From the NCBI GenBank assembly GCA_016788705.1, contig JAEUSQ010000021.1, positions 1-64,000 of the forward strand: 64,000 nucleotides of DNA. Reading direction: 5' to 3'. The notes beneath the pieces are model-generated. The model was not told where the DNA came from, made no database searches, and saw only the letters and a list, made by a program, of their open reading frames with translations. The translations under genes were made by a program, and so were the position numbers. Of this stretch, positions 1 to 64,000 are shown piece by piece. Within the stretch, counting starts at the first letter, position 1; the number at the start of each line of letters is the position of its first letter. This DNA comes from Bacteroidetes Order II. bacterium. Its GTDB lineage: Bacteria > Bacteroidota > Rhodothermia > Rhodothermales > UBA2364.

Positions 1-21
1 ATGCCCAAACAAGTTGGGCAT
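1..21. repeat. Perfect 8-bp hairpin at the left edge
   Basis: ATGCCCAA and TTGGGCAT are perfect complements around a 5-base loop. No run of T follows on the plus strand, so this is only a possible terminator for a gene to the left of the window; it could also be a repeat end. Confidence 0.5.
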
Positions 22-109
22 GGCGGGCTTCTAAGTGCCGAGTACGTCATGGTCGCGAAAACGGGAATCTATTTAGCCTACTTAACGTGTCTGGGTGCTG
101 CCGAGTCCT

Positions 110-158
110 AAACGTTGGGTGGTGTTACCCTTTGGTGTAGCGCAATTCCCCGAAGGGG
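110..158 (+). repeat. Dispersed 49-bp repeat, copy 1
   Basis: This stretch matches 379-427 at 47 of 49 positions; the differences are two C/T changes. It contains a small CCCC-GAA-GGGG hairpin at its right end. It lies outside any recognised gene, and near-identity between two copies 220 bases apart suggests recent duplication or a mobile or repetitive intergenic element. Confidence 0.85.
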
Positions 159-378
159 TTTATCGGAATTAAACGATAGCACGTTCGTAGAACGGGAAGG
201 CATTACAGGAAAAAAAGGGGCGTAGCCCTGGCCTCTTCGTAGATCATGCCACACGAGACCTCATAAAGCGGCGTAGTCCTGACATCAACCGATGAGCGTC
301 ATATGGTTAAAACCAAGCAAGATTACAGGGCTAACGCCCCTTATCGGCAATAAAACGCGTCCGGGTTCTTTGAGTGCG

Positions 379-427
379 AAACGTTGGGTGGCGTTACCCT
401 TTGGCGTAGCGCAATTCCCCGAAGGGG
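379..427 (+). repeat. Dispersed 49-bp repeat, copy 2
   Basis: Second copy of the 110-158 repeat, same orientation, 47 of 49 identical. A short open frame at 292-513 passes through it and should not be taken as a gene. Confidence 0.85.
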
Positions 428-596
428 GTGTTTTGGAATTGTGGAAAACACCAAACTATACAAACTTTAACCAGAAAACTAAAACGTTAGAATATTGCTT
501 CTACGGTCATTAATTTTGAATCAAGCGGAAGCCAAAGGGTTCCCGTTTTTGTTACGTATGACTTTATTCTCCTTAACACACTTGATTATCTCATAT

Positions 597-1118
597 ATGA
601 AACGATTAATTTTTGGAATGGCATTGATTTTCGCGGCAGTTCCTTTTTGTTGTGGTCAGGAAATTTCGTGGCGGATGATTACGCAATTGGTTCGTTCCAC
701 TTTTCCAGAGGCCAAGCAGTTGTCCACGGCGGCATTGGCTCACTGGCTGGGTGATACCAGCAGGACCCAACCCGTTTTGCTGGATGCCCGCAATCCATAC
801 GAATTTAAGGTGAGTCATTTGAAAAATGCCGTTTCCATCAATCCAGAATTACAAGATTTCTCTGGCCTTTCGCTCTCTAAACAAACGCCTGTGGTGGTGT
901 ATTGCTCGGTAGGCTATCGTTCAGCCAAGGTCGTAAGCCGAATGCAAAAAGCGGGTTTCACGAATGTCCAAAACTTAGAAGGCTCCATTTTTAAGTGGAA
1001 AAACGAAGGCCGTCCGGTTTATCGCAACGACCGCGAAGTACAAGAGGTACATCCTTACGATCAGGCTTGGGGTGTTCTGCTGAAACGCGCCTATAGGTCC
1101 TATCAGGCGCGGAATTAA
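597..1118 (+). CDS. Exported rhodanese-like sulfurtransferase
   Basis: A 173-residue protein with a short hydrophobic signal peptide (residues 1-20, ending in CCG) and one rhodanese domain (about 42-140). The active loop C103-S-V-G-Y-R108-S carries the catalytic cysteine and the arginine expected for binding a sulfur-containing anion, and D63-A-R matches the conserved domain start. Single-domain rhodaneses move sulfane sulfur via a cysteine persulfide; export implies a periplasmic role. The frame is open upstream to 495, but the ATG at 597 is chosen because it starts directly at the signal peptide. It stands alone between non-coding regions, so its substrate cannot be inferred. Confidence 0.85.
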   Translation: MKRLIFGMALIFAAVPFCCGQEISWRMITQLVRSTFPEAKQLSTAALAHWLGDTSRTQPVLLDARNPYEFKVSHLKNAVSINPELQDFSGLSLSKQTPVVVYCSVGYRSAKVVSRMQKAGFTNVQNLEGSIFKWKNEGRPVYRNDREVQEVHPYDQAWGVLLKRAYRSYQARN

Positions 1119-1301
1119 ACTGTTAAGAACAAGCAGCAAAGCACAAGGCATACGGCATCATACTTTCTTTAATGCGTTATTAACATGACGATAGTCAACG
1201 TTGTTTGGTATTTAGTTGTTCTTTCCATTGTATGCAATCTGCAAAAAAGCCGCCATAGCCCCACTTCTGACGGCTTCGTCCTAATGTTCAACCGAAACGA
1301 T

Positions 1302-2702
1302 CTATTTCACCAATGTGGCCGTACGGATTTGGGCAAAATGTTCACCTTTCACTTGGATGAAATACGTTCCACTGGTCAAGCCTTTTGCCTCGAAAGAAAA
1401 TGCGTGCTTTGTGTTCGCCCCCAAAATGCCTTCGTGTACTGAAGCCACTTCTTGCCCAAGCGTATTGAACACTTTAATCGCTACATTTTGCGGCTTGTTT
1501 AGCGAAAGTGTGAACGAAGTACTTGGGTTAAAAGGATTGGGATAAGCTTCAGAAAGTTCAAAACGCGTTGGCGCTTCGGCGGTGGTAGCAATAAGTGTTC
1601 CATTGGGCGTATTCGTGAAGTATTGAAGCACAAAATTGGCATCGGTTGCCACGCCAGCAGAATTGAAACACCATACTCGTACTCCTGTGCCGCCACTGTT
1701 ATCCGCAAAGAAAGTGGCTACATTACAATACGTGTTTTTGTCGCCGTAACTTCGCACAATGACAGTCGTTTTATTGGAGGGCGCAATGCCTGGGATATTG
1801 ACCAAGAAATTTCCAACACTACTTCGTGTGATCGTCGTTGGAGCTGTGCTTGCCGTGTTTTTGGAATATCCAGCATCCACTGCTGGTATAGCCGTTTTGC
1901 CATTTGCAAAAACATAAGCATTATGAAACTTCGTGCCATTGATCGCTATCCCTGCATTCAAATCACGGCGATAGCTAACCTGAACAGGTGTATCAGCTTC
2001 TTTACCCTCTTTATCGAAGCAACGCACAAATAAATGAACCCCCACATTGCCCGCAGGAGGTGCCCAAGAATCTGCATTACAATAACGCACTTCGGTTTGG
2101 TTAAATGCCGTTGCCATCAGCGTGCCATCAAATTTGGTAATGCCAAGTGCTTCTATACGGTACAAGCCAATACCAAACTTGACCACAGAAATCGCGCCAC
2201 CTCGTGAATTATAGCCATTGGTAATCGTTAAAGGCGTATTACTCGGCGTGTATTGTAGGTTCACATTATCCCAACCTTGCCGATCATCTTTAAAAATTAC
2301 GGCAGTAAATAAGCCGTCTTTTGCCGTGCCGTCGGGCGCAAAGCAACGAATCTGCCAACGATAGGTGTTCGTTCCGGGACCTGCCGCAAAATTGATGCAA
2401 TGATGATTGCCTGCATACGCAGAGATGTGTAAGCCTATACTTGCGTTTGCTGGTAAGTTCAAGCCTGCAAAATTGACCTCGTAAATTCCGGTTTGCAATT
2501 TAGCCATTGTAACCGCGCCACCTGTCGAGTTGTAGGAGTAGGCTGTGTTGGGCGTAATGGTTGCGGTGGGGCTTGCTTGATCTGACCAAAGCCATGCTAA
2601 ACCGTGCGTGAGGGTTTGGGCGCTTGTAAATTGGCTCATCATCACTAACATCAATAGTGTAGCCGTAATGTGCTTCTGTGAAGAGCGTTCCGTGATTGTC
2701 AT
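1302..2702 (-). CDS. Secreted triple-repeat protein with type IX sorting domain
   Basis: A 466-residue protein with a signal peptide (about 1-28, ending FTSAQ). Three divergent repeats of roughly 100 residues follow (about 50-140, 160-245, 275-362). Each begins with a Y-rich segment and a G-x-Y/F-x-V/I strand and holds one cysteine pair (C102/C120, C208/C228, C326/C345), the second cysteine lying in a W/V-x-x-R-C-F-like strand followed by G and D. I do not recognise this repeat. The last 86 residues start with LSEAYPNPFNPST and form a typical type IX C-terminal sorting domain, so the protein should be secreted and attached to the cell surface. No enzyme motif is visible. Confidence 0.8.
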   Translation of the reverse strand: MTITERSSQKHITATLLMLVMMSQFTSAQTLTHGLAWLWSDQASPTATITPNTAYSYNSTGGAVTMAKLQTGIYEVNFAGLNLPANASIGLHISAYAGNHHCINFAAGPGTNTYRWQIRCFAPDGTAKDGLFTAVIFKDDRQGWDNVNLQYTPSNTPLTITNGYNSRGGAISVVKFGIGLYRIEALGITKFDGTLMATAFNQTEVRYCNADSWAPPAGNVGVHLFVRCFDKEGKEADTPVQVSYRRDLNAGIAINGTKFHNAYVFANGKTAIPAVDAGYSKNTASTAPTTITRSSVGNFLVNIPGIAPSNKTTVIVRSYGDKNTYCNVATFFADNSGGTGVRVWCFNSAGVATDANFVLQYFTNTPNGTLIATTAEAPTRFELSEAYPNPFNPSTSFTLSLNKPQNVAIKVFNTLGQEVASVHEGILGANTKHAFSFEAKGLTSGTYFIQVKGEHFAQIRTATLVK

Positions 2703-3095
2703 GTGTGTTTTTGTTTTGTATGTTTTTTGAGGTTCCTACTTTAGAAAGTAGAAGAGAATTGAATATGCCTAAGGTATCGTATCTGTTGTTCTACCCCAAT
2801 CGGCCTATTGGGTGTGATGAAAAGGTAAACCACCTGACAATACATCCGAAGACCTCTCCAATGGCTTATCACCTCGGAGCAATTTCCAGAAGGACTCTTA
2901 CGAGTCACAAGGTATTTCACTAAGTTGTGGTAGGCGTCTTGGGCTTATATGATACGCCCTACAACACAAAGAGATGATGGAGGTTACAGAGTATTGGAAG
3001 TGCTCCCAATATCTGTTGAGCCGACACGCTGGTATTTACCCTCTTATACGGTTTATGAGATAAAAACAATGTAAGGCGTCCCTTCGAGGTCCGGC
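2703..3095. other. Intergenic region without a recognised gene
   Basis: About 390 bases between two minus-strand genes. Only small imperfect hairpins are visible, for example around 2925-2965 (GTTGTGGTAGGCG against CGCCCTACAAC), which could terminate transcription of the beta-helix gene. A frame at 2959-3219 overlaps the end of that gene in another frame and has no recognisable content. Confidence 0.5.
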
Positions 3096-4289
3096 CTACT
3101 GTGCCACGATCTTTAATGGAGTTTGCCGACAATTCATATATACTGGGTTGATGGCAAGGGCCTTGAACTTGTTTCCGGCATCCAGATTGGTAAAGCGAAT
3201 ATTTTTTTCTTCCACACAAATCCGGTGTTCTGGTTTATATCGTCCGTCGGCACCAACAAGAGCGGGATTTAGGATGCCGTCATAGACCACATGAGGCGTT
3301 TTTCTCCTAAATTTGAGCAGGAGCAATTGTCCCATTCTATTCTTAATATCTGGCAGTGCGCGGACTTGCTGATACGTGTTTTGGTGAACAAAAATATTGG
3401 AAGGAAAAGGATTGTATGTTTGGTCCTGAATCGGGATTTCCGTCATTAGGTAGCTGGCAATGGCCACCGAAACGGTTTTGTGCCCCTCAATTCGGTTTCC
3501 GGTAACCTCTACACCCGATGTGGCCAATATGATCACCCCCGTTCCCGCAGGTACGGTTGCCACCATATTGCCTTTTGGCGCAAAATTGCGGTAGTTATTT
3601 TTATGGATGTGGTTGTCATAGACCTTCACGTTGCCTCCTTGTTTTTTGGGAAGACCAGGCAGATCAAAGACCAAAACCCCACCCGTATTACCCGTAGCCT
3701 CATTGTCATACACCTCGGCATTGGTCGTGTTTTCAATTTCGATACCCGCCACATTCTGGTATGCCCGTGATTTTCGCACCACCACGCGGTCGGATTGTCC
3801 AACGTAAATACCGGCATCAGATGCCCCAATTGCTTCGCTCCCCTCGATCAAAACGCGGGTACATTGCACAGGATAGAGGCCATACGCACCGTTTTTTTCG
3901 CTTCCTTTGGCCGTCCATGCGGTTTTTATATTCCGAAAGGTGATGCCATCCACTTTTTGTACCTTAATGGCATCGCCCTTGGCATCCACCACTGAAAAAT
4001 CTTCCAGCACAATATCTTGGCCGTCGGTCACACGGAGCCCTTCTGCGCCCTCTGTTTGGCTTTTAAAGTTGAGAACGGTTTTGTCTTTTCCAGCACCTTT
4101 GATGGTAACGTGCTTTTTGCCATCCATAGAAAGCGCCCCCCGTATGTTGAACGTTCCCTCCGGTAGTTGTACCGTGCCGCCGTCTTCCACCATAATGAGT
4201 TGGGTTTGGATTTGTTTTTCGATTTCGGCTTGGGCAAAAAGGGACCGTGGCAAGAGGTATAGGATATAAAATAAAACAAGTTTACGCAT
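3096..4289 (-). CDS. Secreted right-handed parallel beta-helix protein
   Basis: A 397-residue protein with a signal peptide (1-19, ending LFAQ). The body is a series of short-turn repeats rich in G, N, V and I (for example DGITFRNIKT, TRVLIEGSEA, DRVVVRKSRA, NAEVYDNEAT), the pattern of a right-handed beta-helix as in pectate-lyase and NosD-like folds. It resembles the family annotated as parallel beta-helix domain proteins that often accompany c-type cytochromes, but no cytochrome lies nearby. It may act on or bind a polysaccharide in the periplasm or outside the cell; no catalytic residues can be assigned. It lies 42 bases downstream of a TonB receptor on the same strand, so the two are probably co-transcribed. 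Confidence 0.75.
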   Translation of the reverse strand: MRKLVLFYILYLLPRSLFAQAEIEKQIQTQLIMVEDGGTVQLPEGTFNIRGALSMDGKKHVTIKGAGKDKTVLNFKSQTEGAEGLRVTDGQDIVLEDFSVVDAKGDAIKVQKVDGITFRNIKTAWTAKGSEKNGAYGLYPVQCTRVLIEGSEAIGASDAGIYVGQSDRVVVRKSRAYQNVAGIEIENTTNAEVYDNEATGNTGGVLVFDLPGLPKKQGGNVKVYDNHIHKNNYRNFAPKGNMVATVPAGTGVIILATSGVEVTGNRIEGHKTVSVAIASYLMTEIPIQDQTYNPFPSNIFVHQNTYQQVRALPDIKNRMGQLLLLKFRRKTPHVVYDGILNPALVGADGRYKPEHRICVEEKNIRFTNLDAGNKFKALAINPVYMNCRQTPLKIVAQ

Positions 4290-4331
4290 TGGATATTTAG
4301 GTTTTGAACCAATAAAAAAAACAGAATACCA

Positions 4332-6695
4332 TCAGAAATCTACTTCCCATGTTAAGACCGGAATAAACTCTGACTGATACGAAAAATAATATTCTTTGGA
4401 TTGAGGATCGAATTGTTGCCACTGTGGATTTTTACGGCTACCAATGTTCATCATATCCAAAGAAACCGTGTAGTTATACTTATTACGGTTTTTAGTGACG
4501 GCTATCCGACCATCCACTCGAAAATAATTGGGTACTTGAGCAGCAAAGATACGGGACTCATCGGAGACATAATAGCCTGCTTGTGCCGATTTTGCTTCGT
4601 CGGGCGGTGTGTATCGGTTGCCGCCATTCCAAGCCACCCGACTCCCCACCTGAAGAATTCCACCTTTCCGCAGTGGAAATTCTTTGCCCCCCAGATAACT
4701 GGAGGTGAAACGACTGTCGTATTGGGTAGAAAACGATTGGCCATTGGGCAGGTCAAAGAAAGAACGGAATACCGCACCCGTGAGCAAGAAAAAGAAACGA
4801 TTCACAAAATGGCGTTCCACAATCAGGTCTATGCCATAGTTTCGTCCCTTGCCTTCGGGTGCAAGCCCTGTTTGCCCAAAGCCCTCCATATCATTAAAAA
4901 ACCAATAGCTATTTAACCCAGAAGCCAGTGTAGGCACATTAAACAGACGTTGATAATAGACTTCGGTTTGCACATGGAATTGCTCGGAAGGTGCAAAATT
5001 ATGGCTTACGACCCAATGATGGGCTTTGGCCAAAGGTAGGTTGGTATTAGGCAAAGTGGGATATGGTGTACAATTCGGCTGTAGTAGTGGGCAAACATTC
5101 CGCTTAAAATATAGTCCCAATGGCAAAATTCGGCTATGCAGGCCATAGGCAAGCGTCATCGTTTGGCGTGGTGACAAAGTGGACGTAAGTGCAATACGTG
5201 GTTCTACACTGGACGTTTTGTTGAGTGCAAACCAAAGCCCATGAATACCCGCTATGATTGCCGTTCGAGAAGTTAGATGGTATTTTGTCTGTACATAAAC
5301 ATCTGCTTGCCCTGTTAGGCCATCGCTGTCTATGGCGGTTTGCCAGTTTTCGTGTACCAAACGGTCAAAAAAGAGGTTGTAGCGGAACAGACTGGCGTTC
5401 AGCCCGGCCTTTAAGGATAAAAACGTGGAGACTTTCCGGCTATAATGCGATGCCAAACTGATGCGGGTATCACGCGCATTGTTATGGGCGGTAATGGCAG
5501 GAATACGTATATGATTGAGGGTGTCTTCTACAATCGAATTAAAGCTATCCATCAATGCCAAAGTGGTTTTGAGATAAGATTTGCTGGTGAGTAGATAAGT
5601 ATTGGTGACGCCCAAGACCCCCAGATTGGTTTCAAAGTCCGAACGCTGACGATCGCCACGGGATTTCCACTTGCTTTGGTCTTTTAGTTCCGAATGGCGT
5701 TCCAAACTAAGCCCGCCAAACCCAAAAACAGTTGTGACGGATTTTCCATTTTGGGAAGGGAAGTAGAGTAAAAAAGACAAGTCTTGAAACGTGTTGCTGG
5801 TGCGTTCCGATACAAAATTGAAGCCCATGCCCGACAAGATGCCGAGTGTGGAGTATCGGTAATTGGCCAAATAAGCACTTTTGTTTCGTTGGAGTGGGCC
5901 TTCTACACCAATTTCCAGCCCAATCAAACCGATCCGTGCGGTATATTCCCGTTTTTCGGTATTTCCGTGCCGAAACCGCATGTCAAATACCGCCGAGAGG
6001 GCATTGCCATATTCGGCAGCAAAAGCGCCGGAGGAAAAATCGGAATTGGCCAAAAGGCTGGCAGAAAAGGCACTAATGCCTCCTCCTGAAGAACCGGGAC
6101 GGGCAAAATGGTTGGGATTCGGAATATCCACACCTTCCAATCGCCACAAAACCCCGGCGGACGTATTGCCCCGCACCACAATATCGTTGTTGTTGTCTTG
6201 GGTATTCGTGACACCCGGATACCCCGCCACCAATCGGCTGGGATCGTTGATGGTGGCTGCATATCGTTTGGTTTCCTCCACCGAAAAAGACCGCGCCGAG
6301 ACCACCGACATTTCGTTTAAGGGGTCGTTTTTTCGGCTAGCAATAATCGTTGTTCCCGCCAATTCGGTATTAAGCTCCGTCATTTCAACCGTCATCTCGG
6401 TTTCTTTGGCAGAAGTTACTTCTATCCGATTGAGGATCACCTCTGCATATCCAATAAATTGTATGCGAACCGTATAAACACCAACGGCGACGCCTTCGAG
6501 CCGAAAACGCCCATCAGCACCAGAAGTGGTTCCCTTTAACGGTTTGGATTCTGGTAATGTGATGGTGGCACCTGTCAAGGGATGTCGGGTAGTCTTGTCT
6601 ATTACCACCCCTTTCAAGGTTTGTTTAGGCCGTTGCGCCATTGCAGTGAAGGGCAGCAAGAACAAGAAACACAAAAAGTATCGGTACATGGTCAT
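4332..6695 (-). CDS. TonB-dependent outer-membrane receptor
   Basis: About 787 residues: signal peptide (ending TAMAQ), a carboxypeptidase-regulatory-like beta-sandwich (about 25-105, KGVVIDKTTRHPLTGATI), a plug domain with VRGNTSAGVLWRLEGVDIPN, and a long C-terminal barrel rich in aromatic residues. Such receptors import large or scarce ligands using TonB energy. It lacks the features of a clear SusC and has no SusD neighbour, so the ligand is unknown; the next gene codes for a beta-helix protein. The frame is open upstream to a GTG at 6731. I chose the ATG at 6695, with ATG 6689 equally possible, because both begin at the signal peptide. Confidence 0.85.
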   Translation of the reverse strand: MTMYRYFLCFLFLLPFTAMAQRPKQTLKGVVIDKTTRHPLTGATITLPESKPLKGTTSGADGRFRLEGVAVGVYTVRIQFIGYAEVILNRIEVTSAKETEMTVEMTELNTELAGTTIIASRKNDPLNEMSVVSARSFSVEETKRYAATINDPSRLVAGYPGVTNTQDNNNDIVVRGNTSAGVLWRLEGVDIPNPNHFARPGSSGGGISAFSASLLANSDFSSGAFAAEYGNALSAVFDMRFRHGNTEKREYTARIGLIGLEIGVEGPLQRNKSAYLANYRYSTLGILSGMGFNFVSERTSNTFQDLSFLLYFPSQNGKSVTTVFGFGGLSLERHSELKDQSKWKSRGDRQRSDFETNLGVLGVTNTYLLTSKSYLKTTLALMDSFNSIVEDTLNHIRIPAITAHNNARDTRISLASHYSRKVSTFLSLKAGLNASLFRYNLFFDRLVHENWQTAIDSDGLTGQADVYVQTKYHLTSRTAIIAGIHGLWFALNKTSSVEPRIALTSTLSPRQTMTLAYGLHSRILPLGLYFKRNVCPLLQPNCTPYPTLPNTNLPLAKAHHWVVSHNFAPSEQFHVQTEVYYQRLFNVPTLASGLNSYWFFNDMEGFGQTGLAPEGKGRNYGIDLIVERHFVNRFFFLLTGAVFRSFFDLPNGQSFSTQYDSRFTSSYLGGKEFPLRKGGILQVGSRVAWNGGNRYTPPDEAKSAQAGYYVSDESRIFAAQVPNYFRVDGRIAVTKNRNKYNYTVSLDMMNIGSRKNPQWQQFDPQSKEYYFSYQSEFIPVLTWEVDF

Positions 6696-6956
6696 CGGTT
6701 TTGGGAGACAAACGACCAGAATGTACTTCACATTATCTGCATTTCAAATTAGAAACGGTGTTGGTACTAAAAGGAAAAACGTTTTTTATACCCTGCAAAG
6801 CAGAAATACCCCAATACACTTTTAGGACAAGAGGTACCGGGTCTCTTTTAATTAGACCTTATGTATTTTATTTGCATAAACATCGCAATAATAAATACTT
6901 ATAGATAATTAGTAAAATACCATATTTAGTCGGTATTGATATTTTTATATGAACCT

Positions 6957-8030
6957 CTAAAGACGCCGCCCTTTCCAAACCACACGCCCAGTGAGATGAG
7001 AGAACGCCGAGTCTAACAAGAGCGCCGATAGTAGTATATATGAAACAGGTGCCAAAAGTGAATAGCCTATCGAAAAACCAGAAAACCGATCTACAAGGGT
7101 TTTAAGGGCCACACCAGCCAGTAAAAACCAAGGAGAGACCCACCATGCACCCACGAACAACCCAGTTAGTCCAATCCAAAGGATCACAAATAAAAGCGGG
7201 TGTCCGCCTCCAATAACCAAATAGAAGTTTTTCCTGAATCCCCTCCACGCGTCCTTAAAATCGTCATACATCCGTACAGAAAGGATTTTTTTTAGGTCGG
7301 CCAAATATGGCATCACACCTTGGCCTTTCAGGTAACGCCCAATTTCCACGTCTTCGAGAATGCGATCTTTGGCAAATTCGTGTGGCTGGAGCACTTCATA
7401 GTGTTCGCGTCGGATCATCCAACATTGTCCGTTCAACATACTTAGGCTTTTAAATTGGCCAAACCGCATTAGGTTCATCGGCAAGGCAGCCGTAACCAGA
7501 AAAGGGACCAAGCTCACCAACAACAACCCCGCGCCTGTTAGTTTAGGCAGCCCGCTCAGATACGCCTGAGTTGGTAATCCTGAAAACTGTACTACAAGGT
7601 GCGACAAGGCTTTTGGATGCAAAAAACAGGCATCCGCATCCAAAAAAAGCAAGACATCGCCGGTTGCGTGCTTCGATGCCTGAAACAGTGCATGGGGCTT
7701 GCCTAACCAGCCTGATGCAGGGCCCTTTCCCCGAATGCCCCGTAAATGCTTGGACGAATATCCTTGAATCACTTCCCAAGTTTCGTCTTCCGATGCGTCG
7801 TCATACACCAGAACTTCAAAATAGGGGTATTCTTGCCGCTGAAGAGAGGGGAGCAATTGGTGCAAATTGGCGGCTTCATTACGGGCGGGTATCACCACCG
7901 AGATGCGAGGAAGGGGATTTCCGCCCGTATTGTTCCGTTTAGCCATCCGGGCGGTGTAAAGACGATTTGCCAAGATGTTTAGAAAAAACATGGCATACAC
8001 CGCCATCAACACCCAAAACAAGGAAATCAT
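6957..8030 (-). CDS. Membrane-bound family 2 glycosyltransferase
   Basis: A 357-residue GT2 protein. An N-terminal membrane segment (about 3-22) precedes the GT-A domain, which starts ISVVIPARNEAANL and has VYDDASED, FLDADACF (nucleotide-sugar and metal-binding acidic residues) and LEDVEIGRYL near the end of the catalytic domain. Several hydrophobic segments make up the last 100 residues, and the protein ends VVWKGRRL. This layout resembles the CrtQ-like transferases that glycosylate carotenoid or hopanoid-type lipids, but no carotenoid genes are in view and the acceptor is unknown. The start overlaps the stop of the upstream gene by 4 bases, indicating translational coupling. Confidence 0.85.
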   Translation of the reverse strand: MISLFWVLMAVYAMFFLNILANRLYTARMAKRNNTGGNPLPRISVVIPARNEAANLHQLLPSLQRQEYPYFEVLVYDDASEDETWEVIQGYSSKHLRGIRGKGPASGWLGKPHALFQASKHATGDVLLFLDADACFLHPKALSHLVVQFSGLPTQAYLSGLPKLTGAGLLLVSLVPFLVTAALPMNLMRFGQFKSLSMLNGQCWMIRREHYEVLQPHEFAKDRILEDVEIGRYLKGQGVMPYLADLKKILSVRMYDDFKDAWRGFRKNFYLVIGGGHPLLFVILWIGLTGLFVGAWWVSPWFLLAGVALKTLVDRFSGFSIGYSLLAPVSYILLSALLLDSAFSHLTGRVVWKGRRL

Positions 8031-8680
8031 GGCGGGCTGAGTAAAAATTCCCGATAGATCGGGGGCAAGCCACGCCCCAGCAATTCTTGCTTATAGGCTG
8101 TGGCATTGGCAGCCTTTTGCTTGTATAGGGCATACCAAATCCATGTCTCGGCGTCTAAGCGGCTGAGGCCTACAGGCTTGTCGCGCACAATGGCATCGCG
8201 TGCAGCACGAAACCGTACCAGTGCTTTGTTGTAGCTGCCGCCAAACATACCGGGCATATAAAACAGCCCCTGACCATCCACCAATAAATACACAGGCTCA
8301 TTGGGGTTCAGGCGCTTGGCTTTGTCCAAAAGGCCATTAATACGCATTCCGGCAGAGATGAGCAGACTTTTGTCTTCGTTGATCCGATAACTCCAAAGTG
8401 CTGCCAACAGGGCATATTCGCGTGCCGAGGCTTGTTTAAGCTCCGTCGGGATGTTGCGGATCAGGTTTTTGTCTAAGGTCAAAGGATACAAGCGATAAAT
8501 GGCCAGAAATTTCTCGGTCTGGCTGGTGGCGGCATTTAAGGCACGGCGGAGGCGTGCCGTGTCCTTACGCTCGTAGGCATCCTGAATTTCTTCCGGTAAA
8601 CCAAAAGACGGCATAGAAGAACCCGTTCCAAGCATCACCAACGTAAATAAAACCCAATATTTTGCGGAAGTAGGCATCAT
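8027..8680 (-). CDS. Exported helical protein of unknown function
   Basis: A 217-residue protein with an N-terminal hydrophobic segment (about 8-27) consistent with a signal peptide. The remainder is mostly helical with TPR-like spacing, including GLFYMPGMFGGSYNKALVRFRAA, which resembles the helical repeats of uncharacterised exported TPR proteins. No catalytic motif is visible. It overlaps the downstream glycosyltransferase gene by 4 bases and follows the upstream gene by only 2 bases, so the three are almost certainly co-transcribed and may share a cell-envelope role. Function unknown. Confidence 0.7.
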   Translation of the reverse strand: MMPTSAKYWVLFTLVMLGTGSSMPSFGLPEEIQDAYERKDTARLRRALNAATSQTEKFLAIYRLYPLTLDKNLIRNIPTELKQASAREYALLAALWSYRINEDKSLLISAGMRINGLLDKAKRLNPNEPVYLLVDGQGLFYMPGMFGGSYNKALVRFRAARDAIVRDKPVGLSRLDAETWIWYALYKQKAANATAYKQELLGRGLPPIYREFLLSPP

Positions 8681-8682
8681 TT

Positions 8683-9357
8683 TTAGTCCTGAAAGAGCGT
8701 CTTTCCGTTTAGGGTATCCAATATAAAAACGGAACGTTGGACGGATGCCTCGTGTTCCACCACCAAACGATTTTGGAAGAGGCTTAAGGTCACATTTTGA
8801 AGCGTGGCCTTAAAGGTCGTTTTCTTCGTCCAGATTAAGCCGCCCACCAACAAATCATGGGCCATCAGATAGGCATGGGCATCATGTTGGCGGTAAAAGG
8901 CCGTAAACAACACCCGTGTATGTCCTGGAATACGCCCTACGACCGACTCAATGCGGTTATTTCCACCACCCAATGGCAATTGCAGCCCCTCCCAAACCAA
9001 AATGGCTTCCATCAGACTATCTAAGCGCACCGTAAATCCGCCTTTGGCATCAAAAGTGAGCGTCCCAATCCGACGACTATCCGCCATGTCTAAAATATGT
9101 TCGCGACCATATGCACTGGTCGCTGTCCGGGAGAATCGGGCAGTATAAGGTGAGGCAGACTTAAAGTCTTTGGGGAGTACCACATTGTGTTCGATCAGCC
9201 GGAGCGTTTCCAAATCCACATACCCTTTTTTTACCGGATACAGGACTTCCGGCGGCGCAACCGATCCAAAGCGGACGCGGGTTTGGGCATGTACAGGAGC
9301 CATAAACAGGCACCACAATGGACCTACTGACAAGAATAAACGGAAAAAGAAGGACAT
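8683..9357 (-). CDS. Exported protein of unknown function
   Basis: About 224 residues, with a signal peptide (MSFFFRLFLSVGPL and onward, ending VHAQ) and a beta-rich body without a motif that I recognise. The frame is open to a TTG codon at 9393, but the ATG at 9357 sits directly at the hydrophobic signal sequence and is preferred. There is no clear ribosome binding site for either. It is followed after 2 bases by the TPR-like exported protein, in the same minus-strand run as moaB and yidD. Confidence 0.65.
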   Translation of the reverse strand: MSFFFRLFLSVGPLWCLFMAPVHAQTRVRFGSVAPPEVLYPVKKGYVDLETLRLIEHNVVLPKDFKSASPYTARFSRTATSAYGREHILDMADSRRIGTLTFDAKGGFTVRLDSLMEAILVWEGLQLPLGGGNNRIESVVGRIPGHTRVLFTAFYRQHDAHAYLMAHDLLVGGLIWTKKTTFKATLQNVTLSLFQNRLVVEHEASVQRSVFILDTLNGKTLFQD

Positions 9358-9460
9358 GACGGAAATAAATAGAGGAATGGCACGCCTAAGCAATACCTTC
9401 GGGGTGAAACCTCCACAGAAAAAACGGGTGATCGCTGGGTGACGACGGGCTTTTAAGAAC

Positions 9461-9967
9461 TCAGGTTCGTTTTAGTTCCCAAACCATATGCGCAATTTCG
9501 GGCAAAATGAGCTTTTCCATGCCTAACCGCACCGCATTCAGGGATCCGGGCAGGCAAAAGAGCAAGGTTCCATGATCCATGAGTCCTGCTACGGCACGCG
9601 ATAAAATGGCTGCTGCCCCCACTTCTTGATAAGAGAGCATCCGGAAAACCTCTCCAAACCCAGGGATGTTTTTTTGGATCAAGCCAGAGAGCGCCTCGAA
9701 GGTCTGATCGCGGCGCGAGATCCCTGTTCCTCCCGAAGTAATGATGGCCTGCACTTCGGAGGACCAGGTATGTACGGTTTCCTGAATCATATCCGGCTCA
9801 TCTCGGACGACGGTGTAGTGTGTCACTATATGACCTGCTTGCTCCAGAGCCATTTTTATCCATGTCCCACTTTGGTCTGTCTCTGGCGTCCGGGTATCGC
9901 TGATGGTAAGCAAGCCCACGTAAACCGGGCTTTGTCCTGCTAAAAAACGGTGTTCTGGTGCAGACAT
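9461..9967 (-). CDS. moaB: MoaB/MogA-type molybdopterin adenylyltransferase
   Basis: A 168-residue protein of the MoaB/MogA fold: YVGLLTISDTRTPETDQSG at the N-terminus, the molybdopterin-binding signature IITSGGTGISRRDQTFEAL near the middle, and LLFCLPGSLNAVRLGMEKLILPEI at the end. The family adenylylates molybdopterin before metal insertion. No other molybdenum-cofactor gene or molybdoenzyme is in the window. The ATG at 9967 shares one base with the TGA of yidD, so translation is coupled; a GTG one codon earlier is a less likely start. Confidence 0.9.
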   Translation of the reverse strand: MSAPEHRFLAGQSPVYVGLLTISDTRTPETDQSGTWIKMALEQAGHIVTHYTVVRDEPDMIQETVHTWSSEVQAIITSGGTGISRRDQTFEALSGLIQKNIPGFGEVFRMLSYQEVGAAAILSRAVAGLMDHGTLLFCLPGSLNAVRLGMEKLILPEIAHMVWELKRT

Positions 9968-10263
9968 CACTTTTCGGGGTGTTCGTGCGGGTTGTTTATT
10001 GGGGGGGAAGGTTCTCCAAACCAGCGGGGCGGATCATAGCCATGGGCGCCGAACCAAGGATTACACCGCAAAATTCGCCAAATGGTAAGAAGACCACCCT
10101 TGAGCAGGCCATATTTTTCGAGGGCTTGATATCCATATTGTGAACAAGTGGGCGAAAAGCGGCAAGAGCTGGGGAAATACGGCGAAATGGCCAATTGATA
10201 AAAACGAATCAGCAGGCGTGCAAGGTTACGAGGAAGATTCCAGATAAAAAGAAGAACAGGCAT
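9967..10263 (-). CDS. yidD: YidD membrane protein insertion efficiency factor
   Basis: A 98-residue protein with the full YidD signature: [33 protein letters not shown], followed by RCNPW and GYDP. YidD is a small membrane-associated protein thought to help YidC insert proteins into the inner membrane. It is usually found near rnpA and yidC; here it is instead coupled by a one-base overlap to moaB and faces a divergent beta-CASP nuclease gene about 210 bases away. Confidence 0.93.
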
Positions 10264-10472
10264 TTGCTTGAAGCCAATAAGCGTAAATTTGTCGGATCAA
10301 CGCCAAAAACGCCCATTGGTTTCAAAAAACTTTGAGAGATAAAGGCGTATTTTAGTTTGTCTAAGGCAACGATGATAATTCGGCCATAGGTCGAATGCGT
10401 ATAAATAAATTACCAATCGCCTCCCAGCGGGAGTTTTATGTCCAATACCTTTGGTTGTTGGAGGAGTATTTT

Positions 10473-11891
10473 ATGTTTCATTACATTGCCTTGGGCAGCA
10501 CCTCCGAGATTAGCGGCTCGGCACATTACCTAAACATCGCCGGTACAGGCATCCTATTGGATAGTGGTCAGGATCCGAATATTGATGGCGTAGCGGGACT
10601 TCCAGACTTTAATTTATTAGAGAAACACCCAGACTGGGGCGTAGATTATGCCATCTTGTCCCATGCACACCACGACCACATCGGCTCTTTACCCGTCATG
10701 TTGCGCCATTTTCCCCATGCCCGCATCCACATGACACAGCCTACGCGTTTGTTGCTGGATTTTCTCTTGCCAGAGTCTGCGCGGCTACAAAAAAAGCGGT
10801 TCAAGGAAGGGGTTAATGCCCATCCACCCATGTTTACCGAAGAACAAGCCGAACTTGCGGCCTATCTCTATCGTTCGTGGCCACTCGAAACCCCATTCGA
10901 CCTAAATGAGGGGGTCCGTGCCCAAGCTCCGATACAGGCCACCTTTTACCATGCTGGGCATACATTGGGAGCCGTAGGAACCTTACTGGAAGTGGGGCAT
11001 GGGGCACAAACTTTTCGGACTTTTTATTCGGGCGACCTTAGTTTGCGTGCGCAGGCCATTCAACCAGGCGCCGATTTTCCCCAAGGCCCTGTGGATGTGC
11101 TGATTCTGGAGTCCACGCTCGGTGCCGATCCTACGGCGGAACTTACAACCCGAAAACGTGAAGAAGACCGCTTGTTGGAAGGCATTCTGGAGACCATCAA
11201 GCGCAAAGGGAGTGTACTGATCCCCGCTTTTGCCTTGGGAAGATCGCAAGAAATGATTGCACTGCTGGGACGTTGGAAAAAGCAAAAGAAATTACCAGAA
11301 GACCTACCTGTTTATACAGCAGGCGCCCAACGGGCCATTTCAGACATTTACGACCGAACACGCTTTATTTCGCCACGTATAGATGAAAAATTTGAAGTTT
11401 TTAAGATCGAACAAAAACGCCTGCCCAAAAGCAAGGCTAAATTAGACTACTTGATCAATGGAGAAGAGCCGGGCATCTTTATCGTAGGATCCGGTATGTT
11501 GTTTGAACGTACCCTTTCGCACCGGATTGCCCTGAAAATGATCGGAGATCCACGACACAGCATCTTTTTTGTTGGATATGTAAAACCAGGTTGTCCCGGT
11601 GCCGTGTTGCTCGAAGCCGCACAAAAAGGGGACACCGAGAAAGTGGCCTTAGACCCGCAACACCAGCCCGAAGGACTGAACATTGCCTGTACGGTGAAAC
11701 GGTTTAGGTTCAGCGGACATTCTAACCGACGCGAATTGCTACAAGTGGTTGAGAAACTAAAACCCCGTAAAGTCTTGCTGGTGCATGGCGAGGATGAGGC
11801 CCGGACCTGGATGGCAGATAATATCCGGTATTTTTATCCGGATGTGGAGGTTATCCTCCCAATCCAAGGGGTACCCGTCTCGGTGGACTGA
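10473..11891 (+). CDS. Beta-CASP metallo-beta-lactamase-fold RNA-processing nuclease
   Basis: A 472-residue protein with a metallo-beta-lactamase domain carrying HAHHDH (64-69) for two-zinc binding, FYHAGHTLGA and YSGDL further on, a beta-CASP insertion (IPAFALGRSQEMIALL; FIVGSGML), and the C-terminal RMMBL-type segment FRFSGHSNRRELL...KVLLVHGE. This is the CPSF-73-like / YsgA-type branch of bacterial RNA endo- or exonucleases. The start at 10473 is set by a strong GGAGGAG ribosome binding site about 6 bases upstream; the frame itself is open to 10395. It is followed after 12 bases by a CbrC-like gene. Confidence 0.9.
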   Translation: MFHYIALGSTSEISGSAHYLNIAGTGILLDSGQDPNIDGVAGLPDFNLLEKHPDWGVDYAILSHAHHDHIGSLPVMLRHFPHARIHMTQPTRLLLDFLLPESARLQKKRFKEGVNAHPPMFTEEQAELAAYLYRSWPLETPFDLNEGVRAQAPIQATFYHAGHTLGAVGTLLEVGHGAQTFRTFYSGDLSLRAQAIQPGADFPQGPVDVLILESTLGADPTAELTTRKREEDRLLEGILETIKRKGSVLIPAFALGRSQEMIALLGRWKKQKKLPEDLPVYTAGAQRAISDIYDRTRFISPRIDEKFEVFKIEQKRLPKSKAKLDYLINGEEPGIFIVGSGMLFERTLSHRIALKMIGDPRHSIFFVGYVKPGCPGAVLLEAAQKGDTEKVALDPQHQPEGLNIACTVKRFRFSGHSNRRELLQVVEKLKPRKVLLVHGEDEARTWMADNIRYFYPDVEVILPIQGVPVSVD

Positions 11892-11903
11892 TCTTTTGAC
11901 CTG

Positions 11904-12491
11904 ATGTGTAACCTGAAACACCCTGTTATATTTCCCTACTTTGCCGCGCCTGAAGAAGATATCGCTTTTCGGGTAAACCACCAATGCTATTTCTGTGGCG
12001 AATGGAAGCCCTGCTTTATGGTGTTTCCGATGTTGCATTCGGGTTGTATGACCTGCCTTCTTGAAGGTGACTTTGGTTTTGATCATGATAGTGAATGGGG
12101 ATACCTCACGGAAGACGGCTTCACGCACGACTATCGGACCTACCAAGTCGTTCCCGAAGACTTTGCGCCCCACGCCTTCCAGTCGTTACGCCGAACACCT
12201 CCTTTCGCTGCTTGGCACGACGCCACATGGCTGGTTCATTGCAATGACTTTATGCACTATACGGGTAGAAAAGTTTTGCGCGACTTCTTAGAGGAAGCCG
12301 GCTCTTTGCTGGGTGCAAAAGAATTGTTTATACAACAAGCCTGGATGGAGCGCTTGTCTGAGCCAGCCGAAGTGATTTGGGATCGTTTGATGGAACATCC
12401 TGAAACCACACCCGATCATTGGGACATCCGGTATTATGCTTTTACTTGTACCCATTGTGGCATCGTGCGTGGGTATTTCGATTTCCCTTAA
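11904..12491 (+). CDS. CbrC/UPF0167-family cysteine-rich protein
   Basis: A 195-residue protein matching the CbrC (UPF0167) pattern: N-terminal FPYFAAPEEDIAF, cysteine pairs CYFCG and CMTC (zinc-ribbon-like), then RTPPFAAWHDATWLVHCNDF and the closing FTCTHCGIVRGYFD. In Escherichia coli the family is linked to colicin E2 tolerance through the CreBC regulon, but its biochemical role is unknown. It probably shares a transcript with the beta-CASP nuclease upstream and ends just before a terminator-like hairpin. Confidence 0.8.
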   Translation: MCNLKHPVIFPYFAAPEEDIAFRVNHQCYFCGEWKPCFMVFPMLHSGCMTCLLEGDFGFDHDSEWGYLTEDGFTHDYRTYQVVPEDFAPHAFQSLRRTPPFAAWHDATWLVHCNDFMHYTGRKVLRDFLEEAGSLLGAKELFIQQAWMERLSEPAEVIWDRLMEHPETTPDHWDIRYYAFTCTHCGIVRGYFDFP

Positions 12492-12537
12492 AAAGAAAAG
12501 CACCCACCCAAAAACGAGGCTAAGTGCTTTTTTTCTC
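12491..12537 (+). terminator. Intrinsic terminator after the CbrC-like gene
   Basis: AAAAGCAC (12496-12503) pairs with GTGCTTTT (12524-12531) around a 20-base loop, followed by TTTTCT. Position directly after the stop codon supports a plus-strand terminator, though the loop is long. Confidence 0.6.
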
Positions 12538-12755
12538 TCTTCTGTTGTGGGCTATCCTAGGGTAACTTTTCCTGGTGGCGGAATACCAACTCCGGTAAGA
12601 ACGTTTTAATGGTAGATAATACAATCATCAGAACGATGGGTGCGATCAATACCCTAGCATCTGCCGGATTAGGTAATTAGGGATTCGCATTAGTTTGTAA
12701 AAAACAGGGCGTTCAATGGCAAAAAGTAGCCTTGTGGATGGATGGTTAGCATATA

Positions 12756-12790
12756 AAAGATGGGCAACACTACAACGAGGTTGCCCATCT
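12756..12790 (-). terminator. Strong intrinsic terminator, minus strand
   Basis: AGATGGGCAAC (12758-12768) and GTTGCCCATCT (12780-12790) form a perfect 11-bp stem with an 11-base loop; read on the minus strand it is followed by TTTATAT. It lies 20 bases after the end of the small broken minus-strand frame, suggesting that frame was once a transcribed gene. Confidence 0.7.
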
Positions 12791-12809
12791 TCCATCGCCT
12801 AGCCCATGT

Positions 12810-13144
12810 ATTACTTTTCCCTCCGAAATACGCAGGCTAATTCGACTTCTAACTTGGCTATCATAGAAACCGTTACATTCTCAGGCATGTTGGGATTCCC
12901 CAAAAACCAGTAATTTAATAATCGGCGGAATATCTATCTGGTTTTTTATGGGCTGATAGCCTAGCGCTTCATGAACGTCTTCGACCAAAGCACTATGGAT
13001 GAAAAGATACAGGCCGAGGCATTTTTGTTGCTTTGCCAAACGTCCAGATAATTTGTCCAAAAGTTTTTTTCTGTTACCAAAAGGCAAATTTTCAAAATGG
13101 TATGTCACAAAAAAAGGCTTCCGGTTATGGAAGCCCCTTTTCAA
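12810..13144 (-). pseudogene. Frameshifted small gene, family not recognised
   Basis: The minus strand holds a frame from 13144 to 12881 (87 codons) that ends ...LLVFGESQHA. If one G is removed from the GGGG run at about 12897-12900, the reading continues as LLVFGNPNMPENVTVSMIAK to a TAA at 12810, which reads like natural protein. A perfect terminator follows at once. The first dozen codons of the long frame overlap the mdh terminator, so the real start is probably internal (for example near 13080). It could be a decayed gene, a sequencing error in a small gene, or chance; I cannot name a family. Confidence 0.35.
13107..13142 (-). terminator. Intrinsic terminator of mdh
   Basis: GGCTTCC (13116-13122) and GGAAGCC (13129-13135) form a perfect stem with a 6-base loop, extended by A/T pairs. 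On the minus strand it is followed by a run of T (complement of the A run at 13109-13115). It begins about 20 bases after the mdh stop. Confidence 0.85.
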
Positions 13145-13160
13145 AGCAAAATTGATTCGT

Positions 13161-14099
<939 letters not shown>

Positions 14100-14226
14100 T
14101 CAATGTTTTGGTTGAAAGGATGGAATTTTTAGGTTAGTATTTTTAAAAATAATCCTGCAACGAATAACGTCCTACCCTTTACGCAAAAATCACCCGTCCT
14201 TCCAACGGACTCCACAGGAGAAGCAC

Positions 14227-14694
14227 ATGGATTTGTATTTTATTCGGCATGGTATTGCCGAAGACGGCATTGGTAAATCCGATTTTGACCGAAGACTTAC
14301 TCCGGAAGGACGCTATGCGCTCCGGCGTCAGGTGATTGGCCTACAACGCCGGGGGTTTTCGCCCGATATGATGTTTACCAGCCCCTATGCCCGCGCCTTA
14401 GAAACCGCACAAATTCTGAGCCGTACCCTTGGGTTGAAACATGAGGTCTGGGCCGCGCTGGGCTGTGGTTGCACCATAGACGACGTGAGCGAAATGATCA
14501 CCATTTACGACGCACCAAGCTCGGTAGCCATTGTCGGTCACCAGCCAGACTTATCGGAAATGGTGCACCACCTCACCGGGAAATGGGTAGATGTTGCAAA
14601 AGGCGCCGTCATCCATCTCAAAATCAATCGACTTGGGCTTCTTGGCGGCACGTTTATGGAAATGCTGGAACCGGAAGTACAAATGGCCTATTGA
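14227..14694 (+). CDS. sixA: SixA-type phosphohistidine phosphatase
   Basis: A 155-residue member of the histidine phosphatase (phosphoglycerate mutase-like) superfamily. The catalytic R-H-G motif is at the N-terminus (YFIRHGIAEDG), RRLTPEGR follows, and the second histidine lies in VAIVGHQPDLSEMV. SixA removes phosphate from histidine in phosphorelay HPt domains or from PTS proteins. An AGGAG ribosome binding site lies just upstream of the ATG at 14227. No phosphorelay gene is adjacent. Confidence 0.85.
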   Translation: MDLYFIRHGIAEDGIGKSDFDRRLTPEGRYALRRQVIGLQRRGFSPDMMFTSPYARALETAQILSRTLGLKHEVWAALGCGCTIDDVSEMITIYDAPSSVAIVGHQPDLSEMVHHLTGKWVDVAKGAVIHLKINRLGLLGGTFMEMLEPEVQMAY

Positions 14695-14852
14695 TTTGGT
14701 TGTGGTTTTCGGCAATGTACACAAGTCAGAAACGGCCATTCTGGTGGTCGTTTTTTGTTTATATGGGGCTTAAATTTTATACTGTGATCACCCAACGGCT
14801 GGCCTTTTGTCTTAAATTGGACAAAACAATCCCCAATAATCTTACACAAGCC

Positions 14853-16205
14853 ATGTTCCCTCCCCTGCGCATTGTCGCCCTTTTTCTGCTGGCCATTTGG
14901 TCGTTACAGTGTAATGCTCAAGCCCAGACGCGTCCGAAAAACCTAATTCTGATGATCCCAGACGGCTTTGGTCCTGCCAGTTTGACCATGGCCCGAGACT
15001 TCCAACAAGCAACTACCGGAAAAATGCGGATGGCGTTAGACGAATTTCTCGTCGGTAATGCCCGTACTTACGCCTCGAATAGCCGTGTAACCGACTCGGC
15101 TGCTGGTGCTACGGCCTATTCGTGTGGCATCAAAACTTATAACGGTGCGATTGCCGTAGGGCCAGACGGCACGCCATGTGCCACCCTCTTTGAAGCAGCA
15201 AAAAAACGTGGTCTTAGGACGGGTGTTGTGGTCACAACACGCATCACCCATGCTACTCCCGCAGCATTTTCGTCGCATGTCCCGCGACGCGCCAACGAAG
15301 ATGACATCGCGGCTCAGCAGATCGAAACGTCGGGTATGGACCTCATCTTTGGCGGCGGGGGAAAGTATTTTACCCCCAAAGAAGCTGGAGGTGCACGTGC
15401 AGATGGCCGCAACCTCCTACAAGAGGCCAAAGGGAAAGGCTATGCCTTGGCAGGAAATCTCGTCGAGTTTCGACAATTGGGTAAATTACCCGCCATTGCC
15501 GTCTTTGCCCCAGATCATATGGCCTACGAAGTGGATCGGGACGCCACAAAAGAACCAAGCTTGGCAGAGATGACCGAAAAGGCGTTGCAGTTGTTACAAA
15601 AAAATAACCCAAAAGGCTTTGTACTGATGGTGGAAGGCAGTCGTATAGACCATGCCGGACATGCAAACGATCCTGCTGGACATGTTCATGACATTCTTGC
15701 GTATGATGCTGCCGTTCGTAAAGCACTTGAATTTGCACGTAGAGACGGTCAAACCCTTGTTGTTTCGGTGGCAGATCACGAGACAGGCGGCATGACCTTG
15801 GGACGTGATGGCGTTTATCAATGGAAGCCAGAAGAGTTGGCTAAAGTCAAAAACTCGGTTGATACGTTGGCAGCACTTGCCAAAAAACCGGGTACAGATG
15901 TGGTGGCCCTGCTAAAAGAAAAAGCAGGAATTACCGACCTGACAGAAGAAGAAATTACGGCCCTCAAAAGTGGAATTGCCTCTGAGGCCCCGCGATTTGC
16001 TTTTACGCTGATCCATATTGTTTCCAAACGCAGTATAATCGGGTGGACAACTGATGGCCATTCTGCAGTAGATGTGACCATACACGCATATGGACCAGGG
16101 ACTTATTTATTTAGGGGCAATCATGAAAATGCAGCGGTAGGACAAGCCCTTGCAAAAGCCATGGGGTTTGATCTAAAAGCCCTTACCAAGACCATGTTCA
16201 AATAA
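14853..16205 (+). CDS. Exported alkaline phosphatase (PhoA superfamily)
   Basis: A 450-residue enzyme with a signal peptide (1-25, ending AQAQ). The metal aspartate is in MIPDGFG, the nucleophile is S82 in TDSAAGATAYSCG, and the remaining zinc ligands are in GSRIDHAGHAND and ADHETGGM. It hydrolyses phosphate monoesters in the periplasm. The frame is open back to 14469, but that extension overlaps sixA in another frame; the ATG at 14853 directly precedes the signal peptide and is chosen. No phosphate-regulation gene or Pho-box could be recognised nearby. Confidence 0.93.
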   Translation: MFPPLRIVALFLLAIWSLQCNAQAQTRPKNLILMIPDGFGPASLTMARDFQQATTGKMRMALDEFLVGNARTYASNSRVTDSAAGATAYSCGIKTYNGAIAVGPDGTPCATLFEAAKKRGLRTGVVVTTRITHATPAAFSSHVPRRANEDDIAAQQIETSGMDLIFGGGGKYFTPKEAGGARADGRNLLQEAKGKGYALAGNLVEFRQLGKLPAIAVFAPDHMAYEVDRDATKEPSLAEMTEKALQLLQKNNPKGFVLMVEGSRIDHAGHANDPAGHVHDILAYDAAVRKALEFARRDGQTLVVSVADHETGGMTLGRDGVYQWKPEELAKVKNSVDTLAALAKKPGTDVVALLKEKAGITDLTEEEITALKSGIASEAPRFAFTLIHIVSKRSIIGWTTDGHSAVDVTIHAYGPGTYLFRGNHENAAVGQALAKAMGFDLKALTKTMFK

Positions 16206-16243
16206 ACTTCGGACATACAGACCAATAAGGAATATCGTTCGAA

Positions 16244-16723
16244 CTATCCTTCTTTTTGGGTGTAAACAGGCATCTGGAAACTCCGCGTGTATTCAAAAAT
16301 AATAGAGGTCTCGATGTGCGTCACCTCTGGGCGCGTAGAAAAAGCACTCAGCAAAAGAGAACGCAAGTGGTTCGCATCGGTTACAGCAATATGGATCAAA
16401 AAATCATTGGCCCCTGTCACATGAAAGAGGCCAATCACCGCCGGATTTTTCAGGATGTATTCCCGGAACGTCTCTACCGTATTCAGGGCATGGTGCGTTA
16501 GCCGGACGGCAATCATTGCCTGCATCCCAATGCCCACCGCAGGCGGATGAAGTTCGGCATGAAAACCCTCGAAGATGCCTTGTTCTTGTAATCGGCGCAC
16601 CCGCTCCAGACAAGAGGAAGGGGAAAGGCCAATCTCATAAGCCAGTTCCTTATTGGACAACCGCGCATTCTTCTGTAAAATGCGTACAATCTCGCAGTCT
16701 GTTTTGTCTAAAAGAAAGTTCAT
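16244..16723 (-). CDS. Lrp/AsnC-family transcriptional regulator
   Basis: A 159-residue protein with an N-terminal winged helix-turn-helix (about 5-60: DCEIVRILQKNARLSNKELA, then LSPSSCLERVRRLQEQGI) and a C-terminal RAM/AsnC ligand-binding domain (about 70-150, including GLFHVTGANDFLIHIAV, the G-x-x-D-y ligand loop). Members sense amino acids and bind DNA as octamers. The gene is divergent from a PLP enzyme of sulfur amino-acid metabolism across only 93 bases, so control of that enzyme by a sulfur amino acid is likely. Confidence 0.92.
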   Translation of the reverse strand: MNFLLDKTDCEIVRILQKNARLSNKELAYEIGLSPSSCLERVRRLQEQGIFEGFHAELHPPAVGIGMQAMIAVRLTHHALNTVETFREYILKNPAVIGLFHVTGANDFLIHIAVTDANHLRSLLLSAFSTRPEVTHIETSIIFEYTRSFQMPVYTQKEG

Positions 16724-16768
16724 ATCGTTGCACCAAATAGTCTTCGGAGAATTAGGTTAAGGCGTCCT

Positions 16769-16793
16769 AAAGGTAATAACTTTTATCATCTTT
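16769..16793. promoter_or_regulatory. Imperfect palindrome between regulator and PLP enzyme
   Basis: Two 11-base arms (AAAGGTAATAA and TTATCATCTTT) are complementary at 9 of 11 positions around CTT. The site lies in the 93-base divergent intergenic region, 24 bases before the PLP enzyme start. It is a natural candidate for the Lrp/AsnC binding site; this is inference from position and symmetry. Confidence 0.5.
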
Positions 16794-16816
16794 AACCAAA
16801 TCATATCCGACGAATC

Positions 16817-17989
16817 ATGCAACATACCGAAACTCTTTCTGTTCATGCAGGCCGTATGGCATTCCGTACGCTGGGCGTCCATGCACCACCAATTGACTTC
16901 TCTACGACCTACCCGATCCACGACTTAGATGGCGCAACGGCAAGTTTAGACGCATTTGTGCAAGGCCGTCTTGTTCCGGAAGAACCCATCTATGCAAGGC
17001 TCTTTAACCCAACCGTAGCCCGGTTCGAAGAAGCCATGGCGCAACTGGAAGGGGCATCCGCTTCAGTGGCATTTGGCTCTGGTATGGCAGCGCTCACCGC
17101 ATGTTTACTGACTGCACGACCCAATGGCACACATGTGGTGGCAGTCCGACCACTCTATGGCTCATCTGACCACCTCTTGGGTTCCTCGCTCCTGGGGATG
17201 AACGTAACCTTTACCGACCCGCAAGGCGTCCACGAAGCCCTCAGGCCCGATACCGCACTCGTGGTGATCGAGACGCCCGCTAATCCTACGGTATCGTTGG
17301 TGGATATTGCAGATATTGTGGCGCAAGCAGGCTCGGTTCCGGTTTTAGTGGATGCTACTTTTGCAACACCCATCCTATTGCGCCCCATAGATTTCGGCGC
17401 AACGTTCGTTCTACACTCGGCCACAAAATTTATTGGTGGTCATGGAGACGTGATAGCAGGTGTGGTTTCCACAAATGAGTTCTGGGCCGAAAAACTCCGG
17501 CAGGTACGTATTATGACGGGTGGATTGCTACACCCAATGGGGGCGTACTTGTTGCATCGGGGCCTCCCAACCCTACCCATTCGGGTAGAACGGGCACAAG
17601 CAAACGCACAGATCTTGGCAGCGCGATTACGTACCCATTCCTCCGTCCGGGCCGTGTTTTATCCTGGTTTGCCAGAAGGCGACCCTAAGGCCCTCATTGG
17701 CCGACAAATGAAAGGCCCCGGTAGCATCCTTTCCTTCGAAGTTTCGGATCACGAGGCCGCTGCACGTGTTTTGAGACGGGTACGCCTCATGACACCAGCA
17801 GTAAGTTTAGGATCAACCGATACCCTCATCCAACACCCTGCGGGCCTAACCCATCGTGTGGTTTCGGAGGAAGGAAAAGCTGCCGGACACATCTCGGAGG
17901 GCTTGTTGCGGATTTCTGCTGGACTGGAACAGGTTGAAGATTTATGGGCAGATTTGGAACAAGCACTCGGTACGCCTGAATCGGTTTAG
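16817..17989 (+). CDS. Cys/Met-metabolism PLP enzyme (cystathionine gamma-synthase / methionine gamma-lyase type)
   Basis: A 390-residue fold-type I PLP enzyme. Visible landmarks are TLSVHAG at the start, Y-A-R-L-F-N-P-T (phosphate and cofactor contacts), GSGMAA (87-92), D179 for the pyridine nitrogen, and the Schiff-base K204 in HSATKFIGGHGDV. The position usually occupied by the reactive cysteine in methionine gamma-lyase (LYGC) is LYGS here, which speaks against a classical lyase and for gamma-replacement or a cystathionine gamma-lyase role; substrate is not certain. It is divergent from an Lrp/AsnC regulator, a common pairing for control by methionine or cysteine. Confidence 0.88.
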   Translation: MQHTETLSVHAGRMAFRTLGVHAPPIDFSTTYPIHDLDGATASLDAFVQGRLVPEEPIYARLFNPTVARFEEAMAQLEGASASVAFGSGMAALTACLLTARPNGTHVVAVRPLYGSSDHLLGSSLLGMNVTFTDPQGVHEALRPDTALVVIETPANPTVSLVDIADIVAQAGSVPVLVDATFATPILLRPIDFGATFVLHSATKFIGGHGDVIAGVVSTNEFWAEKLRQVRIMTGGLLHPMGAYLLHRGLPTLPIRVERAQANAQILAARLRTHSSVRAVFYPGLPEGDPKALIGRQMKGPGSILSFEVSDHEAAARVLRRVRLMTPAVSLGSTDTLIQHPAGLTHRVVSEEGKAAGHISEGLLRISAGLEQVEDLWADLEQALGTPESV

Positions 17990-18027
17990 CCCTAACATAG
18001 GTAGGAAAACCGCTTGTATGGGGATGG

Positions 18028-18318
18028 CTAAACGAGAGCAGCCTCTGGAATACCAAGGCTTAATCGCTCATTTAAGCGACTAATACGTCGGATTGAACGG
18101 ATCTCTCTGCGAATTCCGTTGCGGGTGATCCACATATCCACATCATATCCACCGGCGACAACTGTCTGTCCGTTCACGTAGCCTATGGATGGGGTGTAAT
18201 AATGGTATTCCAATGTAGTGCGGCTGTTCAGTTGGACCATTCCAGCGGCAGCGGCACCACCTTGGGTATCGAGGCTTTCTTCTTTCGTGAGTTGATGGCT
18301 GATAAAGTTTTGCAGCAT
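18028..18318 (-). CDS. Small protein of unknown function
   Basis: A 96-residue protein. The N-terminal 20 residues are amphipathic and acidic (LTKEESLDTQ) and run into GGAAAAGM, followed by a beta-prone stretch (RTTLEYHYYTPSIGYVNGQT) and a basic C-terminus (IRREIRSIRRISRLNER). No family is recognised. It is 59 bases downstream of pgeF on the same strand, so it could be the last gene of that run. The sequence reads like a real protein, but length and lack of a ribosome binding site leave doubt. Confidence 0.5.
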   Translation of the reverse strand: MLQNFISHQLTKEESLDTQGGAAAAGMVQLNSRTTLEYHYYTPSIGYVNGQTVVAGGYDVDMWITRNGIRREIRSIRRISRLNERLSLGIPEAALV

Positions 18319-18377
18319 GGTCGAGAAGGTATTTGTATAATAAATGCGCCCTTTTGACCGTGCTACAGCGAAATGGT

Positions 18378-19202
18378 TTAACGACCTCGGTCTATTTCAG
18401 GAGATAGCCCACTTCTCGTTGAGGCCACAGTATCTTCGGTAGTCAGGCCGATAAAACCCATTAATCGGCCTGTATGGCCCTTTTCGGCACGATAAGAAAA
18501 AAACCGATTTACCTCAGCAACCGTGCAAGCAGGATCATAGGCAATCTGACGCAGGGGAATACCCGCTGTTTGGGCTTGTTGAACGATGCAAGCCTTGATG
18601 TCCACATGAGGTTTGGGCCAATCGGACGACCGATGTACAAACGCGGGATCAAACTGCTTGGCCACTTCTTCCCCCACCTCAAAGTTCGTGGTCGAGATAC
18701 ACGGACTAACCCATGCGTACATATTCGAGGGAGTTGCCCCCAATGCCTGCATTTGGCGAATGGTTTCGGCGGTAATATTGGCGACAGTTCCCTTCCAACC
18801 AGAATGGCAGGCCCCCACAACCTTTGATTGGGGATCCGCGATTAAAACTGCGGCACAGTCTGCCACCCCTACCATCAATAAAAGACCTCGTATAGAGGTA
18901 ACCACGCCGTCAATATTGGTATAAATACCCGATTCATTAACGACTTGTACGACCCCGCTATGCACCTGACGCATTAAAACCAACTGCTGGTCATCAAAAC
19001 CGAGTTCACGTGCCAGAAGCCGATGGTTTGCAGCAACAACTTCCGGATCATCGGCGGTATTGATACCCAAATTTAGGCTGTCAAACGGACCCTGACTATA
19101 TCCTCCCCGACGGGTAGTAAAACCCGCCGTAAGTCCGGAAAACGCACTAAACAGCTGAGGGCGGATAAGGCTTGGTATGGGGTCGGATACGGGTGAAGAC
19201 AT
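18378..19202 (-). CDS. pgeF: PgeF/YfiH-family multicopper-fold purine nucleoside phosphorylase-like protein
   Basis: A 274-residue protein of the DUF152/YfiH (LACC1-like) family. The metal-binding residues are visible: H81 in MRQVHSG, C116 in VGVADCAAVL, and H133 in GACHSGWKGT; SPCIS and FFSYRAEKGHTGR complete the signature. Family members act on purine nucleosides, and in Escherichia coli the protein prevents wrong residues entering peptidoglycan. It lies downstream of a TauE/SafE transporter and rarA on the minus strand. Confidence 0.92.
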   Translation of the reverse strand: MSSPVSDPIPSLIRPQLFSAFSGLTAGFTTRRGGYSQGPFDSLNLGINTADDPEVVAANHRLLARELGFDDQQLVLMRQVHSGVVQVVNESGIYTNIDGVVTSIRGLLLMVGVADCAAVLIADPQSKVVGACHSGWKGTVANITAETIRQMQALGATPSNMYAWVSPCISTTNFEVGEEVAKQFDPAFVHRSSDWPKPHVDIKACIVQQAQTAGIPLRQIAYDPACTVAEVNRFFSYRAEKGHTGRLMGFIGLTTEDTVASTRSGLSPEIDRGR

Positions 19203-19255
19203 TTTTAGGGTATGGTTAAAAGGTTCTCTAAAGAAACGGTGCTTTTATGCGGCTG

Positions 19256-20089
19256 CTAAACCTCGAACAAGGCATTCAACATCATACGCAGGGCAATGAA
19301 TAGTGCAAAGGCCGCAAAAATGCGTTTTAGCCATTTGGTATTGATTTTATGCGCCACCAGCACCCCCCAACGGGCGCTTATCATGGCAGGAAGAGCCAGC
19401 GTTAACGATGCCGTTCCATCCACAAACCCAACTGAAAAAGGCAACAAAGACACGCCCCACCCTTGGGCCACGTACCCCAGAATCGCGGCTGAAGCCGTAA
19501 TGATGATGGTTCCGGCCGAAGTGCCTGTAGCAACCGTCATGGGCATTTGCAAGAAACGATGATAGGCGGGTACGAGAATGGTACCACCCCCAACACCCGT
19601 AAGCGCAGATACCAGGCCGGAAACCCCGCCAATGGCCATTAATAAACCTTTGGGGCGATTGTTCTCGGGCAGTGCCTCACTGTTCATCACTTGAGGCTTA
19701 TACGCCAGCATCCGCCAAACAACCAACAGCAAGACACTTCCGAAAAACAATTGGAACACCCGTTTGTTGTACCAGTGTTGTGTAGAAATCACGGCTGTAA
19801 TAACCAGCACTACCAACGCACTAACCAATCCGGTAAAGAGTGCCACAGGCCACCTCAAAGCGCCCAGCCGATATTGCGTATAAGCACTGGAGAATGTAGC
19901 AATGAGCACGGTGAGTAAACTGGTTCCCAATGTGAGGGGCAGCACCGCAGTTGACGGAACACCTATGGCCTGAAAGTATAACAAAAGAACAGGCGCAAAA
20001 ATGATTCCGCCGCCGATCCCCAGTAAGCCGCCTATAAAGCCGCCAAAAAGTCCGGCAACAACCAAAAGGATGAGGTGGAGTAAGGTCAT
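19256..20089 (-). CDS. TSUP (TauE/SafE) family membrane transporter
   Basis: A 277-residue integral membrane protein with about eight hydrophobic segments and the duplicated signature of the family, GGFIGGLLGIGGGIIFAPVLLL near the N-terminus and VSALTGVGGGTILVPAYH in the second half. These proteins export or import small sulfur compounds or carboxylates such as sulfite, sulfoacetate or thiosulfate. The start lies 11 bases from the rarA stop, so the two are co-transcribed; nothing nearby fixes the substrate. Confidence 0.88.
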   Translation of the reverse strand: MTLLHLILLVVAGLFGGFIGGLLGIGGGIIFAPVLLLYFQAIGVPSTAVLPLTLGTSLLTVLIATFSSAYTQYRLGALRWPVALFTGLVSALVVLVITAVISTQHWYNKRVFQLFFGSVLLLVVWRMLAYKPQVMNSEALPENNRPKGLLMAIGGVSGLVSALTGVGGGTILVPAYHRFLQMPMTVATGTSAGTIIITASAAILGYVAQGWGVSLLPFSVGFVDGTASLTLALPAMISARWGVLVAHKINTKWLKRIFAAFALFIALRMMLNALFEV

Positions 20090-20100
20090 AAAAGCCTGTT

Positions 20101-21462
20101 TTAGGTTTTATGGGAGGGGATTTTGTGCGCTGAACGCCACATCGCCAAACGTTCACCGATACGCCTTTCATATCCCTGGTCACTGGGTTTATAGTAGTAC
20201 GTGCCCTGTAGTTGGTCTGGCAAATATTGCTGAGGGACAAAATGATCCCGGAACGCATGTGGATAAAGATACCCTTTACCATGTCCCAACCCTTGGGCAT
20301 CTCGGTTGGCATCTTTCAAATGGTTCGGGACATCGCCCGATCGTTCGTTCTCGACGGCTGCCAGTGCCTCAAAAAAAGCCATAGTGGTATTGCTTTTTGG
20401 AGCCGTTGCCAGATATAAACAGCATTCGGCCAAATGAAAGCGCCCTTCGGGCATTCCCACATAATCGAATGCCTGAGCCGCTGTTACGGCCATTCGGAGT
20501 GCATTAGGGTCTGCTAATCCTATATCTTCTGCTGCAAAAATGAGCATTCTCCGGAAGATAAACCGTGGGTCCTCGCCCGCATACACCATCCGCGCCATCC
20601 AATAGAGGGCGGCATCGGGATCACTGCCCCGTAGCGACTTGATAAAGGCGGAGGCAATGTCGTAATGGGCGTCTCCTTCTTTGTCGTAAAGAACCGCCCT
20701 TTTTTGAATACTTTCTTCAGCCACAAGCCTATTCACCGAAATGGTGTCTTGCTCATCGGGCAGTGTGGTTTCTACCGCCAACTCCAGTGCATTGAGTAAA
20801 CTTCGTGCATCACCATTCGCTGTATCCACCAAGTGATGGGCGGCTTCTTCGTCTATCTGAACTTTCTTGCGGCCATAGCCCCGTTCCGGATGCGCGAGGG
20901 CCTGAGCCAATACACGGTGGAGGTCTTTGTTTTCAAGAGGCTGTAATTCAAATATCCGTGAACGACTTACTAAGGCTTTATTGACTTCAAAATAGGGATT
21001 TTCGGTTGTTGCACCGATTAAGACGATGGTTCCATTTTCCACATGAGGGAGCAGGGCATCTTGTTGTGATTTATTAAACCGATGCACTTCGTCCACGAAG
21101 AGGATGGTACGTTTCCGTTGGAATTTCAGGCAGTCTTTGGCAGCGTCTATGGCTTCGCGAATCTCTTTAACACCCGCCAAAACGGCATTGATGGCCGTAA
21201 AATGTGCCGAGGTGGTATTGGCGATGATGCGGGCGAGTGTGGTTTTTCCTGTTCCCGGAGGCCCGTAGAAGATCAGCGAGTGGATACGATCGGCTTCGAT
21301 GGCCCGACGCAGCAATTTCCCCTCTCCAAGGATATGGCCTTGCCCCACAAACTCCTCTAATGTTTGCGGACGCATTCTATCGGCCAATGGCGCCATCCGT
21401 GCTCGGTGTTGCTCGGCAGCAACGTCAAATAAATCAGACACGTCTTTCGTTCGTTGAAACAC
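20101..21462 (-). CDS. rarA: Replication-associated recombination protein A (AAA+ ATPase)
   Basis: A 453-residue RarA/MgsA/WRNIP1-type clamp-loader-like ATPase. MRPQTLEEFVGQGHILGEG precedes Walker A GPPGTGKTT (67-75) and Walker B ILFVDEVHRF (119-128); sensor 1 is IGATTENPYFE, and the C-terminal tetramerisation region has GSDPDAALYWMARM and LPDQLQGTYYY. It acts at stalled replication forks. Length is normal. It heads a minus-strand run with the TSUP transporter, pgeF and a small protein. Confidence 0.95.
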   Translation of the reverse strand: MFQRTKDVSDLFDVAAEQHRARMAPLADRMRPQTLEEFVGQGHILGEGKLLRRAIEADRIHSLIFYGPPGTGKTTLARIIANTTSAHFTAINAVLAGVKEIREAIDAAKDCLKFQRKRTILFVDEVHRFNKSQQDALLPHVENGTIVLIGATTENPYFEVNKALVSRSRIFELQPLENKDLHRVLAQALAHPERGYGRKKVQIDEEAAHHLVDTANGDARSLLNALELAVETTLPDEQDTISVNRLVAEESIQKRAVLYDKEGDAHYDIASAFIKSLRGSDPDAALYWMARMVYAGEDPRFIFRRMLIFAAEDIGLADPNALRMAVTAAQAFDYVGMPEGRFHLAECCLYLATAPKSNTTMAFFEALAAVENERSGDVPNHLKDANRDAQGLGHGKGYLYPHAFRDHFVPQQYLPDQLQGTYYYKPSDQGYERRIGERLAMWRSAHKIPSHKT

Positions 21463-21525
21463 CCTAATCTAAGACAAGTGGCGGCATTTTCGGCCAAATC
21501 TCCAAAAATATGTCGCATGATGAAC

Positions 21526-21562
21526 AAAAAAATCCTCCAACTACCAAAAGGTAACGGAGGAT
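21526..21562 (-). terminator. Intrinsic terminator after the giant surface protein
   Basis: ATCCTCC (21532-21538) pairs with GGAGGAT (21556-21562), with an inner TACC/GGTA pairing. Read on the minus strand it is followed by a run of seven T. It lies 43 bases after the stop at 21605. Confidence 0.85.
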
Positions 21563-21604
21563 GGTTGGTTGCCAAGGTCTGTATTAATCACTGCCTGAAT
21601 CGGG

Positions 21605-24600
21605 CTATTTGACCAATATCATACGGCGCGAGAGAATGCGCTTTCCCGCTTGTAACCGATACATATACATACCACTGGCCCATTCGTTTGCGGCCAATGT
21701 TACCACATGATTGCCTGCTGACAAAGGCCCATTAACCAAGGTGGCGACTTCTTGGCCTAAAACATTATACACCTTAAGCGTAATATTTTGCCCCTTTTCC
21801 AAAGAAAATCGGATTTGCGTGGACGGATTAAATGGATTCGGGTAGTTTTGTTCCAATGTAATGGCATCAGGTAATTCTGCTTCCTCATCAATTGGAACAG
21901 AGGCTCCGCTAAACTTCAGATCGCTTATGGTAATGTTATATGGTTGAGGTTGAACACCATTCCCCAGAACCCGGAAAACAATCATTTCTAAGTCGTTTCC
22001 TGTAAAAACACCTCCCCCACTGCGCGTTAGCTTGGTAAGATCAATGGTAAAAGTACGCGGTACACCTGTAAGGGTCAGGATACCTGTACGAAATTGATCC
22101 CAATCGTTACGCATACCCGCCTTAAAGAATTCTACTTGGAAGGTTCCTGTACCCGAGGCCGTGAATGATGCCGTCTTGTACTGTTGGCGTGCTATATCTA
22201 ATGCCTGACGTCCGGCCTTGGTATAACGGAACAAACTCACCCAGTCGTTTGTCGAGGTTCCGGGTGTATAGCCGGAAAGTGTTGCAGGGCGCTCCAAGGA
22301 CAAGGTACCCGCCTGAGGTGTATAGGAGGGCTGGGGACTGATAACATACGACTGTACCGCATTCAAAGGATGGTAGTAGCTCCATTGCCCATCCGAAAGA
22401 TACATTTCGTCCCGGCCTACGCCTGTGTTTGGGACTAAGGTAAACGAGGCGTCATAAAACACACCGCTGGGGACGTTAAGCGTCTGGGTTTCTAAGCCGG
22501 GGTTCAATGTGAGGGTAAAAGAACGATTGGCCCATTGATTGGGCGACTTGGTTTCTACATCACGGTAGGTCATGTTGATGGTGACGCTGTTTGCACCAGC
22601 GGTATTGGCAAGATTCAGCACCATCTGGCCATTGCGATAGACCGCAGATTGTACATACACCTCTGGAACCCGATTGGTGGTATTCAGATAGGTGGCGTTC
22701 CGGCGTTGTGAAACAATATTGCCTATGATGGTTTTGACAAGTGTTGTGGCTGCCGGAATGCTTGCCGCCCACACCTGGAAGTTCAGGACACGGGTGGTTC
22801 CAGCCGGAATGACGTATTCCATCCGTGTAAATCGGCTATCTATGGTTGCGCCCGCTGTGGTTTCATAGGCTACAAAAGAAATGGCATAGTCCACCTTCCC
22901 ATCCGGCTGGCTCAGTTTACCCAATACAAATGGACGGTTTTCAATCATAATCATCTGTACTTCCGAAAGATACGCGCCACCGAGTCGGTCACAAACATAC
23001 TTGGTGTGGTCGTACAGTTGGGTTCCAGAATCTATCGCGAGGACAGACCCAAAGCGGAGTGCATTCCCCGTCAAGTAGTCTAAACTATAAATTTCGCGGG
23101 CATTGGTAATTCCGGATTGTGCCAGCCAAGTAGGGGAGACGACTTTCCCAAATGTGTTTTCCGGACCAACCGTTGGGACATAGGGCTGTAAAACACTAAC
23201 AAACGAGGTTGTATGGTACGGGGCAAGACTAGCTGTTTCTGCAAGGTTTATAGCAGGTTGCATCAGAGGCAACCAATCTCTATTGAGCCATGCCTCAGCG
23301 GCTTCGGAGGTAGTGGAGATTCGACGGAGGCGTTCCTCGAAATCGCCAATGGAAATGGCAAATGATTGTGTACCAGAAGACTCTACCCCTCCATTTTCGC
23401 CGCTGGAGGTTTCATTGGCAGCAACCGAAGAAGTAGCCTGCACCGTGCAACTTTCGCTCGTAGTGGCCGTGGCCGTCAGAACAATGGGCTCTTTCGCCGT
23501 AGTGATTACCTGCGACCGGATTACAAGGGTTACCGTAGCACCAGGGGCAAGCGTACCAATATACCACTCACCCGTTGCAGCATTATACGTTCCCGACGAA
23601 ATGGTGGGCGTGGATACAAACGAGAGCCCCACAGGTAATTTATTGAACACACGAACGCCCGTTTGTGTACCTAAACTGCTATTCGTGAGTGCAAGCGTAA
23701 AGTCCACCCGCTCATTTATCTGTGGAATCGCATTATTGTTTACCTGAGACATCAGCAAATTACACGGCTGCTGAATACTCCCTACTTTTATGGTTGTAAC
23801 ATTGGTATTGTTAATTGGGTTTTGGTCGTTATTCGCCAGTGAAACACCCGATGAGATGCTCAACATGGTATTGGCTGCTGCATTTGGTGAGATACCTACC
23901 GTTATTTGCAACGAAGCGGGGGTTCCGGCGCCCAATGACTGGGACGCAAGTTGAACGGTTCCGCCATACATTCCAATACCTGGTTGCGAAACCAGTGACC
24001 AGCCTGCTGCAAGGGTTCCCAACCCTTTGTACTGTACTTCGGGCGGCAAATTGATGTTTAACGCCAGATTCTGAGCCATGCCGGGGCCATTATTCAGCAC
24101 ATTAAAGGTCTGGGTGACGGTATCGCCCGGCTTGGCATTTCCAGAAGAAATGGTGGCGCTAAGCACCACATCTACATCTTGTTGCAGGATACGCGTGATC
24201 AACTGTGCATTGGCCGTATTGTTTGCTACATTGCCATCCGTCTGATCACTTTTAAAAACACTGGCCACATTGGTAATCACCTGTCCATCTACCACATTGG
24301 CACTGACCGACGTCGTCAAGGTGAGTGCCGACGATGAACCCACCGCAAGGCTACCCACATACCAGATACCATTTTCTTTATTATAGGTTTGTCCGGCAGT
24401 GTGCAGGATATAGGTTACACCCGCAGGTAAAATGTCTTGTACTTGTACCCCACTGGCGGCATCTGGCCCATTATTGGTGACCGTAATGGTATAAGACACA
24501 TTGGTGCCTGGGGTCGGTTGGGCATTGGTAACTGTCTTGATGATGGCGAGATCTGCCTTTTGAACCACCGCTTCCACAATCACTGTGCGGATGGCCGTTA

Positions 24601-27600
24601 CCGCTGCATTGTCCACATCGGTGACGGTGAGCACAAGCGTATAAGTGCCAGGCGCTCCATAAGTATGCTTGACCGAAGTGCCTTGTGCAACAGGGGTCCC
24701 ATCGCCAAAATTCCATGAATAGCTCAATGCATCGTTCCCTGGATCACTGGCCACTGCCGAATAGTTTAATTCACGACCAGACTGGCCTGTAAAGTCTCCG
24801 GTGATATTACCGATGACAGGTGGAGCATTGAGCACATTGATCGCAAAGACTTGCTTGGTCACCTTTGCACCATCGGTCACTTCCAAGGTGATGTTGTTGG
24901 TCCCTTCGTTCGCATCGGTCGGAGTACCACTCAGGGTGGCCATCCCATTTCCTGTAGCAACGATATTTAACCAAGCGGGTTTAGACGATCCCGTAACATT
25001 GAGCGGATTCCCGTTTCCACCGATCGTGGTTATCAGGTATGTGTACAAAGACCCTTCGGTGGCCGTTGTAAGAGGGGTGGAAGTAAAAGTAGGAGCATTG
25101 CTGATCCCGACCACCACGGTTCGTGTTTCGATGGCCCGCCCCCCATCTGGATCGGTTACTGTTAGGGTAAGGGTGTAACTACCAGGATTATTGTAGCGAT
25201 GGCCAGCATCTGTCAAATCCACCCCAGCGGAGATTGGGGTTCCATCACCCCAGTTCCAAGAAAAGGTCAACTCGTCTTTTCCGGCGTCGGTGGCAACTCC
25301 TTTAAAAGAAAGCAATACACCCACATCACCTGTAAAACTTCCCGTCAACGACGTTATGACAGGTGCCATGTTTAGCACGGAGACCTCAAAACGCTGCTCG
25401 GTAGAACCCCCTTTACTGTCAGAAACCGTGAGGACGATTGGATAACGGCCTTCATCTGGATCAAGTGGATTTCCAGTAAGTGTCGCTGTTCCGTCGCCGT
25501 TATCGCGAAAAGTCATCCAAGAAGGTTTTTGGCTGGCAACAATGGTTCGCGCATCATTATTGCCGTCGGTCGTGGTTATGGCATACGAATAGGAACTCCC
25601 CTCATTAACAACCGTGACGGGTGTACTGGAGAAGACGGGTGGAGCGTTGACTGTCCCGATTGTCACGGTTCTGGTGTCTGTGGCCGTTGCGCCATCGCCA
25701 TCGGTTATGGTAAGGCGGAGCGTATAAGTCCCCCCAACGGTCCACATATGGGATACATTTTTCAGGTCAACGGCTTGTTGCGCAGGTGTACCGTCTCCCC
25801 AGTCCCAACGGTATGTGAGGGCATCGTTACCGGGGTCACTGGCCGTTGCCACAAAGTTCAGGGATTGTCCGGCGGTACCAGAGAAATTTCCGGTGAAGGC
25901 CAAGATCATGGGTGGTGCATTTTGTACAGTGATCTCAAAAGATTGACGTTCAGAAGATGTCCCGTCGGAGACCTGCAAAACCACCGCGTTCGGACCTTCA
26001 TTCAGGTCTAAGGGCAACCCTGTTAGCGTAGAGGTTCCATTGCCTGTAGCCGTTAGGGTTAGCCATACAGGCTTGGTGAGGGCCGTAATTGTGAGTGCGG
26101 CGCCAGTATCCGGATCGGTTGCAGAAATGGTATAAATGTAATTACTCCCCTCGGTGGCCGTCAAAACGGGTGTGCTGGTAAACCGAGGCGTACTATTATT
26201 GGTACCACTTACGGTAATGTTTTGTGTCCGTGAAGTAGCGCCCCCTTTGCCATCCGTCACAGTTAGTTTCAGGACGAAAACCCCAGCAGTGGTGTAGGCA
26301 TGAGATACATTGGTTAAAGGAGAACCACTTTGAAAGGGCGAGCCATCGCCAAAGTCCCAGGTATAGCCTAACGGATCATTGCCTGCATCGGTGGCGGTTC
26401 CTGTAAAAGACATGGTCGCTCCAACGGTTCCAGAGAAATCTCCGGCCAAATTGGTGATGACGGGGGCTGTATTGTTCACCGTAATGGTAAAGGTTTGCTC
26501 CGCACTAGCCCCTTTGCTGTCTTGTACACGCAAAGTGATATTGGCCGAACCTGTTTGTGAACCATTCGGGGTTCCCGATAGCGTGGCCGTTCCATTTCTA
26601 TTGTCTGTAAGCGTGAGCCAGACTGGTTTCGAGGGAGCTGTAATTGTCCTCGTATCCCCATCCCCATCATTGGTCGTAATAGCGTAAGAATAAGGCGAAC
26701 CTTCCTGAATGGTCAATGGGGCATTACTGGTGAATACAGGCGGCGAATTGGTACTACCGATGGTTACTTCTTGGGAACGGGTCGTCGTTCCGCCATCCCC
26801 ATCATTAACCGTAACACTGAGCGTATATTTGCCCGAAGCGGTGTAGGTGTGGGTGAAGGTTGCACCACCCGTTTTTGCACCGGAACCATCACCAGGATTC
26901 CAAGAGTAGGCGAGCGCATCATTACCGGGGTCCGTCGCATTCACGGTGAAGGAGAGTGGGGTACCTGCAACACCGGAGAAAGCACCTGTAACCGAGGAGA
27001 TGACGGGTGCAGCATTGGCCACCACAATGGTAAACGTCTGGTCTGTGGTGGAAGAACCATCGGTAACCCGTAAAACCACCGAATGACTGCCTTCTTGTGC
27101 ATCTGTTGGATTTCCCGTCAGACGCCCAGTTCCATTGCCCGTTGCGGTAAAGCTTAGCCATGCGGGCAATGTCGGTGCGGTAATGGTGCGCGTATTGCCC
27201 GATGTCCCTGTCGTATTGATGTCGTAGGCATAAGCGCTTCCTTCGGTGGCAGCTGTAACGGGCGTACTGGAAAAGGCCAGTGTCGTACCATTTTCCATCA
27301 CGATTAGTGCCGATAGAAAATATGGCGAAAGTGTATATTTAAAAGTGGCGTTTCCGGATGGGTCAGATGAAAAAGTGGCCTTCACTGCCGATTCAGGATA
27401 CTCTTTATTCGTGGCCTTGTCCCAAATCCGGAACCGCATGGCATCCCCATTGATCATTCCGTCTTGTGTAGGCGTAGCGGATTTGTCCGAATCTTCCGAT
27501 ACCATGATTTCTAAAAGCGAGGTGGGGTCATTTTGCCAAACCCCCACCCCTGCACACACACCGTTTGGGGTGAAAACGGCAATTTCGCTACCAGCAGGAA

Positions 27601-27766
27601 GTCCTGCTCCATTAACACCCAATTGGGCACTAGACGAGACCAAGACCGAAACCTGGCGCAAATTGGACTTACAACCCGTAAAATGGGTTTGTGCATAAGC
27701 GGGCATGGCCGCTGATAGCCATAGTCCCAAAGCCCAAAAAAAAGTTGTTAATATATGTTTTTTCAT
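21605..27766 (-). CDS. Giant type IX-secreted surface protein with Ig, PKD and DUF11 repeats
   Basis: A 2053-residue protein. After a signal peptide (1-26, ending AYAQ) comes an N-terminal domain (about 27-158) with AGSEIAVFTPNGVCAGVGVW. Then five alternating pairs follow (about 163-1070): a putative Ig/cadherin-like domain (F-S-S-T-P-V...EGS-Y-x-Y...P-x-W-L) and a PKD domain (SWNFGDGTP, HTYTASGKYTL). Three DUF11-type repeats (about 1075-1450, VTNNGPDAASGVQVQDILPAGVTY) are followed by about 500 residues without a known family and a type IX sorting domain (LEQNYPNPFNPST). It is probably an adhesin or polymer-binding surface fibre. The ATG at 27766 starts at the signal peptide; the frame is open to 27859. 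Confidence 0.88.
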   Translation of the reverse strand: MKKHILTTFFWALGLWLSAAMPAYAQTHFTGCKSNLRQVSVLVSSSAQLGVNGAGLPAGSEIAVFTPNGVCAGVGVWQNDPTSLLEIMVSEDSDKSATPTQDGMINGDAMRFRIWDKATNKEYPESAVKATFSSDPSGNATFKYTLSPYFLSALIVMENGTTLAFSSTPVTAATEGSAYAYDINTTGTSGNTRTITAPTLPAWLSFTATGNGTGRLTGNPTDAQEGSHSVVLRVTDGSSTTDQTFTIVVANAAPVISSVTGAFSGVAGTPLSFTVNATDPGNDALAYSWNPGDGSGAKTGGATFTHTYTASGKYTLSVTVNDGDGGTTTRSQEVTIGSTNSPPVFTSNAPLTIQEGSPYSYAITTNDGDGDTRTITAPSKPVWLTLTDNRNGTATLSGTPNGSQTGSANITLRVQDSKGASAEQTFTITVNNTAPVITNLAGDFSGTVGATMSFTGTATDAGNDPLGYTWDFGDGSPFQSGSPLTNVSHAYTTAGVFVLKLTVTDGKGGATSRTQNITVSGTNNSTPRFTSTPVLTATEGSNYIYTISATDPDTGAALTITALTKPVWLTLTATGNGTSTLTGLPLDLNEGPNAVVLQVSDGTSSERQSFEITVQNAPPMILAFTGNFSGTAGQSLNFVATASDPGNDALTYRWDWGDGTPAQQAVDLKNVSHMWTVGGTYTLRLTITDGDGATATDTRTVTIGTVNAPPVFSSTPVTVVNEGSSYSYAITTTDGNNDARTIVASQKPSWMTFRDNGDGTATLTGNPLDPDEGRYPIVLTVSDSKGGSTEQRFEVSVLNMAPVITSLTGSFTGDVGVLLSFKGVATDAGKDELTFSWNWGDGTPISAGVDLTDAGHRYNNPGSYTLTLTVTDPDGGRAIETRTVVVGISNAPTFTSTPLTTATEGSLYTYLITTIGGNGNPLNVTGSSKPAWLNIVATGNGMATLSGTPTDANEGTNNITLEVTDGAKVTKQVFAINVLNAPPVIGNITGDFTGQSGRELNYSAVASDPGNDALSYSWNFGDGTPVAQGTSVKHTYGAPGTYTLVLTVTDVDNAAVTAIRTVIVEAVVQKADLAIIKTVTNAQPTPGTNVSYTITVTNNGPDAASGVQVQDILPAGVTYILHTAGQTYNKENGIWYVGSLAVGSSSALTLTTSVSANVVDGQVITNVASVFKSDQTDGNVANNTANAQLITRILQQDVDVVLSATISSGNAKPGDTVTQTFNVLNNGPGMAQNLALNINLPPEVQYKGLGTLAAGWSLVSQPGIGMYGGTVQLASQSLGAGTPASLQITVGISPNAAANTMLSISSGVSLANNDQNPINNTNVTTIKVGSIQQPCNLLMSQVNNNAIPQINERVDFTLALTNSSLGTQTGVRVFNKLPVGLSFVSTPTISSGTYNAATGEWYIGTLAPGATVTLVIRSQVITTAKEPIVLTATATTSESCTVQATSSVAANETSSGENGGVESSGTQSFAISIGDFEERLRRISTTSEAAEAWLNRDWLPLMQPAINLAETASLAPYHTTSFVSVLQPYVPTVGPENTFGKVVSPTWLAQSGITNAREIYSLDYLTGNALRFGSVLAIDSGTQLYDHTKYVCDRLGGAYLSEVQMIMIENRPFVLGKLSQPDGKVDYAISFVAYETTAGATIDSRFTRMEYVIPAGTTRVLNFQVWAASIPAATTLVKTIIGNIVSQRRNATYLNTTNRVPEVYVQSAVYRNGQMVLNLANTAGANSVTINMTYRDVETKSPNQWANRSFTLTLNPGLETQTLNVPSGVFYDASFTLVPNTGVGRDEMYLSDGQWSYYHPLNAVQSYVISPQPSYTPQAGTLSLERPATLSGYTPGTSTNDWVSLFRYTKAGRQALDIARQQYKTASFTASGTGTFQVEFFKAGMRNDWDQFRTGILTLTGVPRTFTIDLTKLTRSGGGVFTGNDLEMIVFRVLGNGVQPQPYNITISDLKFSGASVPIDEEAELPDAITLEQNYPNPFNPSTQIRFSLEKGQNITLKVYNVLGQEVATLVNGPLSAGNHVVTLAANEWASGMYMYRLQAGKRILSRRMILVK

Positions 27767-27965
27767 ATCACAAAACGGGGTGGGTAGTCCAGATGAAACA
27801 AACAAATGCACACTGCTAACGTCGGGATTAACTGAAAATTTCATGCCGAAATTGGCCAAGAGAACTGCACAATGTCCGTATTCTTCGGTTTAGAGGTCAG
27901 AAGAATTTGTTTCGTTTATTCCAAAATGATTTGTGGGGCGTATAAGTTTTTGAATTTTAAATGGG

Positions 27966-29111
27966 TTAGTTGTAGGTGTCGAGGCATAGCCCTTCCCCAA
28001 TTGCACGGCTCCATAGCAATGGAACTGGGCTTGTCAGGGCATAACGGCCAAAACGATAACGAGTTGGGTAGTTTTTGCGTAATGTGTGAAAGGCCATAGC
28101 CCGTGTATCAGGTGGTAATGGTATCAACGCACGAAACCGCGTATCATCAGACGGAATATCGTACATGGCTTGAGAAAGATTTTGTAAATAAACAATCTCC
28201 GTAAATGCTTCTGCTGGTATATCAAGTGTAAACAATGGAGGCGTTTCTTGCCGGATGATTTCTGATTGTTTATCATACCCGAAAAAGTTACAAAAAGCAT
28301 GATAGATCATCTCGGAGCCTTTTAATTTGCCATCATAAGAATATCCAGCAATGTGGGGCGTTACAAGGTGACCTCTCGCCGCCAAGTCGAGGTTAAAATT
28401 TGGTTCGTTTTCCCAGACATCCAGAATGGCCGCCCCCACCAATCCGCAATCCAAACCGTCGGCCAATGCTGCTTCGTCTATTACGCCGCCACGGGAAGTC
28501 TGGACAATCCATCCCCCTTTCTTGAGCCATTGTAAGTTATTTTTATGGATAAGTTTATAAGTTGGGAACGGCCCATTCTTCGTGAGAGGTACATGAAACG
28601 TCACCACATCCGATTGCTGGAGCAAGTCCTTTAGGGCTGTCCAAGGGCCGAATTCGTGGCGCGCGCGTATCGGATCGTTTTGCAAGACCGTGCATCCAAG
28701 GGCCTCCAAGCGCGGAATCAGCCGACGACCGATTTCGCCCACCCCCACCACCCCCACCGTTTTTCCCCTAAGTACCGTGTTATGCCGAACCGCAAGGTGC
28801 AAAAGCCCCGCCAACACATACTCCACCACCGATTCAGCATTGGAACCCGGTGCGTGGGCAAAGCCAATTCCCTGCTTTTTTAACCACGCCACATCCACAT
28901 GATCGGTTCCGGCGGTTGCCGTAGCCACAAATTGTACCCGGCTTCCTTGTAGGAGCGACGGATTTATCGGGGTGACACTTCGTACCAAGAGTACATCGGC
29001 CTCGCGAACCACTTCGGGGGTGATCGCTTTGCCCGGCAAGCGCTTTAGTTCACCCCAATCTCCGAAGAATTGGTTTAAAAGCGGGATATTTTCGTCTGCA
29101 ACGATTTTCAT
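27966..29111 (-). CDS. pdxB: Erythronate-4-phosphate dehydrogenase
   Basis: A 381-residue D-2-hydroxyacid dehydrogenase with the PdxB start MKIVADENIPLL. The NAD-binding motif is VGVVGVGEIGRRL, followed by LVRSVTPIN, SRGGVIDE, the catalytic acid region DVWENEPN and the histidine in TPHIAGYSYDGKLKG. The C-terminal extension of about 90 residues is typical of PdxB. It catalyses the second step of the DXP-dependent pathway to pyridoxal phosphate. It is transcribed alone, divergent from a glycosyltransferase gene. Confidence 0.93.
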   Translation of the reverse strand: MKIVADENIPLLNQFFGDWGELKRLPGKAITPEVVREADVLLVRSVTPINPSLLQGSRVQFVATATAGTDHVDVAWLKKQGIGFAHAPGSNAESVVEYVLAGLLHLAVRHNTVLRGKTVGVVGVGEIGRRLIPRLEALGCTVLQNDPIRARHEFGPWTALKDLLQQSDVVTFHVPLTKNGPFPTYKLIHKNNLQWLKKGGWIVQTSRGGVIDEAALADGLDCGLVGAAILDVWENEPNFNLDLAARGHLVTPHIAGYSYDGKLKGSEMIYHAFCNFFGYDKQSEIIRQETPPLFTLDIPAEAFTEIVYLQNLSQAMYDIPSDDTRFRALIPLPPDTRAMAFHTLRKNYPTRYRFGRYALTSPVPLLWSRAIGEGLCLDTYN

Positions 29112-29205
29112 GGCCTATATTGTTAACGAGATTCTCTGTAACATGCTTTGCCATTACAGAATGGTATATGCTACGGAAAAACGTATCGGTGATTTTTGAA
29201 ATTCC

Positions 29206-30408
29206 ATGCCTGCTTCCCGTCCACATCTCCTGATTCACGATTATCCTGGCCACGCTTTCCCCATAGACCTGAGCCGTGCATTGGCCAAACGCGGGTATCC
29301 TGTAACCCATGTTTATACATCGGCAGTAGAAAGCCCTCGCGGAACATTGGTAAGCGATACACCTGGATTACGGGTGATCAATTTAGGGGAGGGAGAGCCA
29401 CCCGTCCAGAAAAAAAAATTATTCAGAAGACGTTTTCAAGAAGCGGCTTATGGTGATGCCGTAACCCAATTATGCGACAACCTTCGTCCAGACCTGATCT
29501 TCTCGGCCAATACGCCTTTGGAGGCCCAGCGTAAAATCCTTGCTTGGGCAAACCAACACCAAATTCCTTTTGTCTTCTGGCTCCAAGACATCATCAGCAT
29601 CGCCGCCAAAAGCATTCTGGCCCAAAAATTAGGCCCTATCGGCTCGATTGTTGGATGGTATTATGGACGTTTGGAGGCGGCCATGCTGCGTCGTTCACAA
29701 CATGTGGTGGTGATTGCAGAGGATTTTCAGGACATCATTGCAGACTGGGGCGTGCGAGATGAAAACATGACCGTCATCCCGAATTGGGCACCCATAGACC
29801 ATATTCCGGTATTGCCGCGGCACAACCCTTTTTCAGAAAAATGGAACATGCACGAACGGTTTGTCGTGCTGTATTCGGGCACACTGGGGCTAAAACACAA
29901 TCCGATGCTCATCGCCGATGCCGCCACCCGCTTAAAAAACGAGTCCGACATTGTGTTTCTGGTTGTCTCCGAGGGCGTAAGTGTGGATATTCTGCACCAT
30001 GCAAAGGCAGACAGGCAGTTGGATAATTTGGTACTTTTGCCATTTCAACCGTTCGAGGCATTTCCCCAAGTACTGGCAACAGCCGATGTCATGCTGACGC
30101 TTTTGGAACCAGATGCCGGCATTTTTAGTGTTCCCTCTAAGGTTTGGTCGGCCTTTGCAGCTGCACGCCCATCCATTTTGGTTGTGCCCGAAGTAAATTT
30201 GGCGGCCAAAATTACCACCCGCCATCAAACAGGTCTTGTACTGGGAAATGCCGATGCAGACAATCTGGCAACGGCCATTTTAGACATGCGAAACCATCCG
30301 GAACGCCGCCAGGTGATGGGTCAAAATGCCCGTGCATATGCCGATGCCCACTTCCATATCCCCCAAATTGCCGACCAGTTTGAGGGATTAATCCAACGGT
30401 TCATTTGA
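29206..30408 (+). CDS. Family 4 glycosyltransferase (WcaI/WbuB-like)
   Basis: A 400-residue GT-B protein. The N-terminal domain has an HDYPGHAFPIDLSRALAKRGY acceptor-side start and FWLQDIISIAAKS, as in WcaI/WbuB-like transferases for exopolysaccharide or O-antigen. The C-terminal nucleotide-sugar domain has YSGTLGLKHNP and the E-x7-E-like segment LEPDAGIFSVPSKVWSAFAA. It is not in a polysaccharide cluster; its neighbours are pdxB and a convergent acetyltransferase-like gene, whose end abuts it with no gap. Confidence 0.88.
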   Translation: MPASRPHLLIHDYPGHAFPIDLSRALAKRGYPVTHVYTSAVESPRGTLVSDTPGLRVINLGEGEPPVQKKKLFRRRFQEAAYGDAVTQLCDNLRPDLIFSANTPLEAQRKILAWANQHQIPFVFWLQDIISIAAKSILAQKLGPIGSIVGWYYGRLEAAMLRRSQHVVVIAEDFQDIIADWGVRDENMTVIPNWAPIDHIPVLPRHNPFSEKWNMHERFVVLYSGTLGLKHNPMLIADAATRLKNESDIVFLVVSEGVSVDILHHAKADRQLDNLVLLPFQPFEAFPQVLATADVMLTLLEPDAGIFSVPSKVWSAFAAARPSILVVPEVNLAAKITTRHQTGLVLGNADADNLATAILDMRNHPERRQVMGQNARAYADAHFHIPQIADQFEGLIQRFI

Positions 30409-31557
30409 TCAAAAAACCTTCTCGAACATGCCGTATTCCTTGTCTTTCACCCCACCCAGATTGATCGCTGCGTTCACCATCGGCTTATTTGAATCCAACA
30501 ACCACGACATTTCTGAACCATCATAGCCATTTTCGGGGCCGTATTTTACGATGGCATGGTTCACAATGGCGTCAAATCCTTTCCCCTGATGTTTGAGCCG
30601 AACACCCATCAGCAAAGTGCGGCCATCATGGATCATACTTCCTTTGCCGGGTCTTCGGTTTCGTAGGATCAAAGGCAGCCCTTGCACAATACTTCCGCGT
30701 TTAACATACCGCAATACTTGGTTGAGATCCGGCAAGGTAATAGAAAAGGCCACAGGTTCGCCGTCCAACTCAAGGATAAAGACCACTCGTGGATCCACGA
30801 TAAGTTTCAGAAATCCGGCCAAATGCTTAAACTCGTTATCGGTCATAGGCACACTTCCCCAGTTATTAGACCATGCCTCGTTATAGATTTCTTTCACAAT
30901 CTGTGCGTCTCTGTCGAAGTGCTTCATGTCTAAAGTCCGAAGTTTTAAACCCGGATACCGTTTGTAGAGCAGACCAATCATCCGCTCCAATTTATCAAAG
31001 TTTGCCCGGTACTTGTGGTGAATGTAATAGGCCCACATCGTCATCACCCGCTCAAACCCATATTCCTTCAGGAAACCCTCATAATATGGTGGATTATAGG
31101 GCATCATGACCGAAGGACGGCGGTCAAATCCATCCACCAACAAACCAGCTGTGTCATTAATGGTTGGGTTTAGTGGCCCACCCATCTTGGTTAACCCCTT
31201 TGCCCGAAGCCATTCTTCGGCGGCTTTAAACAGGGCCTCCGCCACGGCATAGTCCTCTACCGATTCAAAAAAGCCAAAAAAGCCGCTGCCATCCTGATAT
31301 TTCTCCTGGTACGAGCCATTGATAATGGCTGCAATCCGCCCCAAAATATTTCCAGACGGGTCTTCAGCCAAAAAGCATTGTACTTTCCCGTGTTCAAAAA
31401 AAGGATTCTTTTTGGGACTGAGGGTTTCTGCTTGGTCCATTCTGAGCGGCGGCACCGCATACGGATAGTCCTTCTCGTTATAGAAATCATACACGAAGTC
31501 TATGAAGCGGTTCATATCGCGCTTAGACGAAATAGGACGAACGACAAAATTGGGCAT
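30409..31557 (-). CDS. GNAT-fold protein of unknown substrate
   Basis: A 382-residue protein of a conserved family of large GNAT-like proteins (sometimes labelled as N-acetyltransferase YghO-like). Typical segments are DFPY-like NEKDYPYAVPPLRMD, FFGFFESVEDYAVAEALFKAAEEWL, MGGPLNPTINDTAGLLVDGF, MMPYNPPYY and MGVRLKHQGKGFDAIV, the last containing a plausible acetyl-CoA loop (R-L-K-H-Q-G-K-G). Family function is unknown, although members occur in natural-product and lipid loci. It is a single gene, convergent with the glycosyltransferase. Confidence 0.75.
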   Translation of the reverse strand: MPNFVVRPISSKRDMNRFIDFVYDFYNEKDYPYAVPPLRMDQAETLSPKKNPFFEHGKVQCFLAEDPSGNILGRIAAIINGSYQEKYQDGSGFFGFFESVEDYAVAEALFKAAEEWLRAKGLTKMGGPLNPTINDTAGLLVDGFDRRPSVMMPYNPPYYEGFLKEYGFERVMTMWAYYIHHKYRANFDKLERMIGLLYKRYPGLKLRTLDMKHFDRDAQIVKEIYNEAWSNNWGSVPMTDNEFKHLAGFLKLIVDPRVVFILELDGEPVAFSITLPDLNQVLRYVKRGSIVQGLPLILRNRRPGKGSMIHDGRTLLMGVRLKHQGKGFDAIVNHAIVKYGPENGYDGSEMSWLLDSNKPMVNAAINLGGVKDKEYGMFEKVF

Positions 31558-32207
31558 GATTCAATGTCTATTAGGATCGGTTTCTAAGGGGTTGTTAAAA
31601 ATTAATTTAAGACATTAGAACCCTTTCACCTAAGCCGCTTGAGTTTTCTTTTCCAATCTTAACGTGAGGTTGAGGACAGTGGGAGTAAAAAATAGCGTTT
31701 TTGACGCAATGGGACGTTTTTTTATGAGGCCGTAATGTAATTCGGCGCACTGCTGATAAAAATGTGAGGCTTGTTAGGCAGGTAGCGGATTCTAAATCCG
31801 CTTTGGTATGCAATTAAGGCGCACACCATTATGAACAAAACCATTCTCTACTTTACGATGACGGGTATGCTCTAAATCAAATACCGAAGTCAAAAGGTCA
31901 TTCACCCCCACGCTTTTTCATCAAGGTAACGTCATTGAGTGCCACAAGCACTTTTGACTTCTGCATGTTTTTACGAGGTTTTACTAGTAGATGCAATCCT
32001 TGGTCGTAAAACGTAGAAAATAATATGGTCTGATATCCTTTATCCCCATAAGTGATGTTGCTTTATGATAAAAATGGAGATCGTATGTAATGATGTATGC
32101 CCAAGAAAGTGGCCTCTAAAAATGGAGATAGTGCGATCTGACTATCTTTTCCATTAGAACAAAACGGGTAGCGGTTATGGAACAGGTTGTATGTATGGGG
32201 TTTGGTT
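31558..32207. other. Intergenic region holding an IS fossil
   Basis: About 650 bases between the GNAT gene and mnmA. The central part is the C-terminal remnant of an IS982-type transposase (31792-32056). The flanks show only short palindromes, such as AGCGGAT/ATCCGCT (31784-31802) and GATAGT/ACTATC (about 32131-32150). No intact gene or clear terminal inverted repeats are seen. Confidence 0.6.
31792..32056 (-). pseudogene. IS982-family transposase, C-terminal fragment with frameshift
   Basis: Translating the minus strand from about 32056 gives ITYGDKGYQTILFSTFYDQG, then LHLLVKPRKNM and LMKKRGGE before a stop. In the next frame the match continues as VNDLLTSVFDLEHTRHRKVE and NGFVHNGVRLN up to a TAG at 31792. 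GDKGY, a K-x-R-K-N-M segment, a KKR...E-x-VND segment and EHTRHR are the hallmarks of the C-terminal DDE region of IS982-family transposases. The N-terminal part is missing and the frame is broken, so this is a decayed insertion. Confidence 0.8.
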
Positions 32208-33323
32208 TTAGGGGTGGGCTTGTCGGATCCACGCGCCCGCTACCACATCGGCGTCTTCATAGAGGACTAACGACTGTCCCGGCGTGATGGCCGAGCGGCT
32301 TTCCGAGAAGACCACCCGCAGTTCATCGTCGTCGGTTTGCCAAACAGTCGCTGGAGCGCCCTCATCTTTGTAGCGGATTTTTGCGGTTACGGCGTGTTCT
32401 TCGTAGAGGTTGGCATATTTCACAAAGTTCACTTCGCGGGCCACGAGTGCTTTTTGCAATAATTCTTCCTTCGGGCCAATAAAAACAGTATTTGTCTCTG
32501 GCTCAATGCGTGTGACGTAAACGGGTTCGCCAAGGGCAATATTAAGGCCCCGCCGTTGCCCGATCGTGTAAAACGGATACCCTTCATGTGCGCCCACCAC
32601 TTGGCCATCCGATCGCTTAAAAAGCCCTTTGCCAATTGCTGCAACCGCTTCTGGATTGCGCCGTTTCAAAAAACCACGGTAGTCATTGTCGGGAATAAAA
32701 CAAATTTCATACGAGTCTTTTTTGTCTGCCACCCGAATTAGGCCATACTCCCGTGCCATTTCGCGGATGGCAGGCTTGGTGAATTGGCCCAGTGGGAAGA
32801 TCGAACGTGCCAACTGCTCCTGTGGTAACCCCCAAAGGGCATAAGACTGATCCTTGTTTTGGTCTAATCCTTTATATAGAATCCATCGTCCGGTTTTTTG
32901 GTCTTTTCGCACATTCGCATAATGTCCGGTGGCAATAAAGTCGCAATCCAAATCGTCTGCACGGCGTAACAAGGCCGTCCATTTGATGTGGGTATTGCAC
33001 AAAACACATGGGTTGGGTGTGCGTCCTGCCATATAATCTCCCGTAAAACGGTTGATCACCCAATCTCCAAATTCCTCACGGATGTCCACCACAAAGTGTG
33101 TAAAACCCATTTTGATGGCCACGCCCCGTGCGTCGTTCATGGAGCCGATGGTGCAGCAGCCCACTTCTTTTTTTGGGGCTGTTGTCAGGCCGCTGGAGGC
33201 ATAATCCCACGTTTTCATGGTGATCCCCACTACTTCGTAGCCTTGATCGCGCAAATAGGCCGCTGCCACCGAGGAGTCCACGCCCCCACTCATGGCCACC
33301 AAAACCCTTCCATTTTTACTCAT
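32208..33323 (-). CDS. mnmA: tRNA-specific 2-thiouridylase MnmA
   Basis: A 371-residue enzyme that makes 2-thiouridine at the wobble position of tRNAs for Glu, Gln and Lys. The ATP-binding PP-loop is SGGVDSS (12-18), the catalytic cysteine is C109 in TPNPCVLCNTHIKW, the second cysteine is in SYEICFIPD, and GHYAN and the C-terminal TIGQRRGL...YVTRIEPETN segment complete the family signature. It is a single gene of normal length. Confidence 0.97.
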   Translation of the reverse strand: MSKNGRVLVAMSGGVDSSVAAAYLRDQGYEVVGITMKTWDYASSGLTTAPKKEVGCCTIGSMNDARGVAIKMGFTHFVVDIREEFGDWVINRFTGDYMAGRTPNPCVLCNTHIKWTALLRRADDLDCDFIATGHYANVRKDQKTGRWILYKGLDQNKDQSYALWGLPQEQLARSIFPLGQFTKPAIREMAREYGLIRVADKKDSYEICFIPDNDYRGFLKRRNPEAVAAIGKGLFKRSDGQVVGAHEGYPFYTIGQRRGLNIALGEPVYVTRIEPETNTVFIGPKEELLQKALVAREVNFVKYANLYEEHAVTAKIRYKDEGAPATVWQTDDDELRVVFSESRSAITPGQSLVLYEDADVVAGAWIRQAHP

Positions 33324-33507
33324 GTTCTTGTTTTGCTAAGCATTATATAAACAGCGCATTTGAACACCGCCGCTCGCGCTTCGTTCCAAAGCATCGGTCT
33401 GGTTTTTAGAAAATTTCAGGTTCTTTTTGGGCCTCAGCCCTTGCGAATTCAAGCGAAACACCTTAGACTCCCTTTTTATGCTTTTCCTCAATTGGTCTTC
33501 CAAACCT

Positions 33508-34602
33508 ATGTGTATGCGCTCTTTTTTCTGGCTTCCTCTGTTTCTGGCATGTATTGGGTCTGCCTGTACACCAGCCGAAAGCCCCGACTCTGCTGTTAAG
33601 CCCTCCATTGCGGCGTCTTTACCGGAAAACATCCATTTCTCTGGGGATATTGATGGCCGCCTGCCCATCGCCATGAAACTCCGTCGGGTGGGACAAACTT
33701 TAAGCGGAACCTACCAGTACCTCCGAAAAGGGCAGGATTTGCAGTTGCAGGGAGACATTCAGGGTTCTGGTATGCGCCTCTCGGAGTTTGACGCCTCTGG
33801 GAAACAAACCGGAACTTTTTCGGGCGAAATCCGGAAGGATGAAGTGATTGGAACATGGACAGGCAATGGCCGATCGTTGCCGTTTAAACTCCGTTTAGCG
33901 CAAAAAACTGCTCCGACAAGGCTGGCCCCGACAAGCGCCGTGGAAATGAACGCGCCTTTGGTGACCAAACAAGAAGAGGTACGGAAAGGCAGGGGTTATA
34001 CCGCGAAGATGGCCTATCCACAACTGAGCGGAATGAAAAATACGGTCGCACAATCTCGCGCAAACCTTACGCTAAAGGCCGTCATTAAACCGCTGGTGGA
34101 TGAATTTGTCCGCGACTCCGAGCAAAATCCGCCAGATGAAAGGAGTGGCGTACAGGTATATGAAATGGAAATTTCCTACAGCGATATCTGGGTTACGCCA
34201 CAACTCCTTTCGGTGCAATATGGGGTTTATGTGTACTCAGGCGGGGCACACGGCAACCATTTTTCTAAAACACTAACCATTAACCTTCAGACGGGCAATC
34301 CCGTTCACTTAGACGAACTGCTTAAGCCCGGATTTCTGAAACCCCTGTCGCATCTGGTGCGCGAGGAACTTCGGAAAGATGCGCGGTTGGCGGAAAATCC
34401 CAACGATGAGTGGTTTATAAATGGAACGGCACCCACTGCCGATAACTATCAGAATGTGGTTCTAAAAAGCAATGGCTTGCTCGTACAGTTCGATCCATAT
34501 GAAATTGCCGCTTTTGCCCAAGGCGATTTTGAGGTATTGATTCCATATAGCGCCTTTCGCGACTGGATTAAAGTGGGCGGCCTTCTTGAAAAACAGCGGT
34601 AG
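33508..34602 (+). CDS. Lipoprotein with DUF4163/DUF3298 (RsiV/PdaC-like) domain
   Basis: About 364 residues. A lipoprotein signal (LPLFLACIGSAC) suggests lipid anchoring at the cysteine. A beta-rich region follows (FSGDIDGRLPIAMKLRRVGQ, LSGTYQYL), then a DUF4163-like segment and the DUF3298 domain with VYSGGAHGNHFSKTLTINLQTG and VQFDPYEIAAFAQGDFEVLIPY, as in the periplasmic parts of RsiV and PdaC. RsiV binds lysozyme; here no anti-sigma region is present. The frame is open to 33427; ATG codons at 33508 and 33514 both precede the signal peptide. Confidence 0.8.
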   Translation: MCMRSFFWLPLFLACIGSACTPAESPDSAVKPSIAASLPENIHFSGDIDGRLPIAMKLRRVGQTLSGTYQYLRKGQDLQLQGDIQGSGMRLSEFDASGKQTGTFSGEIRKDEVIGTWTGNGRSLPFKLRLAQKTAPTRLAPTSAVEMNAPLVTKQEEVRKGRGYTAKMAYPQLSGMKNTVAQSRANLTLKAVIKPLVDEFVRDSEQNPPDERSGVQVYEMEISYSDIWVTPQLLSVQYGVYVYSGGAHGNHFSKTLTINLQTGNPVHLDELLKPGFLKPLSHLVREELRKDARLAENPNDEWFINGTAPTADNYQNVVLKSNGLLVQFDPYEIAAFAQGDFEVLIPYSAFRDWIKVGGLLEKQR

Positions 34603-34759
34603 TCATGGCGAAGAGGTATTGGCGGCGGCTTTTGCGATCCATCATATATGGATTGAAAAGCGTTGCGGGGTCTTTGCTACCCACTTTAAACTTAGCATAG
34701 GATTTGCAGGCGACGAATGGGGAAACAATTAATTTGGAGCGGTTTAAATTTGTTTTTTT

Positions 34760-35335
34760 ATGAAAATCGTTGTTCTTGCCGCACCCAGTGGCTCCGGCAA
34801 AACCACCATTGCCAAAGCACTTTTGGCGCAATTTCCGCTGATGCGCTTTTCGGTCTCGGCTACAACACGAGAAAGAAGGTCTTACGAGCAAGATGGGCGA
34901 GATTATTTTTATTTGAACGAGGCGGACTTTCGGGCCAAGATTGCGGCAGGGGCGTTTGTGGAATATGAAGAAGTGTACCCAGGGCTGTTTTATGGCACCT
35001 TACGTTCCGAGATAGAGCGTATAGCCACCTCTGGTATTGCCTTGCTGGATATAGATGTGGAAGGTGCGCAAAACGTAAAGACGCTGTATGGCGATCATGC
35101 CCTCACGTTGTTCATTAAACCACCGAGTCTGGAGGCATTGCGTGAACGTTTGGTGGCACGTGGAACCGAGACGGCGGAATCGTTGGAGCGCCGCCTGAAA
35201 AAAGCTGCCTACGAAATGTCCTTTGCCGATAAGTGTGATGTGGTGATCCTAAACGATGACCTGAATATGGCTGTAGCCGAAGCAATGGCCCATGTACACC
35301 AATTTCTGGCTCGTAAAGCCGCCAAAACCTCCTGA
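34760..35335 (+). CDS. gmk: Guanylate kinase
   Basis: A 191-residue kinase that converts GMP and ATP to GDP and ADP. The P-loop is APSGSGKTT (8-16), the GMP-binding residues lie in SVSATTRERRSYEQDGRDYFY and VEYEEVYPGLFYGT, and the lid and base segment is LDIDVEGAQNVK...RL..RGTE. Length is normal. The gene follows a DUF3298 lipoprotein after 157 bases. Confidence 0.96.
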   Translation: MKIVVLAAPSGSGKTTIAKALLAQFPLMRFSVSATTRERRSYEQDGRDYFYLNEADFRAKIAAGAFVEYEEVYPGLFYGTLRSEIERIATSGIALLDIDVEGAQNVKTLYGDHALTLFIKPPSLEALRERLVARGTETAESLERRLKKAAYEMSFADKCDVVILNDDLNMAVAEAMAHVHQFLARKAAKTS

Positions 35336-35564
35336 AAAAAGGCTAAAGGTTTTTCCGATAACCCAAAAAATACCATAGATAACCAATGCCATAATACAAT
35401 AATATTATTCAAAATAACGTCTAAAGAGGTTGCTTTACCGTATCTGTATAATGTAATGAATACGTAGTTTACAAAATAAATTTTACTTTATTCATTAACA
35501 ATAACTCCTTTCTGATTTTTATCCATCCGTTTCTATCAAATATTTTTGCACAATCTGTGCTTTC

Positions 35565-36080
35565 TTAAACCAGTGGAAGATACCGCTCCTCAATGGTTCT
35601 GAAGTGCCATCTTTGGTGTCCCGCCAAAATAAAACCGATGGAATGAACCGAATAAGGGCCTTTGAATCCTTCTCCAATGCGTTCCCGCATTTCACTATCA
35701 AAACTTTGGAACAATAAAAGGGTGGCTTTGCGTACAGCAAGGGCTTCTTCGAGTAGGTCTTCGAGGCTTCGTTGGGTGGCTTTGGCCATTTTGCCATAGC
35801 CGTCTTCGTCGTATGACTGTACCTCTTTTTCGCCGCGTGCAAACGACAAGGCACGGTAACAAAACACCCGCTCGGTATCAATAAGATGTTGTAATATATC
35901 TGGAATCGTCCATTTTCCAGGTGCATAAACAGCCTTCCCCACTGTTTGCCACGCCTCTAACGGTGCTTGTTGGAGTTCATCGAGGCTGGTCTGCAAGGCC
36001 TGTTCCACCGTCACCTCATCGGTCATATTGATGTACCGATCAAAATAGGCGGGCATAGGATTCAGTTGCGATCTGGTCAT
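35565..36080 (-). CDS. DinB-like metal-binding helical protein
   Basis: A 171-residue four-helix protein of the DinB superfamily. Candidate metal-binding histidines are in DILQHLIDTERVFCYRAL and the closing GHQRWHFRTIEERYL. Related proteins include thiol-dependent S-transferases for small thiols and damage-inducible proteins of unknown activity. The frame is open to 36293, but the ATG at 36080 is one base from the stop of the upstream GNAT gene and begins the recognisable domain. It is the last gene of a four-gene minus-strand run. Confidence 0.82.
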   Translation of the reverse strand: MTRSQLNPMPAYFDRYINMTDEVTVEQALQTSLDELQQAPLEAWQTVGKAVYAPGKWTIPDILQHLIDTERVFCYRALSFARGEKEVQSYDEDGYGKMAKATQRSLEDLLEEALAVRKATLLLFQSFDSEMRERIGEGFKGPYSVHSIGFILAGHQRWHFRTIEERYLPLV

Positions 36081-36081
36081 G

Positions 36082-36540
36082 TTAGGTGCGGTTATTGGTC
36101 CAAAAATAAAAATTAGAATCACTTTGTATTTCAAACCCTGTTGAAGGGTAGAGTTGATGGCCAACCGTGTTTGTGATGGCTGTTTCCAATAAAAGCCCAC
36201 AGGCATTTGTGCGAACAGCGAGTTGTTTTGCGGACTCAATGAGTGCTTTTGAGATTCCTTTTCCCCGAAATGATTTTTCCACATATAAATCATTTAAGAG
36301 CCAAAGACGTTTCATACGTGTAGAAGAAAAAAGTGGATATAATTGTGTAAAACCCACTGCTCTTCCTTCAGAAGTTTCTGCAAGATAGATTTCAGAATCA
36401 GTTTGTTCCATACGTTCTGTTATAAAACGTTTTGCGGTCTCTATATCGCTTTCTTTTTCATAGAAAACACGATATAAATCAAAGAGTTGGCCAACAGAAT
36501 CCACGTCTTTTAGGGTTGATTTTCGTATGATATAATTCAT
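36082..36540 (-). CDS. GNAT-family N-acetyltransferase
   Basis: A 152-residue single-domain GNAT protein. The acetyl-CoA-binding loop is F-R-G-K-G-I-S-K in LYVEKSFRGKGISKALIESA; AVGFTQLYPLFSS and LLLETAITNTVGHQLYPSTGF fit the preceding strand and the C-terminal half. The substrate is unknown. Its start overlaps the stop of the upstream gene by 4 bases and its stop is one base before the DinB-like start. Confidence 0.88.
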   Translation of the reverse strand: MNYIIRKSTLKDVDSVGQLFDLYRVFYEKESDIETAKRFITERMEQTDSEIYLAETSEGRAVGFTQLYPLFSSTRMKRLWLLNDLYVEKSFRGKGISKALIESAKQLAVRTNACGLLLETAITNTVGHQLYPSTGFEIQSDSNFYFWTNNRT

Positions 36541-37010
36541 ATAATTGTATTTAGGTGACGGTTTAGGTAATTCGTTCGTGCGTCTGGATTATTATGTTGC
36601 AGCATTACTTCTTCCACCCAGACATTCCGCTCGAACCACAAAATAGCCATTTCCCAGACACATGATACAATTCCTTTATCCGAGACCATTTGAAAGTCTT
36701 CGGTCATGGGGTTCGAGGAAAAATAAGCAAATAATTGTAACATATTTTCGTCTATCCACCATGATATAATGGCGTAATATCCTTCTTTTCCTTGGTGAAT
36801 AATGAGTGTTGCAATGTTATAGTGTGTAAGGCTGATTAGTTGAGCATGTTGAAGCCATTTTGAAATATGGTCTTTAATAATCATGATTATTTTTAGAGGA
36901 ATAGAATTATCCGATTGGGTGATGGTGTAACATTTAATCACCCAATCATCAATATAGGCAAGTTCCTTAAATCGAATTATCCTCGGTTTATAGGGTGTTT
37001 TAACGATCAT
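36537..37010 (-). CDS. Conserved protein of unknown function
   Basis: A 157-residue protein. Segments such as WVIKCYTIT, HQGKEGYYAIISWWIDENML, QLFAYFSSNP and VSCVWEMAILWFERNVWVEE match a conserved hypothetical family I know from other bacteria (S-W-W-x-D-E-N followed by a C-V-W-x-x-A motif and F-E-R-x-x-W), whose function is not established. It is A+T-rich, overlaps the GNAT gene by 4 bases and follows the M1-like gene by 11 bases. Confidence 0.7.
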   Translation of the reverse strand: MIVKTPYKPRIIRFKELAYIDDWVIKCYTITQSDNSIPLKIIMIIKDHISKWLQHAQLISLTHYNIATLIIHQGKEGYYAIISWWIDENMLQLFAYFSSNPMTEDFQMVSDKGIVSCVWEMAILWFERNVWVEEVMLQHNNPDARTNYLNRHLNTII

Positions 37011-37021
37011 ATATCACTTAT

Positions 37022-39559
37022 TTATTTAAGTTGAGCCTCAAATTGTTCAATGGCCGAGAGGATATTGGGATTGTTGTGGTATCGAGCTTTCAGTGGAGCG
37101 AAAATTTCTTTTGCTTTGGGATTTCCCAAGGTCGTAAGGAGGAGGACGTGATAGAAAATATCATCTACCGATCCTTCCTGAAGTGATTGGTTCAATCTAG
37201 CTGAAAGCATGGCGTATGCCTTTTCTGTCTTGCCAAGTGTGGTCAACGTTTGTACGGCAACCAATGGAAAATCCCAACCATTTCCCAAAAACCACCTTGG
37301 TGTGTGGAGGTCTGTCAAAGCCTCTAAAGCAAATGATTCTGCTTTAGTATCTCCTAATGCAACCAATCCATTTAGGGCGTGCATCAGGCTCTGGTTTTTC
37401 CAAGAAGGTCTTGTTTTTAAATGGGTTAACGTTAAAAAAGAATGGCTGACTTTGGTTTTTCCCAACGCAATAGCCGCTGCATTAACCACACGGTCGCTTA
37501 GGTCATTAAGGTTCGAAAGGTAGAGCGGTGCAAAGGTTGAATCCTGCGTATTGCCCAGATTGGAAAGGGCTGCCGCTTTCACCCATGAACGGTCTTTCTT
37601 TATAATATCCGTTAATAAGCGGGTTGTTTGAGGGTCAAAAGGTGCATTTATGACCGCTTGGAGCTGCCCCAATACATTAAAACGGAAGCGCCAATAGGCT
37701 TTGCTTTGGAGGACTTCATGCACCGCATCCAAAAGCCTTTTCTGGAGGGTTTTGTTCATAGGATCGGCCTTATAAATATTTACCAATTCAAAAAAGGCTG
37801 TATTTCGGGAGGACGTAAAAGGGCTGTATTTTAGCTGAGTCAATAATGCTTCTGTATTTTGGTTATATTGAACTTCTTTAAGCCAAATCTGATGAGGGTC
37901 TATATTTATATAGTGCGGCATTTGGGAAAAACGATAGACTATTGTGGTGGTTTCTTGTGGTTTAATCCAGATTGATTTTTTTATTCCCTCTATTTCAATA
38001 TCTAATATTCCTCTAAAAAAACGCGTACTAAGAGGTTGGTTATTTAATTTTTGGATTTGTTTAAAAATTAATTTTATTTCATTGCGTTTTATATTTATTT
38101 CTTTTGTAACCTTGAAAATAGGATATTGGGCTTGATATATCCATTGGTCAAAGAACCATTTTAGGTCTTTCGGACTAACACGTTGAATAACTGCTACAAA
38201 ATCTTCGGTTGAAACTGGTTTAAAAGCATTTTCTTTAATAAAAACCTGAATTGCTTTAAAAAAAACTTGGTCTCCTAATTCTCTTTGTAACATTCGGAGT
38301 ATCCATGCACCTCTGTATTTTACCGCACTACTTTTAGTAAAGGCTTCTTCCTGTTCCACTTCCTTTGGGACGATGGGTGATGGGTTATCGGCTTTAATCT
38401 CGTTCCAAATATTGCTTGCCTCCCAAGGATAATACCACAATTGATATTCTGCCTCCTTGTGGATATGTGCCGTAAAAAGTCCTTCAAAATATTGTGCAAA
38501 AGCCTTGGTCAGCCAAATATCTCGAACATTTTTGGGTATAATTATATTCCCAAACCATTGACTCGCCAAAGCATTAAATTCCACACCATCCCATAAATAT
38601 TGAAAATCTTCGTGCGTTCCGTAGTCATCAATCATATTGTCCGAAATGATGCTCATGGCTTGTTGCCCTGTTAGGCTGGGAAAAGGGTAATTTTGCACCA
38701 CCACTTGTGTATAATGCGAAAATGGATATTGAAAACCAGTTTTTTCCATTAGAAATCGCATCATTTCCGGCAAGCGAACGATGGTAGCAGTGGCTGCTTC
38801 TTTTTCATCGGGATAACAATAGGTATATAAGGGTGTCTCTTGGTAATGTTGTACCAATCGTTGGTACTCGCCCACCACAAAGGAGGTTAAATAAAGCGGA
38901 TGTGGGTGGCTTGTCTTGTAGTGAAACGTACGGGTTTGATCGGAATTCTCGGTTTGCCCCACAAGTACGCCGTTGGCAATAACTGTCAAAGGAGTTTCCA
39001 CTGTGACCATCAATTCGGTTGTCGCCAAATCGGAAAGAACAAGGCTCCCCGGTAGCCAATAGGGGTGGTGCTGCCATTCGCTCTGAGACCAAGCTTGTTT
39101 TCGCTTGATGGGATTGGTTGTAGTGGGCGAAAAAAATCGGACTCCCTTTCCGAAACTGCCGCCAAGATTATTCGGATCCGGCTCATTTACTTGTGTGGTT
39201 TCGTATCGGATATTTAATTTTAAAGAGTCTCCTTTTTGATATGTTTTGTTTAAATCAATTTGTAGAATATTGTTTTCTTTATCTAAGGTGAACCGAGAAA
39301 GTTGCTGATCCTCTGCGTAAATTTCATGGATCAGGAGTTGATTAGCAGCTAACTGAATGGAATTGGACGGTGTAGTAAATGATAACGTAATTTCTACCTT
39401 TCCAAGTACGCGTTTTTTCTCCCAATCAAGGGCTAAGTGGATTTTATAGTGGGCTAAATCAATGGATTCTGTAGTGGCATGTTTAGGCTTGTCTTGGGCA
39501 TAAACAACAAAAGAAAGTATCCCAAAAAGAAACAAAATATAAGCTATTTTTTGGTTCAT
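37022..39559 (-). CDS. M1 aminopeptidase homologue lacking the zinc site
   Basis: An 845-residue exported protein (signal peptide 1-21, ending VYAQ) with the full M1 architecture: N-terminal beta domain, thermolysin-like domain (about 245-460), and a long helical HEAT-like C-terminus. The zinc motif HEXXH is replaced by N329-A-L-A-S333 immediately before the conserved QWFGN, and the third ligand (normally L-N-E-G-F-A) is K352 in LTKAFAQYFEG. The exopeptidase G-x-M-E-N motif is also absent (TGQQAMSIISDN). The fold-defining residues and the tyrosine region VKYRGAWILRML remain. It is therefore probably not a peptidase but a binding or scaffold protein. It is the first gene of an A+T-rich four-gene run. 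Confidence 0.88.
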   Translation of the reverse strand: MNQKIAYILFLFGILSFVVYAQDKPKHATTESIDLAHYKIHLALDWEKKRVLGKVEITLSFTTPSNSIQLAANQLLIHEIYAEDQQLSRFTLDKENNILQIDLNKTYQKGDSLKLNIRYETTQVNEPDPNNLGGSFGKGVRFFSPTTTNPIKRKQAWSQSEWQHHPYWLPGSLVLSDLATTELMVTVETPLTVIANGVLVGQTENSDQTRTFHYKTSHPHPLYLTSFVVGEYQRLVQHYQETPLYTYCYPDEKEAATATIVRLPEMMRFLMEKTGFQYPFSHYTQVVVQNYPFPSLTGQQAMSIISDNMIDDYGTHEDFQYLWDGVEFNALASQWFGNIIIPKNVRDIWLTKAFAQYFEGLFTAHIHKEAEYQLWYYPWEASNIWNEIKADNPSPIVPKEVEQEEAFTKSSAVKYRGAWILRMLQRELGDQVFFKAIQVFIKENAFKPVSTEDFVAVIQRVSPKDLKWFFDQWIYQAQYPIFKVTKEINIKRNEIKLIFKQIQKLNNQPLSTRFFRGILDIEIEGIKKSIWIKPQETTTIVYRFSQMPHYINIDPHQIWLKEVQYNQNTEALLTQLKYSPFTSSRNTAFFELVNIYKADPMNKTLQKRLLDAVHEVLQSKAYWRFRFNVLGQLQAVINAPFDPQTTRLLTDIIKKDRSWVKAAALSNLGNTQDSTFAPLYLSNLNDLSDRVVNAAAIALGKTKVSHSFLTLTHLKTRPSWKNQSLMHALNGLVALGDTKAESFALEALTDLHTPRWFLGNGWDFPLVAVQTLTTLGKTEKAYAMLSARLNQSLQEGSVDDIFYHVLLLTTLGNPKAKEIFAPLKARYHNNPNILSAIEQFEAQLK

Positions 39560-39648
39560 TTGAACATGCTAAGGCTAAAATATGGACGAGGTGGGCCTTT
39601 CGGGCAAGGTCTTACACCGGTAGTGGAGCGGTTAAGATTCGTACATTT

Positions 39649-39686
39649 ATTTACAGGCGGCTACATATGCGTCTCCGCCTGTAAAT
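39649..39686. repeat. Perfect 12-bp inverted repeat
   Basis: ATTTACAGGCGG (39649-39660) and CCGCCTGTAAAT (39675-39686) flank a 14-base loop. It lies in the 235-base gap between the GlxA-like gene end and the M1-like gene start. No T-run follows on either strand, so it is not a standard terminator; it may be a REP-like element. Confidence 0.75.
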
Positions 39687-39794
39687 GCTTAATACCAAAC
39701 TCTTATACCACATTGACCAGCGACTCTCCAATAAATTAGCGTCTTTGGGAAATGGGATGTGGACAAGGACACGACATTTACGGCCAATCCATCG

Positions 39795-40748
39795 TCAATC
39801 AAGCTGGCGGAGGAGCCGTTCTACCTGCTTTTCGCTGTTAAGACCCACTTTGGGCGCAAGTTGAGACCTGGAAAGGTCGGGCGTTCGGGAGAATTCTCGT
39901 AGTTTTTGGATACGGACTTGGGTGATGAATTGATTGACCGTAAGCCCCGTTTCTTGTTTGAAGGTACGTGTTAGGTTTCGTTCACTCATGCAAGCCACGT
40001 CTGCCAGTGAAGCGAGGTTGTGCTTCTGGTCTATCTTTTCGATAATGTGGTCTTGTACGGCATGGATGCCATAGTGTATGTGGTTCCGGTAATTGAAATA
40101 AGGACTTATCTGGTGGTCTCCTCCTTTTCTACGGTTATATACCACCAATTCTTTGGCGACCTTATGGGCAAAATAACTATCGGTAAGTCCTTCTAATAAA
40201 TACAACATGAGATCTATTCCAGAGGCAATTCCAGCACTGGTATGGATGCGGCCTTCCGAAAGGTACAATACATTTTCGATGACTTTTAGCTGAGGAAAAT
40301 CTTTTTTGAGTTGTTGGATTAACTGAAAGTGGGTGGTACAAGCCCGTTGGTTTAGCACACCCGCTGCGGCCATGACAAAAGCCCCCACACAAATACTGAC
40401 CAAGTGGGCCCCATTCTGGTTGGCCCCTGCAATCCAATGAAATAGCGCCTCTTGTTTCCGGAATGCATCAGACATAATGTATTTGACCCGCGATCCTGGG
40501 ATAATAATATAGTCTCCTGCGGCATAGGTCACCTCGGAGAAGTGCATTAGTCGGTGAAGGCCCAAGCCTGCAGAGGTTTGGATTTCGTGCTCGATGCCAC
40601 AGTACACGATCTCGAAGTTGGCGCCAAAATCTATGGCCTCGCTCAAGACTTGGTCTGGCCCCGCAAGATCCAGTAGGTGAACTTCCGGTAAAACAATAAA
40701 AATGAACTTCGTTCGGCGCATGGGATAAGGGGTTGTTATGATGGACAT
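39795..40748 (-). CDS. GlxA-type AraC-family regulator with DJ-1/PfpI domain
   Basis: A 317-residue protein. The N-terminal DJ-1/PfpI-like domain (about 13-195) starts FIFIVLPEVHLLDLAGPDQV and has SICVGAFVMAAAGVL, with the cysteine at the position of the class nucleophile, and THFQLIQQL. The C-terminal AraC DNA-binding domain (about 235-317) has SLADVACMSERNLTRTFKQE and TVNQFITQVRIQKLREF. The protein stops right after the second helix-turn-helix, VGLNSEKQVERLLRQLD, slightly shorter than usual. It is divergent from the GbsR-headed operon across 213 bases and may help control it. Confidence 0.87.
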   Translation of the reverse strand: MSIITTPYPMRRTKFIFIVLPEVHLLDLAGPDQVLSEAIDFGANFEIVYCGIEHEIQTSAGLGLHRLMHFSEVTYAAGDYIIIPGSRVKYIMSDAFRKQEALFHWIAGANQNGAHLVSICVGAFVMAAAGVLNQRACTTHFQLIQQLKKDFPQLKVIENVLYLSEGRIHTSAGIASGIDLMLYLLEGLTDSYFAHKVAKELVVYNRRKGGDHQISPYFNYRNHIHYGIHAVQDHIIEKIDQKHNLASLADVACMSERNLTRTFKQETGLTVNQFITQVRIQKLREFSRTPDLSRSQLAPKVGLNSEKQVERLLRQLD

Positions 40749-40892
40749 GCTCTACACGGAAAGAATAAGTCAAAATACATGCATAAGGCATAGACAGCAA
40801 GGGCAAGATACCCCGAATTAGTGGCTGCTTCATGTATCAAATTGGTTTTATTGCCGATAGACAAATATTTTGGGCATTAACTCATAAAATGC

Positions 40893-40923
40893 TTGCGCAA
40901 CGGAAAGCGCTTTCTTATATTTC
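40893..40923 (+). promoter_or_regulatory. Putative promoter of the GbsR-headed operon
   Basis: TTG at 40893-40895 and TATATTTC at 40916-40923 are 20 bases apart, close to the Bacteroidota consensus TTG...TAnnTTTG. The predicted start of transcription is near 40930, about 32 bases before the GbsR-like ATG. A perfect palindrome lies between the two boxes. Confidence 0.45.
40903..40914. promoter_or_regulatory. Perfect palindrome GAAAGCGCTTTC (candidate operator)
   Basis: This 12-bp perfect palindrome with a central CG resembles operators of LacI-family regulators. It sits between the putative promoter boxes, where a bound repressor would block polymerase. A near-identical site lies at the promoter of the beta-glucan operon (61421-61432). 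No LacI-family gene is in the window. Confidence 0.5.
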
Positions 40924-40927
40924 AATC

Positions 40928-40945
40928 GTTTGAAAATTATCAAAC
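40928..40945. promoter_or_regulatory. Near-perfect palindrome GTTTGAAAATTATCAAAC
   Basis: Arms GTTTGA and TCAAAC are exact complements and 16 of 18 positions are symmetric. It overlaps the predicted transcription start and lies 16 bases before the GbsR-like gene, the usual place for an autoregulatory operator of a winged-helix repressor. Confidence 0.5.
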
Positions 40946-40961
40946 AAAACAAAATTTATAA

Positions 40962-41465
40962 ATGTCGCTTGAACTCTCACCCCTGCAACACGAATTGGTC
41001 GTAGAATTTGGCAATATCTATGAAAATTACGGTTTTCAACGGATTAAAGGACTCATTGTGGGCCTTCTACTGGGTCAGCCGGAACCCATGAGCCTCGATG
41101 ATATCGTGGATGCGTTGGGCCGCTCTAAAGGTCCGATTTCCACGGCGGTTCGTGAGCTTTCTACGATGGGTATTTTGCGAAAGGTGACTGGTCCGGAGAA
41201 TCGTCGGGATTATTATACCACCCACCCCGACTTATTCTTCAACAACTTTATGTTCAACATGCAAACGGTACGGCGCAATCGCCGCATTGCCGAGCAGTTT
41301 TTGAACGAGGTATCGCCGGATGCACCCGGAAACGGACATCTGACCCGAAATTTGGAACACATGCGTGCTTTTTACACGCTTATGGAGACTTTTTACCGCA
41401 ACTTCTCGGAAGAATGGAAATCCCAAAAACCCCTTTCCAATCGTCACGAAGAGGAGCGTTTTTGA
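40962..41465 (+). CDS. GbsR/MarR-type transcriptional regulator
   Basis: A 167-residue protein of the GbsR class. It begins LSPLQHELVVEFGNIYENYG, then GLLLGQPEPMSLDDIVDALGRSKGPISTAVREL, the helix-turn-helix with recognition helix, and ILRKVTGPENRRDYY as the wing, followed by long helices for dimerisation. GbsR-type proteins usually repress transporter genes and respond to the transported compound. It is the first gene of a plus-strand operon with a TonB receptor 38 bases downstream, so it probably senses the imported ligand or a product. Confidence 0.88.
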   Translation: MSLELSPLQHELVVEFGNIYENYGFQRIKGLIVGLLLGQPEPMSLDDIVDALGRSKGPISTAVRELSTMGILRKVTGPENRRDYYTTHPDLFFNNFMFNMQTVRRNRRIAEQFLNEVSPDAPGNGHLTRNLEHMRAFYTLMETFYRNFSEEWKSQKPLSNRHEEERF

Positions 41466-41503
41466 TCATCTTACTGACCTAATCATCCAAACCCAAACAA
41501 AAA

Positions 41504-44074
41504 ATGAAACCTTTCCGCACGTTATGGGCCTGCGGCGTGGCATTGCTTTGCGTGATAGCGCCAATGGTGTCTGCACAAACGGTAAGTGGTATCGTCCGAG
41601 ATAGTGGCTCTAATACACCACTGCCTGGCGTTACAGTAGCCGTTGTTGGTTCTTCTACAGGAACCGTTACCAGCACGACGGGGGCTTATTCCCTTCGTGT
41701 GGGCAAAGCAGGTACGTTTAGCATCCGATACTCGTTTGTGGGATATGCCACCGAGACCCGCACCGTATTGTTGGCCGTAGGAAAAGACCAAACCTTAGAT
41801 GTTTCGCTGAATCCGGTAACACTTTCTGGAGACGAGGTGGTGGTTACGGCTTCTCGCCGTCCCGAAAAGCTGACCGAAGCGCCGGCTTCTATTAGCGTGA
41901 TTACGGCTAAAGATTTAGACCAAATTGCCTCGTTTAATGTGGGCGAACTGGCCTCAAAGATTCAAGGGGTAGAGTTCGTTCGGACGGGTGTAACAGGTGT
42001 GGGCTTTAATGCACGTGGCTTTAATAATGCCTTTAATGCGAAGGTAATGGCCATGACCGATGGCCGAAACTCCATGATGGCGGGTGGAAGTGGCCTGCCT
42101 GCGGGGATTATGAATACCGTGATAAAGGAAGACATCGAGCGATTAGAAGTAGTGCTAGGCCCGAACTCGGCATTGTATGGCCCGAATGCGCATAATGGTG
42201 TGGCGAATACCATTACCAAAGACCCGCGTCGCCATCCGGGAACCACCGTTGCCCTGTCTGGTGGAAATCAAAGTGTACTTTCAGCACGCTTACGTCATGC
42301 GCAAACCCTGGGCGATAAGTTTGCTTTTAAGGTAACGGGTGAGTTTACCAAAGGGGAAGACTTCGACTTTAGGGATAGTGTTTATGTAGGGGGGACTTTT
42401 TATGGTCGTGTCCGCTCGGTTCCGGAACGCAATGTGGACCACACCTTCCAACACATTCGGGGTGAAGGTCATTTATACTTTACGCCCAAAGCCGGAAACG
42501 ATATTATCTTGTCGTATGGCGGAAGCGTAAACGATTTTCTGAGTGTGAACAATGTGGGGCGTAACCAAATCCGAGACTGGAAATTCTCCTATGCCCAAGC
42601 CCGTTATGTATCACCACGTCTATTTGGTCAGGTTTATTATACCTGGACAGACGTAGGAACCTCGTATGGTATCACCCCTTACACCCGTGACTACACGAAC
42701 CGCATCAACAGTACCATTACCGATGCCACCAACCCCTTCTTTCCGGTAGTGGGGCGTTTATCCTCCGAAGCCGCTGATGCTTTTGGTCTCCGTTTGGGTA
42801 ACCAATTCAAGGAAAAATCGGGGCGGTTAAATGCCGAACTGCAATACAACAACTCGTTTGAAGCATTGGGCCTAAACGTTGTAGCCTCGGCGAATTACCA
42901 AAATGACCAACCCAATACCTTTGGAACCTCCATTGCAGACAGCACGGTTCCCGGGCAAGAAGGCACCCTCATTAATGTCACCCAAATGGGAGCCGCCTTA
43001 CAATTGGAAAAAACCTTGCCTGTGGGCTTCAAATTGGTGGCTGCGGGGCGCTTAGACAACCATAGTAACTTCGGCAACCAGTTTGCACCGAAAGTAGCGC
43101 TTGTAAAAACGGTGGGTGATGGTGCGTTTCGGGCAAGTTATGGCCGCGCTTTCTCGAATCCGTTGATTTTATTTCAATATGCCTATATCTTCAACATCGT
43201 TTATGGCAACGGAAAAGGCATTCGTTACATCCCGAATGGGGCCAATGTGAATGACGCAGCGGCCATTAAAACCACCGACCCATTGCGTCCAGAGCAAATC
43301 GGAACGTATGAAGTGGGGTATAAAGGAACGTTCAACAAAAAAGTATTTGTGGATGTAGCCGGATATTATGGCAAAACCAAAGACTTCTTGAGTCCTTCGA
43401 TCGGTATTTTGGGCCGCCCGCTTTCAATGGGAGATATCGAAATTAAAAATACCGCGCTTCCAGGAGCGGTTAGTGCAGCGGGTGTTCTTTCGGGCGCACA
43501 ATTCCTTACCTACTTCAACTATGGCCAAGTGGACGCTTGGGGGGTGGACTTGGGGATAAACTATTACCTTAACAAGAATACTACACTTGGGGTGAAGTAT
43601 TCTTGGTTCGACTCCGACATCACAGACGGAGACCTCAAAAACGATGCAAACCGTGACGGTGTGGTCTCGGCAGAAGAGCGAAGCCTCAATGCCCCCAACC
43701 ACCGTGTAGCGGGTACGTTGAGTTTGGCCAATATCGCCGGAAAACCCCTCTTTGCCAACATATCGGCTCGGTGGGTACAAGAATACGATTTTTATTCCGG
43801 AAACCAGATTGGTACGGCGGCTGGCGAAGGCAAACGTGGGGTGGTCTCGGTTACCCTGCCCTCTGGCACAGCGGCCAGCTACCTTAAAAACTGGGATCAT
43901 GGTGCATTGGGCGGCTTCACTACGGTGGACCTAAGTATGGGCTACGCCCTGAACAAGGTGTTCTCGCTGGGGGCTGCGGTCAGCAATGTCTTTAATGTAG
44001 AACAACGCGAATTTGTTGGTTCGCCTTCTATCGGACGGTTGATTTCGTTTGAGCTCAAAGCCAATATGAAATAA
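41504..44074 (+). CDS. TonB-dependent receptor of the GbsR-headed operon
   Basis: An 856-residue outer-membrane receptor. Signal peptide (1-24, ending VSAQ), carboxypeptidase-regulatory-like domain (about 25-105, SGIVRDSGSNTPLPGVTVAV), plug domain (VVVTASRRPEKLTEAPASIS, LGPNSALYGPNAHNGVANTI) and barrel ending FVGSPSIGRLISFELKANMK. The EVVVTASRR TonB-box-like region is clear. It has no SusD partner, so it resembles siderophore- or small-ligand-type receptors rather than SusC. The following genes code for acyl-handling and carboxylate-transport functions, which suggests an ester or lipid-like ligand. Confidence 0.93.
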   Translation: MKPFRTLWACGVALLCVIAPMVSAQTVSGIVRDSGSNTPLPGVTVAVVGSSTGTVTSTTGAYSLRVGKAGTFSIRYSFVGYATETRTVLLAVGKDQTLDVSLNPVTLSGDEVVVTASRRPEKLTEAPASISVITAKDLDQIASFNVGELASKIQGVEFVRTGVTGVGFNARGFNNAFNAKVMAMTDGRNSMMAGGSGLPAGIMNTVIKEDIERLEVVLGPNSALYGPNAHNGVANTITKDPRRHPGTTVALSGGNQSVLSARLRHAQTLGDKFAFKVTGEFTKGEDFDFRDSVYVGGTFYGRVRSVPERNVDHTFQHIRGEGHLYFTPKAGNDIILSYGGSVNDFLSVNNVGRNQIRDWKFSYAQARYVSPRLFGQVYYTWTDVGTSYGITPYTRDYTNRINSTITDATNPFFPVVGRLSSEAADAFGLRLGNQFKEKSGRLNAELQYNNSFEALGLNVVASANYQNDQPNTFGTSIADSTVPGQEGTLINVTQMGAALQLEKTLPVGFKLVAAGRLDNHSNFGNQFAPKVALVKTVGDGAFRASYGRAFSNPLILFQYAYIFNIVYGNGKGIRYIPNGANVNDAAAIKTTDPLRPEQIGTYEVGYKGTFNKKVFVDVAGYYGKTKDFLSPSIGILGRPLSMGDIEIKNTALPGAVSAAGVLSGAQFLTYFNYGQVDAWGVDLGINYYLNKNTTLGVKYSWFDSDITDGDLKNDANRDGVVSAEERSLNAPNHRVAGTLSLANIAGKPLFANISARWVQEYDFYSGNQIGTAAGEGKRGVVSVTLPSGTAASYLKNWDHGALGGFTTVDLSMGYALNKVFSLGAAVSNVFNVEQREFVGSPSIGRLISFELKANMK

Positions 44075-44179
44075 GCCAGTTATCGAAAACGGGTGGTGGT
44101 TCATCCAAACTGCCACCCGTTTTTGCTCATTAAACTCACCAAACCGCTTTTCTACACACGAGTCGGATTTAAAAGTAGT

Positions 44180-45166
44180 ATGCGCAAAGCCAAAATTATC
44201 GGAACAGGTTTGTATGCACCGGAACGGGTGATCCCTAATACATTCTTCAATGACCTTTATCAACAGGATGTAGATGCTTTTCTGCGCGAAAACCGCCATA
44301 TTTTTGAGCGGCGATACATGACAGACGAACAAACCACATCCGATCTGGCCGCTGAAGCAGGGCGGCGCGCCATCCAAAATGCGGGTCTCCAGCCGCAAGA
44401 CATTCAATTGGTGGTAGTTGCGACTGATACGCCAGACTTCCTCTCGCCTTCTACGGCTGCCATCGTACAACATAAAATAGGCGCTACCGGTGCCGGATCC
44501 TTCGACATCAATACCGCCTGTGCCGGATTTGCGACGGCCTTGGACATCGGCAGTAAATACATTGGGGCAGATCCGCGCTATCAATACGTTTTGGTGATTG
44601 GGGCATATGGCATGAGCCGCTTTTTGGACTTCAGAGACCGCAATGTCGCCACACTTTTTGCAGATGGTGCAGGTGCGGTGGTACTAACGCCCTCTGAAGA
44701 CGAAAGCGGGGTTCTGGCTTCTCGTTTATGGTCCGATGGTCAGTACAACGACTATATGGGTCTTTATGTGGGTGGAGCCGCAACACCCCCAACCGAAGTC
44801 CTGATTCATGAACAACAACATTTGCTTCAATTCCGGAAAAAATTCCCCAAAACGTTTAATTTTGACCTTTGGACGGGGGTGATTCAAGCATTATGCGCCG
44901 AGTTGGGCATAACGACACAAGAGGTGGATCGTTATTTCTTCACCCAAATTAACATCCTCACGATCCGCGAGGTACTGGGGCATTTCGCGATTCCAGAAAC
45001 CAAAACCCATTACATCATGGACCGATATGGTTATACCGGAAGCGCCGCCATTCCGATGGCCCTGGCCGATGCCAACGCGGCGGGTAAACTCCGTCGGGGA
45101 GATTTGATCTTTATCGTTACCTCTGGCGGTGGAGCGGCCATGGCTGCGTTAGCGCTCCGCTGGTAA
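44180..45166 (+). CDS. Ketoacyl-ACP synthase III-like protein with altered catalytic triad
   Basis: A 328-residue thiolase-fold protein of the FabH/KAS III type. The acyl-accepting cysteine is C114 in FDINTACAGFATAL. The residue that should be the catalytic histidine (HQAN) is T255 in FFTQIN, and the asparagine (GNTSAA) is Y285 in YGYTGSAAIP. Loss of both speaks against ordinary decarboxylative condensation and for acyl transfer, hydrolysis or acyl binding. The C-terminal RRGDLIFIVTSGGGAAMAAL is intact. The frame is open to 44093; ATG 44180 begins the conserved MRKAKIIGTGLYAPERV. It lies between the TonB receptor and the symporter. Confidence 0.85.
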   Translation: MRKAKIIGTGLYAPERVIPNTFFNDLYQQDVDAFLRENRHIFERRYMTDEQTTSDLAAEAGRRAIQNAGLQPQDIQLVVVATDTPDFLSPSTAAIVQHKIGATGAGSFDINTACAGFATALDIGSKYIGADPRYQYVLVIGAYGMSRFLDFRDRNVATLFADGAGAVVLTPSEDESGVLASRLWSDGQYNDYMGLYVGGAATPPTEVLIHEQQHLLQFRKKFPKTFNFDLWTGVIQALCAELGITTQEVDRYFFTQINILTIREVLGHFAIPETKTHYIMDRYGYTGSAAIPMALADANAAGKLRRGDLIFIVTSGGGAAMAALALRW

Positions 45167-45196
45167 ATTTTTCAACCCCTCACAAAAGATACCTTT

Positions 45197-46666
45197 ATGG
45201 ATTCGCACGTCATTGGTTGGATTTTTTTTGGCATATATGTGGCCTTTATGGCCTATGCCACCTATCTCGGTCTTCGTCAGAGCAAAGGCTTGGCCTCTTT
45301 TTCGGTGGGTAATCGTCAGGTCAACCCGACTTGGGTGGGTCTATCGTTGGCGGCCAATCTGACAAGTGCGGCCACTTTTGTAATCAATCCCGGCTTGGTC
45401 TATCACTTTGGAATGGCTGGATTTTTAGGATATGCCGTGGCGACACCGCTGGGCATTATGGTGGGGCTGATCATTGTCTCCAAGAGTTTCCGGCGGGTGG
45501 GCGATCAGTTTGCGGTTTTAACGGTTCCACAATGGATTGGCGACCGATTTGGGGATAAACGGCTTACGCTTTTTTATGCCTTTTTAAGTTTATTGCTCAT
45601 TACTTTTTTGGTATTGATTACGGTTGGATTGGCCCGTGTCTTGGGAGCGTTGCTGGGTATAGATTTACTGGTGGCCATTGCCATCGTCATCATTTTACCA
45701 TTGGTGGCCATTTTTCTTGGTGGCGCAGGCGCACATATTCTCATCAATTCGGTACAGGCACTTATCATGCTTGTGGTGGCACTAATCTTGCTCGGCTCTG
45801 GTATTTCGTATTTTGCGGACGGGCTTGGCGGGTTCTTAGAAAAACTGAGGGCCATAGACCCCTGGCTCGCCCAACCAATCAACCCCAAGAGTGCACTTTT
45901 TAGGAATTTCTTTGAGGTCTATGTGGCCAATTTTATGATTGGCGTGGCGGTGATTATGCAGCCGCATATTATTTCCAAAGCCCTTTATCTCAAGACAGAA
46001 AGTGATGTAAATAAATACCTTACGACAGGTCTTGTAACGGTTTTCTTCTTCTTCATGGTGCTGGTCGTCGGTGCTTTTGCCCGCATCCAGTTTAACGATC
46101 CAAGTCTTGCCGTAGATGCCGTCATGCCCCGCTATCTGACCGATCATTTTGGGCCTGTGGTTCGGGGAATTGTAGCGCTTGGCCTGCTTTCTGCGGGTTT
46201 TTCTACGATGGAAGGCTTGCTCGTTTCGCTCTCAGCCATCTTTGCCAACGATGTCTATAAAAACCTTTTCCCCCAACCCGAAAAATCTCGAGAGGACGCG
46301 GACCGACAGGCGCTACGATATGGAAAGGGTTTTTTGGTGGTATTGGCCCCGGTATTATTTCTGATCTCTGCCAGCCAAATCAAGCCCGATCTATCGGTAG
46401 CAATGTTGGCACAAAATGGCGTTTATGGACTGTTTTCAGCTACTTTTGCGCCCGTTTTATTTGGGATTTTCTCTAAACGACTTACAAAAATGGGCGTATT
46501 GATCACGGCTTTGACCGCTATTGTGATTCATTTTGGCATGACCTACGGCAAAATAACCTTGATGTCCAATAACCCCGCCGTTCCGGCTACCTTTGCCCTT
46601 ATCGGCAGTTTGATCGTCGCTACGTTGTTCGTCCTCTCCAACCGTCCGTCCTTCCATAAAAGATAA
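45197..46666 (+). CDS. Sodium:solute symporter, monocarboxylate type
   Basis: A 489-residue inner-membrane protein with about 13 hydrophobic segments and the SSS family pattern: YLGLRQSKGLASFSVGNRQVNP, LAANLTSAATFVINPGLVY, VPQWIGDRFGDKR and GLLSAGFSTMEGLLVSLSAIFANDVYKN. These resemble acetate and monocarboxylate permeases (ActP/MctP) more than sugar symporters. In its operon it would bring an organic acid into the cytoplasm with sodium. It starts 30 bases after the ketoacyl synthase-like gene and is followed after 5 bases by the acyl-CoA ligase. Confidence 0.87.
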   Translation: MDSHVIGWIFFGIYVAFMAYATYLGLRQSKGLASFSVGNRQVNPTWVGLSLAANLTSAATFVINPGLVYHFGMAGFLGYAVATPLGIMVGLIIVSKSFRRVGDQFAVLTVPQWIGDRFGDKRLTLFYAFLSLLLITFLVLITVGLARVLGALLGIDLLVAIAIVIILPLVAIFLGGAGAHILINSVQALIMLVVALILLGSGISYFADGLGGFLEKLRAIDPWLAQPINPKSALFRNFFEVYVANFMIGVAVIMQPHIISKALYLKTESDVNKYLTTGLVTVFFFFMVLVVGAFARIQFNDPSLAVDAVMPRYLTDHFGPVVRGIVALGLLSAGFSTMEGLLVSLSAIFANDVYKNLFPQPEKSREDADRQALRYGKGFLVVLAPVLFLISASQIKPDLSVAMLAQNGVYGLFSATFAPVLFGIFSKRLTKMGVLITALTAIVIHFGMTYGKITLMSNNPAVPATFALIGSLIVATLFVLSNRPSFHKR

Positions 46667-46671
46667 CCTGT

Positions 46672-48171
46672 ATGAGAACAGACTGGCTCGCCCGAAATGC
46701 ACAATATTACCCACAAAAAACGGCCCTCATCTGGCAGCCGGAAAACCGACGGCTTTCTTATTTAGAATGTGACCATTTGGGCAATCAAACAGCCCATTGG
46801 CTCCTCACACAGTACAACCTCAAGGTGGGCGATCGAGTGGCGGTGCTTGCCGAGAATAGTTTGGCGCATATCCTGCTTTTTTTTGCCTGTCAGAAAGTCG
46901 GACTCATCCTCGTTCCACTGAATTATCGCCTTACCCCCTCCGAGGTGCAATACATCGTTGAGGATAGTGAACCGGCGGTACTCTTCTATGGAGACGCTTT
47001 TGCCGAATATGTAACAAACGCAAAGCCGATTTGTTTGCCTATAACAAAAGTGCTTCAGGTTATTGAGAATAAAGAACTTAGTTTGCCATCGTTTCAGCAA
47101 AATCCAGACGATGCCGTTATGATCCTTTACACCTCTGGCACAACTGGACGACCCAAAGGAGCCATGATCACGCACAAGATGCTGGCCTTTAATGCGTATA
47201 ATACCATCATGCGTCTCGACCTGACCACCAAGGACATCTCCTTCAACGCCGCACCGTTTTACCATACAGGCGGCTGGAATGTCCTGCTAACGCCCTTTCT
47301 TTTGCTGGGAGCAACCACCATTTTATTAGACCGCTTTGATCCGGCGGAAATCCTCGAACTAGGCGAGAACGAGCAAATGAGTATCATCTGGGGCGTACCA
47401 ACCATGATGAAAATGCTTTCGGATCATCCCAATTTCGGAAGGGTAAATCTCCAAAGTGTGCGATATGCAATTGTAGGCGGCGAACCCATGCCAATTCCAC
47501 TTATCCAAACTTGGCAACAAAAAGGCGTACCCATTCGGCAAGGGTTTGGGATGACGGAAGTTGGACCAAACTGCTTTTCTTTACCCGAAGAAGACGCCAT
47601 CCGTAAAGCCGGATCCATTGGCTTTCCTAATTTCTATGTGGACGTTCGGGTAGTGGACGATTTTGGCAACGATGTGCCTGCCGGAACCACGGGCGAACTG
47701 CTCATGCGCGGCCCCATGACTACCTCTGGATATTGGCGGAATGAACCTGCAACTGCCCAAGCCTTGCAGAATGAATGGTTCTATACTGGAGACTTGGTGC
47801 GTGTGGACGAAGAAGGGTATTTCTATGTGGCCGGACGTAAAAAAGACCTGTATATTTCGGGCGGCGAGAATGTGTATCCTGCCGAGGTGGAAAAGGTTTT
47901 GTACCAACATCCTGCGGTGGCCGAGGCTGCCGTTATCGGCATACCAGATGCCAAATGGGGCGAAACAGGATTGGCCTTTATTGCCCTAATGCCGAATCAA
48001 AACGCTACCGAGGCGGAAATCATCGCCCATTGTCAGCGTTTCCTTGCACGTTATAAAATCCCAAAATACGTCCACTTCCTGCCCGAATTACCCAAAGGCC
48101 ATAGTGGTAAAATCCTAAAACGGGAACTGGCAGATCGTTTGAATACCCCGAATACTACATCAACCTTATGA
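46672..48171 (+). CDS. Acyl-CoA ligase (ANL superfamily)
   Basis: A 499-residue adenylate-forming enzyme that links a carboxylic acid to CoA using ATP. The P-loop is YTSGTTGRPKGAM (153-165); QGFGMTEVG is the adenine-binding motif; YTGDLVRVDEEGYFYVAGR carries the hinge; ISGGENVYPAEVE and the C-terminal lysine in LPKGHSGKILKREL complete the motif set. Substrate class (fatty versus aromatic acid) is not clear. It is the natural partner of the acid symporter 5 bases upstream and overlaps the downstream hydrolase gene by 4 bases. Confidence 0.93.
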   Translation: MRTDWLARNAQYYPQKTALIWQPENRRLSYLECDHLGNQTAHWLLTQYNLKVGDRVAVLAENSLAHILLFFACQKVGLILVPLNYRLTPSEVQYIVEDSEPAVLFYGDAFAEYVTNAKPICLPITKVLQVIENKELSLPSFQQNPDDAVMILYTSGTTGRPKGAMITHKMLAFNAYNTIMRLDLTTKDISFNAAPFYHTGGWNVLLTPFLLLGATTILLDRFDPAEILELGENEQMSIIWGVPTMMKMLSDHPNFGRVNLQSVRYAIVGGEPMPIPLIQTWQQKGVPIRQGFGMTEVGPNCFSLPEEDAIRKAGSIGFPNFYVDVRVVDDFGNDVPAGTTGELLMRGPMTTSGYWRNEPATAQALQNEWFYTGDLVRVDEEGYFYVAGRKKDLYISGGENVYPAEVEKVLYQHPAVAEAAVIGIPDAKWGETGLAFIALMPNQNATEAEIIAHCQRFLARYKIPKYVHFLPELPKGHSGKILKRELADRLNTPNTTSTL

Positions 48172-49127
48172 GAACACTTTTTTTTAATCTGCTGATTTTT
48201 ACTCTTTTGGCTGGATGTCAGGCCACAAAAATACCTACCATGCCCGTTACCGATGCCTTGCCCCACGCCCTTGCTCCCCTCAAAAAAATAACCGTTGGCA
48301 ACCACCAAATTGCTTTTTGGGAAGGCGGAAAAGGCAAAGAGGTGCTTTTGTTTGTACATGGCTTGGGTTCCAACTCATCTTTTTGGAAGGAAAACCTGCC
48401 AGCATTCACCGAAGGGTACCGCGTCATTGCCATAGATCTGCCTGGTTACGGCGCTTCGTCTAAGGAGCAAGTGCCGGCGACCATGCCGTGGTTTGCCGAT
48501 CAAGTAGCGGCTTTTCTGACAGCCATGCGAATCGAAAAAGTGACGTATGTGGGCCTCTCTATGGGTGGACAAATCGGGATGACGCTCGCACTTCAGCATC
48601 CGGACAAGGTGTCGAAGCTCGTTTTGGTCTCGGCGGCTGGCATAGAGACCTTCGACGAAAAAGCCCGTACGAGTCTAAGGAACTTCATGACCGTCAAGTC
48701 TATTATGGAGGCCACCGACCCACAAATCACGACCAGTATTGCCCTTAATTTCGATACGTATGACGCCCCAAAATTTGGATGGTTGGTAGAACAACGGAAA
48801 GCATGGAAAACCCGGCCAGACTTCCGCGCCTATGCCGAGGTCAACGAAAAATCGGTTTCTGGCATGTTGGACGGGGCTGTCTATGAGCAGTTGGATGTCC
48901 TCCACCTCCCTGTTTTGGTTCTTTATGGCAAGGGGGACAAAATGATTCCAAACCGTTTCTTTAATCCCGGCCTCACCACAGCAGACATTGCCAGTCGCGC
49001 CGGAAGTGCCCTCCATAATGCAAAAGTGGAGTTGGTGGAAAAAGCCGGACACTTGTTGCCATTAGAACAGCCGGAAGCATTTAATCGCGTGTTACTCACA
49101 TGGCTAAAGAATTCACCTTCCAAATAA
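48168..49127 (+). CDS. Lipoprotein alpha/beta-hydrolase
   Basis: A 319-residue protein with a lipoprotein signal (LLIFTLLAGC, lipid at C17) and an alpha/beta-hydrolase fold. Oxyanion loop VHGLGSNSSFW, nucleophile S131 in VGLSMGGQ, acid in YGKGDKMIPN and histidine in AGHLLPLEQP are all present, so it should be an active esterase, lipase or amidase. Lipid anchoring outside the cytoplasm places it upstream of uptake: it could release the acid that the symporter imports. The ATG overlaps the ligase stop by 4 bases. It is the last gene of the operon. Confidence 0.92.
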   Translation: MRTLFFNLLIFTLLAGCQATKIPTMPVTDALPHALAPLKKITVGNHQIAFWEGGKGKEVLLFVHGLGSNSSFWKENLPAFTEGYRVIAIDLPGYGASSKEQVPATMPWFADQVAAFLTAMRIEKVTYVGLSMGGQIGMTLALQHPDKVSKLVLVSAAGIETFDEKARTSLRNFMTVKSIMEATDPQITTSIALNFDTYDAPKFGWLVEQRKAWKTRPDFRAYAEVNEKSVSGMLDGAVYEQLDVLHLPVLVLYGKGDKMIPNRFFNPGLTTADIASRAGSALHNAKVELVEKAGHLLPLEQPEAFNRVLLTWLKNSPSK

Positions 49128-49333
49128 TGGTCATTCCTGTCTTATGACGGAACAACTTTAGGTATTGGCCAAAGACCAAGTGTAGGATAAGGTTATGGTT
49201 TTTTCCTATCGTTTTCGCCCTGCCGAACCTGTGGTCTTTGCTTATGAGACATCAAAATAGGTCTCTCGCAAAGCCAGATCATTCAAGTGAACGGCCTAAT
49301 CGGCTGAAACTAAACCCAGAAGGTTTTATACCA

Positions 49334-49376
49334 AAGGAAAAGGGAGCCTGCATCTGCGAGACTCCCCTTTCCTTTT
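49334..49376. terminator. Bidirectional terminator between two operons
   Basis: A long stem pairs 13 of 14 positions (AAAGGAAAAGGGAG against CTCCCCTTTCCTTT) around a 15-base loop, with T-rich sequence on the plus side and A-rich on the other. It separates the converging acyl operon (plus) and beta-glucan operon (minus). Confidence 0.8.
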
Positions 49377-49405
49377 CTCTTCATCAAACAATGTGATATG
49401 GCTTC

Positions 49406-50827
49406 TTATAACTCGCCTCTTCTGCGTACAAGTTCCGCTTTAATTTCCTTTGCTTTTTCCTCGGATAAGTCGTAATTCCACATCAACCAAATAGCCAGCG
49501 CGGCTGTTATGGCAGGCAGAGCAATATCGAAAATACGTAAAAGCGTCATTGTTTCGGCGGTCTGTATCGCGGCATTTTGGTCAAATCCAGCTACTTTTAG
49601 TACAATTCCCCCTAAAAACAACGCCAAGGCTTGACCAAGTTTGACCATCCACCAATAAATGGCGCCAAAGGTTCCTTCTTTTCGTGGCATACCATTTTCC
49701 AACTCGTCCAAGTCGCACACATCGGCGGTCATGCTCATCATTAAGGTAAATAAGCCGCCCAATCCAAAGGCAATAAATGGAACAGGCATAAAAATCATCC
49801 AAGGGTTTTCCGGATTAAATCCCCACCATTTCAGAATATACCCAATAATCGAAATGAAAGTAGAAATTACAAATGCCGTCCGCTTCCCATATTTATTGGC
49901 CAACATGGTGACAATAGGAATAACCAAAAAGGCCGTTGCCAGGGCACTAATGGTAGAAAACCAAGCAGGTAAAGTGCCAGCTGCTTCGTAACTACCATTA
50001 AACATGTAAAAAACAATAATAAAAATACTAAATGAAGCAACCATTTGAAAGCCGTTGAAGACCAAAAAAGTCGCTCCACATAGACGCATAAATGGAATAT
50101 TGCGGCTCATGTTCTTAATATCTTTAAATAACTTACCTAAATTATTAAAGGTGTTTTTTAAGGTTAAGTCTGCTTGGTTTTCAATATGAGAAGCGGCTAC
50201 TTCTTTACAAAAAATAGCTGGCAAAATGCCGAGAATAATACACGCAATACCTACTATAATAGATAAAGTGCGAACACCTTCTGCTTGTGTGGCAAACAAA
50301 TTTGGATCAGCAACCAATACCCAGAACCAGGGCACAATCATCCAAGCCAATTGGCTTACTGTTTGAGAAAAGCCCATCAACCTTGTTCTTTCTTTATAGT
50401 CACTTGTCATTTCATACCCCAAACCAATTAATGGGGTAGAAAACATGGTATTAAATAAAATAAATATAATAGAGGTAATCAAAAAATACCAAAAATTAAA
50501 AACAGTTCCATTTGCCTCACTCATTTGCCATTGAACAAAAAAGAAAATACCCGCAAAGATAGCACCCGCAAAGATATAAGGCCTTCTTCGTCCCCACTTT
50601 GATTTCGTATTATCAGAAATAAAACCCATAATTGGGTCTGATAAAGCATCTATAAAACGAGGAATGGCAGACAGCATACCTGCATACACGGGGTCAATTC
50701 CAAATCCTGTTAGTAAGAAAAAGGAAAAAACCCCCAAGGCACCCGGAAAAAGATTATTCACCAAGTGACCAGCACCAAAGGCCATTTTTTGGACGATCGG
50801 TACACCCTGATTGATCTGGTTACTCAT
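49406..50827 (-). CDS. GPH-family glycoside:cation symporter (MFS)
   Basis: A 473-residue inner-membrane transporter with about 12 hydrophobic segments. DALSDPIMGFISDNTKSKWGRRRPYIF is the MelB/GPH signature, with GLGYEMTSDYKERTRLMGF and SMTADVCDLDELENGMPRKEGTFGAIYWW also typical. These carriers take up oligosaccharides or glycosides with Na+ or H+. At the end of the beta-glucan operon, 2 bases after the GH30 gene, it probably imports gluco-oligosaccharides for the cytoplasmic phosphorylase. Confidence 0.9.
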   Translation of the reverse strand: MSNQINQGVPIVQKMAFGAGHLVNNLFPGALGVFSFFLLTGFGIDPVYAGMLSAIPRFIDALSDPIMGFISDNTKSKWGRRRPYIFAGAIFAGIFFFVQWQMSEANGTVFNFWYFLITSIIFILFNTMFSTPLIGLGYEMTSDYKERTRLMGFSQTVSQLAWMIVPWFWVLVADPNLFATQAEGVRTLSIIVGIACIILGILPAIFCKEVAASHIENQADLTLKNTFNNLGKLFKDIKNMSRNIPFMRLCGATFLVFNGFQMVASFSIFIIVFYMFNGSYEAAGTLPAWFSTISALATAFLVIPIVTMLANKYGKRTAFVISTFISIIGYILKWWGFNPENPWMIFMPVPFIAFGLGGLFTLMMSMTADVCDLDELENGMPRKEGTFGAIYWWMVKLGQALALFLGGIVLKVAGFDQNAAIQTAETMTLLRIFDIALPAITAALAIWLMWNYDLSEEKAKEIKAELVRRRGEL

Positions 50828-50829
50828 AA

Positions 50830-52323
50830 TTAATTATGGGGTTTTAGGGTTATGGTTTGCAAACTTTCTTGATCTAAATTAAATATGTGAGAAAAACCAT
50901 CCAGATGAATGGAGACAGTCTGGGGCTTTTTCTCTTTATTTAACAATACCAAGACAATAGAATGATCTGTATTTTCGACAGCGGTTGCATGGATAGTACT
51001 ATTTAAGTTTGAAAGGCCAATTCTATGTGCTCCCGGTCTGATGAATTTGCTAAAATGCGACATCACATAATACAAAGGCGTAAAATAGACTTCATCTTTT
51101 TCTACGTTTACAATGATGGGTGCAATACACCAATTTTTAAACCAATTTGGTCCACCTTGTTGATCCAATACCATGTTCCAGTCAATCCAGCCTTCTACCC
51201 AGTGATTTAAAGAGCCGATAATGTCTTCGGCGTAACGATAGACGGGTACATATTTAGGATGGAGGTATTTTTCATGCTCAGATGCCCAATCGTAACCCCA
51301 ATCTGTGGCATGGGGCTGCCAATACCATTGATCATTCTGCCATACAGGTACTTCTGCATCTATACAGGCTTCTGTCTGAATTAAATGTTTTTCGGGTGCT
51401 TTATGATGGGCATAATCCAACGCTTCCGGGAAATAGTCGTAGGTGCTTTCATACCAATGTATGGCTGTTCCATGAAAATAGCGACTACTTTCTGATGTGC
51501 GATACATTTCATCTACCCAATTTTTTAGGTCCGCCCTATTTTGATCATAACCTAAAATTTTAATACTTTTATATCCATTTTTTTCAAGGTGAGGGCCTAA
51601 ATAGTATTGTACAAAATTGGTCATTTCTTGTGGAGTATAGTGCATACTTTCCCAATTATTGCCATTCCCATTTGGTTCATTCTCTACGGTAATACCCCAA
51701 AATGGAATTCCATGTCTTTTGTAGGCATCTAAGTATTTTGAAAAAAACAATGCCCAAGTAGCGTAATATTCTGGTTTAAGTTTACCCCCCACCCAATGGT
51801 TATTGTCTTTCATCCAAGGGGGAGCTGTCCACGGAGAAGCAATTAAGTTAAAGCCTTCTTTAGAAAATTTTTGTGCTTCTTTGATAATGGGAATAATGGA
51901 TTCTTCATCATGACGTATGTCAAAATTTTTTAGTAATGTATCGCCTGGTGTCATCGCATATGCATAATGATCAAGAGAAAAATCTGATGAATTCATTTGG
52001 GTTCGACACAAAGAATAATTTGCTCCTTCTTGTCCAAAGTATGCGTTTAATATTTTTTTTCGGTTTGCCACACTCAATTTTTGTAATAAATATGTAGTTG
52101 CTTCGGTGAAAGCACCACCAAATCCCAATATTTTCTGAAATTTAATCTTAGGCTGAATCCGAATAATCACACTGGGAGAGGTTGTAATGTTTTGAATACT
52201 TACCGCTGTCAAAGCATCTCCACTAGCAGAAGATTTCCATGCATTTACTTCCCAACTTTTAGCCTGCGACATAACCGTATCTATCCCCAAGAAAATAACA
52301 AGAAATAAAAAAAAGTATCTCAT
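50830..52323 (-). CDS. GH30 beta-glucosidase/endo-beta-glucanase
   Basis: A 497-residue exported enzyme (signal peptide about 1-19, ending VMSQ) of glycoside hydrolase family 30, the glucosylceramidase-like type. ILGFGGAFTEA, then YSLCRTQMNSSDFS and SPWTAPPWMKDN match the family; E216 in ITVENEPN is the expected acid/base and E318 in LIQTEAC the nucleophile, followed by a C-terminal beta domain. In this locus it probably cleaves beta-1,6 or beta-1,3 glucose linkages of laminarin-like glucans, though other beta-glucosides are possible. It sits between the phosphorylase and the transporter genes with gaps of 10 and 2 bases. Confidence 0.9.
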   Translation of the reverse strand: MRYFFLFLVIFLGIDTVMSQAKSWEVNAWKSSASGDALTAVSIQNITTSPSVIIRIQPKIKFQKILGFGGAFTEATTYLLQKLSVANRKKILNAYFGQEGANYSLCRTQMNSSDFSLDHYAYAMTPGDTLLKNFDIRHDEESIIPIIKEAQKFSKEGFNLIASPWTAPPWMKDNNHWVGGKLKPEYYATWALFFSKYLDAYKRHGIPFWGITVENEPNGNGNNWESMHYTPQEMTNFVQYYLGPHLEKNGYKSIKILGYDQNRADLKNWVDEMYRTSESSRYFHGTAIHWYESTYDYFPEALDYAHHKAPEKHLIQTEACIDAEVPVWQNDQWYWQPHATDWGYDWASEHEKYLHPKYVPVYRYAEDIIGSLNHWVEGWIDWNMVLDQQGGPNWFKNWCIAPIIVNVEKDEVYFTPLYYVMSHFSKFIRPGAHRIGLSNLNSTIHATAVENTDHSIVLVLLNKEKKPQTVSIHLDGFSHIFNLDQESLQTITLKPHN

Positions 52324-52333
52324 AAGGTAAGAG

Positions 52334-55300
52334 TTAGATTAATGCATTAGGGTTAATACAGACTTTTATGGATTGCACAATTCCTTTTCTTAAAAATATG
52401 GCTTCGCTTAATTCGGCTGATAGTACACTGGTATTAAATACTATCTCTTCTTGATTCTTTAAGGTTACAGTCATGCTTATTTTATCTCCAAGCTCATAAA
52501 TTACCGGAACCTGACAATAAGTAAATGCCATGCTATTTTCAGGAATGAGATACTTATTTTGTTTGTTTTTAACATCTGTATAAGTAAACAAAAATGGATC
52601 ACTCTTAAATGTCTTTTTTGTAAGAATGATAGGTTTAAAATGAAGTTGGCCATTTTGTATCTGAACACCTAATTCACCCCAATGGCAGATAATGTCCTCC
52701 TTTACTTGTCCAGTCATGCCAGGCTGTTGTGCACCTTTTCTGGAAGGTGTGTGCGAATAAGCATCTGTAGGAAATGCACCATACGCTTGTGGAGACTTAT
52801 GAACGCCAAGACCTTCATAAAGGTCATAATAATGTTGGACGAGAGCGTCAAAATCCTTTTTAGCTACTTTTTCCTGATATGCTTTAAATATATTTTCTAA
52901 AACAGCCAATAATAATTTTGAAACCATATGCCAATAGACAGAGCCTAACCCTTCATATGCATAAAAAGTCCCAGACCGCCCTGTAAAGGCTTTATGATTA
53001 AATATCTTCTCGTAGATTAGATATATCTTATTTAATTCAACTTCATTATAATGTACGTAATGAAGTGAAATTAAATTCGATAATCCGTCTTTTAAGTCAT
53101 TATTATTTTTAAAATTCTTATTAAAATGATAATATCCTAATGCATCTCTCTCAATGATTGACTTGTTACCTTTTTCTATTAATTCCTGAATCAATAAACA
53201 ATTTTTTATTTCTGACTCATCAAATGTATTCTTTTCCAGAAAGCCCGGTAATTTTTTATCTGGATATAAGATGTAGCTATTTCGGTCTTCAACATATAAA
53301 GGACTTTGCTTTAATGCGTTTAGCACCTGTACCACTTGTTTAGCATCCAATATCCCTGCGCTTAGTGCTGCCACCTGACCTTCCAGCATGACAGTAAGGC
53401 GAGATACCTGTACAGCTTGCCCTTCAAATGAGGCTAAGTTATATGCATGGTAAAGCCCATCTGGCCGTTTGTTAGACTGAATGGTGTGGTCAATAAACTG
53501 TAAAGACACTTTATTAAATCGCTGAATACCTTCAATAGAAATGGTTCGTTTTTTACCCCAAAATCCGTGATCATATACATGCCAACGGTAAGAACTTGCT
53601 GCTTCACCAAGTTGGTCCATGATGTTTCTACGATCAGAATCGGTGATTTCTGACGAGAGTAAAGCCACATTATCTTCCAGAACTTTCCGAATATTTTTGT
53701 AACAGTCAATGAGTTCTTGAGAAATCTTAACTTCACTAACAGGCGATGTGCATAATATTTTCTCGAAAAAAACCAAAAAACGACGTAAATAGTATAAAGT
53801 AACCATCGAAACACCATTTCCAACCAACGCATTGTTCGCATCATTCCATTCGGGCCTTTGGGTATTCATCCAAATACCCGCTTCCGGAATAAAATTAGAT
53901 ATTTTGGATAAGATAACAGCGAGAATTTTTTCAATGAAGTTAACGTGATGAATATTGTTGTCTTCATCTTTTACTAAACAAGCGTCCGATCCAACATTAG
54001 TTCTTTCTTCTCGGATACGTAAGTCCATTACGTGATCGAAAGTAATTGTATCTTTTGGATTGAGAACAATATCTTGGTATTTTTTTATCTTGTAAGGAAC
54101 ATGGGCATAAACAAAACTTTCTTTATCGAATAAATTTCCCAATAAATCAGGTTTATAAGCGGTTATAAATTCCAAAAATTTTAATAAATAGATCACTTGA
54201 TGATCCCCCCAATAGCCGATATACGCCCAAGGATCATCTGGCTCAATAATTTCCCAATCAAAACCGTCTTTACTTACTCTATAGGGGTTATATCCTTCAA
54301 ACGTAGTTGCATTTAAAAATTTATAAACCATGCTTTCCGCATATTCAGGAAAGGACATGGCCAATGCTTCCCAATTTTGGAAAATATCCCGCCAGTTCCC
54401 TTGATAATCCAATACTTTACTACCATCGGTTTCATTGATGGTATTTACATAAAACTTATTCCATGGACGTGAGGGATCGCCATGTCTTCGGCTGAAATAC
54501 AGAGGCAGATATTCTTTAGATAATCTTTGAAAGTCAGTATTTGTATCGAAAAGATATAGCTGTGTAATGAAATTAAAATCAAATTTCTCTGGCCATTTTA
54601 TTGCTTCTTCTGAAATTAATTTAAAAATATGTTTATTTGCGTTATTAAGATAGGATAAAAAATCTGATTTTGAAATCAAATATTGGTCATCAAAAATACC
54701 GCCTCGCATGATGTTAAATAAGACATTGGAAAAATGTCTAGAGTCTTTAAGCGGATCGGAGGTGTTTTGTAATCCATCTGCATTACAAGCCAATTTAAGG
54801 AGATTGCTTGTGCCTTCCGCTACATCTGCTAAAACATCTTTTATTAAACGAGTCGGTTGTTTAAGGGCTTCCATTAAGTGAATAACCTCACTATGGCTTT
54901 TATGAACATCCGCCACCATATACCATTCTTTAACATCATTTGCAGTTAGCGAGAGGGTTTCACAGATAAAATAAGCCCCTTTTTCGCCTTTATTTTCAAT
55001 TTCAGGATGGATTGTCCGTCCATTCCTAAATGATTCTAATTGAAACGTAGAGAGCAAATTGATAGGATTTTGAAGCCCGAACGACCAAACGGTATTGGCT
55101 TTAAGCGCCTCGCTGGGTTCCGCCCGATCCACAATAATGGCTGAAAGGGCATAGATGCCCAGTCCCAATGGCATTGCCAGCTCACTTTGTTTGTAGGCAT
55201 CCACCAAATTGCTATAAAAGTTCTGTAAATCACTACCAACACCTGCCGGAAGTATATTCTGTAGGCCATCGAGCACGTCAAGTTGGCAATTTTCGGCATT

Positions 55301-55741
55301 CAGATTGACCAATGTTGCTTTTCGAATAAAACCGTATTGGGCAGCATTGCTCCACTGGTACCTGAAAATTAATCCAAGAGTCTGGTTAATCTCTTCAAAA
55401 ATAAGCTCATTTCCATAAATACTTTTATACAAATTTCGCTGGGTTTCAAAATGACTTCTATTTCTTTCAGAGAAGGGTTCCCAGACGTAAACACCTGCCT
55501 TGTTTTTACCTCGGATAATGGTTTTGGAGCCAGTATATTCGGCACCATCTGTAATTTTGTCTTCGGTATAATATGGGAAAAGCGAAAAATCAGCACTTAT
55601 CCGGCCTGCCGTAAGTCCGCCGTTACTCGAAACAAACATCCAATGATTCGAGGAGCTCAAAATTGTCATAAAGAATGGCCTCATTTTATCAATATTGGTA
55701 ATTTGATAAAATGTAGTGTTGCCGAAGACGACCTGTTTCAT
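52334..55741 (-). CDS. Probable GH149 beta-1,3-glucan phosphorylase
   Basis: An 1135-residue protein without a signal peptide, hence cytoplasmic. The N-terminal beta-sandwich contains SNGGLTAGRISADFSLFPYYT; the (alpha/alpha)6-like part holds GNWRDIFQNWEAL (448-460), GYWGDHQVIYLLKFLEF and RPEWNDANNALVGNG (629-643), resembling the W-N-D catalytic segment of GH94-type phosphorylases. Size and order fit GH149, enzymes that phosphorolyse beta-1,3-glucan to glucose-1-phosphate. It lies among GH16 and GH30 genes and a sugar importer, which supports this. GH161 or a related uncharacterised family remains possible. The gene is clearly A+T-richer than most of the window. Confidence 0.72.
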   Translation of the reverse strand: MKQVVFGNTTFYQITNIDKMRPFFMTILSSSNHWMFVSSNGGLTAGRISADFSLFPYYTEDKITDGAEYTGSKTIIRGKNKAGVYVWEPFSERNRSHFETQRNLYKSIYGNELIFEEINQTLGLIFRYQWSNAAQYGFIRKATLVNLNAENCQLDVLDGLQNILPAGVGSDLQNFYSNLVDAYKQSELAMPLGLGIYALSAIIVDRAEPSEALKANTVWSFGLQNPINLLSTFQLESFRNGRTIHPEIENKGEKGAYFICETLSLTANDVKEWYMVADVHKSHSEVIHLMEALKQPTRLIKDVLADVAEGTSNLLKLACNADGLQNTSDPLKDSRHFSNVLFNIMRGGIFDDQYLISKSDFLSYLNNANKHIFKLISEEAIKWPEKFDFNFITQLYLFDTNTDFQRLSKEYLPLYFSRRHGDPSRPWNKFYVNTINETDGSKVLDYQGNWRDIFQNWEALAMSFPEYAESMVYKFLNATTFEGYNPYRVSKDGFDWEIIEPDDPWAYIGYWGDHQVIYLLKFLEFITAYKPDLLGNLFDKESFVYAHVPYKIKKYQDIVLNPKDTITFDHVMDLRIREERTNVGSDACLVKDEDNNIHHVNFIEKILAVILSKISNFIPEAGIWMNTQRPEWNDANNALVGNGVSMVTLYYLRRFLVFFEKILCTSPVSEVKISQELIDCYKNIRKVLEDNVALLSSEITDSDRRNIMDQLGEAASSYRWHVYDHGFWGKKRTISIEGIQRFNKVSLQFIDHTIQSNKRPDGLYHAYNLASFEGQAVQVSRLTVMLEGQVAALSAGILDAKQVVQVLNALKQSPLYVEDRNSYILYPDKKLPGFLEKNTFDESEIKNCLLIQELIEKGNKSIIERDALGYYHFNKNFKNNNDLKDGLSNLISLHYVHYNEVELNKIYLIYEKIFNHKAFTGRSGTFYAYEGLGSVYWHMVSKLLLAVLENIFKAYQEKVAKKDFDALVQHYYDLYEGLGVHKSPQAYGAFPTDAYSHTPSRKGAQQPGMTGQVKEDIICHWGELGVQIQNGQLHFKPIILTKKTFKSDPFLFTYTDVKNKQNKYLIPENSMAFTYCQVPVIYELGDKISMTVTLKNQEEIVFNTSVLSAELSEAIFLRKGIVQSIKVCINPNALI

Positions 55742-55786
55742 TATGGAGGATTTTTTTAAAAAAATAGATTATTCGTACAACAGATA

Positions 55787-56629
55787 TTACATTTCTTGAT
55801 ATACTTTCACGTAATCTATGATCATTTTTTGTGGGAAATTGGTGCCCGCATTAGGTGCCCCCACGTAGTTTCCGCCTACCGCCACATTCAGGATCATAAA
55901 GAAAGGATGGTCATAAACCCATTGCCCGTTTGTAGGAATATCTTTTTTAGTGATCCGATGAAAGAGCAAATCATCCACAAAAAAATCAATCCGGTCTTCA
56001 AACCATTCAACCGCATACACGTGAAACCCGGTATCAAATCGGCTGTTTTTGAGGACATATTTTCCCGTTAATGGGTTTGCACCAGAAAAACCGGGACCAT
56101 GCAAGGATCCGTTTAGAACAGAAGGTTCTTGGCCGCGTTGTTCCATGATGTCTATTTCACCACATAAAGGCCACGTTGCTGTTTCAATGTTATCACCCAA
56201 CATCCAAAAAGCGGGCCAAATTCCTTGACCATATGGTGTTTGAATACGGGCTTCAAAACGACCATATTTTTGTGTGAAAATATCTTTTGTTTTGATACGT
56301 GCAGAGGTATAACTGGCACCTCCAAAATTTTCTTTTATGGCCGTAATAACGAGGTTTCCGCTTCCATCTAAAGCAGCATTTTGAGGTCTATTGGTGTAAT
56401 ACTGTAACTCCGAATTGCCCCATCCATTTTCCCCTCTACCAATATCAAAGGACCACTTTTGGGCATTAGGAAGCGTCCCTGCTTGTCCATCAAAGTCGTC
56501 CGACCAAGTCAGACTCCAATTTCGTTCAGGTAAATTCTGTCCTTCATTTAGATCACAACCACTTGTCAAGAAAAAGAATAAAATGCCTGTGAGAACCCAA
56601 TAGTTAGGGTTATATCTAAAATTTATCAT
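55787..56629 (-). CDS. GH16 endo-beta-1,3-glucanase (laminarinase) lipoprotein
   Basis: A 280-residue lipoprotein (FFFLTSGC, lipid at C25) with one GH16 domain. The catalytic motif is E158-I-D-I-M-E163 in CGEIDIMEQRG, with E158 as nucleophile and E163 as acid/base; WSDDFDG, GRGENGWGNSELQYY, YGRFEARIQTPYGQGIWPAFWM and FFMILNVAVGGN are typical of laminarinases. It would cut beta-1,3-glucan at the cell surface. ATG 56629 is chosen because it precedes the lipoprotein signal; the frame is open to 56659. Confidence 0.95.
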   Translation of the reverse strand: MINFRYNPNYWVLTGILFFFLTSGCDLNEGQNLPERNWSLTWSDDFDGQAGTLPNAQKWSFDIGRGENGWGNSELQYYTNRPQNAALDGSGNLVITAIKENFGGASYTSARIKTKDIFTQKYGRFEARIQTPYGQGIWPAFWMLGDNIETATWPLCGEIDIMEQRGQEPSVLNGSLHGPGFSGANPLTGKYVLKNSRFDTGFHVYAVEWFEDRIDFFVDDLLFHRITKKDIPTNGQWVYDHPFFMILNVAVGGNYVGAPNAGTNFPQKMIIDYVKVYQEM

Positions 56630-56658
56630 TGCATTTTTGGTTTTAAAAGTGAGGTACA

Positions 56659-58062
56659 TTAGTTGTAAAAATAAATGTTATCGGCATAAAAATTACTGAT
56701 GTTTGTTCCTTCAAAAACGATCTGTGCCAAGCTTGTTCTGCTTGTCAGTCCGGTCATTACAGAGAAGGGAATATCAATGCTTATCCACCTATTGCCGCCT
56801 AGGGTCGGTGCTGTATAAGTGATGGTATGACTTTTGTCATTATTGCCTCCAAAAGCACCATCTGCGCCAAAGTCAACAAGCTGGATTTTGAATGTTGCCC
56901 CTGTTGCGAGCGTACCGGGTATGAAAATATCGGTATGAAAATGGGTCATCGAACTGGCATTAATGACAGGGTTTGCAAATTCAATTCCAACAAAATTAAA
57001 TGCGGTGTAATTTAACACATTGTCATTATTAATTTTAAAATCGGCAGATTGGGTGGTTTGGAAAGGTGCCCAATAGCCATTATAGTACCCTACTGGGACA
57101 TTAGTATAGGCATCACTAAATACGGAAATAACCCGGTTTGCGGCCCTGGTAGGGGATGGGGCGGAAACAAAAACACCTGTACCCGTGAGGGTAAGGCTAC
57201 CTTTTGCCGTAACATCTCCCAATTTAGCTGTAATCGTGGCAGTGCCTTGTCCTACAATGGTTGCAATACCTTTTGCATCTACGGAAGCAACTTCCGGCTT
57301 GGAACTGATAAAGGTGAAATAATTTGGGGTAACATTAACCCCCTGATTTTCTCCCCAAGGCATATTGAAGAGGACTTGTAGGTTAGAAATATTGGCATTA
57401 ATTCCCACAAAGCCAGATTTGTTTTGATTTTCACCATTCAATATGGAAGGTTGTGGATGCGCAATGGTTCCTAGTTTTTCAAACTGCACTTCGTCTATCC
57501 AAAAAGAGTATCCATTTCCGCTTTGATTCCCCGCAGAAACATAAAACAAGCCTTTTTCACTTTTTAGCGCTGCTGGATTGGGAATGGGGATGATCACTTT
57601 TTGCCATGTAGTGCCCACTTTTAGGTCGCTAAAACCTGCTTGGAACTTATTTTCGCCCAAGTCAACCCCAAAACCAATAGCGCCAATGGTTGCGGCTTCT
57701 GTCGCTTTTACCCAAAAAGTAAGGGCATCGTATTGTGTTAGGTCTCTGCCAACCTGCGTAAAAAAAGCACCTCCAGCATAGGTTCCTAGGCGATCTCCTG
57801 CATTGGGCACATCAAATCGCATGGATTGGGCCGTATTGTTATAGGTGACTTTTTTGTCCACCTGAAAAGCCGTGGGTACAGTACCTGAAAAGGCGGCATA
57901 ATTCAAGCCTCCAGAAAATGAATCCAGAAAAACATCGGGATTATTTGGATAGGTTGCAGCCGTAAAAACGCTGTCATCGTTTTGGCAACCGCTCAATAAG
58001 AGGGTGTAACAAACAACGCCTATTACATTGAGCAAACGATTCATGGATGTATTGTTTTTCAT
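56659..58062 (-). CDS. Surface glycan-binding lipoprotein
   Basis: A 467-residue lipoprotein (signal with LLLSGC) with no catalytic motif. It holds an N-terminal jelly-roll-like region (about 45-200, FSGGLNYAAFSG, YDALTFWVKA, GYSFWIDEVQFEKLG), a bacterial Ig-like group 2 segment (about 235-305, SSKPEVASVDAKGIATIVGQGTATITAK) and a C-terminal jelly-roll-like region (about 320-467, FVGIEFANPVINASSMTHFHTDIF, ending NISNFYADNIYFYN). This layout fits surface glycan-binding proteins of laminarin loci. An alternative ATG lies 18 bases downstream. It sits directly before the GH16 gene. Confidence 0.78.
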   Translation of the reverse strand: MKNNTSMNRLLNVIGVVCYTLLLSGCQNDDSVFTAATYPNNPDVFLDSFSGGLNYAAFSGTVPTAFQVDKKVTYNNTAQSMRFDVPNAGDRLGTYAGGAFFTQVGRDLTQYDALTFWVKATEAATIGAIGFGVDLGENKFQAGFSDLKVGTTWQKVIIPIPNPAALKSEKGLFYVSAGNQSGNGYSFWIDEVQFEKLGTIAHPQPSILNGENQNKSGFVGINANISNLQVLFNMPWGENQGVNVTPNYFTFISSKPEVASVDAKGIATIVGQGTATITAKLGDVTAKGSLTLTGTGVFVSAPSPTRAANRVISVFSDAYTNVPVGYYNGYWAPFQTTQSADFKINNDNVLNYTAFNFVGIEFANPVINASSMTHFHTDIFIPGTLATGATFKIQLVDFGADGAFGGNNDKSHTITYTAPTLGGNRWISIDIPFSVMTGLTSRTSLAQIVFEGTNISNFYADNIYFYN

Positions 58063-58113
58063 CGAATTTCAGATTGACTGTGAATATGATAAATGGACTG
58101 CCCTTCAATTATA

Positions 58114-61100
58114 TTATTTGTTTCCTAAGTTGATATGGACGTAGGTTCTGATTTCCCATTCCGTACCATTTGGATAACCAACAGCATTGGGATTAGGTAC
58201 CCATTTCCCATAAGCATCTAACATTTGTGTTGGATTGTAGCGCGGTGAATAACGGTCTAAAGTCCTCCAGACTCCACGTAATCCAATGCGTGTTCCGGGT
58301 AATGCAAACCAATCTGGCTTTGCAATTTCGGTAGATAAATCGGCCATTAATTGAACAGGGAAAGTCAAATTAAAATCGCGATGATAGTCGAACGGTCCCC
58401 AGTCATTTATTTTTGCCGAAGCAATTAATTTACTTTTATTAAAGATCGCGCGGAGGTCTCCGCCAAATCGTGTAACGGTACGCGGGTCACTCCCATTTGC
58501 TTGTGCCGTTCCAGCAAAAAGGTTGGCAATAATCCCCACTTCCGGGCTAATCTTCGAGACCATTCTGGAATGCACTTCCCAAAGATCTTTGGCTGGAGGC
58601 GCCCCATTGAAGGGGAAGGAACTTCTGCCATCTGGGAATATCCCGACGGCGGCGTCTTGGGTGGTGGGCAGGTGACGATAAATAAAGCCCAGATTCATGG
58701 CAAAAGGTGCATCTTCTGCACGGTCGTTGTCCCACTCATACATCCAGGAAGCGGGGGTTGGATCGTAGCTCAATAAGATTTCTCCGGCAATTTGCTCTCT
58801 ATTAGCCCTTACTGCAAACGGGTCTGTAAGGATGTTTCGTGGTCTTCCCGGAGCGGGTACACTCGTACTAATGGGGCCTTCGAGGGGTTTTTGCCACAAA
58901 AAGTTAGGCGCAATTTGTAGTTGGCCAGTAGCAACGGTAAAACCGGTTAAAAAGTTGTACTGATTGCCGCTTCCGCTGTCCTTTAAACGCCATCCAGTAA
59001 AGGTTTTCGTTTGATCTGCACCTCCAGAAGCCACCAATCCTTGTGCAGCACCTTGGGCATACCAATTAAACTTTCCGCCTGTATAGGTGATTTTCGCCTT
59101 TCCACCCCAATTGTCCTTTGCCTCAATTTGGTGTTGGAAGACTTGGTAATTACCCTCCGTTCCTCTTTGTACTTGATAGACCCTGCCATTGAGAGGCTGA
59201 CCTGCCCAAATTCCACCTAAATCGAAGATAAATTTATCTAGTTTGCGATTTAAGTGCAACGCTACCCTTCGGGTTTTGGGTTGTGGAATGGCAAACGAGC
59301 TTTGTACATTTGCTTGTTCTTGTAGGTCTTCGTGATAAACGCCCGTTAGTTCGGACTTTCCGACTTTTCGGCCATATTTGAGCAAAAATGCGGGATTTGC
59401 ACCCCACCATAATTGTGGCCCGAAAGCCGCCTTGAAATGTTTGAGCGTTTTCTTGCCTTCTACTTCAAAACCAAGGGGGGCCGTGGCATTGTAAATGTCA
59501 ATCATCGGGCCATAATTGGCTTCTGGATACAAGCCAAAGAAATCGCCTTCGTAACCCCAATGATAATGCCCAATTCGGTAAAAACCGTTTAGATTAAACC
59601 AATCATGATTCCAGTTATAGCTTGCACTATATACTTGCACGCGGTTCACATCATCCAATTGCACGTTCCCATTGTCCGAATTCAAAACAACGGGTCGGCC
59701 TCGGTTTTCATAAAAGATTTGGTCTATCGGGTTTTGGGCCACATTCCCCAAGACATTAAAGGTGGCATTGGCCATCATGTTGGCAACGGGCTTTGCCTCT
59801 ATCCCAACATAAAACGATTGCATATGATCAAACCCTAATTGCTTGGGATAATCGGTACTGCCGGAAGCAGCGGTTGTTGGGGTGGAAATGAGGCTCCCGC
59901 CTGTGTTGAAGGTAGAAAACTCTGCGGTGAATCGGGATAATTTTATTTTTTCGCCCGCTTGTCCCTGAATGGCGGCTTTGTCTGAGCGCGCCCTTAAGAC
60001 AGCCTCCATGATGTTTGTTGCTGCAAAATGGGCTTCTACTTTTGCCGTCGTCGTCCCAGTTGTATAGGGATTCAGTTGATGCACATCCTTCAATAAGTAA
60101 TAAGCAGCACGCGGATAGAGCTGGTATAAGCCTTGTGCGTTGGTCGGACCTTTTGCACAAATTCCAAACCATTCTTCATTCATGTTGTTTTGGCCTTCGC
60201 GGAAGTCGAACTGATAACCTCCGTTCCCCCAAGAGGCGTTGCTGTCGTGAACATCCAAATTTTTGGTTTGTCCATATTTCCACCATCCATCACTAAATTG
60301 GAAAGTAAATCCCCCAAGAGAATTGCCTGCTTTACCTAAGCCTTTGGCATTGAGATACATTTCTTTCCAGTTCTCTTTTAGGTAATGGGCTTGTGCTTTT
60401 TGATCTTCGTCGTTGGTGAGCGCATTAAAGGCATCCGAGCCGAACTCGGTGAGGAGGACAGGCTTGCCATATTCTTTCTTTACCCGCTCAAACAAGTCTC
60501 CAAAAGAGACCCCACGATACACATTGGTTCCAAAAATATCTACATCTGGACACTCTTGGGCGATAATATCCAAGAAAAGTAAATCACCATTACATAGGGC
60601 AATCGGATAGCTTTTATCAATCGCCTTCATTGCAAGGGCAGCCTCGTTGAAGAGTTTATACATGTCTCTTGCTCTCTTGGTAGATTGCCTATCTGCTATT
60701 GGGATGTCTTCCGTTTCTGCACCCGACCAGAAGAGGCCGTAGTTGTTTTCATTTCCCAAGAGATATAAGAGCAAGCCCCTCGTGTTTTTATAGGTGGTCA
60801 CCATCTCGGTGACTTCCTTCAGGAGCAGGGCTTTGGTCTTGGGATCTGCATAATCGGTATTGGCAATCCAAGCGCCCTCTATGGTTAGTCCATACCGACC
60901 AAACGAATGATTGAGCATGGTATAGATTCCATAGTTGTCATATATATATTCGATCCACTTTTTAGGAATGCCTGTATAAACCCGAATGGCATTTACATTC
61001 ATGTTTTTTAAAAGCGCCATTTCTTCGTCTAAAGCCGCCTTAATGGTTACTTCAGACTGATTCCATAAGCTATAATTAAAGTTGGTACCAATCGGGAAAT

Positions 61101-61251
61101 AATCCCAATTCATACCATTCACCATAAGCGGCTTGCCATCTACCACAAGGGAGATTCCCGACGCATCCTGCTGGATTGTGGTTTTGCCAGGTTGTGCGAA
61201 AGCCATAAGTGGTAAGGTGGCGAGGGATAAAACCAATAAAAACTGCTTCAT
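58114..61251 (-). CDS. GH5/GH2-like glycosidase fused to a probable outer-membrane barrel
   Basis: A 1045-residue protein with signal peptide (1-19, ending MAFAQ). Residues about 30-395 form a TIM-barrel glycosidase of the GH2/GH5 clan: VNGMNWDYFPIG at the start, E168 in LYLLGNENNYGLF as candidate acid/base and E269 in PVLLTEFGSDAF as candidate nucleophile. From about 400 to 1045 there is no glycosidase signature; the sequence alternates hydrophobic, aromatic and polar residues, contains many Y/W/F-ended strands, and ends TEWEIRTYVHINLGNK, as in outer-membrane beta-barrels. It is the first gene of the beta-glucan operon and is likely a membrane-anchored glycosidase. Confidence 0.78.
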   Translation of the reverse strand: MKQFLLVLSLATLPLMAFAQPGKTTIQQDASGISLVVDGKPLMVNGMNWDYFPIGTNFNYSLWNQSEVTIKAALDEEMALLKNMNVNAIRVYTGIPKKWIEYIYDNYGIYTMLNHSFGRYGLTIEGAWIANTDYADPKTKALLLKEVTEMVTTYKNTRGLLLYLLGNENNYGLFWSGAETEDIPIADRQSTKRARDMYKLFNEAALAMKAIDKSYPIALCNGDLLFLDIIAQECPDVDIFGTNVYRGVSFGDLFERVKKEYGKPVLLTEFGSDAFNALTNDEDQKAQAHYLKENWKEMYLNAKGLGKAGNSLGGFTFQFSDGWWKYGQTKNLDVHDSNASWGNGGYQFDFREGQNNMNEEWFGICAKGPTNAQGLYQLYPRAAYYLLKDVHQLNPYTTGTTTAKVEAHFAATNIMEAVLRARSDKAAIQGQAGEKIKLSRFTAEFSTFNTGGSLISTPTTAASGSTDYPKQLGFDHMQSFYVGIEAKPVANMMANATFNVLGNVAQNPIDQIFYENRGRPVVLNSDNGNVQLDDVNRVQVYSASYNWNHDWFNLNGFYRIGHYHWGYEGDFFGLYPEANYGPMIDIYNATAPLGFEVEGKKTLKHFKAAFGPQLWWGANPAFLLKYGRKVGKSELTGVYHEDLQEQANVQSSFAIPQPKTRRVALHLNRKLDKFIFDLGGIWAGQPLNGRVYQVQRGTEGNYQVFQHQIEAKDNWGGKAKITYTGGKFNWYAQGAAQGLVASGGADQTKTFTGWRLKDSGSGNQYNFLTGFTVATGQLQIAPNFLWQKPLEGPISTSVPAPGRPRNILTDPFAVRANREQIAGEILLSYDPTPASWMYEWDNDRAEDAPFAMNLGFIYRHLPTTQDAAVGIFPDGRSSFPFNGAPPAKDLWEVHSRMVSKISPEVGIIANLFAGTAQANGSDPRTVTRFGGDLRAIFNKSKLIASAKINDWGPFDYHRDFNLTFPVQLMADLSTEIAKPDWFALPGTRIGLRGVWRTLDRYSPRYNPTQMLDAYGKWVPNPNAVGYPNGTEWEIRTYVHINLGNK

Positions 61252-61420
61252 ACTAAAAAATCATTTAATTGGTTAACAGGCATTTTGCCAGTGGTCTTGG
61301 GCATTGGGGTTTTGCTACCAGATGGAGAGTGGGAGAAACCTTTTGTTCTTGGTTACATTGGCTGGGGTCAACCGACCGATGGCCTTCCGAAACATGGAGA
61401 ACGTATTTTTTTGCCCCACC

Positions 61421-61432
61421 GAAAGCGCTTTT
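61421..61432. promoter_or_regulatory. Palindrome GAAAGCGCTTTT (candidate operator)
   Basis: The core AAAGCGCTTT (61422-61431) is a perfect 10-bp palindrome and differs in one end base from the perfect GAAAGCGCTTTC at 40903. It lies just downstream of the putative promoter of the beta-glucan operon and 170 bases before the first gene, a position that would allow repression. Confidence 0.45.
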
Positions 61433-61445
61433 AGAACTCTGGATT

Positions 61446-61475
61446 GAAACTAAATCATTATAGAGAAGATGACAA
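61446..61475 (-). promoter_or_regulatory. Putative promoter of the beta-glucan operon
   Basis: On the minus strand TTG (61475-61473) and TAGTTTC (61452-61446) are separated by 20 bases, similar in sequence and spacing to the putative promoter at 40893-40923 and to the Bacteroidota consensus. Transcription would start near 61440. Confidence 0.4.
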
Positions 61476-61527
61476 AAGACTTAGGGGATTTAAAGACGGT
61501 GTTTTCACCAGACATAATCCAGACAGG

Positions 61528-61550
61528 AATAAAAGGCAGCAGCTTTTATT
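61528..61550. terminator. Possible terminator hairpin
   Basis: AATAAAAG and CTTTTATT form a perfect 8-bp stem with a 7-base loop. It is A/T-rich and weak; it may stop transcription from the GH20 gene that ends at 61826. Confidence 0.35.
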
Positions 61551-61825
61551 TTATATCCCCTAAAACAAGGATGCTTTATTTGAGGTTTTTAGCACAGTAT
61601 TTGGACCAAGAACCCCCAAAAGAGCTTTAAGATGTGAAAAAAAGTAGCCAGACAAAGCACTGGCGAAGGAGAGACCGAGGAGGGGATGTCTTGGTTTCAA
61701 GATTAATGGATTTATATCATGTGTTGCGGTTGCGTAGAAAGGCTTCCAAAAAACAAAAAGTTTTGCAAGCAACACGAGAGGTTACCTACAAAACTTTGTC
61801 TTGCTATCAACTTGTTTAGCGGGGA

Positions 61826-64000
61826 CTACTGCACCACCACTTCGTCTATAAAAACCCATGCGGGCGTTCCGCGTCCATTGTGCCAATCGGGGAGGGTGTC
61901 TCGTTTGGCTGTAATGCGGAGGTAGCGGATGGGTTCTCCACTAAAGGGTTGGACAAAAAGATAACGGAAACCCTCCAGTCTTCGGGGGGATTCGCCATGG
62001 GTGAGGCGGGCGGGCGTACGCCATGTTTGTCCATCGGAGGAGGTGGAGAACGTCACTTCTTTGGGTAAAAGAATCCACGAACCACTTACTTGTAGGGTAG
62101 AAAGGGCTACTTCCTTCACCGATTGCGCGGTACCAAGATCCACTATTGCCTCAAAATCCTCGTCGTTCCAGCCTTGCCAAAGACCATCATTGAAGATAAA
62201 CGATCCTTGTACGCCATCGGTCAGGGTTTGATCGCCCGTTCCTGTATAACGCGGTGAAGGGGAATGGGTGAGGTTCAGTTTTTTTCCAACGGCCAAGTGT
62301 TTTTCGAGAACCGTAAACCGTACCGAGCGCAGGAGGGGTTCCCCATTTAATAAGGGTAAAATCAGGACATCACCGGGTTTATCAAAGACCACCTCTGGGG
62401 TATAACGCGGCGAGGAAGGCTTCGGCGCGGTTCCGTCGGTGGTGTAGTGTAGTGCCATGCCGGAAACATTGGCCTCCACTTGCACGCGGATGCTACCCGA
62501 CTGTGCATCAAAAAAGGGTTTCATGGTAATAAGCGGGCGATTTTCTGGGCCAACTTGTACGTTCCATTGGCGCAGGCGCAGGTAGTGATCGCGGTCTAAA
62601 CGGGCTTTAAAGTCAGTATAAGATTTGGGACTTTTTGTCCAAAGAGCTTCCGACATGGCCAAGAGGCGCGGAAAGACCATCGCATCAAAATTTGCCGTGG
62701 TGATGTATTCCGTCCAGATATTGGCCTCGCCTCCTCGGATTCGGGCGGCTTCTTCGGGGGCAAGTCCTTCCGGAATTGGATTAAACCCATAGACTTTTTC
62801 AAGGGGCAAACCGTCTGGTTGTCCATCAAAATACGCATGACTGGTTGGCGAGGAGATGACGTAATTGCCCAACTTGGTAGCGGTTCGGGCATGTTCGATG
62901 TCGCGCCACGCCTGTACGGTTGCGCCCGATGCAAGCCCGCCTTCCAAAATCTCGTCCCAGCCAATAATGGCGCGACCTTTGCTCTGAACGTAGGCATCTA
63001 TTTCTTTGATGAACCAGCTTTGGAGTTCTTCGCCGTTTTTTAAGCCCTTTTCGCGCATAAAGGCTTGCGTCTGTTCAGACTCATTCCATGCGGTTTTTGG
63101 GGCTTCGTCTCCGCCAATATGGATGAATTTGGAAGGGAATAGCGTCATGACTTCATCCAAAATATCCTTCAGAAAAGTCATGGTTTCCGGCTTGGCCACG
63201 CAATAAATATCGTTAAACACGCCCCATGTAGTAGGTACGGTCTTGGTCTCGCCAGAGCAAGAATACTGCGGATAGGCCACAAGTGCCGCCGAAGAGTGGC
63301 CGGGCATCTCAATTTCCGGCACAACGGTGATGTTCCGTAGGCGGGCATATTCCACCACTTCCTGAATTTCTTTTTGGGTATAAAATCCACCATACCGCGA
63401 GCCGTCCGCTTCGGTTCGCCATGCACCCACTTCCGTCAATTTGGGATATTTCTTGATTTCGATGCGCCAGCCCTGATCCTCGGTCAGATGCCAATGCAAG
63501 ACGTTCATTTTATACTGTGCGAGCAAGTCTATGTACCGCTTCACAAAAGAGACGGGGAAAAAATGCCGCCCCACATCTAATAAACTACCCCGCCATCCAA
63601 ACTTTGGCGCATCCTTTATGGTGACTGCCGGAAGGCTAATGGGGAACTTTTTCGTCGGATTTGCGCCTTCAACACTTGGCGGGAATAGTTGCCGGAGAGT
63701 TTGTACGGCCCAAAATAGGCCCTTTTCATCGGAGGCAGAGAGGCGAATTTGGTTGTTGCGAATGCGGAGTTCGTAGCCTTCGGCGGCGGTAATGTCATCG
63801 TGCCGTTCTAAAGCAAGGACGATAGCGCCCGCCGGAATGTGCGTCCCCGCCTGAAGGCTCGTCCTAAGACCTACTTGTTGGTTCAGCCAGTCGCGAAGAA
63901 AAACAGCCACTTCTTTCGCCCGCTTGTTTCCGGCAGGCAAAACCATAATTTTGGTGGAAGGCTGGAAGGCGAAAAAACCACTTTCTACCGTAAAAGAAGT
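61826..64000 (-). CDS. GH20 beta-N-acetylhexosaminidase, 5' end outside the window
   Basis: A GH20 enzyme whose reading frame continues without a stop past the right edge: the 18 codons before the internal ATG at 63946 read TSFTVESGFFAFQPSTKI, which fits the GH20 N-terminal domain. The catalytic domain has GWRGSLLDVGRHFFP, LHWHLTEDQGWRIEI, EIEMPGHS and the catalytic D-E pair in IHIGGDEAPKTAW, then GWDEILEGGL. A chitobiase-like C-terminal segment (YTTDGTAPKPSSPRYT) and a discoidin-like domain (LTDGVQGSFIFNDGLWQGW) follow. It releases terminal N-acetylglucosamine or N-acetylgalactosamine. It is separated by 574 bases from the beta-glucan operon, so co-regulation is uncertain. Confidence 0.93.
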   Translation of the reverse strand, partial: TSFTVESGFFAFQPSTKIMVLPAGNKRAKEVAVFLRDWLNQQVGLRTSLQAGTHIPAGAIVLALERHDDITAAEGYELRIRNNQIRLSASDEKGLFWAVQTLRQLFPPSVEGANPTKKFPISLPAVTIKDAPKFGWRGSLLDVGRHFFPVSFVKRYIDLLAQYKMNVLHWHLTEDQGWRIEIKKYPKLTEVGAWRTEADGSRYGGFYTQKEIQEVVEYARLRNITVVPEIEMPGHSSAALVAYPQYSCSGETKTVPTTWGVFNDIYCVAKPETMTFLKDILDEVMTLFPSKFIHIGGDEAPKTAWNESEQTQAFMREKGLKNGEELQSWFIKEIDAYVQSKGRAIIGWDEILEGGLASGATVQAWRDIEHARTATKLGNYVISSPTSHAYFDGQPDGLPLEKVYGFNPIPEGLAPEEAARIRGGEANIWTEYITTANFDAMVFPRLLAMSEALWTKSPKSYTDFKARLDRDHYLRLRQWNVQVGPENRPLITMKPFFDAQSGSIRVQVEANVSGMALHYTTDGTAPKPSSPRYTPEVVFDKPGDVLILPLLNGEPLLRSVRFTVLEKHLAVGKKLNLTHSPSPRYTGTGDQTLTDGVQGSFIFNDGLWQGWNDEDFEAIVDLGTAQSVKEVALSTLQVSGSWILLPKEVTFSTSSDGQTWRTPARLTHGESPRRLEGFRYLFVQPFSGEPIRYLRITAKRDTLPDWHNGRGTPAWVFIDEVVVQ

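Follow-up and report, generated by a model that had tools for sequence, protein, structure and literature searches.

FabH and other KAS III enzymes, including PqsD and BioZ, have a common fold and an acylatable Cys; in FabH, a His and an Asn serve the decarboxylation of malonyl-ACP. The protein at the center of this study, here referred to as KAS, is encoded in a 64,000-nucleotide stretch of DNA (the window). It has the same full-length fold (Z scores of 39 to 46) and an acylatable Cys but contains an invariant Thr and Tyr instead of the His and Asn, and its genomic context is one of catabolism and import rather than fatty acid synthesis. Repurposed active sites are known elsewhere in the thiolase superfamily. 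Sal and Ltp2 are SCP-2-thiolase-type CoA aldolases, and Sal employs a Tyr together with a Cys to act on its CoA thioester (PMC12329534). Like KAS, these enzymes are thiolase superfamily members with an altered active site, and the MaoC and DUF35 domains of their partners are a further point of resemblance; they are not, however, of the KAS III type, and their Tyr and Cys occupy positions other than those in KAS (PMC12329534). By analogy, they may provide a precedent for Tyr/Cys CoA-thioester chemistry.

Several described gene sets resemble the locus in part. The OleABCD pathway combines a thiolase-fold enzyme, an alpha/beta hydrolase, an AMP ligase, and an SDR (PMC7064751); the unit described here differs in SDR type, in the KAS residues, and in having an exported lipoprotein hydrolase, importers, and a regulator. 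As in phaAB and ato operons, some of our loci place a thiolase beside a FabG/PhaB-like SDR, with an occasional PhaEC or AtoE neighbor; however, outer-membrane uptake, a secreted hydrolase, an AMP ligase, and KAS are foreign to those operons. The regulator shares a MarR-type DNA binding domain and a similar size with GbsR family regulators (PMC6207618), but no choline/betaine genes are nearby and its score is far below the CudC cutoff. What the locus shares with general operons for carboxylate uptake and CoA activation is an importer conserved together with a CoA-activating enzyme, a combination present in all 61 loci compared below. The original prediction knew of no described system with this gene set, and in line with this, no description was found in the open-access literature searched.

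Results

Gene content of the locus. The locus spans positions 40962 to 49127 of the window, and the features assigned to it and its borders are as follows.

40928..40945, strand not assigned: palindrome GTTTGA-AAATTA-TCAAAC, predicted operator of the GbsR-like regulator (recurrence beside regulator genes)
40962..41465, plus strand: GbsR/MarR-like winged-helix regulator (weak Pfam and NCBIfam matches)
41504..44074, plus strand: TonB-dependent receptor with a CarboxypepD_reg-like domain (Pfam)
44084..44125, plus strand: terminator- or attenuator-like hairpin with a U-run (RNA fold)
44180..45166, plus strand: KAS III-like protein with Cys114/Thr255/Tyr285 instead of Cys-His-Asn (alignment, predicted structure)
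45197..46666, plus strand: SSS family sodium/solute symporter, nearest named family PanF (domain matches)
46672..48171, plus strand: AMP-forming acyl-CoA ligase with intact motifs (domain matches, alignment)
48168..49127, plus strand: lipoprotein alpha/beta hydrolase with Ser131-Asp257-His295 and lipobox Cys17 (Pfam, alignment)
49333..49375, strand not assigned: hairpin between convergent genes, likely a terminator (RNA fold, z of -2.9)

The six plus-strand genes and their tight spacing are as originally predicted, and the domain calls agree. Gaps of 38 (regulator to receptor), 105 (receptor to KAS), 30 (KAS to symporter), and 5 (symporter to ligase) bases separate the genes, and the ligase and hydrolase genes overlap by 4 bases; KAS starts at the ATG at 44180, the GTG at 44093 being an over-long start. 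Two further claims held when the residues were inspected: the hydrolase is an intact Ser-Asp-His lipoprotein (lipobox LLAGC with C17; S131, D257, and H295), and KAS is an altered KAS III, with TQIN for HQAN and GYTG for GNTS/A. The strong terminator said to end the operon corresponds to a hairpin that lies approximately 200 nucleotides past the last stop codon, between convergent genes.

A second hairpin, at 44084-44125, had been overlooked in the original prediction. It was called by RNA folding and not by an automatic terminator scan; it recurs in two congeners, and the folding energy of the whole receptor-KAS gap is -30.4 kcal/mol (z of -3.7). As this terminator-like structure is located between the receptor and KAS genes, read-through into KAS is not certain, and the operon transcript may be split at this point. 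On either side of the operon are minus-strand genes: a DJ-1/AraC (FtrA/GlxA-like) regulator at 39795-40748 is divergent from the operon and is kept adjacent in the congener G001, and a GPH sugar symporter and a GH30 glycosidase (near an endo-1,6-beta-glucanase model) at 49406-52323 converge on it.

The gene families occur together in several phyla. KAS orthologues, with 52 to 91% identity to the window protein, were found in 14 of 60 genomes searched, window genome included; paralogues reach at most about 38%. Of 12 full-length KAS neighborhoods, 10 are complete for the six families; of the other two, one is without the regulator and one without the TonB receptor. A scan of 84,980 species genomes yielded 401 KAS relatives, the best 80 of which come, judging by taxonomy and the titles of the records, from Rhodothermota, Chlorobiota, Ignavibacteriota, Calditrichota, KSB1, Fidelibacterota, Krumholzibacteriota, and Bdellovibrionota. 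Within the phylum of the window, KAS is present in 56 of 394 sampled genomes, corresponding to 37 of 170 genera.

For a count of gene content, 61 distinct loci were used that have full flanks and do not encode Bdellovibrio-type hydrolases. An acyl-CoA ligase and an inner-membrane transporter (SSS or MFS) are encoded in every one of them, at most 9 kb from KAS and on the same strand. The hydrolase is found in 60 loci (the exception being L080, from Bdellovibrionota), and an outer-membrane component likewise in 60; an SDR and the regulator are encoded in 55 and 54 loci, respectively. In several lineages, the gene order is scrambled while membership is kept. Because the loci share ancestry, these counts reflect consistency and not independent events, and it is the swaps and scrambles that form the independent part of the evidence. 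Judged from gene content, the clustering is far beyond chance, and the families are kept together as a unit across no fewer than seven phyla of bacteria. Since they stay together in different phyla although their order is shuffled and transporters are exchanged, they form one functional unit, as had been proposed. The suggested search for these families in other genomes, which was to refute the proposal if they were not conserved together, favors it, with clusters in 54 to 61 of the 61 fully flanked relatives.

Bdellovibrionota have the enzyme core without a clustered transporter or regulator but with one or two other hydrolases, one of which has a signal peptide. This reduced set speaks against the unit proposed below; it may mean that transport takes another route in this phylum or that the enzymes are used differently there. 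At L077 (4745-9841) and other loci of this phylum, the SDR-KAS-ligase core and two hydrolases adjoin genes for cytochrome oxidase and related respiratory functions. A more distant version is located on the Chloroflexota plasmid CP069395.1 (L218, 5179-12957), where the SDR, a Cys-Thr-Tyr KAS, and a hydrolase are kept, a CoA-transferase replaces the ligase, ABC genes replace the importer, and a thiolase-like protein and a DUF35-type protein are added. Among annotated plasmids, this variant, with 38% identity, was the only relative of KAS, and no close one was found.

KAS has lost the FabH His and Asn. The predicted structure of KAS (pLDDT of 90) has the FabH fold; compared with 4ryb, it gives a Z score of 46.0 and an rmsd of 1.8 over 316 residues. 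Every one of the 93 aligned rows keeps Cys114 but has Thr255 for the catalytic His and Tyr285 for the catalytic Asn, whereas the two FabH-like paralogues of the window genome itself (L001 and L002) retain His and Asn. The replacement of this pair makes ordinary FabH chemistry unlikely, and the Cys-Thr-Tyr protein probably runs a reaction that has not been described, in which Cys114 and Tyr285 would be the likely reactive residues. Acyl transfer, the reaction originally assigned to KAS, is one among several candidates. A second KAS-like protein, of the PRK06840 family and also without the FabH His, is encoded beside KAS in six loci (L140, 12101-13132; also L142, L146, L165, L166, and L173); its relatives on haloarchaeal plasmids adjoin Liv-type ABC permeases.

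A predicted operator probably joins the locus to an unlinked SDR gene. The regulator was originally described as GbsR type, but it is a weak GbsR/MarR match: the curated CudC model gave 41.1 bits against a cutoff of 218, and in Pfam, HTH_27 is above its cutoff and MarR_2 just under. Choline or glycine betaine genes are absent from the families identified in the set and from its recurrent neighbors, and regulation by choline/betaine was rejected for lack of such genes. The most common inverted repeat 5' of the regulator gene is TTTGA-N6-TCAAA, with the extended consensus CGTTTGAAAnnTTTCAAACG. Exact copies of this consensus flank the regulator gene, at one end or at both, in 33 of 75 distinct loci, compared with a background expectation of 0.24 loci at the rate in the remainder of the same loci. 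The copy at 40928..40945 is the sole perfect match within the window, and in three genomes (G028, G051, and G012), the only two sites genome-wide both flank this regulator gene. We infer that the GbsR-like protein binds the palindrome and controls the unit, the site itself being a candidate with statistical support.

The six genes originally predicted are all present, but the enzyme core is completed by an SDR that the window does not encode. Its gene, of the FabG type, is located in other genera between the receptor and KAS genes, at the position of the 105-base gap and its hairpin. This SDR is approximately 248 amino acids long, has the conserved residues Ser143, Tyr156, and Lys160, and matches FabG models and FabG structures best. 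The window genome encodes this SDR on another contig; the protein has 64% identity to a cluster SDR of another genus and scores 372 bits against the cluster-SDR profile, compared with about 208 bits for its PhaB-like paralogue. A perfect copy of the palindrome lies approximately 170 bp upstream of its start in the window genome and in one congener. The unlinked SDR is therefore very probably in the same regulon as the operon, to which it would probably be joined through the predicted operator.

Interchangeable membrane components and additional enzymes. The outer-membrane component in the 61 loci is either a TonB receptor (21 loci) or a small lipoprotein with an AlgE/Occ-like porin (39 loci), never both. 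Well-supported branches of the KAS tree require five or more changes of the receptor state; the outgroups of this tree sit on long branches, and the position of its root is not relied on. The porin has an AlgE/Occ-type fold (Z scores of about 21 to 27), and Occ channels are known for passing carboxylates. The 520-amino-acid porin and its lipoprotein (L168, 3043-5207, and relatives) gave no Pfam match in the members tested. A SusC/SusD polysaccharide utilization locus was considered and rejected: none of the nine proteins of 39795-52323 has a SusD domain, and the TonB receptor scores 95 bits against a SusC/RagA cutoff of 368.

Additional members join the unit in some lineages and at varying positions: an acetyl-CoA acetyltransferase-type thiolase in about 10 loci and a MaoC hydratase in about 8. 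Rarer additions are PhaE-PhaC, which in one genus immediately precedes regulator-SDR-KAS, and a short-chain fatty acid transporter of the AtoE type, encoded in a single locus (L141). These extra members point to catabolism of 3-hydroxyacyl- and 3-oxoacyl-CoA. The window genome also has a separate polyhydroxybutyrate (PHB) synthesis operon, with phaE, phaC, a PhaB-like SDR, and a thiolase, on contig C25 (L149, 5667-11720).

Discussion

We consider it fairly probable that the genes form a single catabolic unit under common regulation, whose role would be to scavenge a small carboxylic acid that reaches the cell as an ester. The ligand would pass the outer membrane by way of the TonB receptor, or by way of the AlgE/Occ-like porin and lipoprotein in lineages that have these instead. 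The lipid-anchored hydrolase, whose triad and lipobox are evident, would cleave the ester outside the cytoplasm, and the freed acid would be brought in by the symporter, the family assignment of which leaves the substrate to conjecture. The ligase, with its intact motifs, would form the CoA thioester of the imported acid. The FabG/MFE-2-type SDR, whose gene is unlinked in the genus of the window, could then interconvert (R)-3-hydroxyacyl-CoA and 3-oxoacyl-CoA, and KAS may act on the thioester by nondecarboxylating C-C cleavage or by acyl transfer, giving acetyl-CoA or an acyl product. Control of the unit would be exerted by the GbsR-like protein through the palindrome. The first part of this chain, from uptake via extracytoplasmic hydrolysis and import to CoA activation, had been predicted and fits the conserved gene membership. 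Taken together, the Occ-type porin, the extra members, and the Chloroflexota version support carboxylate import, activation with CoA, and catabolism of the 3-hydroxy/3-oxoacyl-CoA. An acylated signal and a natural product had been named among the possible ligands; neither is singled out by the data, and the recurrent neighboring genes point to this catabolism.

As to KAS itself, a bolder and somewhat unlikely possibility is a new catalytic class of the FabH fold that uses Cys and Tyr, either as an acyl transferase or as a lyase that cleaves C-C bonds of CoA thioesters (retro-Claisen or retro-aldol), at the center of an undescribed, widespread scavenging pathway with interchangeable outer- and inner-membrane importers. 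The proposal that KAS is the sole thiolase is weakened by the true thiolases encoded in about 10 loci, which make a cleavage role look redundant there.

It is conceivable, albeit rather unlikely, that what the unit collects is (R)-3-hydroxybutyrate, or oligomers of it, released by PHB breakdown. The hydrolase would cut the oligomers, the ligase would form (R)-3-hydroxybutyryl-CoA, the SDR would oxidize this to acetoacetyl-CoA, and a thiolase or KAS would cleave the product. The PhaE-PhaC neighbors, the AtoE-type transporter, and the thiolase and MaoC genes are all consistent with this, as is the resemblance of the hydrolase to short-chain PHA depolymerases (about 100 bits, below the cutoff). 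Class III PhaC is present in 7 of the 394 genomes sampled from the phylum, and 5 of these 7, from just two genera, have KAS; however, most KAS carriers are without this PhaC. The extracellular PHB depolymerase PF10503 was found in only 1 of the 394 genomes, and general extracellular PHB degradation was rejected on account of this near absence. The PhaEC neighbors in one genus also mean that the genes near KAS could alternatively serve synthesis.

Lipid salvage seems unlikely to us. In this reading, fatty or 3-hydroxy fatty acids freed by the hydrolase are converted to acyl-CoA by the ligase, KAS hands the acyl group over to acyl carrier protein so that it can be used again, and the SDR serves as reductase. 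It would agree with a KAS that retains the acylatable Cys and has lost the His-Asn pair, with the best PDB match of the hydrolase (6i8w, which we take to be the phospholipase PlaF), and with the two hydrolases of Bdellovibrionota, one of them bearing a signal peptide. Nevertheless, an SSS symporter and an Occ-like porin would be a better fit for carboxylates that are small and polar than for fatty acids with long chains, and the thiolase and MaoC neighbors suggest breakdown. We regard as improbable a route for aromatic or phenylpropanoid (hydroxycinnamate-like) esters with CoA-dependent side chain shortening: the closest solved ligase structure is a feruloyl-CoA synthetase, and such a route proceeds by MaoC, SDR, and thiolase steps, but MaoC is confined to a minority of loci and ring cleavage or other aromatic genes are absent from the recurrent neighbors listed.

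A relative of the Ole olefin/beta-lactone pathway would share all four enzyme classes but is highly improbable; OleD is an extended SDR and the SDR here is FabG type, KAS is without His and Asn, the hydrolase is extracytoplasmic, and importers belong to the unit, and the SDR type and KAS residues led us to reject it. That the genes are unrelated neighbors on one strand, for which the internal hairpin might speak, is contradicted by the co-occurrence across phyla and the shared predicted operator, and this extremely improbable explanation was rejected on the conservation of the gene set.

In summary, the parts of the scavenging unit are known families and its overall plan is a known kind of system. 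As far as can be told, it is their combination that is new, as are the exchange of membrane parts between lineages, the operator predicted here, and the active site of KAS with its rebuilt residues. Since KAS is without the residues that define FabH chemistry, a FabH annotation is probably wrong wherever this protein occurs. The predicted operator, together with a relocated SDR gene that retains it, offers a direct genetic handle on the pathway. If the proposed function is true, this would be a common, as-yet-unnamed route of carbon scavenging across Rhodothermota, Chlorobiota, Ignavibacteriota, Calditrichota, Fidelibacterota, Krumholzibacteriota, and Bdellovibrionota.
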